A stretch of DNA of 64,000 bases. Source: Fructilactobacillus myrtifloralis. GTDB lineage: Bacteria > Bacillota > Bacilli > Lactobacillales > Lactobacillaceae. This document shows positions 1 to 64,000 of the stretch, piece by piece. Made by a program: the position numbers and the translations under genes. Each line of letters starts with the position of its first letter. Positions within the stretch are counted from its first letter, which is position 1. The stretch spans positions 1 to 64,000 of the forward strand of contig NZ_CP097116.1 of the NCBI RefSeq assembly GCF_024029335.1, read 5' to 3'. The notes under the pieces are model-generated. The model was given only the letters and a program-made list of their open reading frames with translations. It was not told the origin of the DNA and did not search any database.

Positions 1-274
1 GCCATTAACCAAGGCTAATATGAAAAGCTAACCTGATTAAACTCTTCTTCCTGCCCCAGGTGGAGACAGACAAGCGTAAGTCCACTTAATTTAGGACCCA
101 GGTCTAACCCATGGACGAAGCTAGTTGGATCTACGTCAGCTGGTGTTTAGGCAGCTAAGGCGTAAGAATTGTTATTATTTTTTGCAGTTATAATTTAAAC
201 TGAACGATTTAACGCATCGCAGTACGGAATGCAGTTCAAGTTCGAACCATACCCGTCGAATCCATAACGACCCC
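1..274 (-). ncRNA. ssrA: tmRNA (5' part, cut by the window edge)
   Basis: Transfer-messenger RNA, which rescues stalled ribosomes and tags the nascent peptide for proteolysis. On the minus strand the 5' end reads GGGGTCGTTATGGATTCGAC, the conserved tmRNA start. The tag reading frame lies at 147-185 (minus) and encodes AKNNNNSYALAA followed by TAA, the form seen in lactobacilli. About 274 nt are visible; the tRNA-like 3' half and CCA end lie beyond position 1. Identification is very secure. The exact 5' processing site is inferred. Confidence 0.96.
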
Positions 275-290
275 GATAGATACAAAGTGA

Positions 291-299
291 ATTGTACCA
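291..299 (-). promoter_or_regulatory. extended -10 promoter of ssrA
   Basis: Minus-strand TGGTACAAT is an extended -10 element about 17 nt upstream of the mature tmRNA 5' end. It lies in the 35-bp gap after the HAD phosphatase gene. A -35 box is weak (TTTAAT-like), as often with extended -10 promoters. Confidence 0.6.
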
Positions 300-309
300 T
301 ATTTAGCCA

Positions 310-1083
310 CTAGATTAAATTAAAATGACGAAGCCCGTTGACAATCCCGTGGTTGGTATTGGCAGTCGTCACAAATTCCGCGTGATCCTTAACCCGGTCC
401 CGGCCGTTTTCCATTACTACCGGATGATCAACGAACTCTAACATCGGGATGTCGTTGTTTCCATCTCCAAAGGCATAGGTGGGAATCCCAGTTAAACCAG
501 TTTCTTCGATCAACTGTTTGATGCCGCTTGCTTTGGAAGCCCCATGGTCAACCACATCGATACTGAAGGGGGAGTTCCGGTAGAAACTTAGGCGGTCACC
601 AAAGGCTGCTTCGTAAACGTCATCGAGATCGGTGTTCGTAACAAACATCATGTCAATTGACCGTTCGTGCCAGTAAGACCGATCTACTAACTTCGGGAGG
701 GGAGCGTGCACGAAGGCGCAAGCCTTTTTCAGTAGTTCATCGTGGCGTGAAGCCCCTTTACCAAATTGATCGAGGACCGTGATGGAATTGCCGTGTTGCT
801 TGGCAAATTCATCGAATTCGTCAATGGTGTGCGGATCAATCCGACGTTCAAAGAGTTCTTTGCCTTGGTAGATACCGTGGTCACCGTTGGAGGTAATGGC
901 AGTGTCAATCTTCGTTTTCTGTAGGGTTTCTGGAATTTCATACAGGGTCCGGCCGGTGGCAATTGCGGGTAAGCCGCCTTTCGCCCGAATTTTATCCATG
1001 GCGTCGGCGACCTCATCGGTAACCTGCGAGTTTTTGTCAAAGAGGGTACTATCGAGATCAAAAAAAACTAAAAATTTGTACAT
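310..1083 (-). CDS. HAD-superfamily (Cof-type) sugar-phosphate phosphatase
   Basis: Predicted cytosolic Mg-dependent phosphatase of the Cof/YidA type, acting on sugar phosphates or similar small phosphoesters. Visible motifs: the nucleophile motif DLDSTLF close to the N-terminus, the conserved ATGR segment, a Lys region, and the acidic GDGNNDIPML motif near the C-terminus that completes the metal site. An upstream in-frame Met would add 14 residues, but the start chosen (1083) has AAAGGAGT directly before it, giving 257 aa, a usual Cof length. It is transcribed toward ssrA and diverges from the methyltransferase-like gene. The physiological substrate cannot be read from sequence. Confidence 0.85.
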   Translation of the reverse strand: MYKFLVFFDLDSTLFDKNSQVTDEVADAMDKIRAKGGLPAIATGRTLYEIPETLQKTKIDTAITSNGDHGIYQGKELFERRIDPHTIDEFDEFAKQHGNSITVLDQFGKGASRHDELLKKACAFVHAPLPKLVDRSYWHERSIDMMFVTNTDLDDVYEAAFGDRLSFYRNSPFSIDVVDHGASKASGIKQLIEETGLTGIPTYAFGDGNNDIPMLEFVDHPVVMENGRDRVKDHAEFVTTANTNHGIVNGLRHFNLI

Positions 1084-1193
1084 AAGTCTACTCCTTTCAA
1101 AACAAGTTCCTATTATAGCATTCAATAACTACTAATTGGCAATGATTCAAGTTACAATGACAATAACTACATTTAGAAAAACGAGGGAAATAC

Positions 1194-2369
1194 ATGCGAG
1201 AAGTTGAGATTACCGGAGCAGCCGCCAGCAAAATCGAAGGTGGCTACCCGCAGTTAAGTTTAAAGGATCTAGAACACACGAGTGATGCCACGAATAATGG
1301 CGAATGGGTAGCGTTAGTAAAGAGTGGACATTTCGTTGCAAGTGCTTATTTAGCTGAAGAAGGGCACGGCATTGGTTGGATTTTGAGTCGCAAGGCCAAC
1401 CAAACCTTAGATGCAGACTTTTTTGCGGGGCTCATGCGCCAGGCCTTTCAACGCCGTGCTCCGTTAGTAGAGCAGGGAGTGACTGCCTATCGGTTGTTTA
1501 ATGGAATTGGTGACGGCCTCGGGGGCCTTACCATTGATAATTTTGCGGGGCAAGTGGTGCTCACCTGGGAAAACGAGGGCCTATATCGACAACGGGAGTT
1601 GCTGCTAACCGCGTTAACCAATACCCTAGCAGAATATCAAAACCTCTATGAACTGCGCCGGGGCCAACCGACGGCGACAATCACTCCGATTACCGATTTT
1701 GCGCCAGCACCAGTTGCCGAACAGGTTATCTCAGAAACGGGGACGGAATACCCCATCCAACTAACGGGAGCAAGTAAGCCCAGTCTAGATCTGGCTTACC
1801 GACCGGTGCGCACCCAGATCAAAAAGAACTCCCGGGCGAAATTAACCCTCCATCTGTTGTTCGATCAGACCGGTTTTGTGACTGCTTCGCTCGCAGGTGG
1901 TGCGGTGCAAACGGAAGCTGTTGATCAGAAAAAAAGTGCCAAAACGGCATTGGTAACGGCCTTAGCTGCTAACGAACTCACCACCACGATGCCAAAGGTA
2001 CGGACGATGGATTTATTTGGCTTTTTGGATTATGCAACCAAGCATCAGCTCCACTTTGATCTCATCACGATTAACGTTCCCGCCTTTCTGCGCAGCAAAA
2101 AGACGACCTTTAACATTCGCAAGGATTTGGGTTCCTTGTTAACCCAGGTATTGGCGTTAACTACGAAGCAGGCGGATGTGTTTATGACCACCCAAACCCC
2201 GGCAATTACGACCAGAAGCTTCCGGCAAGCAGCCCAACGAGCTTGTCAAACTTTGGGGCGGAACTTCATGGAGAAGCAAAGTTTTCAGCCCCCACGTGAT
2301 TTTCCGGTTAACCATGAGTTTCAAAAGGAAAGTCCCATTAAAGGGCTGTGGTTTAAATTACAAAAGTAA
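1194..2369 (+). CDS. RlmI/YwbD-like rRNA methyltransferase homologue with eroded catalytic motifs
   Basis: Homologue of PUA-containing 23S rRNA (cytosine-C5) methyltransferases. The N-terminal half is recognisable: a PUA-like region, then the family segment FNGIGDGLGGLTIDNF at about residues 103-118. In the Rossmann half the family motifs are only echoed. The usual LN.FSYTGAFSVAAA is LHLLFDQTGFVTASL, the usual SVDLAKRS is AVDQKKSAK, and the usual LDPPSFARSKK is INVPAFLRSKK, so the DPP motif is lost. The 391-codon frame is intact, has a GAGGG ribosome site and normal codon use, so it is not an obvious pseudogene. It may be catalytically dead yet retain RNA binding, or be a diverged enzyme. Confidence 0.7.
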   Translation: MREVEITGAAASKIEGGYPQLSLKDLEHTSDATNNGEWVALVKSGHFVASAYLAEEGHGIGWILSRKANQTLDADFFAGLMRQAFQRRAPLVEQGVTAYRLFNGIGDGLGGLTIDNFAGQVVLTWENEGLYRQRELLLTALTNTLAEYQNLYELRRGQPTATITPITDFAPAPVAEQVISETGTEYPIQLTGASKPSLDLAYRPVRTQIKKNSRAKLTLHLLFDQTGFVTASLAGGAVQTEAVDQKKSAKTALVTALAANELTTTMPKVRTMDLFGFLDYATKHQLHFDLITINVPAFLRSKKTTFNIRKDLGSLLTQVLALTTKQADVFMTTQTPAITTRSFRQAAQRACQTLGRNFMEKQSFQPPRDFPVNHEFQKESPIKGLWFKLQK

Positions 2370-2392
2370 GCAGCGGACGGCAAGTAATTTTT

Positions 2393-2406
2393 TGTAACCG
2401 GTTACA
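2393..2406 (+). promoter_or_regulatory. cre site (CcpA operator) upstream of the fructokinase-pgi promoter
   Basis: TGTAACCGGTTACA matches the catabolite-responsive element consensus TGWAANCGNTNWCA at every position and sits in a 20-bp perfect inverted repeat (2390-2409). It ends 7 bp before the -35 box. A local LacI-family operator is the alternative reading. Confidence 0.7.
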
Positions 2407-2413
2407 AAAGTGA

Positions 2414-2442
2414 TTGCAATCCCATTTTGGGAGCCTTATAAT
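2414..2442 (+). promoter_or_regulatory. sigma-A promoter for fructokinase-pgi
   Basis: TTGCAA (2414-2419), a 17-bp spacer and a consensus TATAAT (2437-2442), followed by AAGGAGG at 2468 and the fructokinase ATG at 2483. Confidence 0.8.
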
Positions 2443-2482
2443 TAGGATAATCATTGAATTGCCGTCCAAGGAGGATAAGACT

Positions 2483-3386
2483 ATGTTATATGGAAGTATT
2501 GAAGCTGGTGGAACTAAATTTGTGTGTGCCGTTGGGGATGAAAACTTCAACGTAATTGACCAAACCCAATTTCCGACCACGACTCCTGACGAAACGTTGG
2601 CTCGGACCGTTAAGTACTTTAAGAAGTTCGATCACATCGATGCCTTTGGGATTGCGTCTTTTGGGCCCATCGACGTTGATAAAAATTCGGACACGTACGG
2701 TTGGATTATCAAGACCCCTAAAAAGGGATGGAGTAACATTGACTTTTTAGGGAAGATGAAAGAAAGCTTCCAGGTTCCGATGTTTTGGACGACCGACGTG
2801 AATGGTTCTGCGTACGGAGAATACGTTAGTGCTAAACGGCACGACGAAAACATTAGATCGGTGAGTTACATTACGATTGGAACCGGCATTGGCATGGGTT
2901 CCGTAATCAACGGTGACTTTTTGGGTGTGAAAGGAACGCCTGAATTTGGGCACATCAAAGTGCGTCGGCACCGCGATGACCTTGATTTCAAGGGCACCTG
3001 TCCTTGGCACGGTGACTGCCTTGAAGGGGTTGCTTCGGGACCGACGTTTGAAGCCCGAAACGGGGTTAAGGGTCAAGATACACCGATTGTTGATCCAACC
3101 TGGGATATCATTGCCTACTACGTAGCCCAAGCAGTCGTTGATCTGACGGTTACGTTCCGTCCGGACAAAGTGGTACTGGGGGGGCGGAGTCTGCACGCCG
3201 GAATTTATCGCAAAGGTGCGGGCCCAATTTACGCTTCTCTTTAACAACTACTTAAGCGTTGGTTCGTTAGAGAAGTACATCACCGCACCAGAAATTGACC
3301 ACAACGGTTCAGCAACGTTTGGTGATTTCGTCTTAGCCCAAAAAGCAATTAACGAAGAACAAGCAACGAGTGAAGTGGGGGAGTAA
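2483..3386 (+). pseudogene. ROK-family fructokinase, frameshifted at a poly-G run
   Basis: ROK fructokinase, which makes fructose-6-phosphate for the downstream isomerase. The N-terminal phosphate loop (SIEAGGTKF), the GHI zinc histidine, the zinc cysteines and CLEGVASGP are present. From 2483 the frame runs to a TAA at 3242-3244, about 48 codons short. Shifting at the seven-G run 3178-3184 restores the family reading VLGGGVCTPEFIAKVRAQF and then LLFNNYLSVGSLEKYI, ending TAA 3384-3386, six bases before pgi. Six Gs would give one intact 300-aa gene. One extra G is therefore a recent mutation, a reversible slip, or a sequencing error. The clean remaining sequence argues against old decay. Confidence 0.85.
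3178..3184 (+). repeat. G7 homopolymer carrying the frameshift
   Basis: Seven consecutive Gs inside the fructokinase LGGG codons. Six are needed for the family reading frame. Confidence 0.8.
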
Positions 3387-3391
3387 CACAG

Positions 3392-4741
3392 ATGGCTTAC
3401 ATTAATTTTGATGATACGAAGGTAACTAAGTTTGTGCATGACAACGAACTGCCAGAAATGCAAGCCTTAGTGACCGCCGCCGATCAAGAGCTGCGGAACG
3501 GTACGGGAGCTGGAGCGGACTTTCGGGGCTGGCTCACGTTACCCGCTGACTATGATCGAGATGAATTTGCCCGGATCCAAGCGGCTGCCAAAAAAATTAA
3601 CCAGGATTCAGAAGTGCTCGTGGTCATTGGAATCGGAGGCTCCTATTTAGGAGCTAAGATGGCCATGGACTTCTTAAACGGTAGTTTTTATAATTCAAAG
3701 TCTGACGCCGAGCGACGGGGTGTGCAGGTCGTCTTTGCAGGCAACTCGCTCAGTGCGACCTATCTCCAGGAGCTGCAGGACTTTGTGGGCGACCGTGACT
3801 TCTCGGTTAACGTCATTTCTAAGTCGGGAACCACGACGGAACCATCGATTGCCTTTCGGATTTTCAAGGAAAAGTTAATTCAAAAGTATGGTAAGGAAGA
3901 AGCAAACCACCGGATTTACGCCACGACGGACGCTAAAAACGGGGCCCTTCGTCAGGAAGTTGAATCCAATGGGTACGAAAGCTTTATTATTCCTGATGAT
4001 GTGGGTGGTCGGTTCTCGGTTTTAACTCCAGTTGGTTTACTACCAATCGCCGCAACGGGAGCAGACATCACTGAGTTAATGCGGGGAGCTGCGGATGCAG
4101 CGAAAACCTATCAAAATGCCGATTTACAACAAAATGCGGCGTACCGGTATGCAGCGTTACGGAACATTTTGTACCGCAAGGGTTACGTAACTGAATTAGT
4201 GGAAAACTACGAACCGAACCTGCGGATGTTTGCCGAATGGTGGAAGCAGTTGATGGGTGAATCGGAAGGTAAGGATCAAAAGGGAATTTATCCGTCCTCC
4301 GCGAACTTCACGACTGATTTACACTCACTGGGGCAGTACATTCAAGAAGGCCTCCGGAACCTGTTTGAAACGGTAGTCAAGGTCAAAACGCCACCGTACA
4401 ACGTGGAAATTCCGATGGAAGCTGATAACTTGGATGGATTAAACTACCTCAAGGGACAGTCACTAAACGAAGTTAACGATAAGGCCTACGAAGGGGTTGT
4501 TTTGGCCCATAACGATGGTGGAGTGCCGGTCTTGACGGTCGAAATTCCGGATGAGTCTGAATACAGCCTAGGATACCTGATCTACTTCTTTGAAGTGGCC
4601 GTTGGCATTTCTGGATACTTGAACGGCATTAATCCGTTTAATCAACCCGGTGTGGAAGCTTACAAACAGAACATGTTTGCTCTGCTCGGGAAGCCCGGTT
4701 ACGAAGAGTTAGCCGCCAAATTAAACCAAGCAGATGATTAG
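3392..4741 (+). CDS. pgi: glucose-6-phosphate isomerase
   Basis: Interconverts glucose-6-phosphate and fructose-6-phosphate in the cytosol. The 449-aa protein shows the SIS-fold signatures of bacterial [32 protein letters not shown], and the C-terminal [12 protein letters not shown]. Length equals that of Firmicutes PGI. The start has GGGGGAG overlapping the fructokinase stop, so the two are translationally close and probably co-transcribed from the cre-linked promoter. Together they route fructose into the glucose-phosphate pool. No anomalies seen. Confidence 0.97.
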
Positions 4742-4742
4742 C

Positions 4743-4774
4743 AAAAAGAGAACGCAAGCGCGTTCTCTTTTTTT
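4743..4774 (+). terminator. intrinsic terminator after pgi
   Basis: Nine-base stem AGAGAACGC/GCGTTCTCT with loop AAGC and a run of T, directly after the pgi stop. Confidence 0.92.
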
Positions 4775-4852
4775 ACGGTCGATGAAGAACTTAATAATTT
4801 CGCAATATATTTCAAAATGATTACAGTTAGATTAAGAACAGGTTGAAAGCCC

Positions 4853-4879
4853 ACCGGGTCCGGTTAGACATGCTATGAT
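4853..4879 (+). promoter_or_regulatory. probable promoter of the NlpC/P60 gene
   Basis: TTGAAA with a short 15-bp spacer to an extended -10, TGCTATGAT. It lies about 70 bp before the start codon. The spacer is suboptimal, so the -35 assignment is tentative. Confidence 0.45.
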
Positions 4880-4945
4880 ACTTCATGTAAGTTACTTAAT
4901 CAAATTAAACTAAACGACAATTTCGTAGAGGAGATTATCATTAAT

Positions 4946-6142
4946 ATGGAAAACAAAAAAGTTCACTTTAAGATGTATAAAGCAGGTAAGAAATGGTTGT
5001 TCGCTGGAATTGCCACTTCAATGATGGCTGGTGCGTTCTTCTTCACTAGCAACACTGCCTCAGCTGACGTCATTTCAAGTGGTCAGCAACACGTTGGAAC
5101 TTCGTATGTTTGGGGTGGTTCAAATCCTGGTGGGTTTGACTGTTCTGGATTTACGCAATATGTTTTTGCTCAAAACGGGATCAGTTTACCACGGACGGCC
5201 GCTGCGCAATACGCTGCTAGCCAACCAATCAGTGCTTCTGAAGCTCGTCCTGGTGACTTGGTCTTCATCAGTAACGGTGGAATCTACCACGTAGGGATTT
5301 ACCAAGGAAACGGCATGATGCTAGATGCTCAAAACCGTGGAGTAATTAGTGGTGATTCAATTTCATACTTCCCTGGTCAAGTATTGTACGGTCGGGTTGG
5401 TGGCGGTGCTAGCGCTGCTGCTAATGCGCAAACGCAAGCTACGGTCCAACAACCAGCTGCTAACACGAACCAAACTACTAACAACCAAGCTGCTGACAAC
5501 GGTCAAGCCACTGACAACAGTCAAGCTAACCAACAACCAGCTGCCAACAACGACCAAGCAGCTGCTCAACCAGCCACTGACAACAGTCAAGCTGACCAAC
5601 AACCAGCTGCCAACAACGATCAAGCCGCTGCTCAACCAGCAACTGACAACAGCCAAGCTAACCAACAACCGGCCGCCAACAATGATCAAGCCGCTGCTCA
5701 ACCAGCAACTGACAACAGTCAAGCTGACCAACAACCGGCTGCTAACAACGATCAAGCTGTTGCTCAACCAGCTGCTGACAACAGCCAAGCTAACCAACAA
5801 CCAGCTGCAAGCAATGACCAAGCCGCTGCTCAACCAGCCGTTGCTAGCGCTAAGCCAGAATTTACGGATGCTAAGTTAGTTTCCCAATCTTCTGCTAAAG
5901 AAGGTCAATTCAACGTTGAAAAAGGTTACTTTACGAATGGTGACACTAAGATTGCCGTTCGGACTTCTGCTGACTTAAAGGCAAAGGTCAAAGGTTACTT
6001 GCCTGCCAACGCCCAAATCAGTTACGATGGTTACGTTGTTAAAGACGGACACGTTTGGGTTGAATACACTGGTTTCTCTGGAAACAAGTTGTACTGCCCA
6101 GTTCGCGAAACTAACAAAGTAGCATGGGGTTCATTTGAATAA
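4946..6142 (+). CDS. secreted NlpC/P60 peptidoglycan endopeptidase with repeat linker and SH3-like domain
   Basis: Extracellular cell-wall hydrolase that cuts stem peptides of peptidoglycan. Residues 9-20 read [12 protein letters not shown], the KxYKxGKxW-type signal motif, and cleavage probably follows TASA at residue 40. An NlpC/P60 domain comes immediately after (about 42-150) with the nucleophile Cys66 in FDCSGFT and His115 in YHVGIY. An Ala/Gln/Asn-rich low-complexity linker follows (about 155-300) with five 22-residue repeats. The last 95 residues form an SH3-like module that likely binds the wall. The catalytic domain being N-terminal is less usual than the C-terminal position in p40/p75-type enzymes. 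Monocistronic: own terminator on both sides. Confidence 0.92.
5513..5842 (+). repeat. five tandem 66-bp repeats in the NlpC/P60 linker
   Basis: Five consecutive 22-codon units of the form DNSQ(A)(N/D)[11 protein letters not shown]. The N/D position alternates N, D, N, D, N, so there is a 132-bp higher-order period. Synonymous differences between units are few, which suggests recent unit duplication. Confidence 0.92.
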
Positions 6143-6149
6143 GCTTTTC

Positions 6150-6182
6150 AAAAAGACACTACTAATGTAGTGTCTTTTTTAG
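6150..6182 (+). terminator. terminator after the NlpC/P60 gene
   Basis: Stem AAAAGACACTAC/GTAGTGTCTTTT with a four-base loop and a T run. Confidence 0.92.
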
Positions 6183-6197
6183 TTTGTAATGGCAACT

Positions 6198-6232
6198 AAA
6201 AACCCGACTATGCTCAGCATAGTCGGGTTTTG
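6198..6232 (-). terminator. terminator after pyrD (works on both strands)
   Basis: AAAACCCGACTATGC / GCATAGTCGGGTTTT with a 3-base loop, one base past the pyrD stop. The A/T flanks make it bidirectional. Confidence 0.92.
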
Positions 6233-6233
6233 G

Positions 6234-7175
6234 TTAGTCAGACTGGGTTTTTAAGTGACCGCGAAAGTCGGCGAGGGTTTGGTACCCCTTTTCTTGCATC
6301 AGGGTTTCTAGTTCGTGGGTAATGCGGGTAAAGGCGGAAACGCCTTCTTGCATAACAACCGTTCCGAGTTCGACGATGTCTGCCCCACACAAAATGAGTT
6401 CAAAGGCATCAGTCCCAGTTGTCACGCCACCAGTTCCAATGATTTTAATCTCTGGTCGGAGTCGTTGGCGAAAGGCCCGGACGTTGGCAAGGGCCACTGG
6501 TTTGATGTATTGACCACCGATTCCGCCAAAGCCACCCTTGGGCTTAATCACCACTGTTTCAGTATTGGGATCAATTACCAATCCATTGCCCACGCTATTA
6601 ATGGCGTTGATGTAGGTTAACGGGTACTGGTTTAAAATGGCAGCCATCGCGTCGTACTGTTGCAAGTCAAAGTAGGGCGGTAACTTAACTCCGAGTGGTT
6701 TTTCATAAAAGGCAAAGACCTGGTCCAAAATGGCGCGCGTTGCGTCTAAATCGTACCCAATTTGCGGTTTGCCCACGACGTTTGGGCAGGAAAGATTTAG
6801 TTCACACAAGCCGGTGAAGTCACTGGCCTGAATTTGTTGTAAGGCGGCGACTTGGTCAGCCGGCTTGGTTCCAGTTACCGATAAGTCAATCGGTTTGGCG
6901 GTCGTTGAGTTGGCAATAAAATCTAGGTAGTAAGCCAGTCCCTGGTTGGGTAACCCCATCGAGTTGATACTCCCTAAGTCGGTATCGAAGTACCGGGGTT
7001 GGGGATTCCCCGCTCTAGGAGCGAGCGTCGCGCTCTTAGTGGTTAACCCGCCGGCGGCAGAATCCAGAACGGATTGCATCTCCTGAGCAGTTTCGTCACA
7101 GACGCCCGCCGCATTTACAAACGGGTGGTGGAAAGTTTCGTTGCCAATGGTGGCACTTAAATCGATGGTAGCCAT
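6234..7175 (-). CDS. pyrD: dihydroorotate dehydrogenase, class 1A (fumarate-dependent)
   Basis: Oxidises dihydroorotate to orotate, the fourth pyrimidine step, in the cytosol with FMN. At 313 aa it has the class 1A signatures: RYFDTDLGSINSMGLPN (residues 61-77) and catalytic Cys130 in NLSCPNVVGKPQ, the same residue number as in Lactococcus lactis PyrDA. Class 1A enzymes are soluble homodimers using fumarate, so no pyrK partner is needed and none is present. AAAGGAG precedes the ATG. It is divergent from pyrBC and has its own PyrR attenuator. Confidence 0.95.
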   Translation of the reverse strand: MATIDLSATIGNETFHHPFVNAAGVCDETAQEMQSVLDSAAGGLTTKSATLAPRAGNPQPRYFDTDLGSINSMGLPNQGLAYYLDFIANSTTAKPIDLSVTGTKPADQVAALQQIQASDFTGLCELNLSCPNVVGKPQIGYDLDATRAILDQVFAFYEKPLGVKLPPYFDLQQYDAMAAILNQYPLTYINAINSVGNGLVIDPNTETVVIKPKGGFGGIGGQYIKPVALANVRAFRQRLRPEIKIIGTGGVTTGTDAFELILCGADIVELGTVVMQEGVSAFTRITHELETLMQEKGYQTLADFRGHLKTQSD

Positions 7176-7216
7176 TCTTCGTACTCCTTTCGCAACTAAG
7201 CACAGTTGCGCAAACT

Positions 7217-7315
7217 AAAAACGCAGTTCAAGGGTCAGGTTCAGAGAAAAACGACCGCACGAACTGCGTTATCAGGTTAAATTCGACTTGAAATCTTTTG
7301 GTCTCTCTGAACCAA
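7217..7315 (-). promoter_or_regulatory. PyrR-dependent attenuator of pyrD
   Basis: Read on the minus strand. A PyrR-binding hairpin TTGGTTCAGAGAGACCAA lies at 7298-7315. The terminator stem AACGCAGTTC (7261-7270) pairs with GAACTGCGTTTTT (7217-7229). A ten-base antiterminator segment at 7238-7247, inside the terminator loop, pairs exactly with 7304-7313 of the PyrR loop. This is the three-way anti-antiterminator/antiterminator/terminator switch. UMP-bound PyrR should cause termination. Confidence 0.85.
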
Positions 7316-7334
7316 GTTAAGATGAATTGGTTTA

Positions 7335-7363
7335 ATCCTACTGAAGAAGTTCCCGGTTGTCAA
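7335..7363 (-). promoter_or_regulatory. pyrD promoter
   Basis: Minus strand TTGACA (7358-7363), a 17-bp spacer, TAGGAT (7335-7340). It starts just upstream of the PyrR-binding hairpin. Confidence 0.75.
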
Positions 7364-7376
7364 GCACGATCAGTGA

Positions 7377-7405
7377 TTGACTTTTGGCGTTAGATTCGTT
7401 ACAGT
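7377..7405 (+). promoter_or_regulatory. pyrBC promoter
   Basis: TTGACT (7377-7382), 17 bp, TACAGT (7400-7405). The two divergent -35 boxes are only about 14 bp apart. Confidence 0.7.
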
Positions 7406-7442
7406 AATCACCAATTAAATAACGGAATAAAGCGGGTGCTTT

Positions 7443-7526
7443 AACCCAATCCAGCGAGGTTGGGAAGTTAACTGGCGGTGTTTGCAAAGGGGCATGCTAG
7501 GTTAATGAGAGCAGGCCCCTTTATTG
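7443..7526 (+). promoter_or_regulatory. PyrR-dependent attenuator of pyrBC
   Basis: CCCAATCCAGCGAGGTTGGG (7445-7464) contains AATCCAGCGAGGTT, a full match to the PyrR loop consensus ARUCCNGNGAGGYU. It is followed by the terminator stem AAAGGGGC/GCCCCTTT (7486-7522), whose T tract is short. It ends 22 bp before the pyrB start. Confidence 0.8.
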
Positions 7527-7548
7527 TAGCGCCAACAGGGAGGACACG

Positions 7549-8490
7549 ATGACTAACTCAGCACAACATGATTTAGTTTCTGTAAGTGATTTAAGTGAAG
7601 CAGACGTTTTACATAAAATTCGGCTCGCACAACTGTTTCAAGCCGGCAAAACGGTGACGTTGCAACGACCAACGTATGCCATGAATCTCTTTTTTGAAAA
7701 TAGTACGCGCACTCACACCAGTTTTGAGATGGCCGAACGGCGGTTAGGCATGCAGGTGCTGCAGTTTGTCGCTGATGGCAGTTCCGTGACGAAGGGCGAA
7801 ACACTCAGTGATACGGTCAAAACGTTACAGGCCATTGGCGTGGATGTGGCCGTAATTCGGCACCCAGAAAATCAATATTACCAACCACTGTTGGCCGAAC
7901 AATTAGACATCAGCATTGTTAATGGTGGTGATGGGAGCGGCCAACATCCATCCCAGTCGTTGCTAGATATGATGACCATTTACCAAGAATTTTGCACCTT
8001 TCGGGACTTAAAAATCACGATCGTGGGCGATCTTAGTCACTCGCGGGTGGCCCGCTCGAACATGGCGTTATTACAGCGGTTAGGGGCCCAGGTTTCGTTT
8101 GCGGGACCAGAGCAGTGGTATAATGCCGATTTTGAACGATACGGACAGTATACGACCATTGATGACGCCGTTAACAGTGCCGACGTTGTCATGTTGCTCC
8201 GGGTGCAAAAGGAGCGGTTAGGGACTGAACTAGATGACTTTGATGCCGCTCGTTATCATCGAGAGTTCGGACTGACCAAAGCGCGTTACCAACGGCTAAA
8301 ACCGGAAGCCATCATCATGCATCCAGCGCCCGTCAACCGTGGAATTGAGATTGATTCCAGTTTAGTCGAACAACCCCAGTCACGAATTTTTAAACAGATG
8401 GAGAACGGGGTTTTCATGCGGATGGCAATTCTGACGGACGTGTTGGTCGCCAAGGGATTAATTAATCCCGCTGAGATTAAAGGAGCATAA
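7549..8490 (+). CDS. pyrB: aspartate carbamoyltransferase, catalytic subunit
   Basis: Condenses carbamoyl phosphate with aspartate, the second pyrimidine step. The 313-aa protein carries [20 protein letters not shown] (carbamoyl-phosphate loop), [11 protein letters not shown], the HPSQSLLDM segment and the MHPAPVNRG aspartate loop. No regulatory pyrI is present, as usual in Firmicutes. GGGAGGA precedes the ATG. It overlaps pyrC (TAATG) and is controlled by the PyrR leader upstream. The remaining pyr genes (pyrR, pyrP, carAB, pyrE, pyrF) are not in the window. Confidence 0.97.
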
Positions 8491-9761
8491 TGATGACACA
8501 AATACTGTTAAAAAACGGGCAAGTTTATCAGGAACGACAACTGGTTCCCGGCGATCTCTTAATTGTGGACGGAAAGATCGCGGCGATTGGCGAACATTTA
8601 GAGCAGCCGGGCCAGACCGTCATTGATTTGACGGGAAAGGTGATTTTACCGGGGTTAGTGGACGTGCACGTTCACTTTCGGGATCCGGGTCAGACCGCGA
8701 AAGAAACAGTTGCAACTGGCAGTGCGGCGGCCGTGCAGGGTGGTTATACCACTGTGTGTGCAATGCCCAACGTGACGCCGGTCCCGAACACTCCAGCACA
8801 ACTTGCTAAGATGGTGCAAGCCAACCAGGAGCAGGGGAAAGTCTCCGTGTTGCAATATGCGCCGGTGACAGTTGACGAAACCACGGAGCAGCTGGTGGAC
8901 TTTGCTGGAATGCAAGCGGCCGGGGCCATTGGTTTTAGTAACGACGGGGTTGGGATTCAAAGTGCCAAAACCATGTACGATGCCATGGTAGGGATTGCCA
9001 AAACGGGCTTGCCATTAGCCGCCCACGTTGAGGATCATGCGCTCATGGCGGGCGGTGTGATAAACGCGGGACCTCGCGCTCAGGCCTTAGGGTTACCAGG
9101 CGCAGTTTCCGTTGCTGAGACGAGTCAATTAGCTCGGGACTTAGAACTAGCAAGAGTTACTGGCGTTCACTATCACGTTTGTCACGTGTCGACCGCACGG
9201 AGTGTAGAGTTGATCCGGCGGGCAAAGGCCGATGGGATTCACGTGACGGCGGAGGTTAGTCCCCACCACCTCTTACTTAACGATGAAATGATTCAAGCTG
9301 ATGATCCCCTGTTTAAAATGAATCCGCCTTTGCGCGCCTCCACTGATGCTCAGGCGTTACTAGCCGGTCTTCAAGATGGCACCATCGACATGATTGCTAC
9401 GGACCATGCACCTCATACCAAGGCCGATAAGGGCACGAGTTTTACCGACGGGGCCTTTGGCATTACCGGGTTAGAAACCGCGTTTCCCTTGTTATATACC
9501 AAGCTCGTGGCCCCGGGGACGGTTAGTTTGGCAGACTTGTTGGACTGGATGAGTTTTAATCCCAGTCGCATTTTTTCTTTACCAACTGCCCCCAAGCTGC
9601 ACGTGGGAAGCGTTGCCAACCTTTCTCTGTGGGACTTAGAGGCTGATCGCCAGCTTACGGTGCACGACCTGAGATCCAAGGGAACCAATACGCCCTTTTT
9701 AGGCACGCACGTGGTGGCCGAACACGTGAACACAATCTGTGCTGGCCAGGTGGTCGATTAA
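8490..9761 (+). CDS. pyrC: dihydroorotase
   Basis: Zinc amidohydrolase that cyclises carbamoyl aspartate to dihydroorotate. At 423 aa it is a class I dihydroorotase: metal motif HVHFRDPG (His60/His62), AHVEDHALM, HVCHVSTARSVELIRRAK, and the catalytic Asp in TDHAPHTKADKG. The start overlaps the pyrB stop by one base, and a second ATG follows at 8493, so translation is coupled. The last gene of the pyrBC operon, closed by a strong terminator. Confidence 0.96.
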   Translation: MMTQILLKNGQVYQERQLVPGDLLIVDGKIAAIGEHLEQPGQTVIDLTGKVILPGLVDVHVHFRDPGQTAKETVATGSAAAVQGGYTTVCAMPNVTPVPNTPAQLAKMVQANQEQGKVSVLQYAPVTVDETTEQLVDFAGMQAAGAIGFSNDGVGIQSAKTMYDAMVGIAKTGLPLAAHVEDHALMAGGVINAGPRAQALGLPGAVSVAETSQLARDLELARVTGVHYHVCHVSTARSVELIRRAKADGIHVTAEVSPHHLLLNDEMIQADDPLFKMNPPLRASTDAQALLAGLQDGTIDMIATDHAPHTKADKGTSFTDGAFGITGLETAFPLLYTKLVAPGTVSLADLLDWMSFNPSRIFSLPTAPKLHVGSVANLSLWDLEADRQLTVHDLRSKGTNTPFLGTHVVAEHVNTICAGQVVD

Positions 9762-9770
9762 AGAAGAGCC

Positions 9771-9804
9771 AACCAGAACCGGGTTCATCCGGTTCTGGTT
9801 TTTT
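9771..9804 (+). terminator. terminator after pyrC
   Basis: AACCAGAACCGG/CCGGTTCTGGTT, 12-bp stem with 6-base loop and T6. Confidence 0.93.
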
Positions 9805-9814
9805 GTTGGTGATT

Positions 9815-9843
9815 TTGACAGGCAGGGGCATTTCTCGTAAGAT
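9815..9843 (+). promoter_or_regulatory. promoter of the secreted nuclease
   Basis: TTGACA, 17-bp spacer, TAAGAT, about 40 bp before the GTG start. Confidence 0.7.
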
Positions 9844-9883
9844 GGATAAGGCAACAAACGTTCGGAGGTAAAGGAGTAGACAG

Positions 9884-10753
9884 GTGAATAAACTGCAGCA
9901 CTTACTGATCGGCGTGGTAATGGGTGTGACGTTGAGCATGGGGATAACCCCCTCCGTCAGCTTCGCGCAAACGGAAGTCGGCCAAGCCCCCCAAACCACC
10001 GATCGCTACCAACAATTACAACAACGGGACTACCAATCGGGGTCCCAGGCATACGACGTGTTGAATCACGATCAGCCAGACACGATTAGTCCGCAGGATT
10101 ATTCGGTTAGTCAGATTGATTTTTCGAATCTAGACCGGTTGAACCGGGCCCAACCAGCCACGGCTTACCTCACTAAGGATAACCTGGGGAAGTCCAAGGG
10201 ACGCGAACGGCAGCTGTTTAAACCCACGGGGTGGTCAAACCAACCGAAGCGGGTGAACGGACAACGAGTCTTTCCGGTGAACCGGGGGCATTTGATTGCG
10301 TACACCTGCACGTTTAATTTAGATGCAAACGGAAAGTATCAGCCGGGCGCCAAGGGCTCGATTGATAATCCGAAAAATTTATTTACGCAAACCGCCTTTG
10401 CCAACCAAAAAGTAATGACGATTAATGAACAAGCGGTCCGCAAAGCTTTGGCCCAGGGAAAACACGTGATTTATCAAGTCACGCCGGTTTTTCAGGGGGA
10501 CGATCTAATGGCGAAGGGAGTCTGGGTGCAAGCGGTTAGTTCGGATGGGAGTTTCCACTTCAACCGGTATCTGTATAACGTGCAACCGGGGTTAGCGTTT
10601 GATTACGCCACCGGGCGTTCACACGTTGATCCCCAGATGAACGTCCCGACGCCGATGAACTATGAAAACTACCGGAAGCATTCGCTAAAACCAATTAGTA
10701 CCGGCTACCAAACGCATCGTCATGAGAAAGTGCGCGTGCGTCACTTTTTTTAG
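9884..10753 (+). CDS. secreted DNA/RNA non-specific endonuclease (EndA/NucA-like)
   Basis: Extracellular or membrane-tethered nuclease of the beta-beta-alpha metal family. An N-terminal hydrophobic signal (residues about 5-28, ending SFAQ) is followed by the nuclease core. The family DRGH motif appears as VNRGHLIAYTCTFN, where His is the general base. The metal-binding Asn lies in NPKNLFTQTAFANQKVM. Start is GTG at 9884 with AAAGGAG at the right distance. Homologues digest extracellular DNA or take part in DNA uptake. No competence genes lie nearby, so the role here is most likely nutritional or biofilm-related. Confidence 0.88.
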   Translation: MNKLQHLLIGVVMGVTLSMGITPSVSFAQTEVGQAPQTTDRYQQLQQRDYQSGSQAYDVLNHDQPDTISPQDYSVSQIDFSNLDRLNRAQPATAYLTKDNLGKSKGRERQLFKPTGWSNQPKRVNGQRVFPVNRGHLIAYTCTFNLDANGKYQPGAKGSIDNPKNLFTQTAFANQKVMTINEQAVRKALAQGKHVIYQVTPVFQGDDLMAKGVWVQAVSSDGSFHFNRYLYNVQPGLAFDYATGRSHVDPQMNVPTPMNYENYRKHSLKPISTGYQTHRHEKVRVRHFF

Positions 10754-10755
10754 GC

Positions 10756-10783
10756 TTGACAAAGCCATAAATTACCGTATAAT
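10756..10783 (+). promoter_or_regulatory. promoter of T-box leader 1
   Basis: TTGACA, 16 bp, TATAAT, starting right after the nuclease stop. The first 12 bases (TTGACAAAGCCA) recur in the promoter of leader 2. Confidence 0.85.
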
Positions 10784-11030
10784 AACTGATAACCAGTAAG
10801 CAAATCAGAAAGACGAAGCGTAGCCCAGTTCTAAGGGGAATAATCAAAGAGAGTTCTAGGGTGGTGCGATAGAATGTTTATCCACTTAGACAGATCAGCT
10901 ACAAGTTGCAACTCCGAATGTTGAAGAGGGGTTGTTGGGATTGCCCATTATCGCAAACGAGTATCGTTGCTCCTGCAATCGTACTTAGAGCCGTTTCACT
11001 TGGAAACGGGAATTCTGGGTGGTAACACGC

Positions 11031-11082
11031 AAAAGCGTCCTAGACCGTGCCGTTGGCATGGTGGAGGGCGCTTTTTGTTTTT
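11031..11082 (+). terminator. first T-box-controlled terminator, leader 1
   Basis: AAAAGCGTCCT pairs with AGGGCGCTTTT, then a T-rich stretch. An inner ACCGTGC/GCATGGT extends the stem. Confidence 0.85.
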
Positions 11083-11167
11083 CTAGGCGCGTAGGAGGTG
11101 CAACCGCACTCATGAGATGGCGAGTGGATCCGGACCACGAGCTAAAAAAAGGTGGTACCACGTTTTT

Positions 11168-11206
11168 AACGTCCTTGTTCAGTTAATGAACAGGGACGTT
11201 TTTTTA
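11168..11206 (+). terminator. second T-box-controlled terminator, leader 1
   Basis: AACGTCC-T-TGTTCA pairs with TGAACA-G-GGACGTT, followed by T7. It ends 44 bp before the brnQ start. Confidence 0.88.
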
Positions 11207-11249
11207 TTTGCTTACCATGGTTAATCACTTTAAGTTAGGAGCAACAACT

Positions 11250-12617
11250 ATGTCTGAATTAGAAACGCCCAACCGCTTCCGGTTTAAACAGTTAATCGTT
11301 TTAGCCTCACTTTTATTTGCCCTCTTTTTTGGAGCTGGGAATTTAATTTTCCCGGTTCATCTAGGCCAAGTAGCCGGCCGGAATTGGATTCCGGCTGCGA
11401 TCGGTTTTTTACTGTCGGCGATTTTATTGCCACTCGGGTCCATTTTTGCCCTGGGTCTGACCAAAAGTAAAAATATGTTTGAATTAGTCTTACCAGTGGG
11501 AAGCACCTTTTCATTGCTCTTCTTGCTGGCTGCTCACGGGTCAATGGGGCTGCTAATTGGGTCACCACGGTTAGCCACCGTGACCTTTACAATGGGGGTT
11601 CAGCCTTTTTTACCAACCCGGTGGAGTCATCCGGCCCTCCTTATTTTTTCGGCGCTGTTTTTCGCGACGATTGTGCTCCTCGCGTACCGGCAAACGAGCA
11701 TCACGAACAGCGTGGGGAAAATCCTCAATCCGCTGTTTGTCGTACTCTTATTTGGCTTATTCTTAGTTGCCTTTCTCGTCAACGGTGATGCATCGCACCT
11801 GCCGCTGCTCGGGCAACCCGGACAGGGGACCAGTTCGCTAATTAGTGGTTTCTTAGAGGGTTACAACACGATGGATGCCCTCGCTGGATTAGGGTTTGGT
11901 GTGACCATCATCGCTGCGGTTCGCTCCTATACCAAGTCCGATCGGAATCAAGGGCTAGTTGTTGCTCAAATTGGATTAGTGGCTCTTGGGTTGGAAGCAG
12001 TCATTTACGTGGGTCTGATTGCCTTAGGAGTGGTGAGTCTCCGATTTACCAAGGCTAGTGCGGATGGGGGGACGGCCTTTACCCAAATCATGGCGCACTA
12101 TACAGGTTCGCTGGGGGCGGCGTTACTAGCGACGCTGACCCTGTTAGCTTGTTTAACGACCGCGGTCGGGGTTTTAACCTCCTTTGCGCAGGACCTTGGC
12201 AATCGTTTCCCGCGGATTGGCTACCACAAGTTTTTGCTCGGAGCGAATGTAATTGCCTTTGGGATTGCCAACTTTGGCTTAGACCAGATCATCGCGTTTT
12301 CCGCCCCCATCTTAAGCTTGCTCTACCCGGTTGCCATTACCGTGATTGTCCTTGCGTTGTTGAACCGCTGGATTCGGCAGAATCACCTGATCTACCGGAT
12401 AACAGTCGGCTTGGTTTTGATCCCAGCTAGCCTGGATTTTCTCCACACGTTGCCACCCGTCCTCCATCAATTGGAGCCCCTCGTAGCGCTCGATCACTGG
12501 TGTCAGGCGGTAATTCCACTGTTTAACTGGGGCCTTGATTTTATCCCGTTCTTACTGGTCGGACTGGTGGGGAGTAGCTTGTTCGTTTGGAGTCAACGGT
12601 TCGCAAAAAAGGTTTGA
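11250..12617 (+). CDS. brnQ: branched-chain amino acid carrier, LIVCS family (copy 1)
   Basis: Membrane symporter importing Leu, Ile and Val. About 12 hydrophobic segments in 455 aa, with the family signatures LFGAGNLIFPVHLG near the N-terminus, EGYNTMDALAGLGFG in the middle and ACLTTAVGVL. A TTG frame opens at 11208, but the ATG at 11250 has TTAGGAG eight bases upstream and fits the homologue next door. It is preceded by an Ile-type T-box leader and followed by a paralogue with its own leader. The pair looks like a tandem duplication of leader plus gene. Confidence 0.93.
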   Translation: MSELETPNRFRFKQLIVLASLLFALFFGAGNLIFPVHLGQVAGRNWIPAAIGFLLSAILLPLGSIFALGLTKSKNMFELVLPVGSTFSLLFLLAAHGSMGLLIGSPRLATVTFTMGVQPFLPTRWSHPALLIFSALFFATIVLLAYRQTSITNSVGKILNPLFVVLLFGLFLVAFLVNGDASHLPLLGQPGQGTSSLISGFLEGYNTMDALAGLGFGVTIIAAVRSYTKSDRNQGLVVAQIGLVALGLEAVIYVGLIALGVVSLRFTKASADGGTAFTQIMAHYTGSLGAALLATLTLLACLTTAVGVLTSFAQDLGNRFPRIGYHKFLLGANVIAFGIANFGLDQIIAFSAPILSLLYPVAITVIVLALLNRWIRQNHLIYRITVGLVLIPASLDFLHTLPPVLHQLEPLVALDHWCQAVIPLFNWGLDFIPFLLVGLVGSSLFVWSQRFAKKV

Positions 12618-12642
12618 CAAAGCCACCAATCTCCTGTAAATT
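12614..12642 (+). promoter_or_regulatory. promoter of T-box leader 2
   Basis: TTGACA overlapping the brnQ1 TGA stop, 17 bp, TAAATT. Confidence 0.75.
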
Positions 12643-12647
12643 AATGT

Positions 12648-13040
12648 CAATTAATTAATTCGAAAAACAAAGCGGAGGAGAGTAGTTTTTCGGACCCTGA
12701 CAGCGAATTCCCGGGTGGTGTGAAGGGAAGCAGGTTCCAAAAAATGAAAGTAACCTCCAAGTTGCAACTGCGAAAGTTCGAGTAGTTGTTGGGAGTGCCC
12801 ATTACCGCACGGAGTATGTTAGGTTTGCTAACATACCGTTGAGCCAATCGTTAGATTGGGAAGATGGGTGGTAACACGTGAAAACGTCCTGGACTGTTTC
12901 TAGAGCAGTACAGGACGTTTTTTGTTAGCAAAGACTAACCGACTCGCAGAGCCCGGCGTTGTGAAGCGCCAGGAAAATAAGGTGGTACCGTGGTCACGCA
13001 TCCTTTGTTCGTGAGTTAGCTTACTTACTTAGGAGGATAC
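12648..13040 (+). promoter_or_regulatory. T-box leader 2 with two T-boxes; Val specifier predicted
   Basis: Same plan as leader 1. The lower helix GGAGG (12674-12678)/CCTCC (12754-12758) and the upper TTTTT/AAAAA plus GGACCCTG/CAGGTTCC frame a specifier loop. Its 5' side has AGTA and its 3' side reads GAAA-GTA-A, with GTA (valine) at 12750-12752. Apical loop GGGTGGTGTGAA. First T-box TGGTAACACG (12869-12878) with terminator 12881-12925. Second T-box TGGTACCGTG (12983-12992). No T-rich terminator follows the second unit. Instead ATCCTTT (13000-13006) can pair with the GGAGGAT ribosome site before brnQ2. Confidence 0.8.
12881..12925 (+). terminator. T-box-controlled terminator, leader 2
   Basis: AAAACGTCCTG pairs with CAGGACGTTTT, then T's. 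Confidence 0.87.
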
Positions 13041-13043
13041 CCC

Positions 13044-14414
13044 ATGACGACGTTATCAACGAATACGCCCCGCAAACTGGCGTTTAAACAATATTTAATT
13101 TTAGCTTCCTTACTCTTTGGCCTCTTTTTTGGGGCCGGGAACCTGATCTTCCCGATTCACCTCGGGCAAACGGCCGGAGCCAACTGGCTCCCGGCTGCGA
13201 TTGGCTTTTTACTATCAGCAATTTTATTACCGCTCTGTGCCATCTTAGCGTTAAGTACCACGCAAAGTAACAGTATGTATGACTTAGCACGACCAGCGGG
13301 TAAATTTTTTGCCATCGGGTTCTTAGTCCTGACGCACGCTTCTTTAGGACTATTAATTGCTGCCCCCCGGACGGCGACCGTAACCTATTCGATGGGGATT
13401 CAACCCTTTATTCCCAAGGCCTGGGGGACTCTCGCCTTGGTGATCTTCTCAGCAGGCTTCTTTGCCTTAACCTTTGGCCTAGCGTTTCACGAGGGGAGCG
13501 TTACCAAAAACGTGGGAAAAGTATTGAATCCGATCTTCATCCTGCTAATGGTCTTTCTCTTCGTGGTGGCCTTTCTGTTATACGGAGACATTCGCAACCT
13601 ACCGTTATTGCCCCGGGCTGGACAGGGGACTGGCTCCCTAATTAACGGGTTCTTGCAAGGATACAACACGATGGATGCCCTGGCCGGACTAGGGTTTGGG
13701 GTGACCATCATTACCGCACTGAAGGCATTTGGGCAGTCTAGTCGGGACCGTTCCTGGTCGGTTGCCAAGGTTGGGGGCCTGACCATGGGCTTTGAAGCCT
13801 TGATTTATACCTTCTTGATTGCCTTAGGGGCCGCTAGTTTATCCTTTACGAAGGTGAGTGCCGACGGCGGAACTGCATTTACCGAAATCATGCGCCATTA
13901 CACGGGGATCATGGGCGCGGGCGTTTTAGCGGCACTAACGTTTCTAGCCTGCTTGACCACCGCAATTGGCTTGTTAACCTCGCTCGCCCAGGATTTAAGT
14001 CGGCAACTGCCCCGGATTGGTTACCACAAGATTTTATTGACGGCCACGGTGATTTCCTTTTTGATTGCCAACATCGGACTGGAAAAAATCATTGAATATT
14101 CCGCACCGCTGTTGAGTTTCCTCTATCCCTTGGCAATTACCCTGATTCTTCTCGGGTTATTGAAACCCGTACTCGGGATTAAGCCGTTAATCTATCGGAT
14201 CACGACTGGAATCGTCTTAATTCCGGCTGTATTCGATTTTATCCATACCCTACCGAAAGCATTATTAAGCCTTGTGCCCTTAGCCGCCTTTGATCGGTGG
14301 GCGTTACAGGCGATTCCATTGTATGCCGTTGGTCTCGACTTTGTACCGTTCTTAGGCCTCGGATTAATCATTAGTTTATTAGTAAGCTGGTACGCACACC
14401 ACCAGCACAGTTAA
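13044..14414 (+). CDS. brnQ: branched-chain amino acid carrier, LIVCS family (copy 2)
   Basis: Paralogue of the preceding carrier. It is 456 aa with about 12 membrane segments and keeps LFGAGNLIFPIHLGQ, GYNTMDALAGLGFGV and LACLTTAIGL. Start ATG has TTAGGAGGAT upstream. Protein similarity to copy 1 is high and collinear, consistent with local duplication. Its leader carries a valine rather than isoleucine specifier by my fold, so the two carriers may respond to different amino acid shortages. Substrate preference within Leu/Ile/Val cannot be told from sequence. Confidence 0.93.
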   Translation: MTTLSTNTPRKLAFKQYLILASLLFGLFFGAGNLIFPIHLGQTAGANWLPAAIGFLLSAILLPLCAILALSTTQSNSMYDLARPAGKFFAIGFLVLTHASLGLLIAAPRTATVTYSMGIQPFIPKAWGTLALVIFSAGFFALTFGLAFHEGSVTKNVGKVLNPIFILLMVFLFVVAFLLYGDIRNLPLLPRAGQGTGSLINGFLQGYNTMDALAGLGFGVTIITALKAFGQSSRDRSWSVAKVGGLTMGFEALIYTFLIALGAASLSFTKVSADGGTAFTEIMRHYTGIMGAGVLAALTFLACLTTAIGLLTSLAQDLSRQLPRIGYHKILLTATVISFLIANIGLEKIIEYSAPLLSFLYPLAITLILLGLLKPVLGIKPLIYRITTGIVLIPAVFDFIHTLPKALLSLVPLAAFDRWALQAIPLYAVGLDFVPFLGLGLIISLLVSWYAHHQHS

Positions 14415-14417
14415 AGG

Positions 14418-14452
14418 ACAGACCTCAGTGAACTGACACTGGGGTCTGTTTG
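14418..14452 (+). terminator. probable terminator after brnQ2
   Basis: AGACCTCAGTG pairs with CACTGGGGTCT around a 6-base loop. The following T tract is poor (TTTGCATT), so efficiency is uncertain. Confidence 0.6.
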
Positions 14453-14540
14453 CATTCGATGTCACAAAAACTGACACCGGTCATTTACTTTTACAGGCCA
14501 GCTTCGTATCCTTAGAGGTAACTAACGAGGAGGAAGAACA

Positions 14541-15470
14541 ATGAAAAAAATGAATCGAGCCACGAAGGGCTTATTATTTGCGACGTTTGCCTCGGTTTCT
14601 TGGGGATTTTCAGGAACCTTACAACAGTTTGTGTCCCAAAATGAAACGATTCCGGCCGGCTGGTTTTTATCAGCACGGACTACGATTGCAAGTGTTATTT
14701 TACTGGCTTTAAGTGCCATTATTTACAAGGGTAAAATCTTTGGCGTCTTTAAAAGTTGGCGTTCAATTGCCTGGCTGGTCGCCTATGGATTGTTTGGATT
14801 AGCTGGGAACATGGGCAGTTTCTACGTTGCCATCCAACAGGGGGGCAGCAATGGGGCTAGTATGGCCACCATTTTGCAGTATCTAGCGCCTCTGTTTATT
14901 CTCCTGGGCGCCTTGTTGTTTCAACACCAACGGCCGAATAAAATTGATCTAGTTGTGTTTGGAATGGCGCTCTTGGGGGTCTTTTTAGCCGTAACCAAGG
15001 GAAATCTCAGTGAACTCTCAATTCCAATGATTTCACTGATCATGGGAATTATTTCTGGGATTACCGCCGCCGGGTACGTGGTTTTGCCTAAGGAAATTGG
15101 GAAAGACAACCCGCCGTTCGTCGTGCTGGGCTGGGGAACGTTGATTGCCGGCTTAGCCTTTAACCTGCACCAACCAATTTGGGTTGGGGTGCCACACCTC
15201 AGTCTCGGTGGGGTCCTGGGAATCCTGGGAATTATTTTCTTTGGAACGTTGATTACCTTTCCGGCCATCATTTACGCAACGCGTTACACTTCCTCAGCAG
15301 CGATTAGTTTAGTGGATGCGATTCAACCGGTAATTACCTTTATCATCAGTATTTTCTGGTTCCACGCCACTTTAAACGTCGTGGAAATGATTGGAGCCGT
15401 CCTCATTATCGTGGCCATTTACATTCTGCAGTACTCAGAACGGCACCAAATTGACCAACTGACGGAATAG
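14541..15470 (+). CDS. DMT-superfamily transporter (EamA type)
   Basis: Integral membrane protein, 309 aa, with about ten hydrophobic segments in two EamA-like halves. The first half contains WGFSGTLQQF and a Gly-rich helix, the second ITAAGYVVLPKEIG and ATRYTSSAAISLVDAIQPVI. EamA proteins export or import amino acids, nucleosides or other small metabolites; the substrate here is unknown. AGGAGGA precedes the ATG. A TGTCA-N7-TGACA inverted repeat at 14460-14476 lies upstream and may be an operator. Confidence 0.88.
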   Translation: MKKMNRATKGLLFATFASVSWGFSGTLQQFVSQNETIPAGWFLSARTTIASVILLALSAIIYKGKIFGVFKSWRSIAWLVAYGLFGLAGNMGSFYVAIQQGGSNGASMATILQYLAPLFILLGALLFQHQRPNKIDLVVFGMALLGVFLAVTKGNLSELSIPMISLIMGIISGITAAGYVVLPKEIGKDNPPFVVLGWGTLIAGLAFNLHQPIWVGVPHLSLGGVLGILGIIFFGTLITFPAIIYATRYTSSAAISLVDAIQPVITFIISIFWFHATLNVVEMIGAVLIIVAIYILQYSERHQIDQLTE

Positions 15471-15505
15471 TGCCATCCTGATTCGAACCGAAAGGGGGAA
15501 GCATT

Positions 15506-16075
15506 ATGGAGATGATTGTGACGGACGAGTTGAACTTACGGACCCCCGTTCCAGAAACGGATGGCCCCCAGCTAGCAGCGCTGATTGACCGGGATCGGGA
15601 AACGTTACAGCAGTGGTTGCCGTGGGTGCCTAAAACCACCCGGGCCAGTGAGATTGCCTTTTTAAAGGAACTTGTAAAGCAGGCTGACCAGCATCAGTCC
15701 TTGCAACTCGTCATGGTGTGGCAGGGGAACCCCGTTGGGATGGCGGGGTTTAACCGCTTCTACCAGCGAGAAGATGGGCGCCAGACTGCAGAAATTGGGT
15801 ACTGGCTTGCCAATCACGCCGTTCGCCACGGGCTCATGCACCAGGCCGTTTTGGCGCTCTGTCAGTTGGGATTTGCAACGTACCAACTTGAGCTGATTTC
15901 AATCATAGTCGCTGTTTTAAACCAGCGGAGTAATCACGTGGCGCAACGCGCAGGCTTTCACTTAGAGCGCGTGCTTCCCGCCCGCATCACGCTTTTTACT
16001 GGCCGGCAGGTCGATGCCAATGATTGGATTAAAGTGAACCCGGATGGACAAGGGCAAGAAAATCCGGTATATTAA
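15506..16075 (+). CDS. GNAT-family N-acetyltransferase (RimJ/RimL-like)
   Basis: Predicted acetyl-CoA-dependent N-acetyltransferase of 189 aa. The order of segments fits the RimL subgroup: N-terminal LRTPVPETDGPQLAALI, central GNPVGMAGFNRF strand, AEIGYWLANHAVRHGLMHQA (acetyl-CoA binding helix), and NQRSNHVAQRAGFHLE near the C-terminus. RimL-like enzymes acetylate ribosomal protein N-termini or small amines; the target is unknown. GAAAGGGGGA precedes the start. Its 3' end contains the promoter of the riboflavin operon. Confidence 0.85.
   Translation: MEMIVTDELNLRTPVPETDGPQLAALIDRDRETLQQWLPWVPKTTRASEIAFLKELVKQADQHQSLQLVMVWQGNPVGMAGFNRFYQREDGRQTAEIGYWLANHAVRHGLMHQAVLALCQLGFATYQLELISIIVAVLNQRSNHVAQRAGFHLERVLPARITLFTGRQVDANDWIKVNPDGQGQENPVY
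16045..16073 (+). promoter_or_regulatory. promoter of the riboflavin operon
   Basis: TGGACA, 17 bp, TATATT inside the last codons of the GNAT gene. It starts about 15-20 bp before the FMN riboswitch. Confidence 0.7.
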
Positions 16076-16095
16076 AAGCACAACTAAATGAGTTT

Positions 16096-16217
16096 CTTCG
16101 GGGCAGGGTGTAATTCCCGACCGACGGTAACGACAGAAGTCGAAGTCCGTGACCCGCATTTTGCGGTTGATCTAGTGAGAGTCTAGAACCGACAGTATAG
16201 TCTGGATGGGAGAAGAA
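16096..16217 (+). ncRNA. FMN riboswitch (RFN element)
   Basis: Conserved RFN sequence blocks in order: TTCTTCGGGGCAGGGTG, TTCCCGACCGACGGT, GTCCGTGACCCGC, TTGATCTAGTGAGAGTCTAG, AACCGACAGTATAGTCTGG and ATGGGAGAAGA closing the P1 helix. A terminator at 16299-16334 forms the expression platform. FMN binding should switch off the rib genes. Confidence 0.96.
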
Positions 16218-16298
16218 ACCAAAAAGAACCTAGGGGTAGTGGGTCGTTTTTCTGACGATTACCGTGCCCCGGGTCCTTTTCACTAACTAAAAAACGGG

Positions 16299-16334
16299 AG
16301 CCCCGCAGTTTTTAACTGTGGGGCTTTTTGTTTG
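16299..16334 (+). terminator. riboswitch-controlled terminator before ribD
   Basis: AGCCCCGCAGTT pairs with AACTGTGGGGCT, then TTTTTG. It ends about 27 bp before the ribD start. Confidence 0.9.
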
Positions 16335-16360
16335 GCATGAAAATGAGAGGGGGAAACGAT

Positions 16361-17401
16361 TTGGATGAACAAGCGCTGTTACGAACAGCCCAAGCGGCCG
16401 CCCGGCAAGGACGGGGCCATACGTACACTAATCCAGTGGTTGGTGCTGTGATTGTGCGGGACGGGCAGGTGATTGCCACCGGTTATCACCACCGCTTTGG
16501 GGGTCCACATGCTGAGATTGAGGCCCTACAACAGTTGCCAGACCCCACAGTGGCCCAGGGAGCCACGATGGTCGTGACGTTAGAACCATGTAGTCACTAC
16601 GGAAAAACGCCCCCGTGCGCTGCCAAATTGATTGCGGTTGGCATTAGGCGGGTCGTCATTGGCCAGTTGGACCCAAATCCAGTGGTTGCCGGTCGCGGTA
16701 AGCGGATGTTAGAGGCGGCCGGGATAGACGTCACCGTTATGAACGACACCGGGGAGTTGAATCAGGCCTACAACTTTTTTTATCAGCAGAAACGTCCCCT
16801 GGTAACGGTGAAAATGGCCCAGACGCTGGACGGCAAAATGAATCAAGCTGGGTCCCAACGCACGCTCATTACCGGACCAGCTGCTTATCAAGCTAGTCAA
16901 CGCCTTCGAGCGCAACAGCACGCCATTTTAATCGGCGAACGGACGCTAATGGTAGATAATCCCCAGCTGACGGTGCGGGAGCAACAAATGGATCATCCGC
17001 CGGTGCGAGTGGCGCTGGTGGAGGATGCAGATCGACTGCCCCCGGACTTGCACCTGTTTGATGGTCAAGCCCCCACCTGGCTGTTGAGTCGGCACGCAAC
17101 TAAAAAAAAGTGGCCGGTTTCCGTGCGGGTGTTAGTTGATCAGGAGTGGAGACCAGCCACAGTTGTTCAGCGCTTAGCGCAGGAGGGGCTTCAAGCACTA
17201 CTGGTGGAAGGCGGCAGTGTCGTCCAGTCCCGGTTTTTAGCGGCGGGCCTGGTCGATCGCTTGGTAGTTTATACAGCTCCGACGATCTTTGGATCGGGAT
17301 TACCGGTTTTTAGTGAGTACCAAGGACCACCGATGCACTGGAACCTGTCACAGGTAGAGCCCCTCGGCCAAGACTGGCGCGTCGAACTAAGGAGGAAATG
17401 A
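16361..17401 (+). CDS. ribD: bifunctional riboflavin deaminase/reductase RibD
   Basis: Carries out the deamination and side-chain reduction steps of riboflavin synthesis. The N-terminal deaminase (about 1-145) has HAEIEAL and PCSHYGKTPPC, the zinc His and two Cys. The C-terminal reductase (about 150-346) starts VTVKMAQTLDGKM and has the LLVEGG and IFGSG nucleotide-binding segments. The frame is open from 16328, but GAGAGGGGG sits seven bases before the TTG at 16361. This TTG start agrees with family N-termini and clears the terminator. It overlaps ribE by one base. Confidence 0.93.
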   Translation: MDEQALLRTAQAAARQGRGHTYTNPVVGAVIVRDGQVIATGYHHRFGGPHAEIEALQQLPDPTVAQGATMVVTLEPCSHYGKTPPCAAKLIAVGIRRVVIGQLDPNPVVAGRGKRMLEAAGIDVTVMNDTGELNQAYNFFYQQKRPLVTVKMAQTLDGKMNQAGSQRTLITGPAAYQASQRLRAQQHAILIGERTLMVDNPQLTVREQQMDHPPVRVALVEDADRLPPDLHLFDGQAPTWLLSRHATKKKWPVSVRVLVDQEWRPATVVQRLAQEGLQALLVEGGSVVQSRFLAAGLVDRLVVYTAPTIFGSGLPVFSEYQGPPMHWNLSQVEPLGQDWRVELRRK

Positions 17402-18009
17402 TGTTTACAGGAATTATTCAGGGAACCGGCCGGATTCGTACCTGGGAGCCGACCGCTCCGTCCGGGCGCATGACGATTGCAAGTTCGCTACCAGACCAAT
17501 TGCACAGTAGGATTGGGGATAGCATTGCGGTCAACGGGATTTGTCTAACGGTCATTGATTACAACGACCACGAATTTAAAGTGGATGTGATGCCGGAAAC
17601 GACCCAGCGGACTAATTTACAGCAGCTACAATCGGGAGCCATGGTTAACTTAGAACCAGCGCTGTTAGCTACCCAACGCTTAGACGGTCACTTTGTGCTG
17701 GGTCACGTGGACATGACGGTTCCGGTGACCCAAATCATGGAAGAAGAAAATGCGGTGCGGATGCGGCTTGCATTGCCAGACCGCTACCAACCAGAAGTGG
17801 TCGAAAAGGGCTCGGTCGCGGTCAACGGAGTGAGCTTAACGGTGACAGCTACGACTGCAACGGAGTTTGAAGTTAGTCTGATTCCGCATACTTTGCACCA
17901 GACTAATTTAGGGCAACTCAGCAGGGGCGAGCTCGTTAACGTGGAAACGGATGTATTAGGCAAATATGTGAATGGGAGGATGAATAATGACAGCAACCAA
18001 CCGAATTGA
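17401..18009 (+). CDS. ribE: riboflavin synthase, alpha subunit
   Basis: Dismutates two 6,7-dimethyl-8-ribityllumazine molecules to riboflavin. It has two tandem lumazine-binding barrels: MFTGIIQ at the start, then NGICLTV and, in the second barrel, NGVSLTV. Length 202 aa is typical. Two adjacent ATGs (17398, 17401) follow AAGGAGG; the second gives better spacing and the canonical MFTGII start. Overlaps ribD at its start and ribBA at its end, so translation is coupled. Confidence 0.95.
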   Translation: MFTGIIQGTGRIRTWEPTAPSGRMTIASSLPDQLHSRIGDSIAVNGICLTVIDYNDHEFKVDVMPETTQRTNLQQLQSGAMVNLEPALLATQRLDGHFVLGHVDMTVPVTQIMEEENAVRMRLALPDRYQPEVVEKGSVAVNGVSLTVTATTATEFEVSLIPHTLHQTNLGQLSRGELVNVETDVLGKYVNGRMNNDSNQPN

Positions 18010-19192
18010 AGCGGCTTTGCAACAGTTACGGCGGGGCGGCCTAGTAGTCGTAGCCGATGATCAGGATCGTGAGGGAGAAGGCGATTTAATCGGGTTAGCC
18101 GAAAAGATGACGCCCGAAACGGTCAACACGATGGTGACGCAAGCCCGCGGCTTATTGTGCGTTCCAATGGCACCAGCTCAGGTGCAACGTTTAGGATTAG
18201 AGCCAATGGCACGGGAACAGGATGCCTTTGGAACCGCCTTTTTACAGGGAACGGATGCCAAAACCACGACGACCGGAATTTCAGCGGCCGACCGCGCTAC
18301 GACCATCCGACAGTTGGCTAATCCACACGCCACGCCGGCTGATTTTTATCATCCTGGCCACATTTTCCCGTTACAAGCTCGCCAAGGCGGCGTGTTAGCC
18401 CGGAACGGGCATACAGAAGCGGCGGTTGATTTAGCCCGGTTAGCCGGGGCCGCCCCCGTCGCAGCCATCATCGAGATTTTAAAGGACGACGGCACCATGA
18501 TGCGGCAGCCGGAGTTACGCGCATTCGCTCATCAGGCTGGCTACCCCTTTATCACGATTGCGGAATTACAGTCGTACCGAAAAGCGCAATTTCAACGCAA
18601 TCTTCGGCGCTTGGCCCCCGTGCAATTGCCGACCCAGTACGGGACGTTTCAACTGACGGCTTACCAAACGTCAGAGGATAAAGAACCGGCGCTACTGATC
18701 AGTCAGGGGGAATTTTCGGCCGAGGAATCACTGTTACTGCGCGTTCATTCGGAGTGTTTAACGGGAGATGTGTTCGGATCATTGCGCTGTGACTGTGGCG
18801 AGCAACTGGCCGCAGCGCTCCAAATGATTGCAGCTGCCGGACACGGGGCGGTGCTGTACCTTCGCCAGGAAGGGCGGGGGATTGGCTTAGCCAACAAACT
18901 GGCCGCCTACCGACTTCAAGAAACGGGGCTGGACACGGTCGAAGCTAATCAGCAACTGGGATTTGCCCCAGATGAGCGGGATTACGAGCTAGCGGCTGCC
19001 ATTTTACGCGATCAAGGGGTTACGGAGATTGATTTAATGACCAACAATCCCGATAAGCTTTCGCAACTAGCCAACGCGGGGATTACGGTGCGTAAGCGGA
19101 TTCCGTTAGAAATTCAACCGCACGCGACGAACCGGGACTACTTAGCAACGAAAAAACATAAGATGCAGCACTTATTAAAGGAGATTGACTAA
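17987..19192 (+). CDS. ribBA: bifunctional DHBP synthase / GTP cyclohydrolase II
   Basis: Feeds both branches of riboflavin synthesis: 3,4-dihydroxy-2-butanone-4-phosphate from ribulose-5-P, and the pyrimidine from GTP. RibB half (about 1-200): TTTTGISAADRATTI, HPGHIFPLQA, GHTEAAVDLARLAG. RibA half (about 205-401): the zinc cluster ECLTGDVFGSLRCDCGEQL, RQEGRGIGLANKL, TVEANQQLGF. The acidic loop usually read DDEDRENEGD is DDQDREGEGD here, with Glu to Gln and Asn to Gly changes. The directly conserved R, E and D positions remain, so activity is likely kept. Confidence 0.94.
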   Translation: MTATNRIEAALQQLRRGGLVVVADDQDREGEGDLIGLAEKMTPETVNTMVTQARGLLCVPMAPAQVQRLGLEPMAREQDAFGTAFLQGTDAKTTTTGISAADRATTIRQLANPHATPADFYHPGHIFPLQARQGGVLARNGHTEAAVDLARLAGAAPVAAIIEILKDDGTMMRQPELRAFAHQAGYPFITIAELQSYRKAQFQRNLRRLAPVQLPTQYGTFQLTAYQTSEDKEPALLISQGEFSAEESLLLRVHSECLTGDVFGSLRCDCGEQLAAALQMIAAAGHGAVLYLRQEGRGIGLANKLAAYRLQETGLDTVEANQQLGFAPDERDYELAAAILRDQGVTEIDLMTNNPDKLSQLANAGITVRKRIPLEIQPHATNRDYLATKKHKMQHLLKEID

Positions 19193-19194
19193 CC

Positions 19195-19656
19195 ATGGAA
19201 GTAAAAACAGGAAGTTTAAACGGGCAGCACCGTCACGTGGGAATCGTCGTGGCGAAGTTCAACCAACTGGTCACGCAAAAATTGTTAGACGGAACGATTG
19301 CCACGTTACAACAATGCGGAGTGGCAGAAACCGACATCCAGGTTTACTGGGTGCCCGGGGCCTTTGAAATTCCACGGGTTGCCAAGTTAGTGAGTGAGAC
19401 TGGAAAAGTCGATGGCGTAATTGCTTTAGGTGCGGTAGTCCGCGGAGCAACCTCTCACTATGATTACGTGTGCGCTCAAACGGCGGCCGGAATTGCACAA
19501 GTATCATTAACCAGTCCGGTGCCCGTGCTGTTTGGCGTGTTAACGACGGATGACATGGCTCAGGCCCTTGATCGTGCAGGTGGGAAAGCCGGCAACAAGG
19601 GTAGTGAGTGTGCCCAAGGTTTACTAGAAATGATTAGTGTGGAAGCACAAATTTAG
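19195..19656 (+). CDS. ribH: 6,7-dimethyl-8-ribityllumazine synthase
   Basis: Joins the two riboflavin precursors and forms the icosahedral lumazine synthase shell. At 153 aa the family segments are visible: GIVVAKFNQLVTQKLLDG, WVPGAFEIP, LGAVVRGATSHYDYVC (with the catalytic His), and PVLFGVLTTDDMAQALDRAG. It follows ribBA by two bases with AAGGAG upstream. Last gene of the operon; terminator follows. Confidence 0.96.
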   Translation: MEVKTGSLNGQHRHVGIVVAKFNQLVTQKLLDGTIATLQQCGVAETDIQVYWVPGAFEIPRVAKLVSETGKVDGVIALGAVVRGATSHYDYVCAQTAAGIAQVSLTSPVPVLFGVLTTDDMAQALDRAGGKAGNKGSECAQGLLEMISVEAQI

Positions 19657-19670
19657 AGAATTAATGCTGG

Positions 19671-19697
19671 GAAGAGCGGGAAACCGTTCTTTTTTTA
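19671..19697 (+). terminator. terminator of the rib operon
   Basis: AAGAGCGG-GAAA-CCGTTCTT with a T7 tract. Confidence 0.9.
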
Positions 19698-19789
19698 TGG
19701 CCAATTATCCCTGCAAACTAACCACTTAACCGTCTAGCCATTGTTTTCAACCTTGAACTTGGTAAGCTAATCATCAAGGAGGGCAGGAT

Positions 19790-20230
19790 ATGAAAGTTGA
19801 GTTTGATTTACAATCCCAATTTGCGCATCCCTTTGCCACGCTACATGCGAAGCGAAGGGACGCAGAATTAGTCAAATTAGCGACCGAGCTGGAACAGTGG
19901 GGCAAACCGCGCGTGCTGACCGGGTATCAGCACCAACAAGCCTTTGCGATCCCCATAGCCGATATCCGGCGTATTTACACGGAGGCTAAGGCGGTTTATG
20001 CCGAAACGCAAACAGGCAAATATCGGCTCCAACAACGGATTTATCAGTTACGGGCAATTTTACCCGGGCACCAGTTTATTCAAATTTCGAGTGCGGAAAT
20101 TGTAAACGTGGCGCTGATAGCACGACTATCCTTGAGTCGAACCGGGCAATACGAAGTACGTCTGAAAACAGGACAGGTCAGCTATGCATCCCGACGGTTT
20201 GTACAGAAAATGAAAAAGGAGTTGGATTAA
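19790..20230 (+). CDS. LytTR-domain transcriptional regulator
   Basis: Small (146 aa) DNA-binding protein with a LytTR domain in the C-terminal two thirds. Visible are QRIYQLRAILPGHQFIQISSAEIVNV and the closing YASRRFVQKMKKEL, both family hallmarks. No receiver domain is present, so it is not a classical response regulator. It is followed after two bases by a DUF3021 membrane protein. Such LytTR-DUF3021 pairs are recurrent in Firmicutes, and the membrane partner is thought to restrain the regulator. Targets are unknown. Confidence 0.86.
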   Translation: MKVEFDLQSQFAHPFATLHAKRRDAELVKLATELEQWGKPRVLTGYQHQQAFAIPIADIRRIYTEAKAVYAETQTGKYRLQQRIYQLRAILPGHQFIQISSAEIVNVALIARLSLSRTGQYEVRLKTGQVSYASRRFVQKMKKELD

Positions 20231-20232
20231 AG

Positions 20233-20682
20233 ATGAGACGAATTTGGAATCTCACAGTGAGAGGAGCAGTTGGCGGACTGTTTATTGGTTTTTGGTTCGC
20301 GATGTTGTTTTCAAAACTAAACGGGTTGAATCGGTTGTTCCCATCTAACCCAGATTTTATTAGTCATTTCGGTTCAGAACTAACCGCGACGGCAGTGGCC
20401 GGAGTGATGTGGATGGCAATGGGTATGGTCTTTTCACTGAGTAGCTTAATTTTTGGGATTGAACGCTGGAGCATTACCAAGCAAACGGTTTTAAATTTTA
20501 TCGTGACTTACGTGCTTTTTTCGACCTTAGCGGTTGTTTCAGAATGGTTCCCGTTGGAGTTTTCCTATTTTGCGAACTTTACCATCATTTTCATCATCAT
20601 TTACGTGGTGATTTGGACGATTGAAATGAGACGCGCGCGGCAAACGATTGCGGAAATTAACCAAAAACTTACGCAGAAATAA
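20233..20682 (+). CDS. DUF3021-family membrane protein, partner of the LytTR regulator
   Basis: 149 aa, four predicted transmembrane segments (about residues 12-30, 52-72, 86-105, 115-135) and a charged C-terminal tail. Size and context match DUF3021. The AAAGGAG site lies inside the end of the LytTR gene, so the two are translated together. By analogy it may be an inhibitory partner of the regulator; this is inference. Confidence 0.8.
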   Translation: MRRIWNLTVRGAVGGLFIGFWFAMLFSKLNGLNRLFPSNPDFISHFGSELTATAVAGVMWMAMGMVFSLSSLIFGIERWSITKQTVLNFIVTYVLFSTLAVVSEWFPLEFSYFANFTIIFIIIYVVIWTIEMRRARQTIAEINQKLTQK

Positions 20683-20729
20683 AAAAAGCCGTTAATGATT
20701 AGCAACTTGCGATCATTAACGGTTTTTAG
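20683..20729 (+). terminator. bidirectional terminator between DUF3021 gene and small membrane protein gene
   Basis: AAAAAGCCGTTAATGAT pairs with ATCATTAACGGTTTTT around a 12-base loop. T-rich on both strands. Confidence 0.88.
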
Positions 20730-20923
20730 TTGTTGTTGAAGTAGCTGGTGACTCCATAAATGAAGAGTCCCGCGGCAGCCAGGGCCGCGATAACCCAAAA
20801 GGACGTCAGAAAGAGGCCAATTAGTAATAATAACAGGATGAAGCTCAGACACCCACAACAGTTGCCACGGAAAAACGAAATAACGATTAAACATAAAAGC
20901 AATGGAAAAAAGAGTAAAATCAT
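20726..20923 (-). CDS. small hydrophobic membrane protein, unknown function
   Basis: 65-aa protein that is almost entirely hydrophobic: two membrane segments separated by FFRGNCCGC, ending SYFNNN. GAGG lies upstream of the ATG and the shared terminator closes it, which supports a real gene. No family recognised. The CC pair could be a ligand or acylation site, but nothing in the sequence proves it. Confidence 0.6.
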   Translation of the reverse strand: MILLFFPLLLCLIVISFFRGNCCGCLSFILLLLLIGLFLTSFWVIAALAAAGLFIYGVTSYFNNN

Positions 20924-20961
20924 GAAAAACCTCGATCATTGAATTTAATAAAAATTGAGAA

Positions 20962-20992
20962 AGAAAAAGTCGCTTTAACAGCGACTTTTTTG
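20962..20992 (-). terminator. terminator downstream of tRNA-Glu
   Basis: Minus strand AAAAAGTCGCT-GTTAA-AGCGACTTTTT, just past the tRNA 3' end. Confidence 0.88.
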
Positions 20993-20996
20993 CGAA

Positions 20997-21070
20997 TTAC
21001 CCGTACGAGACTCGAACTCGTAACTCCGCCTTGAGAGGGCGACGTCTTAAACCAGTTTGACCAACGGGCA
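20997..21070 (-). tRNA. tRNA-Glu (anticodon CTC)
   Basis: A 74-nt cloverleaf folds fully: acceptor TGCCCGT/ACGGGTA, D stem GTC/GAC, anticodon stem TCGCC/GGCGG with loop CTCTCAA, T stem ACGAG/CTCGT with TTCGAGT. The anticodon is CUC, reading GAG. The first acceptor pair is U-A and the second is a G-U wobble, unlike the usual G-C start of tRNA-Glu. No CCA is encoded. Confidence 0.85.
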
Positions 21071-21092
21071 ATAATTATCATATAACGATTTC

Positions 21093-21121
21093 ATTTTACT
21101 CTGGGACGGAATAAAAGTCAA
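21093..21121 (-). promoter_or_regulatory. tRNA-Glu promoter
   Basis: Minus strand TTGACT, 17 bp, TAAAAT, about 20 bp upstream of the tRNA. Confidence 0.7.
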
Positions 21122-21133
21122 TCTAAATAATGT

Positions 21134-21162
21134 TTGACAAGGACGAGTCAACATTGTAGTAT
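21134..21162 (+). promoter_or_regulatory. tRNA-Gln promoter
   Basis: TTGACA, 17 bp, TAGTAT, 15 bp before the tRNA 5' end. Confidence 0.75.
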
Positions 21163-21177
21163 ATTTAGTGTACTTAT

Positions 21178-21250
21178 TGGGTATTAGCCAAACTGGTAAG
21201 GCAGTGGACTCTGAATCCATAATGTACTGGTTCGAATCCAGTATACCCAA
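21178..21250 (+). tRNA. tRNA-Gln (anticodon CTG), integration target of the element
   Basis: 73-nt cloverleaf: acceptor TGGGTAT/ATACCCA, D stem GCC/GGC, anticodon stem GTGGA/TCCAT with loop CTCTGAA, T stem ACTGG/CCAGT. Anticodon CUG reads CAG. Its last bases are repeated at 30182-30196, so the 3' end is supplied by the integrated element and the gene remains complete. Confidence 0.88.
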
Positions 21251-21252
21251 TT
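21238..21252 (+). repeat. attL core
   Basis: CCAGTATACCCAATT, the 3' end of tRNA-Gln plus two bases, exactly repeated at 30182-30196. About 55 further bases after the core are also similar at both ends, including a terminator with GCTCGCTACGGCGGGC. Confidence 0.88.
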
Positions 21253-21347
21253 ACGTGTTTTCATAGATTTTCATACACTTGCAAAAGCTCGCTACGGCGG
21301 GCTTTTTTACTACCTTGGGTTTCACTGGTTTTCGCTGTTTTTCGGGT

Positions 21348-21372
21348 AAATGGTAACCTATTTGGTAACCCG
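21348..21372 (+). promoter_or_regulatory. integrase arm-type binding site, attL side
   Basis: A 25-bp sequence containing TGGTAACC twice, 12 bp apart. It is repeated exactly at 30097-30121 just inside the other end. Position inside both ends and internal doubling are typical of arm sites bound by the N-terminal domain of tyrosine integrases. Confidence 0.7.
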
Positions 21373-21375
21373 CTT

Positions 21376-22536
21376 TTATAGGTTGATGAGTTTATCCATA
21401 ATCTGACTTGCGTTATTTTCTTGTTCTTTGGTTACCGCTGTGTAAATATCCATGGTCGTATCAATGTTTGAGTGGCCGAGGTACTTAGAAACGGTTTTTA
21501 CATCCATGCCATGAGCAAAAGACAGCGTAGCAAAGGTGTGCCGGAACCCGTGAGCGGTAACGTGCTTTAAATTGTATTTATTTTGAATGGTCGATAGCCA
21601 ATAGGTTGACTTGGTCGGCTGTAATAGTTGTCCCTTGGTATTGGTAAAAACTAAATGGCCGGGGTTATTACTCGTTCCTAGGGCGAACAAGTATTCGCGT
21701 TGCTTAACTTTCCAATGCTTTAATAAGCGGATGATTTTAGGTGGTACGGTTAGCTTACGTTTGCTCCCCTTAGTCTTAGGGCTTTGGATAACTAACTCGT
21801 TACCGGCCTTAGAGAGTGTTTTATTGATATCAATGGTATTGTGCCTAAAATTGATATCGTCCCACGTGAGGGCAAATGCTTCGCCTTTTCGCATACCCGT
21901 AAATGCCAGCAAGCTAAAAAAGATAAACGGCTGTGGTTGTCCTTTGTAGTGTTGCTTGGTTAGGGTCAAAAACTGGTTTAGCTCGTCTTCTTCGTAGTAA
22001 TTGCCTATGGTATCTCTAGTTATTTGTTGGTCGTGTTTACGTACTCTAATGCCTAGCACAACATTCCGCTCAATTAAACCGGTAACCACTCCGTATTGCA
22101 GTACGTTAGATACATAATTCTTTAGCTGGTTAGTTTTCTTAATTTTCTCGTTCTCCCACGTTCTTACCGCTTTGTAAACGTCCTCGGCCGTGATTTTACT
22201 AATATCACAATCGCCAAAGCAGGGGAGAATATGCAGCTTAAAATTGCGCTCGGTAGTAGTAACCGTACTTGCCTTTAAATTCCGTTGGCTATACTCGTTT
22301 TCAAGCCATCGGTGGTATAATTCAGTAAACGTGATAATTTGCGGCTTATTAAAGTCGAATTTGCCGCTTTTAACCTGATATTGAAGCCTTGCTAGTTTTA
22401 GCTGGGCTTCTTTTTTTGTTGTGCATTTAACTTTTTTGCGGACGCTTTTTTTAGTCTTTGGATCCACGCCAATATATAAATTAAAAAAGTAACCCGTTTT
22501 GCCGCCCTTAGTAGTGTATTTTCGAATGTTAGTCAT
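21376..22536 (-). CDS. tyrosine-family site-specific integrase
   Basis: Catalyses integration and excision at tRNA-Gln. In order: an N-terminal arm-binding domain (TTKGGKTGYFFNLYIG), a SAM-like core-binding domain (TFTELYHRWLENEYSQ), and the catalytic domain with FTGMRKGEAFALTW (Arg I), HGFRHTFATL (His-x-x-Arg), LGHSNIDTTMDIYT (His/Gly and nucleophile Tyr). The frame is open from a GTG at 22572, but the ATG at 22536 has GGAG nine bases upstream and gives the usual MTNIRKYT start, 386 aa. It lies next to attL and reads toward it, as in most such elements. Confidence 0.95.
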   Translation of the reverse strand: MTNIRKYTTKGGKTGYFFNLYIGVDPKTKKSVRKKVKCTTKKEAQLKLARLQYQVKSGKFDFNKPQIITFTELYHRWLENEYSQRNLKASTVTTTERNFKLHILPCFGDCDISKITAEDVYKAVRTWENEKIKKTNQLKNYVSNVLQYGVVTGLIERNVVLGIRVRKHDQQITRDTIGNYYEEDELNQFLTLTKQHYKGQPQPFIFFSLLAFTGMRKGEAFALTWDDINFRHNTIDINKTLSKAGNELVIQSPKTKGSKRKLTVPPKIIRLLKHWKVKQREYLFALGTSNNPGHLVFTNTKGQLLQPTKSTYWLSTIQNKYNLKHVTAHGFRHTFATLSFAHGMDVKTVSKYLGHSNIDTTMDIYTAVTKEQENNASQIMDKLINL

Positions 22537-22563
22537 TGTTTGCATCTCCATAAAAAAATCAGC

Positions 22564-22582
22564 TGGGGGCACGATTTAACTA
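22564..22582 (+). repeat. 19-bp repeat, copy 1
   Basis: TGGGGGCACGATTTAACTA just upstream of the integrase. A copy with one mismatch is at 23906-23924 downstream of the excisionase-like gene. Confidence 0.75.
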
Positions 22583-22622
22583 TGTAGATTGCATATAACT
22601 TGGCTAAATTATTGCTTGGTTT

Positions 22623-23294
22623 TTATGAATACGATATATAGTTTATTTTTTGTGAAAGCTCTTTATAATTCATTTTTACATCGTTTTTTAATTCTTTGTA
22701 ATTTTTCTTTGTATAACCCCACGAAAATTCAAAATAAAAAGCGGTATCAGAATCAGAATCTAAATTTATATGCAAGTTTTTAGAATCTAATGCAATGAAC
22801 TCTAATGTTTGTAGCGTTTTATCCTCTATAAATTTTCTAAAAATTAATGGAATATCTTCATAAATTTTATTAATCTCACTATCTAAACAATGTTTATGAT
22901 GATTAAATTCACCAACCGTGAATACTAAAAAATTTTTCACGTTACGAGCTTCTAAATTTCTATATAGAGATGATTCTTCTGTATCGTTTATATGAATGTC
23001 ATCAGTCATATCATTTACTATGTTATTTTGCCTTTTTAGAGTTCTTAAAATTATATCTATCTCACTAACTTCAACGTTAAATTCTAAGTCATAAGGAACA
23101 AAATCAAAAAAATCACTCGGAGATATTTTTAAAAACATACATATTTTATTCAAAGTGTCTAAATTTACATTACTGGTCGTGTTTTTGTTGATTAAGTTAG
23201 ATATAGTTCCTCTGCTAATTTCTGTGCCATCTACAACATCTTTTATTGTTAGTTGTCTTTCGGCCAAAAGTACATTTAATTTATTTGCTATCAA
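22623..23294 (-). CDS. XRE-family repressor (CI-like)
   Basis: Likely lysogeny/maintenance repressor of the element. The N-terminal helix-turn-helix (about 1-65) reads LNVLLAERQLTIKDVV then ISRGTISNLINKN. The rest (about 70-223) is acidic and lysine-rich and does not show the Ser/Lys pair of LexA-type self-cleaving repressors, so induction would need another signal, such as an antirepressor. It diverges from the Cro-like gene over a 176-bp AT-rich control region. Codon use and about 30% G+C differ from the host. Confidence 0.8.
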   Translation of the reverse strand: MIANKLNVLLAERQLTIKDVVDGTEISRGTISNLINKNTTSNVNLDTLNKICMFLKISPSDFFDFVPYDLEFNVEVSEIDIILRTLKRQNNIVNDMTDDIHINDTEESSLYRNLEARNVKNFLVFTVGEFNHHKHCLDSEINKIYEDIPLIFRKFIEDKTLQTLEFIALDSKNLHINLDSDSDTAFYFEFSWGYTKKNYKELKNDVKMNYKELSQKINYISYS

Positions 23295-23470
23295 TTTTTA
23301 ACACCTCTTGCTTGTAATAATATATTAACTTGTTCATTTAAACAACAAAACTCTTATATTATTATTTTGTTGAACATTTATTTGTACTGTGCTATGGTTA
23401 AAAAGTAAATTAAATGCTTAAATAAACAATTAAATTTGTATTTAAACATTGAAAAATAGGGGGTAAGAAA
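23295..23470. promoter_or_regulatory. divergent operator/promoter region of the element
   Basis: AT-rich 176 bp between the repressor and the Cro-like gene. ATTTAAACA occurs at 23336-23344 and 23440-23448, the first within TGTTCATTTAAACA, which is nearly palindromic. A third related half-site, TTGTTGAACA, lies between them. These are candidate repressor operators; exact promoters are hard to fix in such AT-rich DNA. Confidence 0.55.
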
Positions 23471-23701
23471 ATGCAAAATAATTTGTATGAAGTGATGGCT
23501 AAAAAAATGATTAATATCAAACAGCTATCAGAGAATACCGGGGTTAGTCGTGGAACTATTTCCAGAATTAAAAATAAAAGGGCTAGGGTTTTCGATTTTG
23601 AAGTGTGGAAAAAATTGTGTGATTTTCTTGGGGTTCCTTTACATGATTTAATCGATTACGATCCTAAGAACTTGAATGGGAGTTCTAAAAATGAAGATTA
23701 A
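23471..23701 (+). CDS. XRE-family regulator (Cro-like)
   Basis: 76 aa, almost entirely a helix-turn-helix domain: MAKKMINIKQLSENTGVSRG then TISRIKNKR, and a FLGVPLHDLI closing helix. First rightward gene, with GGGGG upstream of the ATG. Position opposite the CI-like gene suggests a Cro role. Overlaps the next gene by 11 bp. Confidence 0.82.
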   Translation: MQNNLYEVMAKKMINIKQLSENTGVSRGTISRIKNKRARVFDFEVWKKLCDFLGVPLHDLIDYDPKNLNGSSKNED

Positions 23702-23888
23702 GGCAGTACCAAGGGATGAGCTTCCGGAAAGTATGAATTATAAGCAGGCGCTTCAATGGTTCAATATCGGGAGTTATAACACTTTGTATGATTTCATCGC
23801 CGAGGGTTTGCCGGTAACTGTTATTGGCAACGTTAAGCGGATCAGTAAAACTAATGCGCAAAAGTTTTGGGATGAACATACAAAGTAG
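23691..23888 (+). CDS. excisionase/AlpA-like DNA-binding protein
   Basis: 65 aa with a winged-helix/MerR-like pattern: SMNYKQALQWFNIGSYNTLYD then GLPVTVIGNVKRISKTNAQKF. This is the arrangement of phage excisionases and AlpA-type regulators. GGGAG nine bases before the ATG at 23691 decides the start; an upstream in-frame ATG (23676) has no site. Likely role: directing excision or activating the element's genes. Confidence 0.72.
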   Translation: MKIKAVPRDELPESMNYKQALQWFNIGSYNTLYDFIAEGLPVTVIGNVKRISKTNAQKFWDEHTK

Positions 23889-23905
23889 TTACTAACAGTT
23901 AAAGA

Positions 23906-23924
23906 TGGGGGCACGGTTTAACTA
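23906..23924 (+). repeat. 19-bp repeat, copy 2
   Basis: TGGGGGCACGGTTTAACTA, one mismatch to 22564-22582. A shorter related word (TGGGGGCATGAT) is on the minus strand at about 30052-30063. Confidence 0.75.
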
Positions 23925-24001
23925 AATAAAAAAGCCACTCATCGAAAAAGTGGCCACACATAATTAATTAGGTTTTGTAGTTCATGAAAGGGGGTGAAGT
24001 A

Positions 24002-24112
24002 ATGGCTGTATTAATAAATTGGCTAGTGGTTCTATTGAGTGTTTCTGTGTCGGTTAATTTAACCGTACTTGCTTATTATTTCGATAACAAAGACAAACTA
24101 AAGGAGCTGTAA
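24002..24112 (+). CDS. small single-pass membrane protein, 36 aa
   Basis: ATG with AAAGGGGGTG upstream; the product starts MAVLINWLVVLLSVSVSV and ends YYFDNKDKLKEL: one membrane helix followed by a charged tail. The next gene starts four bases after its stop. Tight packing and a strong ribosome site support it. Function unknown. Confidence 0.6.
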   Translation: MAVLINWLVVLLSVSVSVNLTVLAYYFDNKDKLKEL

Positions 24113-24115
24113 AGA

Positions 24116-24268
24116 ATGAGTGAGAAAGTTATAAAAGTTACTTTTGCGGATGATATGCCGAAAGGACTTTCATTTTTAAGGATTGGTAGCCACTTTTTCA
24201 TCAATAAAGATTATTCACTGGATCGCATCCGTAACCAACTAAAGGAGGTACAACGTAATGGCAACTAG
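24116..24268 (+). CDS. small phage-type protein, 50 aa
   Basis: Starts MSEKVIKVTFADDMPKGLSF and ends in a basic helix (DRIRNQLKEVQRNGN). GGAG lies upstream, and the end overlaps the Rha-like start by 11 bp while carrying that gene's AAAGGAGG. Packing suggests a real gene; no family recognised. Confidence 0.6.
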   Translation: MSEKVIKVTFADDMPKGLSFLRIGSHFFINKDYSLDRIRNQLKEVQRNGN

Positions 24269-24869
24269 TGAACTATTTAAGAAATTAAACGAGCATCGCA
24301 ATAGCTACATTAGTACGGATGAAATAGAGAATAGTGTGGGTCTTTCTCATCCAGCGTTATTACAGTTAGTTAGGCGTCACACTAAAGAACTAGAATCCGT
24401 TAGCAAAGAGCGCCTAAATTTCCGCCACGATGACAAGGGTAGAAAGGTTTATCTACTGAATCCGGAGCAAGCAACTTTATTAGTAGTGTTCATGCGGTCA
24501 ACGGGCGTTGTTGCTGAATTTAGCACTGACCTAGTAAAGCAACTGTATTCAATTCAAAGAAAGCGGAGCGACGAAGAAACCGCTGAAATTAATAAGCAGC
24601 TGCGCCGGGCAGTAAACAACAGTGGCAACCAAGATTATCAAAAGTATCACGATTTAGCTTATTTAATTGCTACTGGAAAACGTGCAAAGCAATTAAGAAA
24701 TGAGCTAAGCATTCCAAGCGGTAAGACAATTACGGACTTTTTAAGTGATAAGCAGGTTAAGCGAGTTAATGAAGCTAAGCAAAAGATTACCACCATGTTA
24801 GAACACGGAAAAAGCTATCAAGAAATTAGATTTAGCTTGTATCACTTGAACCAACTACAAGGGAGTTAG
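24258..24869 (+). CDS. Rha-family phage regulatory protein
   Basis: 203 aa. The first 120 residues resemble the Rha (pRha) domain: a YISTDEIENSVGLSHPALLQLV helix-turn-helix-like start, then KGRKVYLLNPEQATLLVVFMRSTGVVAEFSTDLVKQLY. The C-terminal part (GKRAKQLRNELSIPSGKTIT) is basic and helical, possibly a second DNA-binding unit. Rha proteins regulate lytic or satellite genes in several phages. Strong AAAGGAGG site. Confidence 0.7.
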   Translation: MATSELFKKLNEHRNSYISTDEIENSVGLSHPALLQLVRRHTKELESVSKERLNFRHDDKGRKVYLLNPEQATLLVVFMRSTGVVAEFSTDLVKQLYSIQRKRSDEETAEINKQLRRAVNNSGNQDYQKYHDLAYLIATGKRAKQLRNELSIPSGKTITDFLSDKQVKRVNEAKQKITTMLEHGKSYQEIRFSLYHLNQLQGS

Positions 24870-25026
24870 AAACGATGAAAAGGCTAGGCAAGGCAACAAA
24901 AATAGCCCGTATAACTTTGGCGAGTTACGGACTATCTTAAAACGTTTATGACTGCGTTTTATGGCTTGTTGTAGCCTTTTTAATTATAGCAGGTATACGC
25001 AGGTAATTAAAAAGAGAGGTAAACGG

Positions 25027-25290
25027 ATGACTAAGAAAGAGTTAATGAATCAGAGTACCAGTATCGAATATGAAGCGGATGCACTAGCTTCGCTTGCTCA
25101 TGTAGGGATTAGAGAGGTGGAAAACATTATATAGACTGAGAAAGACCCAATAACCCGCCTTTACGACGTCCACAACTTACTAAAATTAATTTTAGAGAAG
25201 TCACTGATCATTGAAGATTCTTCGGTAGATTTAGGGAACAACTTAAACGGATCCATGAAACAGAAAACGGAGGTAAACGCTGATGAGTGA
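25027..25290 (+). pseudogene. small phage-type gene interrupted by one in-frame TAG
   Basis: From ATG 25027 the frame runs 35 codons (MTKKELMNQSTSIEYEADAL...) to TAG at 25132-25134. The same frame then continues as TEKDPITRLYDVHNLLKLIL for 51 more codons to TGA at 25288-25290. That end overlaps the DnaD-like ATG by eight bases and contains its GGAGG site, exactly as a genuine upstream gene would. The product is helical and charged; no family recognised. One nonsense mutation, or suppression of amber, explains the structure. Confidence 0.65.
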
Positions 25291-25909
25291 AATAGCATCC
25301 GTTAATTACGGATATACCTTTGCCCGGCTTAGCAAAGACAAGCGAATTAGTTACCAATCAATCGCTATCTATGATGTGCTTAGTTCTCTAGCGGGGGATG
25401 GGTATAAATGCACTGCTACGGTGCAGGAACTTTGCGACATGCTACAAATGACCCCCAAAACGTTCTTTAAATACCAAAACGAGTTAATTAGTGCCGGTTA
25501 CCTATCAAAGAAGCGGCAGGGCGGCCATAATGGCAACGTTTATACTTTAGAACTTGCTAAGTCAGTTTTTAAAGATATGAAAGATTTATATAGCGTGAAT
25601 GTTTGTACTGATGAAGCGCTAGATTTACCGGTACCGGTTTACTTTGAATTAAGCACTGGTAATAAGCTAACCAAGGATTTAATACACGCTTTTGGTTCGG
25701 TTTATGATGAGCAACCCAACTGGGCTATTAATTATGCTATTAGTAAGGCCTTAAACCATGATATTAATAATCCTATTGAAACGGTCTTATATGCAAAAAG
25801 GGTAGTTGAAAACTGGGTTGCGGATCCATGTATAAGAACTAAAGACGACGTAGACGAGCAAGACGAAGAATATCACGCTAGGCGCTTAGAAGAGCAACTA
25901 GGCTGGTAA
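25283..25909 (+). CDS. DnaD-like replication initiation protein (N-terminal winged helix)
   Basis: 208 aa. The N-terminal winged helix reads ISYQSIAIYDVLSSLAGDGYKC, then CDMLQMTPKTFFKYQNELISAGYLSKKRQGGHNG, like phage replisome organisers. The middle carries a DnaD-like helical segment (NPIETVLYAKRVVENWV) and the end is acidic. Probably helps load the host helicase at the element's origin. GGAGG upstream; follows the interrupted small gene with overlap. Confidence 0.7.
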   Translation: MSEIASVNYGYTFARLSKDKRISYQSIAIYDVLSSLAGDGYKCTATVQELCDMLQMTPKTFFKYQNELISAGYLSKKRQGGHNGNVYTLELAKSVFKDMKDLYSVNVCTDEALDLPVPVYFELSTGNKLTKDLIHAFGSVYDEQPNWAINYAISKALNHDINNPIETVLYAKRVVENWVADPCIRTKDDVDEQDEEYHARRLEEQLGW

Positions 25910-25919
25910 CTGTTAGGGG

Positions 25920-26348
25920 GTGTTTTCTATTGCTAATATATCTAAGAAATTTGCTACATTTGGTAAAAGTAAGAGCTATTTAGACCAACATTACCAATTA
26001 AATGACGGCAAAAATACCTTTATTATTACACCCGACGCCGTGCAATTAGATAAAAATTTAAACGCCAATGATAAAGATGTTTTATCTAGAATTGCTAGCT
26101 TATCCAATAAAGAGGGATATTGTTTTGCTTCTGATACTCGTTTAAGTAAATACGTAGGTTGTTCTAAAAGGACGGTGGGCAGTTCACTTCATAAACTTGA
26201 AGAACTTGGATATATCTATAAAGAAAGCCGGTTCACGGATGATGATATAACGACTACTAAGCGAAAAATATTTCTACAACCGACTATAAAAAAATTGTTT
26301 GATGGAATAAGGCAAAATAAAAAAGAGCCTTCGCCCTTTGGAAATTAA
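25920..26348 (+). CDS. winged-helix replication-associated protein; start uncertain (GTG 25920 or ATT 25929)
   Basis: About 140 aa. The core (about 45-105) is a winged helix: DKDVLSRIASLSNKEGYCFA, DTRLSKYVGCSKRTVGSSLH, KLEELGYIYKE. This is the helix-turn-helix_36 type common in plasmid and phage replication or primosome proteins. No ATG or TTG is in frame near the start. The ribosome site AGGGGG (25915-25920) overlaps the GTG but is ideally spaced for ATT at 25929. It is followed by a terminator and then by iteron-like repeats, which supports a replication role. Confidence 0.68.
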   Translation: MFSIANISKKFATFGKSKSYLDQHYQLNDGKNTFIITPDAVQLDKNLNANDKDVLSRIASLSNKEGYCFASDTRLSKYVGCSKRTVGSSLHKLEELGYIYKESRFTDDDITTTKRKIFLQPTIKKLFDGIRQNKKEPSPFGN

Positions 26349-26357
26349 AACTATCTA

Positions 26358-26407
26358 AATAATGCAACGTGGTACCTACCTTAATACCATGTTACATTAT
26401 TTTTTTA
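26358..26407 (+). terminator. terminator after the replication genes
   Basis: TAATGCAACGTGGTA pairs with TACCATGTTACATTA (two G-U pairs) around a 10-base loop, followed by T7. Confidence 0.85.
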
Positions 26408-26739
26408 TCTTTGAGTATTAGAATATTTAACCATTACGTAGAGAAATTTTTGCATTGCTAATAATTGCGTTGCCCCAAAATGGGTTAATCGTTGACCCAC
26501 ACCCATATTAAAAATAAGGCATAAATAAAACATAGCTTTAAATATTGATATGGCAACGATACTAGCGTGTTTTAAAATTTATTTTCAATCGCATTAAAAA
26601 TAAAATGTAGATTAAAAAGACTAAAAAAGTTTCCAGTTTAGTAACAAAATGATATCGCCATCACAGCACAGCATCATTATTACTAAATGGATTGTTATTT
26701 GGATCGTGTGGCCATTTTGTTCGTATGGTGTGGCCACCA

Positions 26740-26768
26740 GCATACCCTAAATGTAGCATAGGGTATGC
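26740..26768. repeat. perfect 10-bp inverted repeat
   Basis: GCATACCCTA and TAGGGTATGC separated by nine bases. No T run follows, so a terminator is unlikely. Confidence 0.8.
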
Positions 26769-26878
26769 CCCAATCAGAGCATAGGTTGCCAGTCTTAATA
26801 TACCAGCATTTACAAGCATTTTAGGGATTACCTATGTTCGATTTTAAACACATAGATAGTAAAATTTGGTAATTAGCG

Positions 26879-26965
26879 AATGCAGAACTCGCATTACTAA
26901 ATAGGGGGACTAATGCAGAAATTGCAATACCATAATGCAGAATCTGCTATATCTATAATGCAAAA
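26879..26965 (+). repeat. cluster of four iteron-like repeats AATGCA(G/A)AA
   Basis: Copies at 26879, 26912, 26934 and 26957, spaced 33, 22 and 23 bp. Several sit in small palindromes, e.g. GCAGAATCTGC. The 22-23 bp spacing is about two helical turns. Confidence 0.7.
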
Positions 26966-27157
26966 ATAGCAGACATAATAAATAAGGTATTAAATAAATG
27001 AATATATAAGGGTTTAACCAACAATAAATAAGAGTAACTAAAAGCCTGCGCCATGTTTAGGGGAACTGGAAAGCTAGGATTATAGGCAATGATGTTGGTA
27101 ACCTAACCTAACTAAACACAGCTTAGATACATATCTTTAGTAATAAACCATAACCCG

Positions 27158-27223
27158 TTAAAGCAATAGATTAGGTACAAGTGGCAGTAATGAAACCGAA
27201 TCATTAAAGCACTAGGTTAGGTA
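27158..27223 (+). repeat. 20-bp direct repeat pair
   Basis: TTAAAGCAATAGATTAGGTA at 27158-27177 and TTAAAGCACTAGGTTAGGTA at 27204-27223; two mismatches, 46-bp period. GGTTAGG/CCTAACC words recur around it (about 27100-27330). Confidence 0.7.
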
Positions 27224-27556
27224 TCTCATTAGTAGCAATGCTAACCATACAGAACAGCGGATCGGTACATAGGTTTAGCACACTGGATAAAGACCCTAAA
27301 GCGGATGCTATTATCTAGTGGCTAATCTAGGTTAGTAATTGAACCGGGTTATTAATACTGTCGTCATCCGCTACGGTATTTTATAAACCCAATTACTTGG
27401 ACTAGACCAGTATAATTATATAGCGAACGTATGTTCTGATATGAATAACATAAGCATTAGTAGCAGTAACTAGAAATTAAGTACAATCGTTCTAGTAGGC
27501 AGCTGGTAGCTTAGTAATTAGTTTGGTAATTAATGAAGTGGTTGGGAGTGTGTTAA

Positions 27557-27976
27557 ATGGATCTATCTTTTTTAGATGATGAGATTGACGAGCGGGCAAC
27601 CCGCAATAAGGTACGACGGTTTTTTAAGAAGCAAGTGCCGAGGTTGGTTAGGCTATCGGGGCTAGACTTGGCAAGTTTAAAATCTCCGGAGCTATCTAGT
27701 ATGCCGACCAGCAAACCAGTTGGGAACGCTAACGAGGATCGCATAGTGAGGACGCTAGAAGCACAACGACTAATAACGGCAGTGGTTAAAGCTATGCAGG
27801 TATGCGGTGAACCTAGCTATACAATTCTCTTTGGTGTGTACGTGCAAGGGCGGCAAAATTGGCAAGTAGCACAGCAGCTGGGATATTCAACTACTCGCTT
27901 CTACCAACTAAAAAACCAAGCATTTTTAAACTTTGTGGATGCCTTTGTTGAAGCTGATTTACATGTTTATAAATGA
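27557..27976 (+). CDS. ArpU-family late transcription regulator
   Basis: 139 aa with the ArpU pattern: a basic N-terminal segment (ATRNKVRRFFKKQVPRL), a hydrophilic middle, and a sigma-70 region-4-like C-terminus (ILFGVYVQGRQNWQVAQQLG, then YSTTRFYQLKNQAFLNF). In siphophages ArpU precedes the packaging and structural genes and switches them on. Here nothing structural follows. GGGAG upstream of the ATG. In a satellite it could act on helper-phage late promoters; that is speculation. Confidence 0.78.
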   Translation: MDLSFLDDEIDERATRNKVRRFFKKQVPRLVRLSGLDLASLKSPELSSMPTSKPVGNANEDRIVRTLEAQRLITAVVKAMQVCGEPSYTILFGVYVQGRQNWQVAQQLGYSTTRFYQLKNQAFLNFVDAFVEADLHVYK

Positions 27977-27992
27977 CCTTGCTAGGTTCTAT

Positions 27993-28103
27993 ATGGCAGC
28001 AGTGAGCGAACAAACAAAGACGCCTAAAGAACAGGACAAAGAACAAACATTTAAACACTTAAATAATAAGGGGGTCGTAAAATACGATTCCCTTTTAAAA
28101 TAG
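27993..28103 (+). CDS. possible 36-aa protein downstream of arpU
   Basis: ATG to TAG frame giving a hydrophilic, Lys/Gln-rich product (starts MAAVSEQTKTPKEQDKEQTF). The ribosome site is weak (TAGG). It may be the residue of a longer phage gene. Low confidence. Confidence 0.3.
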   Translation: MAAVSEQTKTPKEQDKEQTFKHLNNKGVVKYDSLLK

Positions 28104-30012
28104 GCTGAATAATTTGGAACCGGTTAGCATCCGTCTGCTGTGAATTATATGGCGCTGAATTAAAACACCCCCCGCCCCTATCTTCCAGCTTTGGGGAGCA
28201 CGCACACGGTCTGCTTTGTGTGCCAGCACCATTTTTTGAAATTTTTTATAGGGGGGGCTACCTCGCCATAAACGCCGGTATTATAGGATTTTGCAAAAAA
28301 TAAACGCCAAAAACTTACCCCCTTTATGAACCCTAGAACGATGAAAAAACTGGTTAGCGGAGAATTGACCGCAAATAACTTAAAAGGGGATTAAAGGGGC
28401 TAAAATTGGCCGGATTTGAAGAAATTAAGAGAAAAGGGCGCCTAATTTTGAACGTCTTTTGACAGCGAACAGGGTTGCAGCTGGTTTTGTTTAATTGGGG
28501 TTAGTTGATTGCTAAGAATGCGGATCCGGAAAACTAACGACTAGCTAAATAGATGTAATTAAACTTTGGCAAGTGTAGGCTTTTAAAAATTCATCCGCCT
28601 AATTTCTCATTATTCAATTTAAGATGGCTATTCACAGCTGAAAATTCAGCAGTAAGATTTAGCGGGCTGGATGGTGGCCGCTTGGGGTACTGCTTTAATT
28701 GCTTTTAATTACTAATCTGGGTTATTGCTGTTAATGAGTTTGCTGTTGCAGTGCTTAAATATGATTAATTAATGCCCGCATTAGCATTTTAGTTACTGTG
28801 ATAAACGTTTTAGGGCGCCTTATGGTTGTTATTAGTAGTGAAACAGATGTTACACAATGCCGCGCCGTTAATAGTTAAATAATTCCGCTGATCGTTGTAA
28901 ATGGTGGTACATAAAATAGCATCCGTACTGGAAGCAACAAAGTATTTTAGGTATTTAGACGGATGAATCCTACCTAGTCATAACTAGCCGCCGGAACCGT
29001 AAAACGATGGCCGTATTTAGTTAAAACTAGGTAAATGCTAAAGTTCGAACCCGGTTAGCGCTGCGAAGATGAGCAAAACTAAGCAAATGGCAAAGTTCAA
29101 GCCTATTTAGGGGGTAGCAAAATGAATAAAAAGGCCGTTTTGGTAAAGTTGCTCGCCAAAGCTAGTTATCATTTACCAGCGTTATTGCATCCGTTTTTAG
29201 ACTGTTTAACCTGAAATTATGTTCAAAAGTAGTTGATTAGGTTGTAGCAGTGGGTTGCCAATAGTTATTGGGGCTGGTATTGCGTCCTATCAGCTTAAAG
29301 CGTGAGTAAGAACAGAATATAGCTTCAAAAATGCCAAAATATTCAGTTAGCGGGTTAATAGCCTAAGCACTGGGGGTAATTTAAAGATTCCCCCCAACTT
29401 TGAGGAGATGCACCGGACGAATAAGGGGCTTTTATTGGTGTATAAGTTCTTAGCTGGTTAGGGATTTAGAACACGCCTTTGGCTTTTAATTGGTGGAAAT
29501 AAAAAGGCAGTAGGATATTTAAACCCTAAAAGGGGATGCCGGTATATTGAGTAGCTTAAAATTGGATGACTGGTTAGAACGGAGCCAGAAAGTTATTCAT
29601 TGTAGCTAAACAACGGCAGCGAAAAGCTATCGGGTACTACTCGGATATTTACAACCGTGGGCGGTTTTATGGCCGACAGTTCGGCAGTGGGTTAGGAAGC
29701 GCTAAAAGTTCGCGGATGGTTAGCGTCAATAAATGAGCTGTTAGGCGCTTCGCCGTGTAAAGTCGATAATTAAATAGCTTTATCCAGTTTTTGCAGTGTG
29801 GCACCGGTTATGGCTTGGTATTGAGAGTTATTAGATTTCTTTAACGTTGGCAAGGTCTGACTGTTAAAAACGGGGCAGCCGGGTATAAACCCTAAGTTGA
29901 GTTAGAACGTACTTGCATCCGTTTATATCCGGATAATTTAGGCGTTTAGTTTAGTGGGCCGGATTTTCGGCCGTCATATAGCTATCTACATGCTACGGAT
30001 GATATTAGGCAC
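28104..30012. other. 1.9 kb without recognisable genes at the right end of the element
   Basis: No frame of 60 codons or more on either strand, and no tRNA or familiar RNA. The part after arpU (28160-28270) has runs of C and G around TTGGGGAGCACGC, as seen near packaging sites of lactobacillus phages. Words GGTTAGC (28122, 28352, 29053, 29718) and GCATCCGT (28127, 28917, 29188, 29924) recur. A 30-codon frame at 29122 (MNKKAVLVKLLAKASYHLPA...) is the best small ORF. It may be decayed coding DNA, a packaging/cis region, or unknown RNA. Confidence 0.55.
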
Positions 30013-30050
30013 AAAAAAACACCGCTGAATTAATCCAGCAGTGCCTTTTG
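30013..30050 (+). terminator. hairpin/terminator near the right end of the element
   Basis: CACCGCTG-AATTAATC-CAGCAGTG with CCTTTTG after it and A7 before it; could act on either strand. Confidence 0.65.
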
Positions 30051-30096
30051 TATCATGCCCCCAACTATTTCTAAATTGCGCTCATAACCCGTTAAA

Positions 30097-30121
30097 AAAT
30101 GGTAACCTATTTGGTAACCCG
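30097..30121 (+). promoter_or_regulatory. integrase arm-type binding site, attR side
   Basis: Exact 25-bp copy of 21348-21372, with TGGTAACC twice, 61 bp inside the attR core. Confidence 0.7.
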
Positions 30122-30181
30122 AAAATGAATCAATCCGCCGAGCCTTTTAATAACAAGGGTTTGGCTGATGGTAATTTGAAA

Positions 30182-30196
30182 CCAGTATACCCAATT
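30182..30196 (+). repeat. attR core
   Basis: CCAGTATACCCAATT, exact copy of the attL core. It is followed by the original chromosomal terminator of tRNA-Gln (hairpin with GCTCGC/GCGGGC, 30228-30252). Confidence 0.88.
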
Positions 30197-30317
30197 TTTT
30201 GTTTTTACTGATTTCCATACACTTTCAAAAGCTCGCTACGGCGGGCTTTTTTGCTATTTTAATATAATTATTTTATAATTGCATGAAAATATAATTTATT
30301 AATTATGGAGAAACATA

Positions 30318-31340
30318 ATGGGAATTATTATTGATAAATACAAAAAGCTTAAAGCAGATCTATTAAATAGTGGTGAACAAATCATATATAGTGGTAATGG
30401 TGGCGATCCCACTCTTGATAGTAAAAAAGATATTTATTTGTATAGAGGAGAACATAAGGATTACGGAAATACATCATGTTTAGCCACTAAAAATAGAGAC
30501 TATTTAAACGATGATATAGATAAAAAAGAACATGAAAAACCATTTTCAGATGTTATAGATAATTTAGTTAATTGGCAAGAAAATGGTATTCACACGAGAC
30601 TATTAGACGTAAGCGAGTGTTTTAAAATTTCTCTCTTTTTTGCTTGCGATTCTAAAGATAAAAATGATGACGGATATGTTTATATTTTTCCTAGAAAAGG
30701 TTTATATAACACTGATATTAATCTCACAAGACCATCATTTGATATCAATGATATCAACACTGATATTCCTAATTATAGAGGAGTTATTGTCTATGATAAG
30801 CTAAATTTATTGATGGACGTTAAATATCCTGATATAAGAGAATCTGATTCTTATAAAAAATTAATATTATATAAATCAAATAATGAAAGAATGGTTGCAA
30901 ATAAATTTTCTGGAGATAGAGAGTTAGATAATGCTTCACAAGAAGAATTTAACAAGGCTAATTAGAATCTTCGAAAGCAATGGTCTGAAGTTAAATTAAT
31001 AAAGAATGATTTTAAAGATACTCTTAAACGTGAACTTGATTTAAGTGAATATGAAATTAGTTATCTATTAGAAAGTCTTTATATTCCTACTGCGCAGCCA
31101 TACGTTTTAAATGAATCAGTTATTGATCCCCAAACTGATAATCCAAGACGCAATTTTCAGAAAGGAATGTTCATTTATCAAAAAGTAGATCCTTATGAAA
31201 TTAGTGGCTTCCAATCTGAATTAATATCAAATGAATATAATTTGGTGAAAAAGTTAAAAATAGAAGCAAAAGATAAGGATAAAATTCTAGAAGAATTAAA
31301 TGAAGAAGGAATTAACAAAGAAACTGTATTTCCCGAATAA
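30318..31340 (+). pseudogene. FRG-domain protein gene interrupted by one in-frame TAG
   Basis: Codons 1-215 encode an FRG domain, seen as LYRGEHKDYGNTSCLATKNRDY, then NWQENGIHTRLLDVSECFKISLFFAC and DDGYVYIF. TAG at 30963-30965 stops the frame. The same frame then continues for 124 codons (from NLRKQWSEVKLIKNDFKD to KETVFPE) and ends TAA at 31340. The whole 340-codon unit has uniform, very AT-rich composition (roughly 30% G+C), marking recent transfer. FRG proteins are suspected defence or toxin-like factors in bacteria; function is not proven. It lies between attR and alsS, with GGAG before the ATG. Confidence 0.75.
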
Positions 31341-31375
31341 AATAATAGAACCTTTTGATTTTTACATTCAACACT

Positions 31376-31413
31376 AAAAAACACCGCTACCTTTCGAAAG
31401 GAGCGGTGTTTTT
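31376..31413. terminator. bidirectional terminator between FRG gene and alsS
   Basis: AAAAACACCGCT pairs with AGCGGTGTTTTT around CCTTTCGAAAGG; T-rich on both strands. Confidence 0.9.
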
Positions 31414-31432
31414 GTATTCTCATTGCCAAAGT

Positions 31433-33115
31433 TTACAGCAACTTCGACGTCTTTAATTTAATGTTATTCGAGTAGTCAACTGGGATATCAATCACAACCG
31501 GGCCGTCCATCTTCATGGCCTTTTTGAAGGCCGTTTCAAATTCGGCGAGGCTGTTAACCCGGATTCCGGTGGCACCGTATCCATTGGCGATTTCAGCGTA
31601 GTTGATGTTGTTGAAATCAACTCCGGAGTCCTTCCCGTACTTCGCAATTTCTTGGAAGCGTACCATGTCGTAGTGGGAATCATTCCATATCAATTGGACG
31701 ATGTTAGAGTTCAACCGAACCGCAGTTTCTAGTTCTTGACCAGAAAAGAGGAAGCCTCCGTCACCAGAAACGGACACGATTTTTTGCTTAGGTCGCACTA
31801 GCGAAGCGGCAATCGCCCAAGGGAGGGAAACTCCGAGGGTTTGCATCCCATCACTGAACAAGAGGGTCCGAGGTTGATAGGACTTAAAGTAGCGGGCCAT
31901 CCAGATGTAGTGACTCCCGATGTCAACCGTGATTGTAGTATCGTTTTGAACGTTTTCTTGCACGACTTCCAACAGGTTCAACGGATTCAACCGCGTTTGG
32001 TGGTCCTCGTTATTTACGTACTGATGGTAGTTTTCCTCGTCAATTTTTTCGTATTCCGTGCGTAACCGGTCTAGTTCGGCCTTGGTTGCTGCAGGGAAGT
32101 CCGGTTGGTCTGGAAGGGCATCAGTAATTGATTCTAAGGTTTCGGCAATGCTGGTTTGCGTGTCGATGGTTGGTTGAAACTCGTTTGACAGTTCCGTTTG
32201 CACGTCATCGATGTTAATGATTGGCGTGTCATCGTCATGCCAGTTTCGAGGTTCGTATTCCACGGGATCGTAACCGACCGTCAGGATCAGGTCACTATCA
32301 CGGAGGATGGAGTCACCGAGTTGGTTTTTGAACAACCCGATCCGACCAAAGTAGCGGTCAACGAGTCCTTTAGACACTACCCCTGCACCTTGGAACGTTT
32401 CAACGACGGGAAGGGCGTACTTTTTAATTAAAGCCCGAATTGCTTGGGTATTTTCTGGAGCAGAAGCGCGCATCCCGGCTAAAATTACGGGGCGTTCCGC
32501 GTGTTGAATGTGGTCGGTAATTTTAGCGAGGGTCGTTTTACCAGCCCGGCCGTGGTCGACGATGCCAATGTGTTGTAACGCTGGCCGGTCAACTTCAGCT
32601 GCTAACACGTTTTGGGGCAGTGAGATAAACGTGGCCCCTTGCTTAGGCGCAATCGCTGTTTGATAGGCGTTGGTAAAGACTTCCGAAGCATTGTTAGCAT
32701 CCTGAACTTCAACGCTACTCTTGGTAACGTCTTTCAGAATCTCGGCATTGCGAGCTGCCTGGTGGGTAGCCCGGTTAACGTCATCTTGAGGAACTTGTCC
32801 CCCGAGGGCGATGACTGGATCACCTTCAGTTGTCGCCGTCAATAAGCCCGTGGCCAGGTTACTAACTCCTGGTCCGGAGGTGACCATGGCCACCCCGGGT
32901 TTACCCGTGAGGCGACCAATTGCAGCAGCCATGAACACAGCATCCTGTTCGTGGCGTGTTACAATTAGTTTAGGTGCCCGTTCATCTTCGCAGTATTCGA
33001 GGGCTTCAAACAGGAGGTCAACCTTGGCCCCTGGAATCCCAAAGCAATACTCGATTCCTTGATTAATCATGGATTTGACGATGGCTTGGGCACCATTCAT
33101 TTTTGCATCAGTCAA
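31433..33115 (-). CDS. alsS: acetolactate synthase, catabolic
   Basis: Thiamine-diphosphate enzyme that condenses two pyruvates to alpha-acetolactate on the way to acetoin. At 560 aa it shows the three domains: GIPGAKVDLLFEAL with the catalytic Glu in VTRHEQDAVFMAAAIG, a central domain, and the ThDP motif GDGGFLFSGQELETAV through WNDSHYDMV. It lacks the FAD and ilvN features of anabolic AHAS and matches AlsS. A TTG start at 33115 has AAGGAG ten bases upstream, whereas the first ATG is 25 bases away. It diverges from alsD over 42 bp. Confidence 0.93.
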   Translation of the reverse strand: MTDAKMNGAQAIVKSMINQGIEYCFGIPGAKVDLLFEALEYCEDERAPKLIVTRHEQDAVFMAAAIGRLTGKPGVAMVTSGPGVSNLATGLLTATTEGDPVIALGGQVPQDDVNRATHQAARNAEILKDVTKSSVEVQDANNASEVFTNAYQTAIAPKQGATFISLPQNVLAAEVDRPALQHIGIVDHGRAGKTTLAKITDHIQHAERPVILAGMRASAPENTQAIRALIKKYALPVVETFQGAGVVSKGLVDRYFGRIGLFKNQLGDSILRDSDLILTVGYDPVEYEPRNWHDDDTPIINIDDVQTELSNEFQPTIDTQTSIAETLESITDALPDQPDFPAATKAELDRLRTEYEKIDEENYHQYVNNEDHQTRLNPLNLLEVVQENVQNDTTITVDIGSHYIWMARYFKSYQPRTLLFSDGMQTLGVSLPWAIAASLVRPKQKIVSVSGDGGFLFSGQELETAVRLNSNIVQLIWNDSHYDMVRFQEIAKYGKDSGVDFNNINYAEIANGYGATGIRVNSLAEFETAFKKAMKMDGPVVIDIPVDYSNNIKLKTSKLL

Positions 33116-33157
33116 AATAAAACAACTCCTTAGTTAGTTGAGAAAGTAGGATAAAAT

Positions 33158-33871
33158 ATGAACCAGAATCTATTATACCAGCATTCAACCCTAGCTGACC
33201 TAACTGCCGGTTTATTTACTGGAACAATGTCCGTGGCAGAACTGTTAAAACACGGTGATACCGGGATCGGAACCGGGGACGGTTTAGATGGGGAACTAAT
33301 CATTTTACAGGGGACGTTATACCAAGTTACCGCTAGTGGGGACGTCAACGTCTTACAACCAAACGACCAGGTTCCCTTTGCAACGGTAAACTTTGCGGAT
33401 TACCAACCAGAAACCCGGATTCAAGAACAGAGTCGGGACGCCACGTTACAACAAATCGCGGCCGCACATCCATGGCAAAACCTGTTTTATTCCTTCCAGT
33501 TGAAGGGGCAGTTTAGTCGGGTGAAGACTCGTTCCGTTCACAAACAAACTAAACCGTACCAAACCCTGGAACAAGCAGCTAAGGAACAGGCTGTCTTTGA
33601 AAAACAGGATGTTAGCGGGACGATGCTTGGCTACTACGCTCCCCAACTCTACAATGGGGTGGCAGTCGGTGGATTTCACTATCATTTTCTCGCCGATGAT
33701 CATGATTTTGGGGGGCACGTCCTAGACTTTGAGGTTGCGGATGCCGAACTGAGCTTGGAACCATTCACGGACTTTCAAGAACACTTTCCCGTTAACAGCC
33801 AGGCCTTTTTAAACCTAGATTTTAATGAGCACGATGACGTTGCTAGCCAGATTAAAAATGCTGAACAGTAA
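33158..33871 (+). CDS. alsD: alpha-acetolactate decarboxylase
   Basis: Converts alpha-acetolactate to acetoin, consuming acid and pyruvate. The 237-aa protein has the family zinc-site segment GVAVGGFHYHFLADDHDFGGHVLDF near the C-terminus and GTGDGLDGELI near the start. In most Gram-positives alsS and alsD form one operon. Here they are divergent with only 42 bp between start codons, so their promoters must overlap or lie partly inside the partner gene. GTAGGA precedes the ATG. Confidence 0.94.
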   Translation: MNQNLLYQHSTLADLTAGLFTGTMSVAELLKHGDTGIGTGDGLDGELIILQGTLYQVTASGDVNVLQPNDQVPFATVNFADYQPETRIQEQSRDATLQQIAAAHPWQNLFYSFQLKGQFSRVKTRSVHKQTKPYQTLEQAAKEQAVFEKQDVSGTMLGYYAPQLYNGVAVGGFHYHFLADDHDFGGHVLDFEVADAELSLEPFTDFQEHFPVNSQAFLNLDFNEHDDVASQIKNAEQ

Positions 33872-33909
33872 CAACTCGTAGTCAATACGGAAGAAAGAAG
33901 GACGTGACG

Positions 33910-34914
33910 ATGCGGTTTGAACACACGCAGGCCCTGATTAACCAACTGATTACCGACCAGGTCGTTCCGGGAGCTTCGTATGCCTTTATCACGGGTTTAA
34001 ACGTGGAAGACGGCATTGCTGGCTACCAACAAGTGGCCCCAACTAAGGTTCCCTTACAACCCAACCAGTTATACGACATGGCCTCGTTAACGAAGGTGAT
34101 GGGAACCGTTCCGGTGATTATGCAACTCGTTGCAAAGCAACAGATTGGGTTAGACGATTCCATTACCACCTATTTACCCGAGTGGAAGCACCCCCGGGTT
34201 ACGGTGCGCCACTTGCTAACCCACACTGCTGACATCACCGGCTACATTCCTAACCGGGATCAGTTAAATTTAAACCAACTGCGGACAGCCTTACTGGGTC
34301 TAGACGTGGGGCCACAACTAGGGAAGCAGATGCGCTACCAAGACGTGAATTACATCTTTTTAGGGTGGATTGCCGGGGTAGTCGCTGGCTTACCGATTCA
34401 GTCGTTGATTAAACACATGGTCTTAGAACCGCTTGGCTTGATTGACTCCACGTTTCATCCGGATCCCCGCCGGACGGTGCCAACCACGTATGATCCTGAC
34501 ACGAAGACTAACCGCCGGGGCGTGGTGCATGATCCCAAGGCCCAGGTCTTAGGGTCTGATTGTGGTTCCGCGGGTCTGTTTAGTTCGTTACGCGATACGG
34601 AGCGGTTTGCCCAGTGGATGCTACAGTTAACCCCACCGGGGAAAGTGTACACGCCCGAGTTGTTTGCGTCTATGTATGCAGATCAAACTCCGATGCAGGA
34701 TGGGAGCCGGTCGTTTGGCTGGCGCTTAGAAACTTATCAGAACCATCGCTACATCTGGCAGGGAGGCTACACGGGCACGCTGCTCTTGCTCGTGCCAGAA
34801 CGCCGAAGTGCCTTCATCTTGTTAACGAACCGCGTGCATCCGCAGGTGAACGAGCAGTTTATGGACCGCCGAACGCACTTAATTGAGAGTTACCTTAAGG
34901 AATTGTTTCCTTAG
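33910..34914 (+). CDS. beta-lactamase-like serine hydrolase
   Basis: Class C beta-lactamase/penicillin-binding-protein-like hydrolase of 334 aa. The S-x-x-K motif is MASLTKVMG (Ser59, Lys62), the Tyr motif is YQDVNYIFLG, and the third motif is QGGYTGT. No signal peptide is visible, so it may be cytosolic, unlike true PBPs. AAGGA seven bases before the ATG decides the start. Related proteins are esterases or D-peptidases; the substrate is unknown. It follows alsD by 38 bp and may share its transcript. Confidence 0.85.
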   Translation: MRFEHTQALINQLITDQVVPGASYAFITGLNVEDGIAGYQQVAPTKVPLQPNQLYDMASLTKVMGTVPVIMQLVAKQQIGLDDSITTYLPEWKHPRVTVRHLLTHTADITGYIPNRDQLNLNQLRTALLGLDVGPQLGKQMRYQDVNYIFLGWIAGVVAGLPIQSLIKHMVLEPLGLIDSTFHPDPRRTVPTTYDPDTKTNRRGVVHDPKAQVLGSDCGSAGLFSSLRDTERFAQWMLQLTPPGKVYTPELFASMYADQTPMQDGSRSFGWRLETYQNHRYIWQGGYTGTLLLLVPERRSAFILLTNRVHPQVNEQFMDRRTHLIESYLKELFP

Positions 34915-34929
34915 ATTAATGATTTCAAA

Positions 34930-34964
34930 CAAAAAAGCTCGACCAACTTGGTCGAGCTTTTTTT
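34930..34964. terminator. bidirectional terminator (serine hydrolase / gatD)
   Basis: AAAAAAGCTCGACCAA-CTTGGTCGAGCTTTTTT; overlaps the end of gatD. Confidence 0.92.
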
Positions 34965-35667
34965 AGTATGATTCTGGTTTAACCTTGGTTTTCAATTCCG
35001 TGAAGTCATAATCAGGATACTTATTTTGTAGGGCTTCAAACATCATGTGGATGGAAAAGTTGCCGTTTCGGGCCATGATTGGGCCGTGGAAGTAGGTTCC
35101 AATCGTATTTTTGTGCACGGCCCCTTCGGTTTGATCTTCACCGTTGTTACCGTATCCTTTGAGAACCTTACCGAGGGCATGTTCATCCTCACCGAGGAAG
35201 GTAATTCCCTGGTGATTTTCAAAACCGTGGTACTTTTGGCCGGTGGCTTCATTTTGAATCTCGATGTCACCGATAAAGCGGTTTTCGTGTTGCTGTTCGG
35301 TGTAGTGGTTCATGGCGTGAATCCCCGGTAGCTTACGACCACTGGCGTCCACATAGTACTTACCAAGCATTTGGTAGCCACCACAAACGGCAATTAGCGG
35401 TTTATTCTGTTCGATAAATTTGATTAATTCATCGCGTTTATTGGGTAAATCCTTGGCCACGACCATTTGTTCAAAGTCTTGCCCGCCCCCAAAGACGGCG
35501 AAGTCAAAGTCATCGGCCTTAAAGTCGTCTTCAAGACTAATGATTTGGTCGGTCACCGTTACGCCAATTTGGTCGGCATAAAACCGTAACGTGAGGATGT
35601 TGCCAATGTCACCATAGGTATTCATGAGGTCACCATACAGGTGTGCCACGCGTAAGTTCATGGTCAT
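34963..35667 (-). CDS. gatD: lipid II isoglutaminyl synthase, glutaminase subunit GatD
   Basis: Releases ammonia from glutamine for MurT, which amidates the D-Glu of lipid II. The 234-aa protein is a class I glutamine amidotransferase: FGGGQDFEQM, nucleophile in PLIAVCGGYQMLG (Cys95), and catalytic His in GTYFHGPIMARNG. Translation is coupled to murT, whose end contains the GGGAGG site of gatD. The amidated peptidoglycan is needed for efficient cross-linking in many cocci and lactobacilli. Confidence 0.94.
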   Translation of the reverse strand: MTMNLRVAHLYGDLMNTYGDIGNILTLRFYADQIGVTVTDQIISLEDDFKADDFDFAVFGGGQDFEQMVVAKDLPNKRDELIKFIEQNKPLIAVCGGYQMLGKYYVDASGRKLPGIHAMNHYTEQQHENRFIGDIEIQNEATGQKYHGFENHQGITFLGEDEHALGKVLKGYGNNGEDQTEGAVHKNTIGTYFHGPIMARNGNFSIHMMFEALQNKYPDYDFTELKTKVKPESY

Positions 35668-35669
35668 AA

Positions 35670-37019
35670 TTAGTTTCCTCCCTTGATGTAACCTTGTTTC
35701 ATTAACCGGGACCGCATTTCCATCATGGCGGTGTAGGTCGCTAAGATGTAAACCTTGTCAGTTGGCATCTGTTTAATGTCTTCGATCACCTTGCCTAAAT
35801 CAGGTTGTACGGTATGTTGTTCTGGTTTGACGCCGGCTACTTTCAACCGGAAGGTAATGTCTTTATAGCGTTTCCCACCGGTTTCAAACTGTTGAATGTC
35901 CATTTTTGGTAAGCGTTCAAATTCACCGTCCCAAATCCAACTGGTATCAATTCCATCAGCGTAATCGGCGTTTAACAACCCGACAAAGGAGAAGGGATCC
36001 GGCTCCGTTCCCAGTAAATCGATTACCTGGTTGGTGCCCACGGGGTTTTTGACCAGGATAATGCTGACGTCTTTCCCGTCAACGTTAATTTCTTCTTGGC
36101 GGCCAAAGAGGCGTTGGTTATTTTCAAACGCATGGCGAATCTGGTCGGGCTGAATTCCAACTTCCCGACCCACCGCGTAGGCGGCGAGGGCGTTGTAGAT
36201 GTTGTAAGTTCCACCCACCCCAATTTCGTATTGATGACCGTCAATCGCAAATTTCGATGCTTTGGGCGTGCGCTCTGAAACGTCCGTTACTTTAAACCGG
36301 AGGTCCGGACGGCGGAAGCCACAGTTAGGGCAGAAATAATCGCCAAGGTTCGCGTAGACCAAGTAGTGGTAGTGAAGGAGGTGTTGACAAACGGGACAGA
36401 GAATCCCATCGGTATTTGGGGCCGCCTTTAGGTCACCCGTGGCAGGTTGGTTAGCAAAACCGTAGTAAACCTGCGGGTTAGGGAGTTCCTTGGAGTGGAA
36501 AATCGGTTCGTCTCCGTTAGCGAGGACCACCGCATCGGGAGCCAATTTAATTCCGTCCAGAATTTTCTGGTAGGTCGTGTAAATTTCTCCGTACCGGTCC
36601 AATTGATCCCGGAAAATGTTGGTGAGGACAAACATCTTGGGGGTAATTTGGCTAACAATTGGTTTAACGTTGGCTTCATCTACTTCTAAGACGGCGATGC
36701 CCTTTTTCCCTTTGGCGGGGCGTTTTGCTTCTAGAAAGGTTGAAGTAATTCCCTGAACCATGTTAGAACCAGTTTTGTTGGTTACAATGTGGTCATACTT
36801 TTCCTTTAAGACTTGGACAATTAAAGCCGTGGTCAACGTCTTTCCGTTGGTTCCACTGACAATGATGACTTCGTAATTTTTACCTAGTTCCTTTAAGACA
36901 TCCGGATCAAGGGTGGTAGTGATTTTACCAGGGAGCGAACTTCCGCCTCCCATGAAGTTATGCAAAAACCAGTACGAGGACCGGCCAGCGAGGGTTGCAA
37001 TCTCACTTCTCAATGTCAT
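35670..37019 (-). CDS. murT: lipid II isoglutaminyl synthase, ligase subunit MurT
   Basis: Mur-ligase-family ATPase that activates the D-iso-glutamate of lipid II for amidation with GatD. The 449-aa protein shows the ATP loop VSGTNGKTLTTALI, VDEANVKP, and the MurT-specific zinc ribbon with two Cys pairs, CPVCQHLLHYHY and FCPNCGFR (about residues 205-235). The C-terminal DUF1727-like domain follows. AAAGGATG precedes the ATG. Confidence 0.95.
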   Translation of the reverse strand: MTLRSEIATLAGRSSYWFLHNFMGGGSSLPGKITTTLDPDVLKELGKNYEVIIVSGTNGKTLTTALIVQVLKEKYDHIVTNKTGSNMVQGITSTFLEAKRPAKGKKGIAVLEVDEANVKPIVSQITPKMFVLTNIFRDQLDRYGEIYTTYQKILDGIKLAPDAVVLANGDEPIFHSKELPNPQVYYGFANQPATGDLKAAPNTDGILCPVCQHLLHYHYLVYANLGDYFCPNCGFRRPDLRFKVTDVSERTPKASKFAIDGHQYEIGVGGTYNIYNALAAYAVGREVGIQPDQIRHAFENNQRLFGRQEEINVDGKDVSIILVKNPVGTNQVIDLLGTEPDPFSFVGLLNADYADGIDTSWIWDGEFERLPKMDIQQFETGGKRYKDITFRLKVAGVKPEQHTVQPDLGKVIEDIKQMPTDKVYILATYTAMMEMRSRLMKQGYIKGGN

Positions 37020-37148
37020 TCAGGTTCACATCCTTTTAAATTCTTCTGCGCAATCCCTTAAATTTTAGCATAAGTTGACCAATTTCACGAAAATAAGGGA
37101 CGCGCGCGTTGATTTGGGAATTTTAATGCAGGGAATTGCGAAATTAGC

Positions 37149-37154
37149 TATAAT
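37149..37154 (+). promoter_or_regulatory. -10 box upstream of tdk
   Basis: TATAAT 42 bp before the tdk GTG, preceded by GC. No good -35 at the standard distance. Confidence 0.45.
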
Positions 37155-37190
37155 GAAAAGCAGAGGAATTTTTAGGAAAAAGGTGATCAT

Positions 37191-37802
37191 GTGGCGCAGC
37201 TTTTCTTTCGCTATGGGGCGATGAATAGTGGAAAATCAATCGAAATTATTAAGGTAGCACATAACTATGAAGAGCAGGGGAAGCGCGTGATTTTGCTGAC
37301 GAGTGCCCTTGATACCCGCGAGGCGCCTGGGATGATTGAATCCCGGATCGGCTTGAACCGGAAGGCCATTTCCATTGAACCAACGGCCAACGCCTTTACC
37401 ATTGTGAAAAAGGCGATGACGACTAACCACCAACCCGTAAGTTGCATTTTGGTGGACGAAGCCCAATTTTTAGAAAAGCATCATATTTTAGAACTAGCGC
37501 AGATCGTTGATGAACTTCGGATTCCCGTCATGGCCTTTGGCCTCAAAAACGACTTTCAAAACCACCTGTTTTCGGGTTCCAAGTACTTACTTCTGTACGC
37601 GGATAAACTCGAAGAAATGAAAACGATTTGTTGGTTTTGTGAGAAGAAGGCTACGATGAATCTCCGCCTCCACAACGGTCAGCCTGTGTATGAGGGCGAA
37701 CAAGTCGTCATGGGCGGCAATGAATCGTATTATCCGGTCTGCCGGACCCACTACAACGATCCACCTTTAGCAAACCAGAGAAAAGAGGATGACAATGGCT
37801 GA
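37191..37802 (+). CDS. tdk: thymidine kinase
   Basis: Phosphorylates thymidine (salvage). The 203-aa type II enzyme has the P-loop [11 protein letters not shown], the Mg/base motif LVDEAQFL, the lid segment, and a zinc site with Cys in CWFCEKKA and CRTHY. GTG start with AAAAGGTG upstream. Overlaps prfA by eight bases, the usual tdk-prfA-prmC order of Firmicutes. Confidence 0.95.
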
Positions 37803-38898
37803 AAATCAAATGGACGAAATCTTTGATAAATTACAATCCGTTTCTGATCGTTACGACGAACTGAACGAATTGATCAGTGACCCAGAAGTGATTGCAGATA
37901 CCAAGCGGTTTATGAAACTCTCTAAAGAAGAGGGTAGTTTACGCGAAACCGTAGAAACCTACCATCACTACCAGGATGTCAGTACGGCCCTTGATGACGA
38001 TCAAGAAATGCTGCAAGAGAAACTGGATCCGGATATGACCGAGATGGTTAAAAGTGAGATTGGAGACCTGGAAAAGGAAAAGGACCAGCTAGAACAACAG
38101 CTTAAAGTGCTTTTGATTCCCAAGGATCCGAATGACGATAAGAACATCATCATGGAAATCCACGGAGCGGCTGGAGGCGACGAAGCCAGTTTGTTTGCGG
38201 CGGATTTGTACAATATGTATGTGAAGTACGCCGAGATGCAGGGCTGGAAGGTCGAAGTCATTGATGAAGCCGACACCGAAGTCGGAGGCTTTAAAGAAAT
38301 TGTCCTGATGATTACCGGAAACAAGGTGTATTCAAAACTTAAGTATGAAAACGGGGCCCACCGGGTACAACGGGTGCCAGAAACCGAGTCAGCCGGGCGG
38401 GTGCACACCTCTACGGCGACGGTGGGAGTAATGCCCGAAGAAGAAGACGTTGACATTACAATCGATCCGGCCGACATTCGGACGGACGTGTACCGGTCAT
38501 CTGGGGCCGGGGGTCAGCACATTAACAAGACCTCATCGGCCGTGCGGATGACCCACTTGCCAACCGGAATTGTGGTTGCAATGCAGGACGAACGATCGCA
38601 GCAACAAAACCGGGCGAAGGCCATGACGGTGCTCCGGGCACGGGTTTATGACTACTACAAGCAACAAGAAGAAGACGAGTATAACGCCCAACGAAAATCA
38701 GCGGTCGGAACCGGAGACCGGTCTGAACGGATCAGAACGTACAATTTCCCCCAAAACCGGGTGACAGACCATCGGATTGGGTTGACGCTCAACAAGCTGG
38801 ATAAGGTTTTGGCTGGTGATTTGGATGAAATCATCGACGCCTTGATTATCTCTGATCAAGCGGAAAAGTTGGAGCATTTAAACGATGCCGAAGCTTAA
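37795..38898 (+). CDS. prfA: peptide chain release factor 1
   Basis: Recognises UAA and UAG in the A site and triggers peptide release. The 367-aa protein has the GGQ motif in [12 protein letters not shown] (residues 239-241) and the PxT-type region typical of RF1. AGAGG sits six bases before the ATG at 37795, so the upstream ATG at 37789 is rejected. Overlaps prmC, the enzyme that methylates the GGQ glutamine. An intact RF1 argues against genome-wide TAG reassignment. Confidence 0.96.
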
Positions 38899-39760
38899 TG
38901 CCCAAGCGACCCCCTTTGAAGCCCTTCAGTGGGCTTCTTTGCGTTTTAAGCAGTTAGAAATTGACCCGGAAGACGCCCGGTACCTGTTAATGGAACAGTT
39001 GGGCTGGAACCAAACTGAACTTTTAGTGCACTACCGGGAACCGTTAGCGGCTGATCAAGTTCACAAGTTTCAAGCGAACGTGGAACGCCGGGCGGCCGGT
39101 GAACCGGTCCAATACATTATGGGACGGGCGCCGTTCTACGGCTTAACGCTCACGGTCACACCCGATGTGTTGATCCCGCGCCCAGAAACCGAAGAACTGG
39201 TTGACTGGGTACTTAAAGACCATGGGATGCGACCCTTACGGGTGTTAGACGTGGGTACGGGTAGTGGCGCAATTGCAATTGCGATAAAACAGGCCCGCCC
39301 CGCCTGGACGGTGGTGGCAAGTGATATTTCTCCCGCTGCCCTGCAGGTTGCCCGGCAGAATGCGCAGGCGCAGAGGACAGCGATTGAGTTTGTTGCTAGT
39401 GACTTACTAGAAGCGGTTCCCCAGACGCCCTTTGATATTGTGATTTCCAACCCACCTTACATTGCCAGTTCGGAAGTAGATGTAATGGATGCCACCGTTG
39501 TCAATTATGAGCCGAAAACGGCCTTATTCGCTGACCATCAGGGTTTAGAATTGTACGAACGACTGGCTGCGACGGTGGGACCTTATCTAACCACGCACGC
39601 AAGCGTGTACTTAGAGATTGGTTATCAGCAGGGACCAGCGGTGTTCGCAATTTGGCACCAGCAGTTTCCGACGGCGCAGCTGCAGGTTCGCAAGGACTTA
39701 GCCGGTCACGAGCGGATGGTGCGGATGCAAAAAGGAGAGATAGATAAAGATGGAAACTAA
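38885..39760 (+). CDS. prmC: release-factor glutamine methyltransferase
   Basis: N5-methylates the GGQ glutamine of RF1 and RF2. 291 aa: an N-terminal helical release-factor binding domain (about 1-85), then the SAM-binding fold with [15 protein letters not shown] and the catalytic NPPYI. The start overlaps prfA by 14 bases, and the end overlaps ywlC by 11 bases. Confidence 0.95.
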
Positions 39761-40778
39761 GATATTTAAACCAACGGAGGTGGGCGCGGCGGCGGACTTA
39801 ATCCGGCAGGGCGAGTTGGTCGCTTTTCCCACGGAAACCGTTTATGGCTTAGGTGCCGACGCCACCAACGTGGCCGCCGTAGAAAAGGTGTACAAGGCGA
39901 AGGGGCGTCCGAGTGACAATCCCCTGATCGTCCACGTCGCAGATCAGGCCACGGTACGGCAGTTTGTCACCACCATTCAGCCGGCCGTGCAACGGTTGAT
40001 GGATACCTTTTGGCCTGGTCCGTTAACCATTATTTTGCCGTTACAACCAGGAAGTTTGGCCCCCCAGGTAACCGGCGGCTTAACCACCGCTGCCTTTCGG
40101 AATCCGCGCCAAGCTGCGACCTTGGACTTGATTAAGACTGCAGGGGTTCCGTTAGTTGGACCCTCGGCCAACACGTCGGGGAAACCCAGTCCGACCACCG
40201 CGCAGCACGTTTATCATGACTTAAAGGGGAAGATTGGTGGCATTTTAGACGCTGGGCCAACGGACTTGGGGGTGGAGTCGACGGTGATTGACATGTCGAC
40301 CGCACAGCCCGCCATCTTACGGCCAGGGGCAGTAACCCGGGCCGATTTGGAACGCGTGCTCGGGCCGATTGCGGACTCGCAGAAGCAGGTTAAACCAGAT
40401 GAAGTTCCCAAGGCCCCGGGAATGAAATATACCCACTATTCGCCAACGGCAGAGGTGCAGATTGTGGATCCAGAGGTTGACTGGGAGACAGTTGTGACCT
40501 GGAGCCAGCAGCAACCAGCACCAGTGGGGATTTTAGCCACAGACGCCGTTCTAAACCGTTACGCTTGGCCGCAGAACGTTGCAACTTACAGTTTGGGGAC
40601 GGACATTCATTCGGCCAGTCACGCTTTATTTGCCGGGTTACGGGCCTTTGACCTGCATCCAGACATCACGACCATCCTCGTGGAAGGTTTTTCCCCTAAC
40701 GGACTGGGGGAAGCCTATATGAACCGGTTAAATAAGGCAGCGGGACAGCACCACTTTTCAACAGCAGACCTACGTTAG
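39750..40778 (+). CDS. ywlC: threonylcarbamoyl-AMP synthase (Sua5/YwlC)
   Basis: Makes the threonylcarbamoyl-AMP used for t6A37 in ANN-decoding tRNAs. The 342-aa long form has the YrdC domain (about 1-195: VAFPTETVYGLGADA, KGRPSDNPL, VPLVGPSANTSGKPSPT) and a C-terminal Sua5 domain after the linker KAPGMKYTHYSP. AAAAGGAG upstream. Part of the prfA cluster. Confidence 0.95.
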   Translation: METKIFKPTEVGAAADLIRQGELVAFPTETVYGLGADATNVAAVEKVYKAKGRPSDNPLIVHVADQATVRQFVTTIQPAVQRLMDTFWPGPLTIILPLQPGSLAPQVTGGLTTAAFRNPRQAATLDLIKTAGVPLVGPSANTSGKPSPTTAQHVYHDLKGKIGGILDAGPTDLGVESTVIDMSTAQPAILRPGAVTRADLERVLGPIADSQKQVKPDEVPKAPGMKYTHYSPTAEVQIVDPEVDWETVVTWSQQQPAPVGILATDAVLNRYAWPQNVATYSLGTDIHSASHALFAGLRAFDLHPDITTILVEGFSPNGLGEAYMNRLNKAAGQHHFSTADLR

Positions 40779-40802
40779 CAAGCACCCAAGGGGGACGAGA
40801 TC

Positions 40803-42044
40803 ATGACGGAAAACTACCAACAAGCAGATCCCAAGTTATGGGACGCGATTCACCACGAAGCGGAACGCCAAGCAGATACGATTGAATTAATTGCGTCCGA
40901 AAACATTGTTTCAAAGGCCGTGCGGGCTGCCCAAGGCTCAGTGTTAACCAATAAATATGCCGAAGGATACCCGGGCCACCGCTATTATGGTGGGTGTCAG
41001 TACGTTGATATCGTGGAGAACCTGGCGATTGAGCGGGCAAAACAATTATTTGGCGCGGAATATGCCAACGTGCAACCCCACTCTGGCTCACAGGCCAACG
41101 AGGCGGCGTATGCGGCCTTTTTACAGCCTGGTGATGTCATTTTAGGAATGGACTTAAACGCTGGTGGACACTTGACCCACGGCGCTCAGGTTAGTTTTTC
41201 CGGACAAATTTATCAGGCTTATGCGTACGGATTAGACGCTACCACGGAACGCCTTGATTTTGCGGCGATTCAAGCACTAGCAGAACGGGTGCACCCTAAA
41301 CTGATTGTGGCTGGTGCTTCAGCGTATAGTCGCGAGATTGATTGGCTCGCATTTCGTAAGATTGCGGACGAAGTGGGAGCCTACTTGATGGTTGACATGG
41401 CCCACATTGCTGGTTTAGTGGCCGCTGGCTTACACCCCAATCCAGTTGGAATTGCCGACGTGGTTACGACGACGACCCATAAAACCCTCCGGGGACCGCG
41501 GGGCGGTTTGATTTTGGCGCAAGCTAAGTACCAAAAGCAGCTGAATTCGGCGGTCTTTCCGCGCACCCAAGGCGGCCCCTTGGAACACGTGATTGCGGGG
41601 AAAGCCGCTGCATTTTATGAAGATTTGCAACCAGAATTTACGACGTATGCAAGTCAGGTAATTAAAAATGCTCAGGCGATGGCCGATGAATTTCAGCACT
41701 CCGAGAACATCCGAGTGGTATCTGGGGGCACCGATAACCACTTGTTAAACATTGATCTTACGCAGACTGAACTGACTGGTAAGGACGCCCAAGCCCTGTT
41801 AGATTCAGTGCACATTACGACCAACAAAGAGGCGTTGCCGAACGAACAACACAGCCCGTTTGTGACGAGTGGGATTCGCTTGGGAACGCCCGCCATCACG
41901 TCACGCGGGTTTACGGAAGCAGATGCGCGCAGGGTCGCCCAACTGATTACAAAGACGGTCACGCATCCTCATGACGAACAGGCGCTAACTGAAGTACGTG
42001 AGGCCGTGCAGGCATTATGTGCAGCTCACCCAATTACGCGGTAA
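40803..42044 (+). CDS. glyA: serine hydroxymethyltransferase
   Basis: PLP enzyme that interconverts serine and glycine and charges tetrahydrofolate with one-carbon units. 413 aa: [27 protein letters not shown], and the PLP-lysine in [13 protein letters not shown] (Lys227). Follows ywlC by 24 bp in the conserved order ywlC-glyA-upp. No anomalies seen. Confidence 0.97.
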
Positions 42045-42096
42045 GCCAGTTCATGGTATGATAGGGTGAGACGGAGAAAGAAAAGGAGTGTTGACC

Positions 42097-42723
42097 TTGA
42101 GTAAATTTCACGTAATGAATCATCCTTTGATTCAACATAAACTAAGTATCATTCGGGATAAGAAAACCGGAACCAATGAATTTCGGGAAGTTGTCAACGA
42201 AATCGCCAACCTGATGGCCTTTGAAGTGACTCGCGACATGCCCTTACAGGACGTGGAGATTGAAACACCAATGGGAAAGGCCACGACTAAGAAGCTCGCC
42301 GGCAAAAAGGTGGCAGTAGTGCCCATCTTGCGGGCCGGAATCGGAATGGTGGATGGAATTTTGGAACTGTTACCGAGTGCCCGGGTTGGTCACGTGGGGA
42401 TGTATCGGGACGAAACCACCTTTGAACCCCATGAATACTTTGTGAAGTTGCCTTCAGACATTAAAGACCGGGAAGTTTTAGTGGTTGATCCAATGCTGGC
42501 AACGGGAGGCTCCGCCATCATGGCCATTGATGCCTTGAAGAAGCGGGGCGCCCAGAATATCAAGTTTGTGTGCCTGGTGGCTGCCCCAGAAGGGGTACAA
42601 GCCCTAGAAGCTGCCCACCCGGACGTTGAAATTTACGCAGCGGCCCTGGACGATCGCCTCGAAAATGGGTACATTGTTCCCGGACTTGGGGATGCCGGGG
42701 ACCGGTTATTTGGAACTAAATAA
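42097..42723 (+). CDS. upp: uracil phosphoribosyltransferase
   Basis: Salvages uracil to UMP using PRPP. 208 aa: [13 protein letters not shown], the PRPP loop [16 protein letters not shown], and the C-terminal [15 protein letters not shown]. The frame is open from GTG 42088, but AAAGGAG (42082-42088) is spaced for TTG at 42097, giving [15 protein letters not shown] as in homologues. Linked to pyrimidine metabolism with pyrBCD and tdk elsewhere in the window. Confidence 0.94.
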
Positions 42724-42726
42724 AGT

Positions 42727-42759
42727 AAAAAGCAGAAATCCACGGATTTCTGCTTTTTT
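42727..42759 (+). terminator. terminator after upp
   Basis: AAAAAGCAGAAATC-CACG-GATTTCTGCTTTTT. Confidence 0.93.
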
Positions 42760-42808
42760 AGTAACAGAAAAACCGGCAAGTTCACCGGCTGTAATTAAAG
42801 GAATTACT

Positions 42809-42837
42809 TTGTATTTAATTTCATTTGGTGGTATCAT
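42809..42837 (+). promoter_or_regulatory. promoter of the ATP synthase operon
   Basis: TTGTAT, 17 bp, TATCAT, about 115 bp upstream of atpB. The leader holds no atpI gene. Confidence 0.65.
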
Positions 42838-42952
42838 TCTAATGAATTTTAGGATTAGCCACCGCGTGGTTACTCTTAAAATGAATGGTAAAGCGAGGTG
42901 TGAATCTGGCGCCGACCGTTCGCTATTTGAAAGGCAAAAGAGGTGATAATTA

Positions 42953-43663
42953 GTGGATCCAACTCGTACTTTTCAATTTTGCGGTTTGACCTTCAACGTG
43001 GGGAACATGATTTCTGGAATTATCGTTGCAGCAATTGTGTTTGGCTTTGTTTATATTTGCTCTCGGCGAATTCAAATGAAGCCCACGGGCAAGCAAAATT
43101 TATTGGAGTACATGATTGACTTTACGAACGGAATTGTGAAGTCAACGATGCCAAGTGGATCAACCAAGGATTATGGACTGTGGGCGTTTACGCTCTTCTA
43201 TTTCATTTTGGTAGCAAACCTCTTGGGGTTGTTCCTCCACATCGAAGTGGGTGGAATTGTTTACGTGAAGAGTCCCACGGCCGATCCAATCGTTGCAATG
43301 TCGTTTGCGCTGATGTCAATGTTGATTGCACAGTACTCGGGGGTACAAAAGTTAGGTTATAAAAAGCACTTTGAAACCTACCTACAACCCATTCCTTACT
43401 TGTTACCGATCAACTTGATGGAAGAGTTTACTAATTTCTTAACCCTTGGAATTCGGGTGTACGGTAATATTTTTGCTGGTGAACTGCTGGCAGGTTTGAT
43501 TGCGAAAATGGCATTTTCGCATGGGATTGCAACCCTTGCTATTTCGGCACCAATTGAAATGGCATGGATGGCCTTCTCAGTATTTATTGGCTGTATTCAG
43601 GCCTACGTTTTTGTAACTTTATCATGTGTATATATTTCTCATAAAATTACGCTTGAGGAATAA
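42953..43663 (+). CDS. atpB: F0F1 ATP synthase subunit a
   Basis: Membrane subunit with the proton half-channels. 236 aa with about five to six hydrophobic segments; the conserved Arg lies in EEFTNFLTLGIRVYGNIFAGELL (family LRLFGN region), followed by VFIGCIQAYVFVTLSCVYI. GTG start with AGAGGTGAT upstream. First gene of the operon. Confidence 0.95.
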   Translation: MDPTRTFQFCGLTFNVGNMISGIIVAAIVFGFVYICSRRIQMKPTGKQNLLEYMIDFTNGIVKSTMPSGSTKDYGLWAFTLFYFILVANLLGLFLHIEVGGIVYVKSPTADPIVAMSFALMSMLIAQYSGVQKLGYKKHFETYLQPIPYLLPINLMEEFTNFLTLGIRVYGNIFAGELLAGLIAKMAFSHGIATLAISAPIEMAWMAFSVFIGCIQAYVFVTLSCVYISHKITLEE

Positions 43664-43894
<231 letters not shown>

Positions 43895-43933
43895 TCAAAC
43901 CAGTTGATTAACAAACAAAGGAGGTGTCAATAG

Positions 43934-44426
43934 ATGTTAGTGGTTGGAGAAGCATTTAACATTGGGGATGCCTTATTCTACGCGGTTTTATTCATTATTC
44001 TCATGTGGCTCATCAAGGTGGTTGCCTGGAAGCCCGTCACGAAGATGATGCAGGACCGGTCGGATAAGATTGCCAATGACATTGATACGGCCGAAAAGTC
44101 GCGGAACGAAGCCTTGGAACTGGCGAAAAAACGGCAGACGGAGCTAGCTAATTCGCAAGCAGAAGCAAGCGAAATTATTAGTAAGGCGCAACAAACCGGG
44201 GATAAACGCCGCGAGTCGATTATTAGTAGTGCCAACTTGGATGCCAAAACCATTAAAGAGAATGCAGCCAAGGACATTGAACAACAACAACGCGATGCCC
44301 TGGCCAACTCAAAGAATGATGTAGCTGATTTATCTATTGAAATTGCTTCCAAGCTGATTCAAAAGAACTTAGACGCCAACGATCAAAAGACGTTAATTGA
44401 TTCCTACATCGAAGGGTTGGATAAGT

Positions 44427-44440
<14 letters not shown>
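43934..44440 (+). CDS. atpF: F0F1 ATP synthase subunit b
   Basis: Peripheral stalk subunit, 168 aa: one N-terminal membrane helix (about 12-30, ending VAWKPV) then a long charged coiled coil. AAAGGAGG upstream. Its last codons overlap the atpH start. Confidence 0.95.
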
Positions 44441-46539
<2,099 letters not shown>

Positions 46540-46559
46540 ATTTGAAGGGAGGATAACCA

Positions 46560-47480
46560 ATGGCTGAATCAATGAATGAAGTCAAGCACCGCATTGCCTC
46601 CACCAAAAATACCCGCCAAATTACGGAAGCCATGCAAATGGTTCAAACCGTTAAACTGAATCAAATTCAGGGCCAAACGGCAACTTATAATGAATACGTT
46701 GCGAAGGTGAAGGCGGTCGTAATGCACTTGGCTCAATCACACTTATTAGATAGCCAGCAGCCTTCAAATGATCAAGCCCATGCCAAAAAAGGGCCGACGG
46801 CTTACCTCGTAATCACGTCTGACCGTGGAATGGTCGGAAGCTATAACAGTAATGTTTTGCGGGGGACTAACCGGTTTATCGCAGAGCATACTCCGAACGT
46901 TGATGACTACGTGATCCTTGCAGTTGGAGGCACGGGCGCTGATTTTTATAAAAAGAACCAAGCGAACGTGGCGTATGAGTACCGCGGGGTTTCCGATATT
47001 CCGACGTACCAAGAAGTGAAGGGAATTGTGAAGACCATTACCCAGATGTACAACGATCACTTGTTTAGTGAACTGTACGTCTGCTACAACCACTTTGTGA
47101 ACCGGGTTCGTTCCGACTTTCGGACGGAAAAATTGTTACCGATGGATCGGGAATCAATTCGCCAGAGTATGGATGGGGCGACCGGAGCAGGATCGAGTAT
47201 CCAAACGGAAACCCTGACGGCAGAATACGAAGTGGAACCATCTGAACAGGAAGTGCTCCATGCCATTTTGCCTCAGTATGCAGAAAGTTTGGTGTACGGA
47301 GCAATCTTGGATGCCAAGACGGCAGAGCATTCGTCTAGTTCAATGGCGATGAAAGCAGCAACTGACAATGCTGATGATTTAATTTCTTCGTTGGAATTAA
47401 AATATAATCGGGCCCGCCAGGCTGCGATTACGACCGAAATCACTGAGATTACGGGTGGTCAAGAAGCATTGAATCACTAA
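46560..47480 (+). CDS. atpG: F0F1 ATP synthase subunit gamma
   Basis: Central rotor shaft. 306 aa; N-terminal coiled coil starts with [20 protein letters not shown], and the C-terminal helix ends [24 protein letters not shown] upstream. Confidence 0.96.
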
Positions 47481-47496
47481 TGATGGGAGGAATTAA

Positions 47497-48915
<1,419 letters not shown>

Positions 48916-48927
48916 GGAGGGATCTAA

Positions 48928-49356
48928 TTGGCTGAAGCAAAGAACGTTTTAACCGTTAGTATCGTAACTCCCGATGGTTCGGTTTATACTAATGAACAGT
49001 GTTCGTTGGCAGTGGTCCAAACGCAGACTGGGGATCTCGGAATCATGGCAAATCACATTCCGGTGATTGCCGCGTTGCAGATTGCTCCGGCCGAGTTTAA
49101 AAACCAAGACGGGCAAACGGAAATTATCGCGGTCAACGGGGGCTTTGTTGAATTTTCGAATAATGAGTTGACGATTGTGGCTGATAGTGCGGAACGCAAA
49201 GATCAAATTGACGTGAACCGGGCTACTAGTGCCAAGGAACGGGCTCAAAAAGAAATTGAGGAAGCCAACAGTAACCATGACGCCGATACCATGAAACGGG
49301 CTGAAGTCGAATTACGGCGGGCCTTAAATCGGATTAACGTTGCGAACCGACGTTAA
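48928..49356 (+). CDS. atpC: F0F1 ATP synthase subunit epsilon
   Basis: Rotor-base subunit that also regulates the enzyme. 142 aa: N-terminal beta-sandwich (LTVSIVTPDGSVY, GDLGIMANHIPVIAAL) and a C-terminal helical hairpin (about 90-142). TTG start after AAGGAGG. The eight-gene operon closes with a terminator. Confidence 0.95.
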   Translation: MAEAKNVLTVSIVTPDGSVYTNEQCSLAVVQTQTGDLGIMANHIPVIAALQIAPAEFKNQDGQTEIIAVNGGFVEFSNNELTIVADSAERKDQIDVNRATSAKERAQKEIEEANSNHDADTMKRAEVELRRALNRINVANRR

Positions 49357-49365
49357 AAAGTTAGT

Positions 49366-49400
49366 AAAAGGGAAATCACCAATTGGTGGTTTCCCTTTTT
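49366..49400 (+). terminator. terminator of the atp operon
   Basis: AAAAGGGAAATCACC-AATT-GGTGGTTTCCCTTTT. Confidence 0.93.
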
Positions 49401-49500
49401 GTATTTGGAGGGGAAAAGTAAGTAAACGGCGTGGTTCGCGCGGACACGGCCAGCGTTTTATGATAAGATTAAGGGTAGCAATAATTGGAGGAAGATTAGC

Positions 49501-49728
49501 ATGAATGGATTTGGGTTACAGGCTTTGATTAGCATTATTAGTCAGTTATTTTTTGTCATTTTGGCTTTTTGGGCCATCCAAGGAATTCATTTTGAACGGT
49601 TTGTTCCCATCAAAGAGCAACAGGGAAAAGTGTTACTGGTGCTCCTAGCGTTGGGACTGGGCTCTTTGAGCAGTAATTTCTTTCTCTCCTTTATTGATAA
49701 CTTAAAAAACTTACAATTTTTATTTTAA
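49501..49728 (+). CDS. DUF1146 family membrane protein (YwzB-like)
   Basis: 75 aa with two membrane segments (about 8-28 and 42-65) and the family segment [13 protein letters not shown]. This protein routinely lies between atpC and murA in Firmicutes, as here. GGAGGA upstream. Function unknown; probably co-transcribed with murA. Confidence 0.85.
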
Positions 49729-49748
49729 ACCGACTGGGAGAAGAAAAG

Positions 49749-51020
49749 ATGGATAAAATTATTGTACGCGGTGGCAACCGCTTATCCGGAAGTGTTCACA
49801 TCGAGGGAGCAAAGAATGCCGTGCTCCCCATTTTAGCCGCCACGATTTTAGGTAGTGAAGCACAGAGTGTGATTACAAACAGTCCAATTCTTTCGGATGT
49901 GCACGTGATGAACGAAGTGTTGCGGAGTTTGAATTTACAGGTTGATTTTGACGAAAATCACAATCAAATTACGGTGGATGCGACCGGATCAATTAGTAGT
50001 GAAGCACCCTTTGAATACGTATCGAAAATGCGGGCTTCGATTGTGGTCTTGGGACCACTGTTAGCGCGGCTGGGTCAGGCTCGGGTGGCCCTGCCCGGTG
50101 GTTGTGCAATTGGATCACGCCCGATTGACATCCACTTAAAGGGTTTTGAGGCCATGGGAGCCACGATTGAGCAACACGAAGGTTACGTAGAAGCAAGTGC
50201 ACCCAATGGCTTACAGGGAGCCGAAATTTACTTTGATTTTCCAAGCGTGGGAGCGACCCAGAACGTCATGATGGCGGCGACGCTCGCTCATGGCACTACG
50301 GTGATTAAAAATGTGGCCCGAGAACCAGAAATCGTCGATTTGGCGGACATGTTAAACGACATGGGGGCCCACATCACGGGGGCCGGTACCGATACGATCA
50401 CCATTGAGGGAGTAACTAAGCTCCATGGCGTTCACCATGAAGTGGTGCAGGACCGGATTGAGGCGGGGACCTTTATGGCGGCCGCAGCGGTGACGAAGGG
50501 GAACGTTCTGGTTGAACATGCGATTGTTGAACACAACCTTCCGTTTATCGCCAAACTGCGGGAGATGGGCGTAACCGTCACCCAGGAGGAACAAGGGGTG
50601 CGCATCATTGGCCCTGACACCTTACAACCAGTTGACGTAGAAACCGCGCCGTATCCAGGTTTTCCAACCGACATGCAACCGCAGATGACCGTCTTACAAC
50701 TGGCGGCTGACGGGGTCAGCACGTTAACCGAAAATGTGTTTGAAAACCGATTTATGCACTTGGATGAATTACGGCGGATGAACGCCAAATTTGAAATCAA
50801 GGGGAATACCGTAGTAATGCACGGTCCCACTCATTTTGAAGGGGCTGAAGTGGCCGCCACGGATTTACGGGCAGCAGCAGCGTTGATTATGGCCGGCCTA
50901 ATTGCCACGGGGGTTACACACATCACTAACCTGCAGTACCTAGATCGAGGGTACTATGAAATTGAAAAGAAACTCCGCCACCTCGGGGCAAACATTGAAC
51001 GGGTTTCCACTGGGAACTAG
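49749..51020 (+). CDS. murA: UDP-N-acetylglucosamine 1-carboxyvinyltransferase
   Basis: First committed step of peptidoglycan precursor synthesis (PEP transfer to UDP-GlcNAc). 423 aa; the catalytic, fosfomycin-reactive Cys119 is in [14 protein letters not shown], and substrate-binding GAKNAVLP and TDMQPQMT segments are present. Cys at this position predicts fosfomycin sensitivity of this enzyme (there may be a second copy elsewhere). Confidence 0.95.
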
Positions 51021-51086
51021 CGGTCTGAAACGATAATTATGGTATAATTTACACAATTAGCGAAAGTGGGAAAGGAAGAACAAAAG

Positions 51087-52112
51087 ATGGCCCAAGATAT
51101 TGGAATTGACTTAGGAACAGCCAACGTGCTGGTATCGGTAACGGGAAAGGGAGTCGTGTTAAACGAACCTTCCGTCGTTGCAATTGATACGAAAACGAAC
51201 AAGGTGCTGGCAGTCGGAAAAGAAGCCTACGAAATGGTCGGCCGGACACCTGGCAACATTAAAGCCATTCGGCCGTTAAAGGATGGGGTAATCTCTGACT
51301 TTGACGTGACGGAAGCGATGTTGAACTACTTCATTAAAAAATTAAGCGTTAAGGGCATGGTTTCCAAACCGAAGGTAATGATTTGTGCCCCAACCAACAT
51401 TACGAACATTGAGCGGAAGGCGATTATCGAAGCCGCCCAAAAATCGGTTGGAGGCGAGGTCTTTTTAGAAGAAGAACCTAAAGTGGCTGCCATTGGAGCG
51501 GGGATGGACATCTTCGAACCCACTGGGAGTATGGTGATTGATATTGGTGGGGGAACCTCTGACATCGCCGTCGTTTCGCTCGGAGACATCGTGGCTAGTA
51601 AGTCACTGAAGTTAGCCGGCGACGTGATGAACCAAGACATCGTGGATTACATGAAACGGACCCATAACATCGTCATTGGGGAACACACGGCCGAAAAAAT
51701 TAAGAAAACGATTGGAACTGCCAAGGCAGATCCAAACGACATCAAAGAAATTGAAGTTCGGGGCCGAGATGCCGTTAGTGGAATGCCGATTTCCGTTAAC
51801 ATCAACAGTACGGAGATTGCTGATGCCATCCATACGTCCGTCCAGATGATTATTAACGCTGCGAAGAGCGTCTTAGAAACGATTCCACCGGAATTAGCGG
51901 CCGACATCATTGATCGGGGGGTTATGCTTACCGGAGGGGGCTCCATGTTAAATAACATTGACGTGGTAATTTCGGATGCCCTGACGGTACCAGTAATGGT
52001 GTCTGAAGATCCACTCGAAAACGTTGCTAAGGGAGCTAGTTCCCTACTGGAACACATTGACACGGAAAAGAAGCCGAAAAAGAGCTTTAGCTTGTTTGGT
52101 CGAAATAACTAG
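51087..52112 (+). CDS. mbl: MreB/Mbl rod-shape actin homologue
   Basis: Actin-like filament protein that guides sidewall synthesis. 341 aa from the ATG at 51087 (AAAGGAAG upstream; the longer frame from 51066 has no site). Actin-fold motifs: GIDLGTANVLV (phosphate 1), VIDIGGGTSDIAVVSLG (phosphate 2), and LTGGGSMLNNID (adenosine). The murA-mbl-yidD-rodA order suggests Mbl rather than the MreB of the mreBCD locus. This implies a rod-shaped cell. Confidence 0.92.
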   Translation: MAQDIGIDLGTANVLVSVTGKGVVLNEPSVVAIDTKTNKVLAVGKEAYEMVGRTPGNIKAIRPLKDGVISDFDVTEAMLNYFIKKLSVKGMVSKPKVMICAPTNITNIERKAIIEAAQKSVGGEVFLEEEPKVAAIGAGMDIFEPTGSMVIDIGGGTSDIAVVSLGDIVASKSLKLAGDVMNQDIVDYMKRTHNIVIGEHTAEKIKKTIGTAKADPNDIKEIEVRGRDAVSGMPISVNINSTEIADAIHTSVQMIINAAKSVLETIPPELAADIIDRGVMLTGGGSMLNNIDVVISDALTVPVMVSEDPLENVAKGASSLLEHIDTEKKPKKSFSLFGRNN

Positions 52113-52117
52113 CGACC

Positions 52118-52372
52118 ATGCAAACCCTGTTAGTGAAGTTAATTAAAGCTTATCAAGTCGGCATTTCAGCGCATACGCCCCCCACGTGTCGTTACCAACC
52201 AACGTGCTCGCACTATACCCAAACCGCCATTGAACGCTTTGGAAGCTGGCGGGGGTTACTGATGGGAGGAGCCCGGATTTTACGGTGTAATCCCCTGGTG
52301 CGCGGGGGCTTTGATCCAGTGCCGACGCGCTTTCAACTGCGGCGCACCCAGAAAACCCGGAATGGAGGCTAG
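52118..52372 (+). CDS. yidD: membrane protein insertion efficiency factor YidD
   Basis: 84-aa protein with the family signature TCRYQPTCSHYTQTAIERFG and RILRCNPLVRGGFDPVP. Homologues assist YidC-dependent insertion. It starts five bases after the mbl stop and has a weak ribosome site, so translation is probably coupled. Confidence 0.93.
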   Translation: MQTLLVKLIKAYQVGISAHTPPTCRYQPTCSHYTQTAIERFGSWRGLLMGGARILRCNPLVRGGFDPVPTRFQLRRTQKTRNGG

Positions 52373-52373
52373 A

Positions 52374-52583
52374 ATGAGTCGCAAGGAAAAACAAATTGAA
52401 TTAGAAGTGGTTGCTACGCCTAATCACGAAAACTTAGTCCAGATTAAGGGGCACACCGTTGGAAAAATCGTGCCGAATGCGGATAAGTTTGATTGTTACG
52501 TAGGTGAGCAAGTGTTTCACGAAAAAAACGAAGCGGACGCCTTACAACAGGTGATTCGTGAATATAATTTACATCAGAGATAA
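52374..52583 (+). CDS. DUF2969 family protein
   Basis: 69-aa soluble protein, lysine- and glutamate-rich, with VVATPNHENLVQIKGHTVG and IREYNLHQR. GGAGG directly precedes the ATG at 52374; upstream codons in this frame overlap yidD and are not used. Found next to rodA in many lactobacilli. Function unknown. Confidence 0.82.
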   Translation: MSRKEKQIELEVVATPNHENLVQIKGHTVGKIVPNADKFDCYVGEQVFHEKNEADALQQVIREYNLHQR

Positions 52584-52612
52584 CCGATAACTGAGATTAA
52601 GGAGAGTTAATC

Positions 52613-53809
52613 GTGTTTCAAAGAAAACAAGTGCAAGATGGTGATCGAATTGATTGGAGCATCATTTTTTGCGTACTGATGTTAGCCTTGGTCGGGCTTG
52701 GCTCGATTTACGTGGCCGTTTCGCATGATACCGGAGGCGTATCGGTGGTTCGAACCGTGGTTTCCCAGCTAGTGTGGTATGTAATTGGAGCGGTGGCGGT
52801 AGTCGTCATTATGCAGTTTGATTCCCAACAACTTTGGAAGATTGCGCCCTACGCTTATTGGTTTGGAATTTTCCTCCTGTTCGTCGTCCTGTTTCTATAC
52901 AGTCGGGCGTACTTTGCGCAAACCGGAGCCAAAAGTTGGTTTGCCCTCGGGCCGTTTACCTTCCAACCCTCTGAAATTATGAAGCCGGCGTACATTTTGA
53001 TGGAAGCCCGGGTTATCGCGGATCACAATAGCGAATATCCGATTCATACGGTTCGAAGTGACTGGAAACTGATTGGTCGGATGTTTCTATGGACGTTACC
53101 CGTCATTGTGTTGTTAAAACTGCAAAACGACTTCGGGACGACCGTGGTGTTCCTGGCCATTTTAGGGGGACTATTAATTGTTTCGGGGATTACCTGGAAA
53201 ATTTTAGCGCCCGGGATCATCGGGTTTGTGACCCTCGTGACGACCGCGGTCTTGCTGGTGGTAACCAGTGGTGGACGAGCTATCTTAGGGCACCTCGGCT
53301 TTCAACAGTACCAATTTGAACGAATTGATAGCTGGTTGCATCCAGCGTCTGATTCCAGTAACCAAGGATTCCAACTGTGGCAAAGTATGAAGGCAATTGG
53401 ATCCGGTGGCCTAACTGGAACCGGCTTTAACGTGTCTCATGTGTATGTGCCCGTGCGAGAATCCGATATGATTTTCTCCGTCGTTGGAGAAAACTTTGGG
53501 TTTATCGGCGGGACATTACTGATTCTGTTATACTTTCTCTTGATTTATGAAATGATTAAAGTGACGTTCCAAACTCGCAACGTCTTTTATGCCTACATTT
53601 CAACGGGAGTAATTATGATGATCCTCTTCCACGTCTTTGAAAACGTGGGGATGAGCATCGATCTGATTCCGATGACGGGGATTCCGTTGCCGTTTATCAG
53701 TCAAGGGGGATCAGCCCTCATCGGGAATATGATTGGGATTGGGTTGATCATGTCGATGCAGTATCACAATCAAAATTCGATGTTTAGTAACGTTAAACAA
53801 TTTTCGTAA
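52613..53809 (+). CDS. rodA: SEDS-family peptidoglycan glycosyltransferase RodA
   Basis: Polytopic (about ten membrane segments) glycan polymerase for sidewall synthesis. 398 aa with the SEDS signatures LGPFTFQPSEIMKPAYIL, QNDFGTTVVF and MTGIPLPFISQGGSALIGNM. GTG start with AAGGAGAG upstream. The mbl neighbourhood supports RodA rather than FtsW. Confidence 0.93.
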   Translation: MFQRKQVQDGDRIDWSIIFCVLMLALVGLGSIYVAVSHDTGGVSVVRTVVSQLVWYVIGAVAVVVIMQFDSQQLWKIAPYAYWFGIFLLFVVLFLYSRAYFAQTGAKSWFALGPFTFQPSEIMKPAYILMEARVIADHNSEYPIHTVRSDWKLIGRMFLWTLPVIVLLKLQNDFGTTVVFLAILGGLLIVSGITWKILAPGIIGFVTLVTTAVLLVVTSGGRAILGHLGFQQYQFERIDSWLHPASDSSNQGFQLWQSMKAIGSGGLTGTGFNVSHVYVPVRESDMIFSVVGENFGFIGGTLLILLYFLLIYEMIKVTFQTRNVFYAYISTGVIMMILFHVFENVGMSIDLIPMTGIPLPFISQGGSALIGNMIGIGLIMSMQYHNQNSMFSNVKQFS

Positions 53810-53838
53810 AAAGTCTGCTCCGGCAGGCTTTTTTTGTT
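53810..53838 (+). terminator. terminator after rodA
   Basis: AAGTCTGC-TCCG-GCAGGCTT followed by T7. Confidence 0.87.
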
Positions 53839-53839
53839 T

Positions 53840-53867
53840 TTGCTTTGCGCTTTAAAAGTGGTATACT
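53840..53867 (+). promoter_or_regulatory. ddl promoter
   Basis: TTGCTT, 16 bp, TATACT, 34 bp before the ddl ATG. Confidence 0.6.
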
Positions 53868-53901
53868 TAAGGTTCAAAAACAGACGAATGGGAGAACAGA
53901 A

Positions 53902-55041
53902 ATGACAGAGAACAAGCAACACATTGCGCTATTATTTGGTGGAGATTCTTCTGAACATGACGTATCCAAACGGTCTGCGCATAACATCTATGATGCGATG
54001 GATCGGGACCGATACGACGTGAGCCTCTTTTTGGTAACTAAAAGTGGCATGATTTTAGACGATGCCGCTTCGCACCGGGTGTTTGCAGGTGAAGATGAAG
54101 ATGCCGTTGCTGCGGAAGTACTGCCCCAGTTAGACACGGCTAATCCGTTGGCACCAATTCTTAATCTGGATAGTACGAAGCACATCGATGTCTTTTTCCC
54201 CATTATTCACGGGAATTTAGGGGAAGATGGGACCATCCAAGGATTGTTACGGTTATTGCAAAAACCCTACGTTGGAAGTGGGGTGCAAGCCTCAGCACTG
54301 GCGTACGATAAGGATTTAACCAAGAAGATTTTGACGGCTACCGGCATTCGCAATACCAAGTATGTGTTAGTTACACCTGACACTGCGGCCGAGTGGAGTT
54401 ACGCCAAGGTCAGTGAGCAGATTGATTCCCAGTTGTTATTCATTAAACCAGCCCGGCAGGGTTCCTCAATCGGGATCCACAAGGTTACGAATGACGCCGA
54501 ATATGCGGCTGGCTTACAGGATGCGCTCCGGTACGACGATAAAGTGCTGGTGGAAGAAGCCATTAATGGTCCAGAAGAGGTGGAAATTTCTATCCTCGGA
54601 AACGAAGACCCACAGGCATCTAAAATTGGTGCGATTAAAGTGCCAGCAGAAGACGCCTTTTACACCTACGACAATAAGTTCGTGGATGCCAGCGCGGTTG
54701 AATTTACGATTCCCGTTGAATTACCAGCACCAGTGCGCGACGAAATTACGGAAATGGCCCTCGGTGCCTTTCGGGCGTTGGAGCTAAAGGGGATGGCGCG
54801 AATCGACTTCTTGGTATCAAAAGATTTAACTCCCTACCTAGGAGAAGTCAACACCTTGCCTGGTTTCACGAACATTTCGTTATATCCCCAGCTATGGGAA
54901 GCTTCCGGAATTAGTTATTCCGAGTTGATTGACCGCTTGATTGAACTGGCAAAGGCTGAATTTGTGCGCCAGGGTAAAATTTTACATGATTTTAAACCGC
55001 TAACGTTAACTGATCAAGATAAAGTTTATGACGCTGACTAG
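53902..55041 (+). CDS. ddl: D-alanine:D-alanine/D-lactate ligase
   Basis: ATP-grasp ligase that makes the terminal dipeptide or depsipeptide of the peptidoglycan stem. 379 aa from ATG 53902 (GGGAG upstream). Motifs: LLFGGDSSEHDVSKRS, HGNLGEDGTIQGLL, KPARQGSSIGI, EVNTLPGFT. In the omega loop FYTYDNKF, Phe260 is at the place of Tyr216 of E. coli DdlB. Phe here is the established mark of D-Ala-D-lactate ligases of Leuconostoc and vancomycin-resistant lactobacilli. So the product is predicted to be D-Ala-D-Lac. Confidence 0.93.
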   Translation: MTENKQHIALLFGGDSSEHDVSKRSAHNIYDAMDRDRYDVSLFLVTKSGMILDDAASHRVFAGEDEDAVAAEVLPQLDTANPLAPILNLDSTKHIDVFFPIIHGNLGEDGTIQGLLRLLQKPYVGSGVQASALAYDKDLTKKILTATGIRNTKYVLVTPDTAAEWSYAKVSEQIDSQLLFIKPARQGSSIGIHKVTNDAEYAAGLQDALRYDDKVLVEEAINGPEEVEISILGNEDPQASKIGAIKVPAEDAFYTYDNKFVDASAVEFTIPVELPAPVRDEITEMALGAFRALELKGMARIDFLVSKDLTPYLGEVNTLPGFTNISLYPQLWEASGISYSELIDRLIELAKAEFVRQGKILHDFKPLTLTDQDKVYDAD

Positions 55042-55044
55042 CGC

Positions 55045-55086
55045 TTAAAAAGGCATCGTGGTTCATCACCACGGTGCCTTTTTTGG
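55045..55086 (+). terminator. terminator after ddl
   Basis: AAAAAGGCATCGTGGT-TCATC-ACCACGGTGCCTTTTTT (one G-U pair). Confidence 0.92.
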
Positions 55087-55160
55087 TTGACAAGGGGGCT
55101 AAAATCAAGGATAATAATATTTATTTTTTGAGATAAACTAAACTTTGGAGGAATAGAGGA

Positions 55161-56057
55161 ATGTTGGTTTTCCCCACCGATAAATTATTAGCCGAGCTCA
55201 GCCAGTTGATTAGAACGCGGCGTCAGCAACTACACTTATCCCAAGCAGAATTAGCGAAGGGGATTTGCACCCAAACCACCATTAGTACCCTGGAGAACGG
55301 GACGCACTTTTCTAAGTGGGAATTGGTGCCCAAGCTATTAGAGCGCCTGCACGTCGACCAACAGGAATTAGAACATGCAATGCAGCCCCAGGTAGCTGCT
55401 GGCGAACAACAGCTTCAGCAGATCGAAACGGCGCTGTTGCAGTTTGATTTTAACCAGGCCAGTGCGCAACTCAACGCCATTCGGCGTGAAAATCTGGATA
55501 CGAAGGCCCAACTAAGTCGCTACTATTGTTATCAAGGCCTATTGAAAGTGGTCGTAGACTCTGAACTGGATGATGCGATTGTGGCCTTTGATTTGGCGTT
55601 AAGTCGGAACACCCCGCGGCACCATTCGTTAACCTGGGGCTGGGTTTACCTAGGCGAAGCGCTGACCTACCAACGAATGCACCTGACGAAGCGGGCGAAG
55701 CGCTCGTTACAAAAGGCGTTTGGTGAATTACAAGCCCTCACTCAAGTTGTAACGGTCCCCCTCACCACGGTGGTGAAATTTGGCCTAGCGGTTGCCACCT
55801 TAGGATTACTGTTACATCTGGATGCCGAAACGCAGGTCGGATGCCAGCGCTTACGCCACCGGTTGCAAGCCCATTATTCGTACTATTGTTTAGCCGACTT
55901 GTACTACCTGGAGGGACTTAGTTTACAAGCCACGGGCCAGGTGCAGGCGGCCAATCGGTTGTTAACTCGGGCAGATCAATTGGTGCATCTAAAGAATAAC
56001 AGTAAGTTTGAACGGCTTATGCACATTTACCAACAAAAAAGTCCTGAACTGGAGTAG
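55161..56057 (+). CDS. XRE-family regulator with TPR-like C-terminal domain (Rgg/PlcR-like)
   Basis: 298 aa. The N-terminal helix-turn-helix (about 8-70) reads IRTRRQQLHLSQAELAKGIC then TQTTISTLENGTHFSKWELV. The rest is repeated helices (about 80-290) resembling the TPR-like peptide-sensing domain of RRNPP regulators. No small peptide gene is evident beside it. GGAGGAATAGAGG upstream. The stop codon is inside the terminator hairpin. Ligand and targets unknown. Confidence 0.8.
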   Translation: MLVFPTDKLLAELSQLIRTRRQQLHLSQAELAKGICTQTTISTLENGTHFSKWELVPKLLERLHVDQQELEHAMQPQVAAGEQQLQQIETALLQFDFNQASAQLNAIRRENLDTKAQLSRYYCYQGLLKVVVDSELDDAIVAFDLALSRNTPRHHSLTWGWVYLGEALTYQRMHLTKRAKRSLQKAFGELQALTQVVTVPLTTVVKFGLAVATLGLLLHLDAETQVGCQRLRHRLQAHYSYYCLADLYYLEGLSLQATGQVQAANRLLTRADQLVHLKNNSKFERLMHIYQQKSPELE

Positions 56058-56072
56058 TTCAGGACTTTTTTT
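56037..56072. terminator. bidirectional terminator (XRE regulator / uspA)
   Basis: AAAAAAGTCCTGAACT-GGAGT-AGTTCAGGACTTTTTT; it spans the XRE stop codon and touches the uspA stop. Confidence 0.92.
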
Positions 56073-56559
56073 AGTGACTTTGTTTGCCAAGGTCATGTTC
56101 CGAAATGAGCTGATTTTGGAGGTTAGTTTTAACTACCAAAACATCACAAGGAGCGTTGCGGGTCACATATTCAGTGACGGATCCAATCAGAAGACGGGCC
56201 ACGGCATTTAAGCCGGTAGCGCCCATGATGATTAAATCAACTTTTAAGGTTTGGGGTAACTCCTTGGCAATGATGGTTTTGGGAGCTCCGTATTCAATCG
56301 AATAATCAACGTCAGTTAACCCGGCGTCGTGGGCCGTTTGGAGGGCCTTTTCTAAGCGGGTTTTGCTCTTCGTGGTAATTTCATCCACAATGCTAGTATC
56401 AAAGCTAGAGATATCCTGGTAAGCCCGGGTATCAATGGCATGCACCAAGTGGAGGTGGGCATGATTGCGTTTCGCAATGGCCACGGCTTTTTCAAACGCG
56501 AGTTCAGCACCGTAAGAACCATCAACGGGAACTAAGATTTCATTGTATTCTTGTAACAT
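56071..56559 (-). CDS. universal stress protein UspA family
   Basis: 162 aa single Usp domain: ILVPVDGSYGAELAFEKAV at the N-terminus and the nucleotide-binding IMGATGLNAVARLLIGSVTEYVTRNAPCDVLVV at the C-terminus. The GxxG-9-G(S/T) pattern indicates an ATP-binding member. AGGTGAT lies upstream of the ATG. Monocistronic. Confidence 0.92.
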   Translation of the reverse strand: MLQEYNEILVPVDGSYGAELAFEKAVAIAKRNHAHLHLVHAIDTRAYQDISSFDTSIVDEITTKSKTRLEKALQTAHDAGLTDVDYSIEYGAPKTIIAKELPQTLKVDLIIMGATGLNAVARLLIGSVTEYVTRNAPCDVLVVKTNLQNQLISEHDLGKQSH

Positions 56560-56635
56560 AAATAATCACCTCATTTAGAGTAGCACCTTACTGAACCACC
56601 TTTATTTTAACGCTCTTTGGCGGAAATAACAGCGC

Positions 56636-56917
56636 CTAACGGTTCATAAAGGGGATTAGGCAGAATTCGGGAATTAAGCACCCGCCACAACCTGCAATCA
56701 AGGCAATTACCAACAGAATTTGATTGTCCAGGCAGACGGCAATCACCGTCAATAGGGCAATTAGCAGTAGGACACTGCCGCTAATGCGGAGGATGCGTTG
56801 TAAAGCTGGGTAGCGTTCGGGATGAAACAGCAGAAAGGGCCGCTTTTGGTGGCGTAAAAAATAACTGCCATTCACGGCAAGGAGAGCTGCAAAGACAAGG
56901 GCTAAGCCATTAATCAT
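56636..56917 (-). CDS. small membrane protein, about 93 aa
   Basis: Starts at ATG 56917 with AGGAGGATC directly upstream. Three hydrophobic segments (about 1-18, 42-62, 66-85) with a basic loop (RHQKRPFLLFHPERYP). Its start overlaps the rarA 3' end by eight bases, so it is translated with rarA. It resembles small DUF3899-like proteins, but I am not sure. Function unknown. Confidence 0.72.
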   Translation of the reverse strand: MINGLALVFAALLAVNGSYFLRHQKRPFLLFHPERYPALQRILRISGSVLLLIALLTVIAVCLDNQILLVIALIAGCGGCLIPEFCLIPFMNR

Positions 56918-58223
56918 GATGATCCTCCTGATCCTGGGTTTTGGAAGTTGGATAGTGTTGAGCCTGCCATAACTTCTGGTACTGTTCGGCATACGCCCGC
57001 TCCATTTTCCCCGTTTCCTTAGGTTGGTAGTACTGCGCGTCCTTTAACTGGTCGGGCAAATACTGCTGGTTGACCCACCCGTTTTTAAAGTTGTGTGGGT
57101 ACTGGTAACCAGTGTGTCCCAATTCTGCCGCGCCTTTAAAGTGAGCATCGCGCAGATACGGCGGAATGGCACCGTAATTACCGGACCGGACGTCCGCTAG
57201 AGCACCCTGCATGGCAGCCATGGCGGAATTGGACTTGGGAGAAAGCGACAGTTCAATCAGGACGTTGGCAACTGGAATTTGGGCCTCCGGAAGGCCCACG
57301 CGTTCGGCAGCTTGGAGGGCAGTGACGGCCCGCGCCGCAGCCGGGGGATTGGCTAAGCCGACGTCTTCGTATGCAATGACTAAGAGACGTCGGATGAGCG
57401 AGGTTAAATCGCCCGCTTCAATTAAGCGGGCCGCGTAGTGCAGAGCAGCATTGGGATCAGAGCCGCGGACCGACTTTTGTAGGGCCGACAGGACGTTATA
57501 GTGGGCGTCACCGCCTTTATCCTGGGTGAGCGCCTGTTGTTGTAAACAGGCCTCGACGTCACTAAGGGTAACCTGAATCTGCCCGTCGGTTTTGGGCGTT
57601 GAGCGGACGGCGAGTTCAAGTGCATTGAGCGCGCTCCGCAAATCACCATTGGTGCGGTGACTGAGGAAGTTACGTGCATCGTCGGCCAGGACGACGGGTT
57701 CATTCCCAAGCCCACGCTCGGGATCTTGTAACGCCCGGTCAATCGCTTTGTTGATGTCAGCACTAGCCAGGGGATGGACCGGAAAGATCTGGGTCCGGGA
57801 CCGAATGGCGGGACTAATGTTAATGTACGGGTTCTCGGTGGTCGCTCCGATTAAAATAATTTGGCCACTCTCTAACAGGGGGAGGAGAAAATCCTGCTTG
57901 GTTTTATCCAAGCGGTGAATTTCGTCTAACAGGAGGACGACCGTCCCACTCATTTTGGCTTCCTCTGCGACAATTTGCAGGTCTTTTTTGGTGTCCGTTG
58001 CGGCATTTAGCGAGCGAAACGCATACTGAGATGACCCGGCAATGGCACTAGCGATGCTCGTCTTTCCCGTTCCGGGCGGTCCATAGAGAATCATCGAGGA
58101 GAGGAGGTGGGCCTTAACCATGCGGTTGATGATTTTGCCCGGCCCCACTAAGTCAGCTTGACCTACGATTTCTTCAATTTTAGTTGGTCGCATGCGATAG
58201 GCAAGTGGTTTTTGCATATTCAA
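56910..58223 (-). CDS. rarA: replication-associated recombination protein A (RarA/MgsA)
   Basis: AAA+ ATPase related to clamp loaders that acts at stalled replication forks. 437 aa: LAYRMRPTKIEEIVGQ, Walker A GPPGTGKTSIA, Walker B LLDEIHRL, sensor TTENPYINISPAIRSR, and the C-terminal tetramerisation domain with YEDVGLANPPA and the conserved YQYPHNFKNGWV. GC-rich start context; 16 bp from yueI. Confidence 0.95.
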   Translation of the reverse strand: MNMQKPLAYRMRPTKIEEIVGQADLVGPGKIINRMVKAHLLSSMILYGPPGTGKTSIASAIAGSSQYAFRSLNAATDTKKDLQIVAEEAKMSGTVVLLLDEIHRLDKTKQDFLLPLLESGQIILIGATTENPYINISPAIRSRTQIFPVHPLASADINKAIDRALQDPERGLGNEPVVLADDARNFLSHRTNGDLRSALNALELAVRSTPKTDGQIQVTLSDVEACLQQQALTQDKGGDAHYNVLSALQKSVRGSDPNAALHYAARLIEAGDLTSLIRRLLVIAYEDVGLANPPAAARAVTALQAAERVGLPEAQIPVANVLIELSLSPKSNSAMAAMQGALADVRSGNYGAIPPYLRDAHFKGAAELGHTGYQYPHNFKNGWVNQQYLPDQLKDAQYYQPKETGKMERAYAEQYQKLWQAQHYPTSKTQDQEDHHD

Positions 58224-58239
58224 GCCTCATTAGAAACGA

Positions 58240-58686
58240 TTAGTGATGAAAAAGACGATGCCAAAATGAAGGAGCCTTGTCAGATTTAGCGGTGGTTTCT
58301 GTGGTTGCTTTAAATTGGACGTCGGCAACGTTAATTGCCGTCGCAGCTGCCACCACAATCCCAGCTTGTTCCGGTTCCGTCCCATATTCGGCACTGTTTT
58401 TTAAAGTATACTTGGCGTGCAGACTCGCTGCAATTTTGAGGTAGGGACTCTGGTCCGCTTGGGGTAAATTACCGTTAATTAGTAACCCGTAATCAGAGTG
58501 GTCCTTTAGGAGCGCTTCGACCTGGGTCGGTGCATCGGGATTAGTAACGGCTGCTACGGGAATCACCAGGGCGACGCGTTCACGAAAGGTTCCAAGGTAG
58601 CGGCGCTGTTCATCCGGATTAATTTGGGGGGTGCCACCATTGATGGCCTGATCCAATCGGTCTTGAACATTATTTTCATTTGGCAT
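58240..58686 (-). CDS. YueI/DUF1694 family protein
   Basis: 148-aa soluble protein matching DUF1694: RDRLDQAI-like start, GTPQINPDEQRRYLGTFRERVAL, LLINGNLPQADQSPYLKIAA. AAAGGAGAAC upstream of the ATG. Likely in the same operon as rarA. Function unknown. Confidence 0.85.
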   Translation of the reverse strand: MPNENNVQDRLDQAINGGTPQINPDEQRRYLGTFRERVALVIPVAAVTNPDAPTQVEALLKDHSDYGLLINGNLPQADQSPYLKIAASLHAKYTLKNSAEYGTEPEQAGIVVAAATAINVADVQFKATTETTAKSDKAPSFWHRLFHH

Positions 58687-58745
58687 GATTGTTCTCCTTT
58701 AACATGGTTGTTTGGGTTTCATTGTAACATCAAACGCCGGATAAC

Positions 58746-58775
58746 AAAAAAAGCGACCTCGCAAGAGATCGCTTT
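58746..58775 (-). terminator. terminator after rpsD
   Basis: Minus strand AAAGCGATCTC-TTGC-GAGGTCGCTTTTTTT (one G-U pair). Confidence 0.9.
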
Positions 58776-58788
58776 GAGCGGCACTTTT

Positions 58789-59394
58789 TTAACGGTTGTA
58801 AAATTCAACCACTAGAGAAGTGTCAATGTTAGCATTCAATTCATCTGGTTGTGGTAGGCGCGTTAAGGAACCTTCCAACTTATCAGCATCGAAAGAAACG
58901 TAAGTTGGGCGACTAACTACCGCTTCAACAGCTTCCTTGATGATGGCTAAGTTCTTGGACTTTTCGCGAACCCCAATTACTTGACCAGGTTCAACTTCGT
59001 AAGAAGGAATGTCAACGCGTTTGCCGTCAACCGTAATGTGACCGTGGTTAACTAATTGCCGTGCTTGACGACGAGTAGTAGCTAAACCTAACCGGTACAC
59101 AACGTTATCAAGCCGTTGTTCCAACTTAATTTCGAAGTTATCACCGTGCTTACCTTCCCGAATCTTACCAGCCTTTAAGAAAAGGGAGTAAAATTGACGT
59201 TCCGTTAAGCCGTACATGTAACGCATCTTTTGCTTTTCACGGAGTTGAATCCCATATTCAGAAAGCTTTTGACGCCGACCTTGACCGTGCATACCAGGAG
59301 CGTAAGGACGACGTTGTAATTCCTTACCAGTTCCTGATAAAGAAATACCAAGACGCCGAGAAATTCTCCAGCTTGGTCCAGTATATCTAGACAT
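58789..59394 (-). CDS. rpsD: 30S ribosomal protein S4
   Basis: Primary 16S rRNA-binding protein and translational repressor of its own mRNA in Firmicutes. 201 aa from ATG 59394 (GGAGG upstream; the longer frame is untranslated leader). Signatures: [14 protein letters not shown], the S4 domain with [39 protein letters not shown]. No zinc cysteines: the C-minus form. Monocistronic, as in Bacillus. Confidence 0.97.
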
Positions 59395-59568
59395 AAATAA
59401 ATCCTCCAATAAAATAATTTGGAGTAAAATAACCAAATGTACATTTAGTATTCGTGCATATCTCTCAGAACTTTCACCTTAGCAGCCGGTGGGTTACTAA
59501 TTAAACTATTCTAATGATAGCAAAGACATGTTGACGAGCTTACCATGTACCGCTGCATTATTTTACAC
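59395..59568 (-). promoter_or_regulatory. long rpsD leader, possible S4 autoregulatory RNA
   Basis: About 170 nt between promoter and start codon. It contains hairpin-forming segments such as ACCCACCGGCTGCTAAGGTG and ACTCCAAATTATTTTATTGGAGG, which can pair across the ribosome site. Firmicutes rpsD leaders bind S4; I infer this from position, not from an exact motif match. Confidence 0.45.
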
Positions 59569-59575
59569 ATTGACC

Positions 59576-59604
59576 ATTCTAGGGGAATTTGGTTCCGTTG
59601 TCAA
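59576..59604 (-). promoter_or_regulatory. rpsD promoter
   Basis: Minus strand TTGACA, 17 bp, TAGAAT. Confidence 0.75.
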
Positions 59605-59654
59605 TGAAAGGAGCGGTTTTTCTCGGAGGCGAGCTGCTTTACGGGGCCTTTCTA

Positions 59655-59663
59655 TGGTATAAT
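59655..59663 (+). promoter_or_regulatory. extended -10 promoter of ezrA
   Basis: TGGTATAAT, 63 bp before the ezrA ATG. Confidence 0.6.
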
Positions 59664-59725
59664 TCAATCAGCAACCTGAGAGCGAAAATCAGTGCACAAA
59701 TCTAATTAGGCAAAGGTCGGAAATC

Positions 59726-61435
59726 ATGTTAAACGTTATTGTTGGGATTATCGTGATTGTGGTAATTATTTACATTGCAATCGTGCTGTACCAAAAGACT
59801 TTGTTAAAGCAGGGCAAGGCCATGGAGGCGGAGTTAAACCGGCTCCAGAAACTGGATTTACCTGAGCAGTTAACCAAGGTGAAGAAGCTCGTGCTGACGG
59901 GGGACTCGCTAACGCGGTTAGAAACCGCCGAACGGGATTACGAACAGGTCCGCCAGTCTCAATTTCCCCAAATTGCCCAGGACCTAACGGCAGCAGAGCA
60001 AGCCGGCAAGGGGCTCAACTTCTTAAAAACGCGGGATGACATTGACAATGCGCACGCCGAACTCGAATCCGCCGCGAAGACCCTTGACCAGGTGCAAGCC
60101 ACGCTGGTCAATCTGCAAAAAATGGAACAGAAACACCAGCAGGCCGTGGTCGAGTTACAAACGAACTACCAAAAACTACGAACGACGTTATTAAATGATA
60201 ACAGTGCGTACGGTCCGGCCCTTGATGCGCTTGAACAGCAATTATCAGCCATTGAAGCCCAGTTTGCTGAGTTTACCACTTTGACGCAGCAAGGGGACCA
60301 TCAAAAGGCCGAAAAATTACTGGTAGATTTAAAGGACGCAACGACGAAACTGGAACAGCAGATGCGCGCGATTCCAGAATTATACCAGTTGAATCACGTT
60401 CAGTTTGTGAACCAACTGATGGAAATCAAGTCGTCCTACGCCAAGGCAAAGGCGGAGGGCTTTTGCTTTGCAAATGACGAGTTTCCAGCGACCTTGCAAG
60501 AGTTGCACGAGGCGGTTCAGGCGAACTTAGAAAATATTAAGCACCTTGATTTGGACGTTGTCAGAGATCAGGACCAAGTGATTAGTGAGCAAATTAATGC
60601 TTTGTATGATCAACTGGAAGCCGAGATGAAGGCCCGGTTGTACGTGGATAAGCATGCCCCGGTGATTGCTCAGTTTATCCAACATGCCCACCGGCAGAAT
60701 CAAGCGTTGGGCGCTGAACTAGAGAAACTCAGTCATAACTACTCCTTGGAACACGAGGAACAAGCAACTGCGACGGGACTGGGAGATCAGATTGATCTGA
60801 TTAACCAAAAATATCAGGACGATCAACAGCAGATTACCGACCAGCGTGCCGTCTATTCCCAAATTGCTAACGACCTCAAGCAGTTTCAACAGGATTTAAC
60901 CAAAATTGAGGAGAAGCAACGAGCTTTGAACGCTTCGATTGCGGACTTTAGTGCCGAAGAGCAACGGGCGCATCAAGTTTTAGACGATTTGACGACCGAG
61001 TTACATGCAATTCGCCGGCGGATTGATAATTTGAACCTCCCGGGCATCCCAGCTGATTACGCTGAGTACTTTGACGTTGTTGCTAACGAAGTTCAACATT
61101 TGAAAGCCACGATGAATAAAGTTAAAATCAGTATGGATGACGTACAAAAGCAGTTAACGCAGATTCAACATGACCGGGATACGTTGCAGACGAAAACGAA
61201 TGATTTGATTGATCAAGCTGCGTTAGCTGAACAAGTGATTCAGTATGCGAATCGGTATGCCGCAACTAATCCCGCGGTTGCTAGTGCCATTCAAACAGCC
61301 CAACATCAGTTTGATGATGATTATCAGTACGAAGCGAGTTTAGCGACCATTGCGAATGCTCTTGACCAGGCAGAACCCGGGGCCTTCAACCGCATCGAAG
61401 AGAACTATTACAAGAACAAAGCCCAAGCAAATTAA
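59726..61435 (+). CDS. ezrA: septation ring formation regulator EzrA
   Basis: Membrane-anchored spectrin-like protein that controls FtsZ ring number. 569 aa: an N-terminal membrane helix (about 3-22, IVGIIVIVVIIYIAIVLY), then almost continuous coiled-coil repeats rich in Gln and Leu. Length and topology match EzrA. It precedes the cysteine desulfurase and thiI genes, the usual Firmicutes order. Confidence 0.9.
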   Translation: MLNVIVGIIVIVVIIYIAIVLYQKTLLKQGKAMEAELNRLQKLDLPEQLTKVKKLVLTGDSLTRLETAERDYEQVRQSQFPQIAQDLTAAEQAGKGLNFLKTRDDIDNAHAELESAAKTLDQVQATLVNLQKMEQKHQQAVVELQTNYQKLRTTLLNDNSAYGPALDALEQQLSAIEAQFAEFTTLTQQGDHQKAEKLLVDLKDATTKLEQQMRAIPELYQLNHVQFVNQLMEIKSSYAKAKAEGFCFANDEFPATLQELHEAVQANLENIKHLDLDVVRDQDQVISEQINALYDQLEAEMKARLYVDKHAPVIAQFIQHAHRQNQALGAELEKLSHNYSLEHEEQATATGLGDQIDLINQKYQDDQQQITDQRAVYSQIANDLKQFQQDLTKIEEKQRALNASIADFSAEEQRAHQVLDDLTTELHAIRRRIDNLNLPGIPADYAEYFDVVANEVQHLKATMNKVKISMDDVQKQLTQIQHDRDTLQTKTNDLIDQAALAEQVIQYANRYAATNPAVASAIQTAQHQFDDDYQYEASLATIANALDQAEPGAFNRIEENYYKNKAQAN

Positions 61436-61444
61436 ACCAATGAG

Positions 61445-61481
61445 AGCCAGGTCGCAAGCATGTGCGACCTGGTTTCGTTTT
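61445..61481 (+). terminator. terminator between ezrA and the desulfurase gene
   Basis: CCAGGTCGC-AAGCATGT-GCGACCTGG followed by TTTCGTTTTT. Confidence 0.85.
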
Positions 61482-61501
61482 TGAGGAGGAACGCAGAGAG
61501 C

Positions 61502-62647
61502 ATGATTTACTTTGATAACAGTGCGACCACGAAGGTGGATTCATCCGTTCTAGCTACCTATCAACAGGTCAGTGAAAATTACTGGGGGAACCCGTCGAGT
61601 TTGCACAACTTTGGTGAAAAAGCCGAGCAGTTGCTCCGGCAATCACGCCGTCAGATTGCCACCCAATTAGAGGTCCAACCCACAGAAATTTACTTCACGA
61701 GTGGGGGAACAGAGGGCGATAACTGGGTTTTAAAGGGAACGGCCTTTGCTAAACGCCAGTTTGGTCGGCACTTAATTACAACCGAGGTCGAACATGACGC
61801 CGTGAAGCAGTCAATGCGGCGGTTAGCTGAACTCGGGTTTGAAATCACGTACTTGCCGGTGGACGGGGAAGGCCGGGTTAACCCTGCAGACCTCGCTGCC
61901 GCCATTCGCCCGGAGACGACCCTCGTGTCAGTGATGGCAGTTAATAACGAGATGGGGGCTGTGCAACCGTTGGACGAACTGGCAGCGGTGTTAGCCGATC
62001 ATCCCAAAATTCACTTTCACGTTGATGCCGTCCAGGGAATTGGAAAGGGGCTGCACCAACTGATTTTTAACGACCGGGTTGATTTTATCACCTTTTCCGG
62101 ACATAAATTTCATGCTCCCCGTGGTGTCGGGTTTATTTACGCACGGACCGGTAAACACCTCATGCCGCTTTTCGATGGTGGGGGACAAGAACGGGGACAA
62201 CGGAGTGGGACAGAAAACCTGCCAGCAATTGCAGCCATGGCGAAAGCGGTCCGGCTAGTCAAGGACCACGAGGAACAAACGGTTGCCCACGAACAGGCCC
62301 TCCGCCGTGCGTTACGTGATTACCTCCAGCAGTTTGAAAAGGTTCACCTCTTTTCAGGAACCGGACCGCACTTTGCCCCGCACATCCTGTGTTTTGCAAT
62401 TGAAGGGGTAAAGGGGGAAACAATCGTGCACGCTTTTGAGGAAGCTGAGATCTATCTCTCGACGACCAGTGCATGTTCGTCGAAAAAAGGGGAAACTTCT
62501 AGTACACTAAGAGCAATGGGAGTTGATCCAGAAATTGCGAAAGGCGCCGTTCGGATTTCACTCAGTGATCAAAATACGATGGCTGAGGTGGAACAGTTTA
62601 AAACGGTCTTTGCCCGGCTCTACGAGCAATTTAAAGCCCTCAGTTAA
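61502..62647 (+). CDS. cysteine desulfurase (NifZ/IscS-like) partner of ThiI
   Basis: PLP enzyme that removes sulfur from cysteine as a protein-bound persulfide. 381 aa: IYFDNSATTKVD start, TSGGTEGDNWVLKG, PLP lysine in FSGHKFHAPRGVGF, and the active Cys in STTSACSSKKGETS. GAGGAGG twelve bases before ATG 61502 decides the start. Adjacent to thiI, so it likely feeds sulfur to 4-thiouridine rather than to SUF iron-sulfur assembly. Confidence 0.93.
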   Translation: MIYFDNSATTKVDSSVLATYQQVSENYWGNPSSLHNFGEKAEQLLRQSRRQIATQLEVQPTEIYFTSGGTEGDNWVLKGTAFAKRQFGRHLITTEVEHDAVKQSMRRLAELGFEITYLPVDGEGRVNPADLAAAIRPETTLVSVMAVNNEMGAVQPLDELAAVLADHPKIHFHVDAVQGIGKGLHQLIFNDRVDFITFSGHKFHAPRGVGFIYARTGKHLMPLFDGGGQERGQRSGTENLPAIAAMAKAVRLVKDHEEQTVAHEQALRRALRDYLQQFEKVHLFSGTGPHFAPHILCFAIEGVKGETIVHAFEEAEIYLSTTSACSSKKGETSSTLRAMGVDPEIAKGAVRISLSDQNTMAEVEQFKTVFARLYEQFKALS

Positions 62648-62681
62648 ACCACCTTACGATTAAAGGAAGTGACACAAGGTA

Positions 62682-63905
62682 ATGGAATACAGTGAAATTA
62701 TGGTTCGTTACGGAGAACTCTCCACGAAGGGAAAAAACCGGAAGGAGTTTATTCGGCAGTTAGGCCAAAACATTCGCAACGTTTTAAAACCGTTTCCAGC
62801 GGTGGTCGTTAAAGCCCAACGGGATCGGTTACACGTACTTTTACACGGGCAAGCAGCGACACCAGTGCTGACGGCACTGCAGAAGGTGTTTGGAATTGAA
62901 ACCTTTTCGCCGGTTGTTAAATTGCCGAAGGATGCCAGTTTGGAAACAATTCAAACGACGGCGGAAGCGATGATTCAGGAACATTATCAACCGGGACAAA
63001 CCTTTAAGATTGCCACCCGGCGCCAAAATAAAAATTATCCACTTAACACTTACGGAATCGACGACGGAGTGGGGAGCTACATTTTAAAGCAGTTTCCTGA
63101 GATGCAGGTTGAAATGAAGCATCCCGACTTTAAACTCCAGATTGACGTGCGGCTGAGCGGGATTTACCTTTCGAGCGTCACCATTCCGGGCGCCCTTGGA
63201 TTACCGGTAGGAACCGGCGGTCGGGCCACGATGATGTTGTCTGGCGGGATTGATTCTCCAGTAGCAGCCTACATGGCGATGAAACGGGGCGTTAAGGTGG
63301 ATATGATCCACTTTTTCAGTCCGCCATACACGAGCCAACAAGCGCTTGCCAAGGCCAAGGATCTGGCAGCCAAGCTAGCCGCCTTTGGAGGCACGATTGA
63401 TTTTATCCAAGTTCCCTTTACCAAAGTTCAAGAAGCCGTGAAGGAACAGGTGCCGGAGGGGTATCTAATGACGATTCAACGGCGGATGATGTTGCGGTTG
63501 GCAGCCGCCATTACGCTGGACCGGCACTGCAACGGGGTCTTTACGGGAGAATCGTTGGGACAGGTAGCTTCACAGACGTTGGAAAGCATGCGTGCCATTA
63601 ACGACGTCACTTCGTTACCAGTGTTACGCCCGTTATTATCGCTGGATAAAACGGAAATCATTAAAATTGCTAGAGACATTGATACCTATGATCTGTCCAT
63701 CATGCCCTTTGAAGATTGCTGTACGATTTTTACACCGCCGACCCCAAAGACCAAACCCGATCTAGAAAAAACCCGGAACTTTGAGCAATTAATTGACGTC
63801 GATGGGTTGATGAACGAGGCGCTGGCCGGGATTGAGGTTACCAAGATTAACGTTGGCGATGACTATCTCAACGCTCAAGAAGACGTGTTTGCCGAACTAC
63901 TATAA
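62682..63905 (+). CDS. thiI: tRNA 4-thiouridine synthase ThiI
   Basis: Adenylates and thiolates U8 of tRNA and can supply sulfur for thiamine thiazole. 407 aa: ferredoxin-like/THUMP N-terminus ([19 protein letters not shown], about 1-170), PP-loop [15 protein letters not shown], and the C-terminal [18 protein letters not shown]. No rhodanese domain, as in Bacillus ThiI, so it depends on the adjacent desulfurase. AAAGGAAG upstream. Confidence 0.95.
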
Positions 63906-63939
63906 AAGTTGGTGGTAAACACAACCAGGAGGAATAACC

Positions 63940-64000
63940 ATGCAAGTGAAGTTAATGGATCAAACGGTATCGTTATTAGGAAACCCACCCGCTGTGGGGG
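63940..64000 (+). CDS. tpx: probable thiol peroxidase, first 20 codons (cut by the window edge)
   Basis: ATG with CCAGGAGG upstream. The visible product MQVKLMDQTVSLLGNPPAVG resembles the N-terminus of atypical 2-Cys peroxiredoxin Tpx, which reduces peroxides. The catalytic cysteines lie outside the window, so this is a provisional call from 20 residues. Confidence 0.6.
   Translation, partial: MQVKLMDQTVSLLGNPPAVG

Follow-up and report, generated by a model that had tools for sequence, protein, structure and literature searches.

The window analysed here, 64,000 nucleotides of Fructilactobacillus myrtifloralis DNA (GCF_024029335.1, contig NZ_CP097116.1, positions 1 to 64,000, forward strand), carries two adjacent genes for branched-chain amino acid carriers of the LIVCS family, brnQ1 (11250-12617) and brnQ2 (13044-14414). 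Both were delimited as open reading frames and by comparison with relatives, and their function is assigned by homology; the genes and all features of their leaders lie on the forward strand. Each gene has a promoter of its own, followed by a long leader. The predicted promoter of leader 1 (10756-10783) was read from the sequence as TTGACA, 16 nt and TATAAT, while that of leader 2 (12614-12642; TTGACA, 17 nt, TAAATT) is kept in an alignment of six species. Sequence and alignment also place the Shine-Dalgarno (SD) sequence of brnQ2, AGGAGG, at 13031-13036, ahead of the ATG at 13044-13046. The window further contains an FMN riboswitch (16090-16221, 121.3 bits) ahead of a gene for riboflavin biosynthesis.

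A search with the Rfam T-box model (RF00230) returned a full-model match in each leader, at 10807-11045 in leader 1 (85.9 bits, E 1.2e-18) and at 12661-12894 in leader 2 (87.5 bits, E 4.8e-19). Both fall slightly short of the gathering score, which is 93 bits; leaders of sister species score 101 and 110.6 bits. The matches locate Stem I, the sole codon-reading domain of each leader, at 10807-10905 and 12661-12766, and the Rfam alignment places Stem II and the IIA/B element of leader 1 (GGGATTGCCCATTA) at 10906-10958, with approximate limits. The specifiers that a preliminary description of this DNA had proposed from Stem I folds, ATC (Ile, 10894-10896) in leader 1 and GTA (Val, 12750-12752) in leader 2, coincide with the specifier column when 79 Lactobacillaceae brnQ leaders are aligned, a column that holds GTA in 51 leaders, ATC in 28 and no other codon. 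Across related species the two positions are conserved as Ile and Val codons, as that description would require: ATC is invariant among the leaders of type 1 (F. myrtifloralis, G006, G005, G001, G003 and G008) and GTA among those of type 2 (F. myrtifloralis, G006, G005, G002, G001 and G003). The genome encodes tRNA-Ile GAU, which pairs with ATC, and the tRNA-Val in the loci scanned is solely UAC, which pairs with GTA; both have A73, fitting the UGGU of all four modules. Both leaders thus possess the parts of a T-box, namely Stem I with a specifier, Stem III and an antiterminator with a UGGN bulge, and their specifiers and UGGN sequences fit tRNAs of the same organism.

In a protein tree the two brnQ paralogues form sister clades (100/99) within a clade of genes with GTA leaders, which also holds the single-module leaders of Lentilactobacillus. 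Since the paralogues are sister clades nested among Val-reading leaders, the simplest explanation is that leader 1 acquired its Ile specifier by a switch after duplication, the Ile state being derived, and the proposed divergence in the tRNA sensed after duplication agrees with this topology.

Each leader contains two T-box cores in series, TGGTAACACG at 11020 and TGGTACC at 11153 in leader 1, and TGGTAACACG at 12869 and TGGTACC at 12983 in leader 2. The preliminary description held that the first core is always of the one kind and the second of the other, which is correct for the window but not for relatives, where G003 has TGGTAACGCG as its first core and G008 has TGGTAACACG in both modules. 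No second Stem I was found ahead of the second T-box by the RF00230 search, either in the two leaders of F. myrtifloralis or in the leaders L028 and L030 of sister species. The match of the second module of leader 1 is limited to model positions 183-216, the antiterminator alone (26 bits, E 0.0032), the leader 2 second module of L028 matches only positions 160-216, and in L030 the model spans module 1, so that its match runs from the one Stem I to antiterminator 2. Because the second modules match just the 3′ end of the model, or module 1 is spanned, there is no hidden Stem I, and the approximately 55-70 nt that separate terminator 1 from the second core hold only a Stem III-like hairpin. Each brnQ leader is thereby confirmed as a partially tandem T-box, with one Stem I/II sensor and two discriminators, each consisting of Stem III and an antiterminator, the second of them without a Stem I of its own. 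The earlier reading of one complete Stem I and two serial T-boxes per leader was therefore right, coordinates included.

In leader 1 both modules end in a terminator. Discriminator 1 (10988-11042, Rfam alignment) consists of Stem III (10991-11009) and an antiterminator with the bulge TGGTAAC (11020-11026), and its terminator, identified by folding, lies at 11031-11084 with a U-tract of 5. Discriminator 2 (11115-11176, Rfam) consists of a Stem III-like hairpin (GCGAGTGG..CCACGAGC) and an antiterminator with the bulge TGGTACC (11153-11159), and is conserved in G006, G005, G001 and G003. The accompanying terminator 2 (11168-11205, AACGTCCTTGTTCAG..GAACAGGGACGTTTTTT), likewise identified by folding, has a U-tract of 7, and the U-run at this position is at least 6 in six leaders of this type. 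Since leader 1 has two intrinsic terminators, RNA polymerase must pass both, and the leader would make two serial decisions, both during transcription. Leader 1 is thus a T-box with a duplicated terminator/antiterminator; T-boxes with duplicated elements of this kind were reportedly described by Vitreschak et al. in RNA in 2008. In the Stem III of the second module (11110-11145), the loop GGATCCGGACC is kept in four species and replaced in G003. A leader peptide ahead of the second T-box of leader 1 (ATGAGATGG...) was considered and rejected, as G001 lacks the start codon.

Leader 2 begins in the same manner. Discriminator 1 (12841-12890, Rfam alignment) has its Stem III at 12844-12859 and the bulge TGGTAAC at 12869-12875 in the antiterminator, and terminator 1 (12883-12923, fold) has a U-tract of 6. 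Discriminator 2 (12949-13005), delimited by covariation and by the Rfam match of the L028 orthologue, comprises Stem III (12952-12973), the bulge TGGTACC (12983-12989) and the antiterminator helices A1 (AAGG/CCTT) and A2 (GTG/CAT). No terminator was found in this second module: in 6/6 species the U-runs ahead of the start codon reach 2-3 at most, and in all six the second module is something other than a terminator/antiterminator pair. Among 74 distinct brnQ leaders, the six of leader 2 type have no run of at least 5 U after the last T-box; a single further leader lacks such a run, and it has a 4-U run and an evident terminator. Runs of at least 5 U are present in the second modules of all six leader-1-type leaders and of 26/26 leaders of the amino acid ABC transporter type described below. 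The two decision modules noted earlier are therefore present in both leaders, but the second one in leader 2 is not a terminator decision. Partially tandem T-boxes have one Stem I and then two terminator/antiterminator units, an arrangement that leader 1 fits fully, whereas the second unit of leader 2 is without a terminator and sits on the SD sequence.

This terminator-less second module could be a decaying relic, its terminator lost and its function gone, leaving leader 2 effectively a single T-box. Loss is plausible and the terminator-less state may be derived, since an orphan GTA two-module leader in G008, which has lost brnQ, still ends in a terminator-like hairpin followed by TTTTATTTTT. 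However, a relic would not be maintained by compensating changes, and this is what the alignment reveals. In the second discriminator 91.7% of cells are paired, 9/16 pairs have changed on both sides, and the covariation of 0.61 compares with 0.20 for shuffled alignments (0/500). A hand count finds the A1 and A2 pairs preserved in 6/6 species, four pairs having changed on both sides. In G003 the antiterminator and Stem III have been completely rewritten with compensation (CUGG/CCAG and CCGC/GCGG), and the UGGUACC bulge is invariant. We therefore consider decay unlikely and, given that changes in Stem III and in the antiterminator helices are compensated, the comparative evidence indicates selection on this second module of leader 2. 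A GUGA (GNRA) tetraloop at 12961-12964 caps its Stem III in 6/6 species, unlike the variable Stem III loops of the first modules, and is a possible tertiary docking site.

A candidate sequestrator without a U-tract spans 12993-13048, proposed on the basis of MFE folds, opening energies and the U-tract survey. It would pair AUCCUUU (13000-13006) with GGAGGAU (13032-13038) and GUCA (12993-12996) with UGAC (13045-13048), the latter involving the start codon. In the unconstrained MFE folds of the species folded, the SD sequence and start codon are paired with the 3′ strand and loop of the antiterminator. The computed cost of opening the region from the SD sequence to AUG is 8.4-14.4 kcal/mol in the free RNA versus 3.5-6.1 kcal/mol with antiterminator 2 formed; it is lower in 6/6 species and then near the median of 5.4 for the same region of other genes. 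For the SD sequence alone the cost is 5.9-9.7 kcal/mol, whereas 33 other genes in the window have a median of 3.0 (one-sided Mann-Whitney p 0.0009, not corrected for kinship, the six leader 2 sequences being close kin). The gap between ON and OFF states of the module, 8.7-12.9 kcal/mol, compares with 7.9-23.5 kcal/mol in the terminator modules of these leaders.

The controls qualify this picture. When the sequence downstream of the T-box is shuffled, the SD sequence is hidden about equally well in 5/6 species, since CCUU, which forms the 3′ strand of the antiterminator, is in itself an anti-SD sequence; G003 is the exception, with an ensemble energy reached by 0.5% of shuffles. As the control does not discriminate, the folds indicate an available translational switch rather than a selected one. 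The sequestrator helix displays no covariation: five close species share it with little change, and in G003 the start region is hidden by another helix, formed by GUGGUACCC and GGGUAUCAU. In G006 antiterminator 2 frees the SD sequence only slightly (P unpaired from 0.21 to 0.27).

An alternative is that both second modules act on transcription, that of leader 2 through a non-canonical or factor-dependent terminator or a pause that dispenses with a U-tract. The other two-module leaders inspected are all of the terminator/terminator kind, and in leader 2 a local hairpin, GUCAC/GUGA, overlaps the antiterminator and competes with both folds, which would suit such an element. Against this, the U-run before the start codon is just 2-3 in all six species, and the SD sequence follows directly on module 2 and is paired in the MFE folds of the species folded; we accordingly rate this alternative as quite improbable. 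For the second stage of leader 2, control of translation is the simplest reading and the most likely one. Taken together, it is probable that these partially tandem leaders differ in output, with leader 1 acting twice on transcription and leader 2 acting on transcription and then, most likely, on translation. The combination of a terminator followed by apparent translational control was seen in no other leader examined.

According to the mechanism that we propose, Stem I would bind one tRNA, tRNA-Ile GAU in leader 1 and tRNA-Val UAC in leader 2, and each discriminator would be able to ask whether its 3′ end is uncharged. In leader 2, uncharged tRNA-Val at module 1 would let polymerase pass, after which the terminator 1 hairpin could fold harmlessly. 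With terminator 1 harmless after passage and module 2 within reach, the same tRNA could move from antiterminator 1 to antiterminator 2. Its 3′ end would then pair with the second UGGU, antiterminator 2 would form and the ribosome-binding site would be freed; if no uncharged tRNA were present, the SD sequence would be held by the 3′ strand of antiterminator 2 and the start codon by the loop upstream. Charging would in this way be tested twice in leader 2, irreversibly in transcription and then reversibly on the message.

The second discriminator might instead be served by a second, free uncharged A73 tRNA, in which case it would read general charging without a codon check. The UGGU of all the modules fits any A73 tRNA and there is no codon reader near module 2, both as this idea would have it. 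Nonetheless, it is codon pairing that anchors the T-box complex, as the strongest among its three contacts, the contact with the 3′ end being weaker (PMC7583486), and Stem I remains upstream in the same RNA, so that recruitment of a free tRNA appears doubtful. The arrangement that we propose, in which one codon reader serves two kinds of output, a co-transcriptional terminator check and a reversible translational check, with the same tRNA handed over, is one to which we give an even chance. We infer its translational output, the hand-over, the order of the checks and a steeper response. The adjacent brnQ paralogues form a natural pair with the same sensor layout, a different tRNA and apparently a different second stage, which makes the hand-over of the tRNA and the benefit of a double starvation check directly testable.

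The layout of one sensor and two modules is already known in kind, and what differs in leader 2 is the apparent combination of outputs. A review from 2020 mentions partially tandem T-boxes and states that their mode of action is unknown (PMC7583486), and tandem T-boxes have been reported before a histidine transporter operon in Enterococcus (PMC9413887). In Actinobacteria, translational T-boxes of the ileS type resemble the switch proposed for leader 2 in that an antiterminator is set against an SD-hiding helix; they mostly dispense with a long Stem I and possess a single discriminator, whereas leader 2 keeps Stem I in full, places a transcription module first and belongs to Bacillota. Tandem riboswitches with a transcriptional and then a translational platform follow the same order of control as that proposed for leader 2, but have a sensor for each platform where leader 2 has one sensor for two.

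Pairs of T-box cores at a spacing of 80-140 nt are present in 200/398 genomes of the family and in 22/198 genomes drawn from the order. The reversed pattern gave 3 matches in the 398 family genomes, and set against the 200 genomes with a forward match this indicates that the layout does not arise by chance. Some two-core matches (L183, L184, L186 and L187) were dismissed as chance or as not being double T-boxes. All 26 loci of one set (L123-L148) lie ahead of the permease of an amino acid ABC transporter, and 24 of their leaders align cleanly with the specifier CAC (His), L123 and L124 less cleanly; the sequences suggest that most other two-core genomes of the family carry this site. Like the brnQ leaders, these His-reading leaders of Lactobacillaceae and relatives have two cores approximately 110-130 nt apart, and the one scanned against Rfam, L133, gives a single Stem I match. 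Unlike leader 2, they have U-tract terminators in both modules (26/26), and they serve another tRNA and another gene. The His leaders L125-L148 (for example L133, 1303-1620) carry UGGU or UGGA in both modules, and over the 26 loci the bases in the two modules are T/A in 14, A/A in 7 and T/T in 5, so that the two modules often differ. tRNA-His normally has C73, for which UGGG would be called for.

Within the F. myrtifloralis genome the two-module layout is found at the two brnQ leaders only, and among the relatives fetched no two-module brnQ leader was found outside the genus. Apparent double T-box brnQ leaders in Limosilactobacillus (L106 and L117) proved false, their first motif being part of the IIA/B element. 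The orphan Val-reading leader of G008 (L182, 517-1100, minus strand), left behind after the loss of brnQ, now precedes an 81-aa ORF. In G003 a further two-module T-box, with terminators in both modules, lies before an APC-type amino acid permease (L188, G003:C49:34000-35600); its likely homologue in the F. myrtifloralis genome, L020, has a single module.
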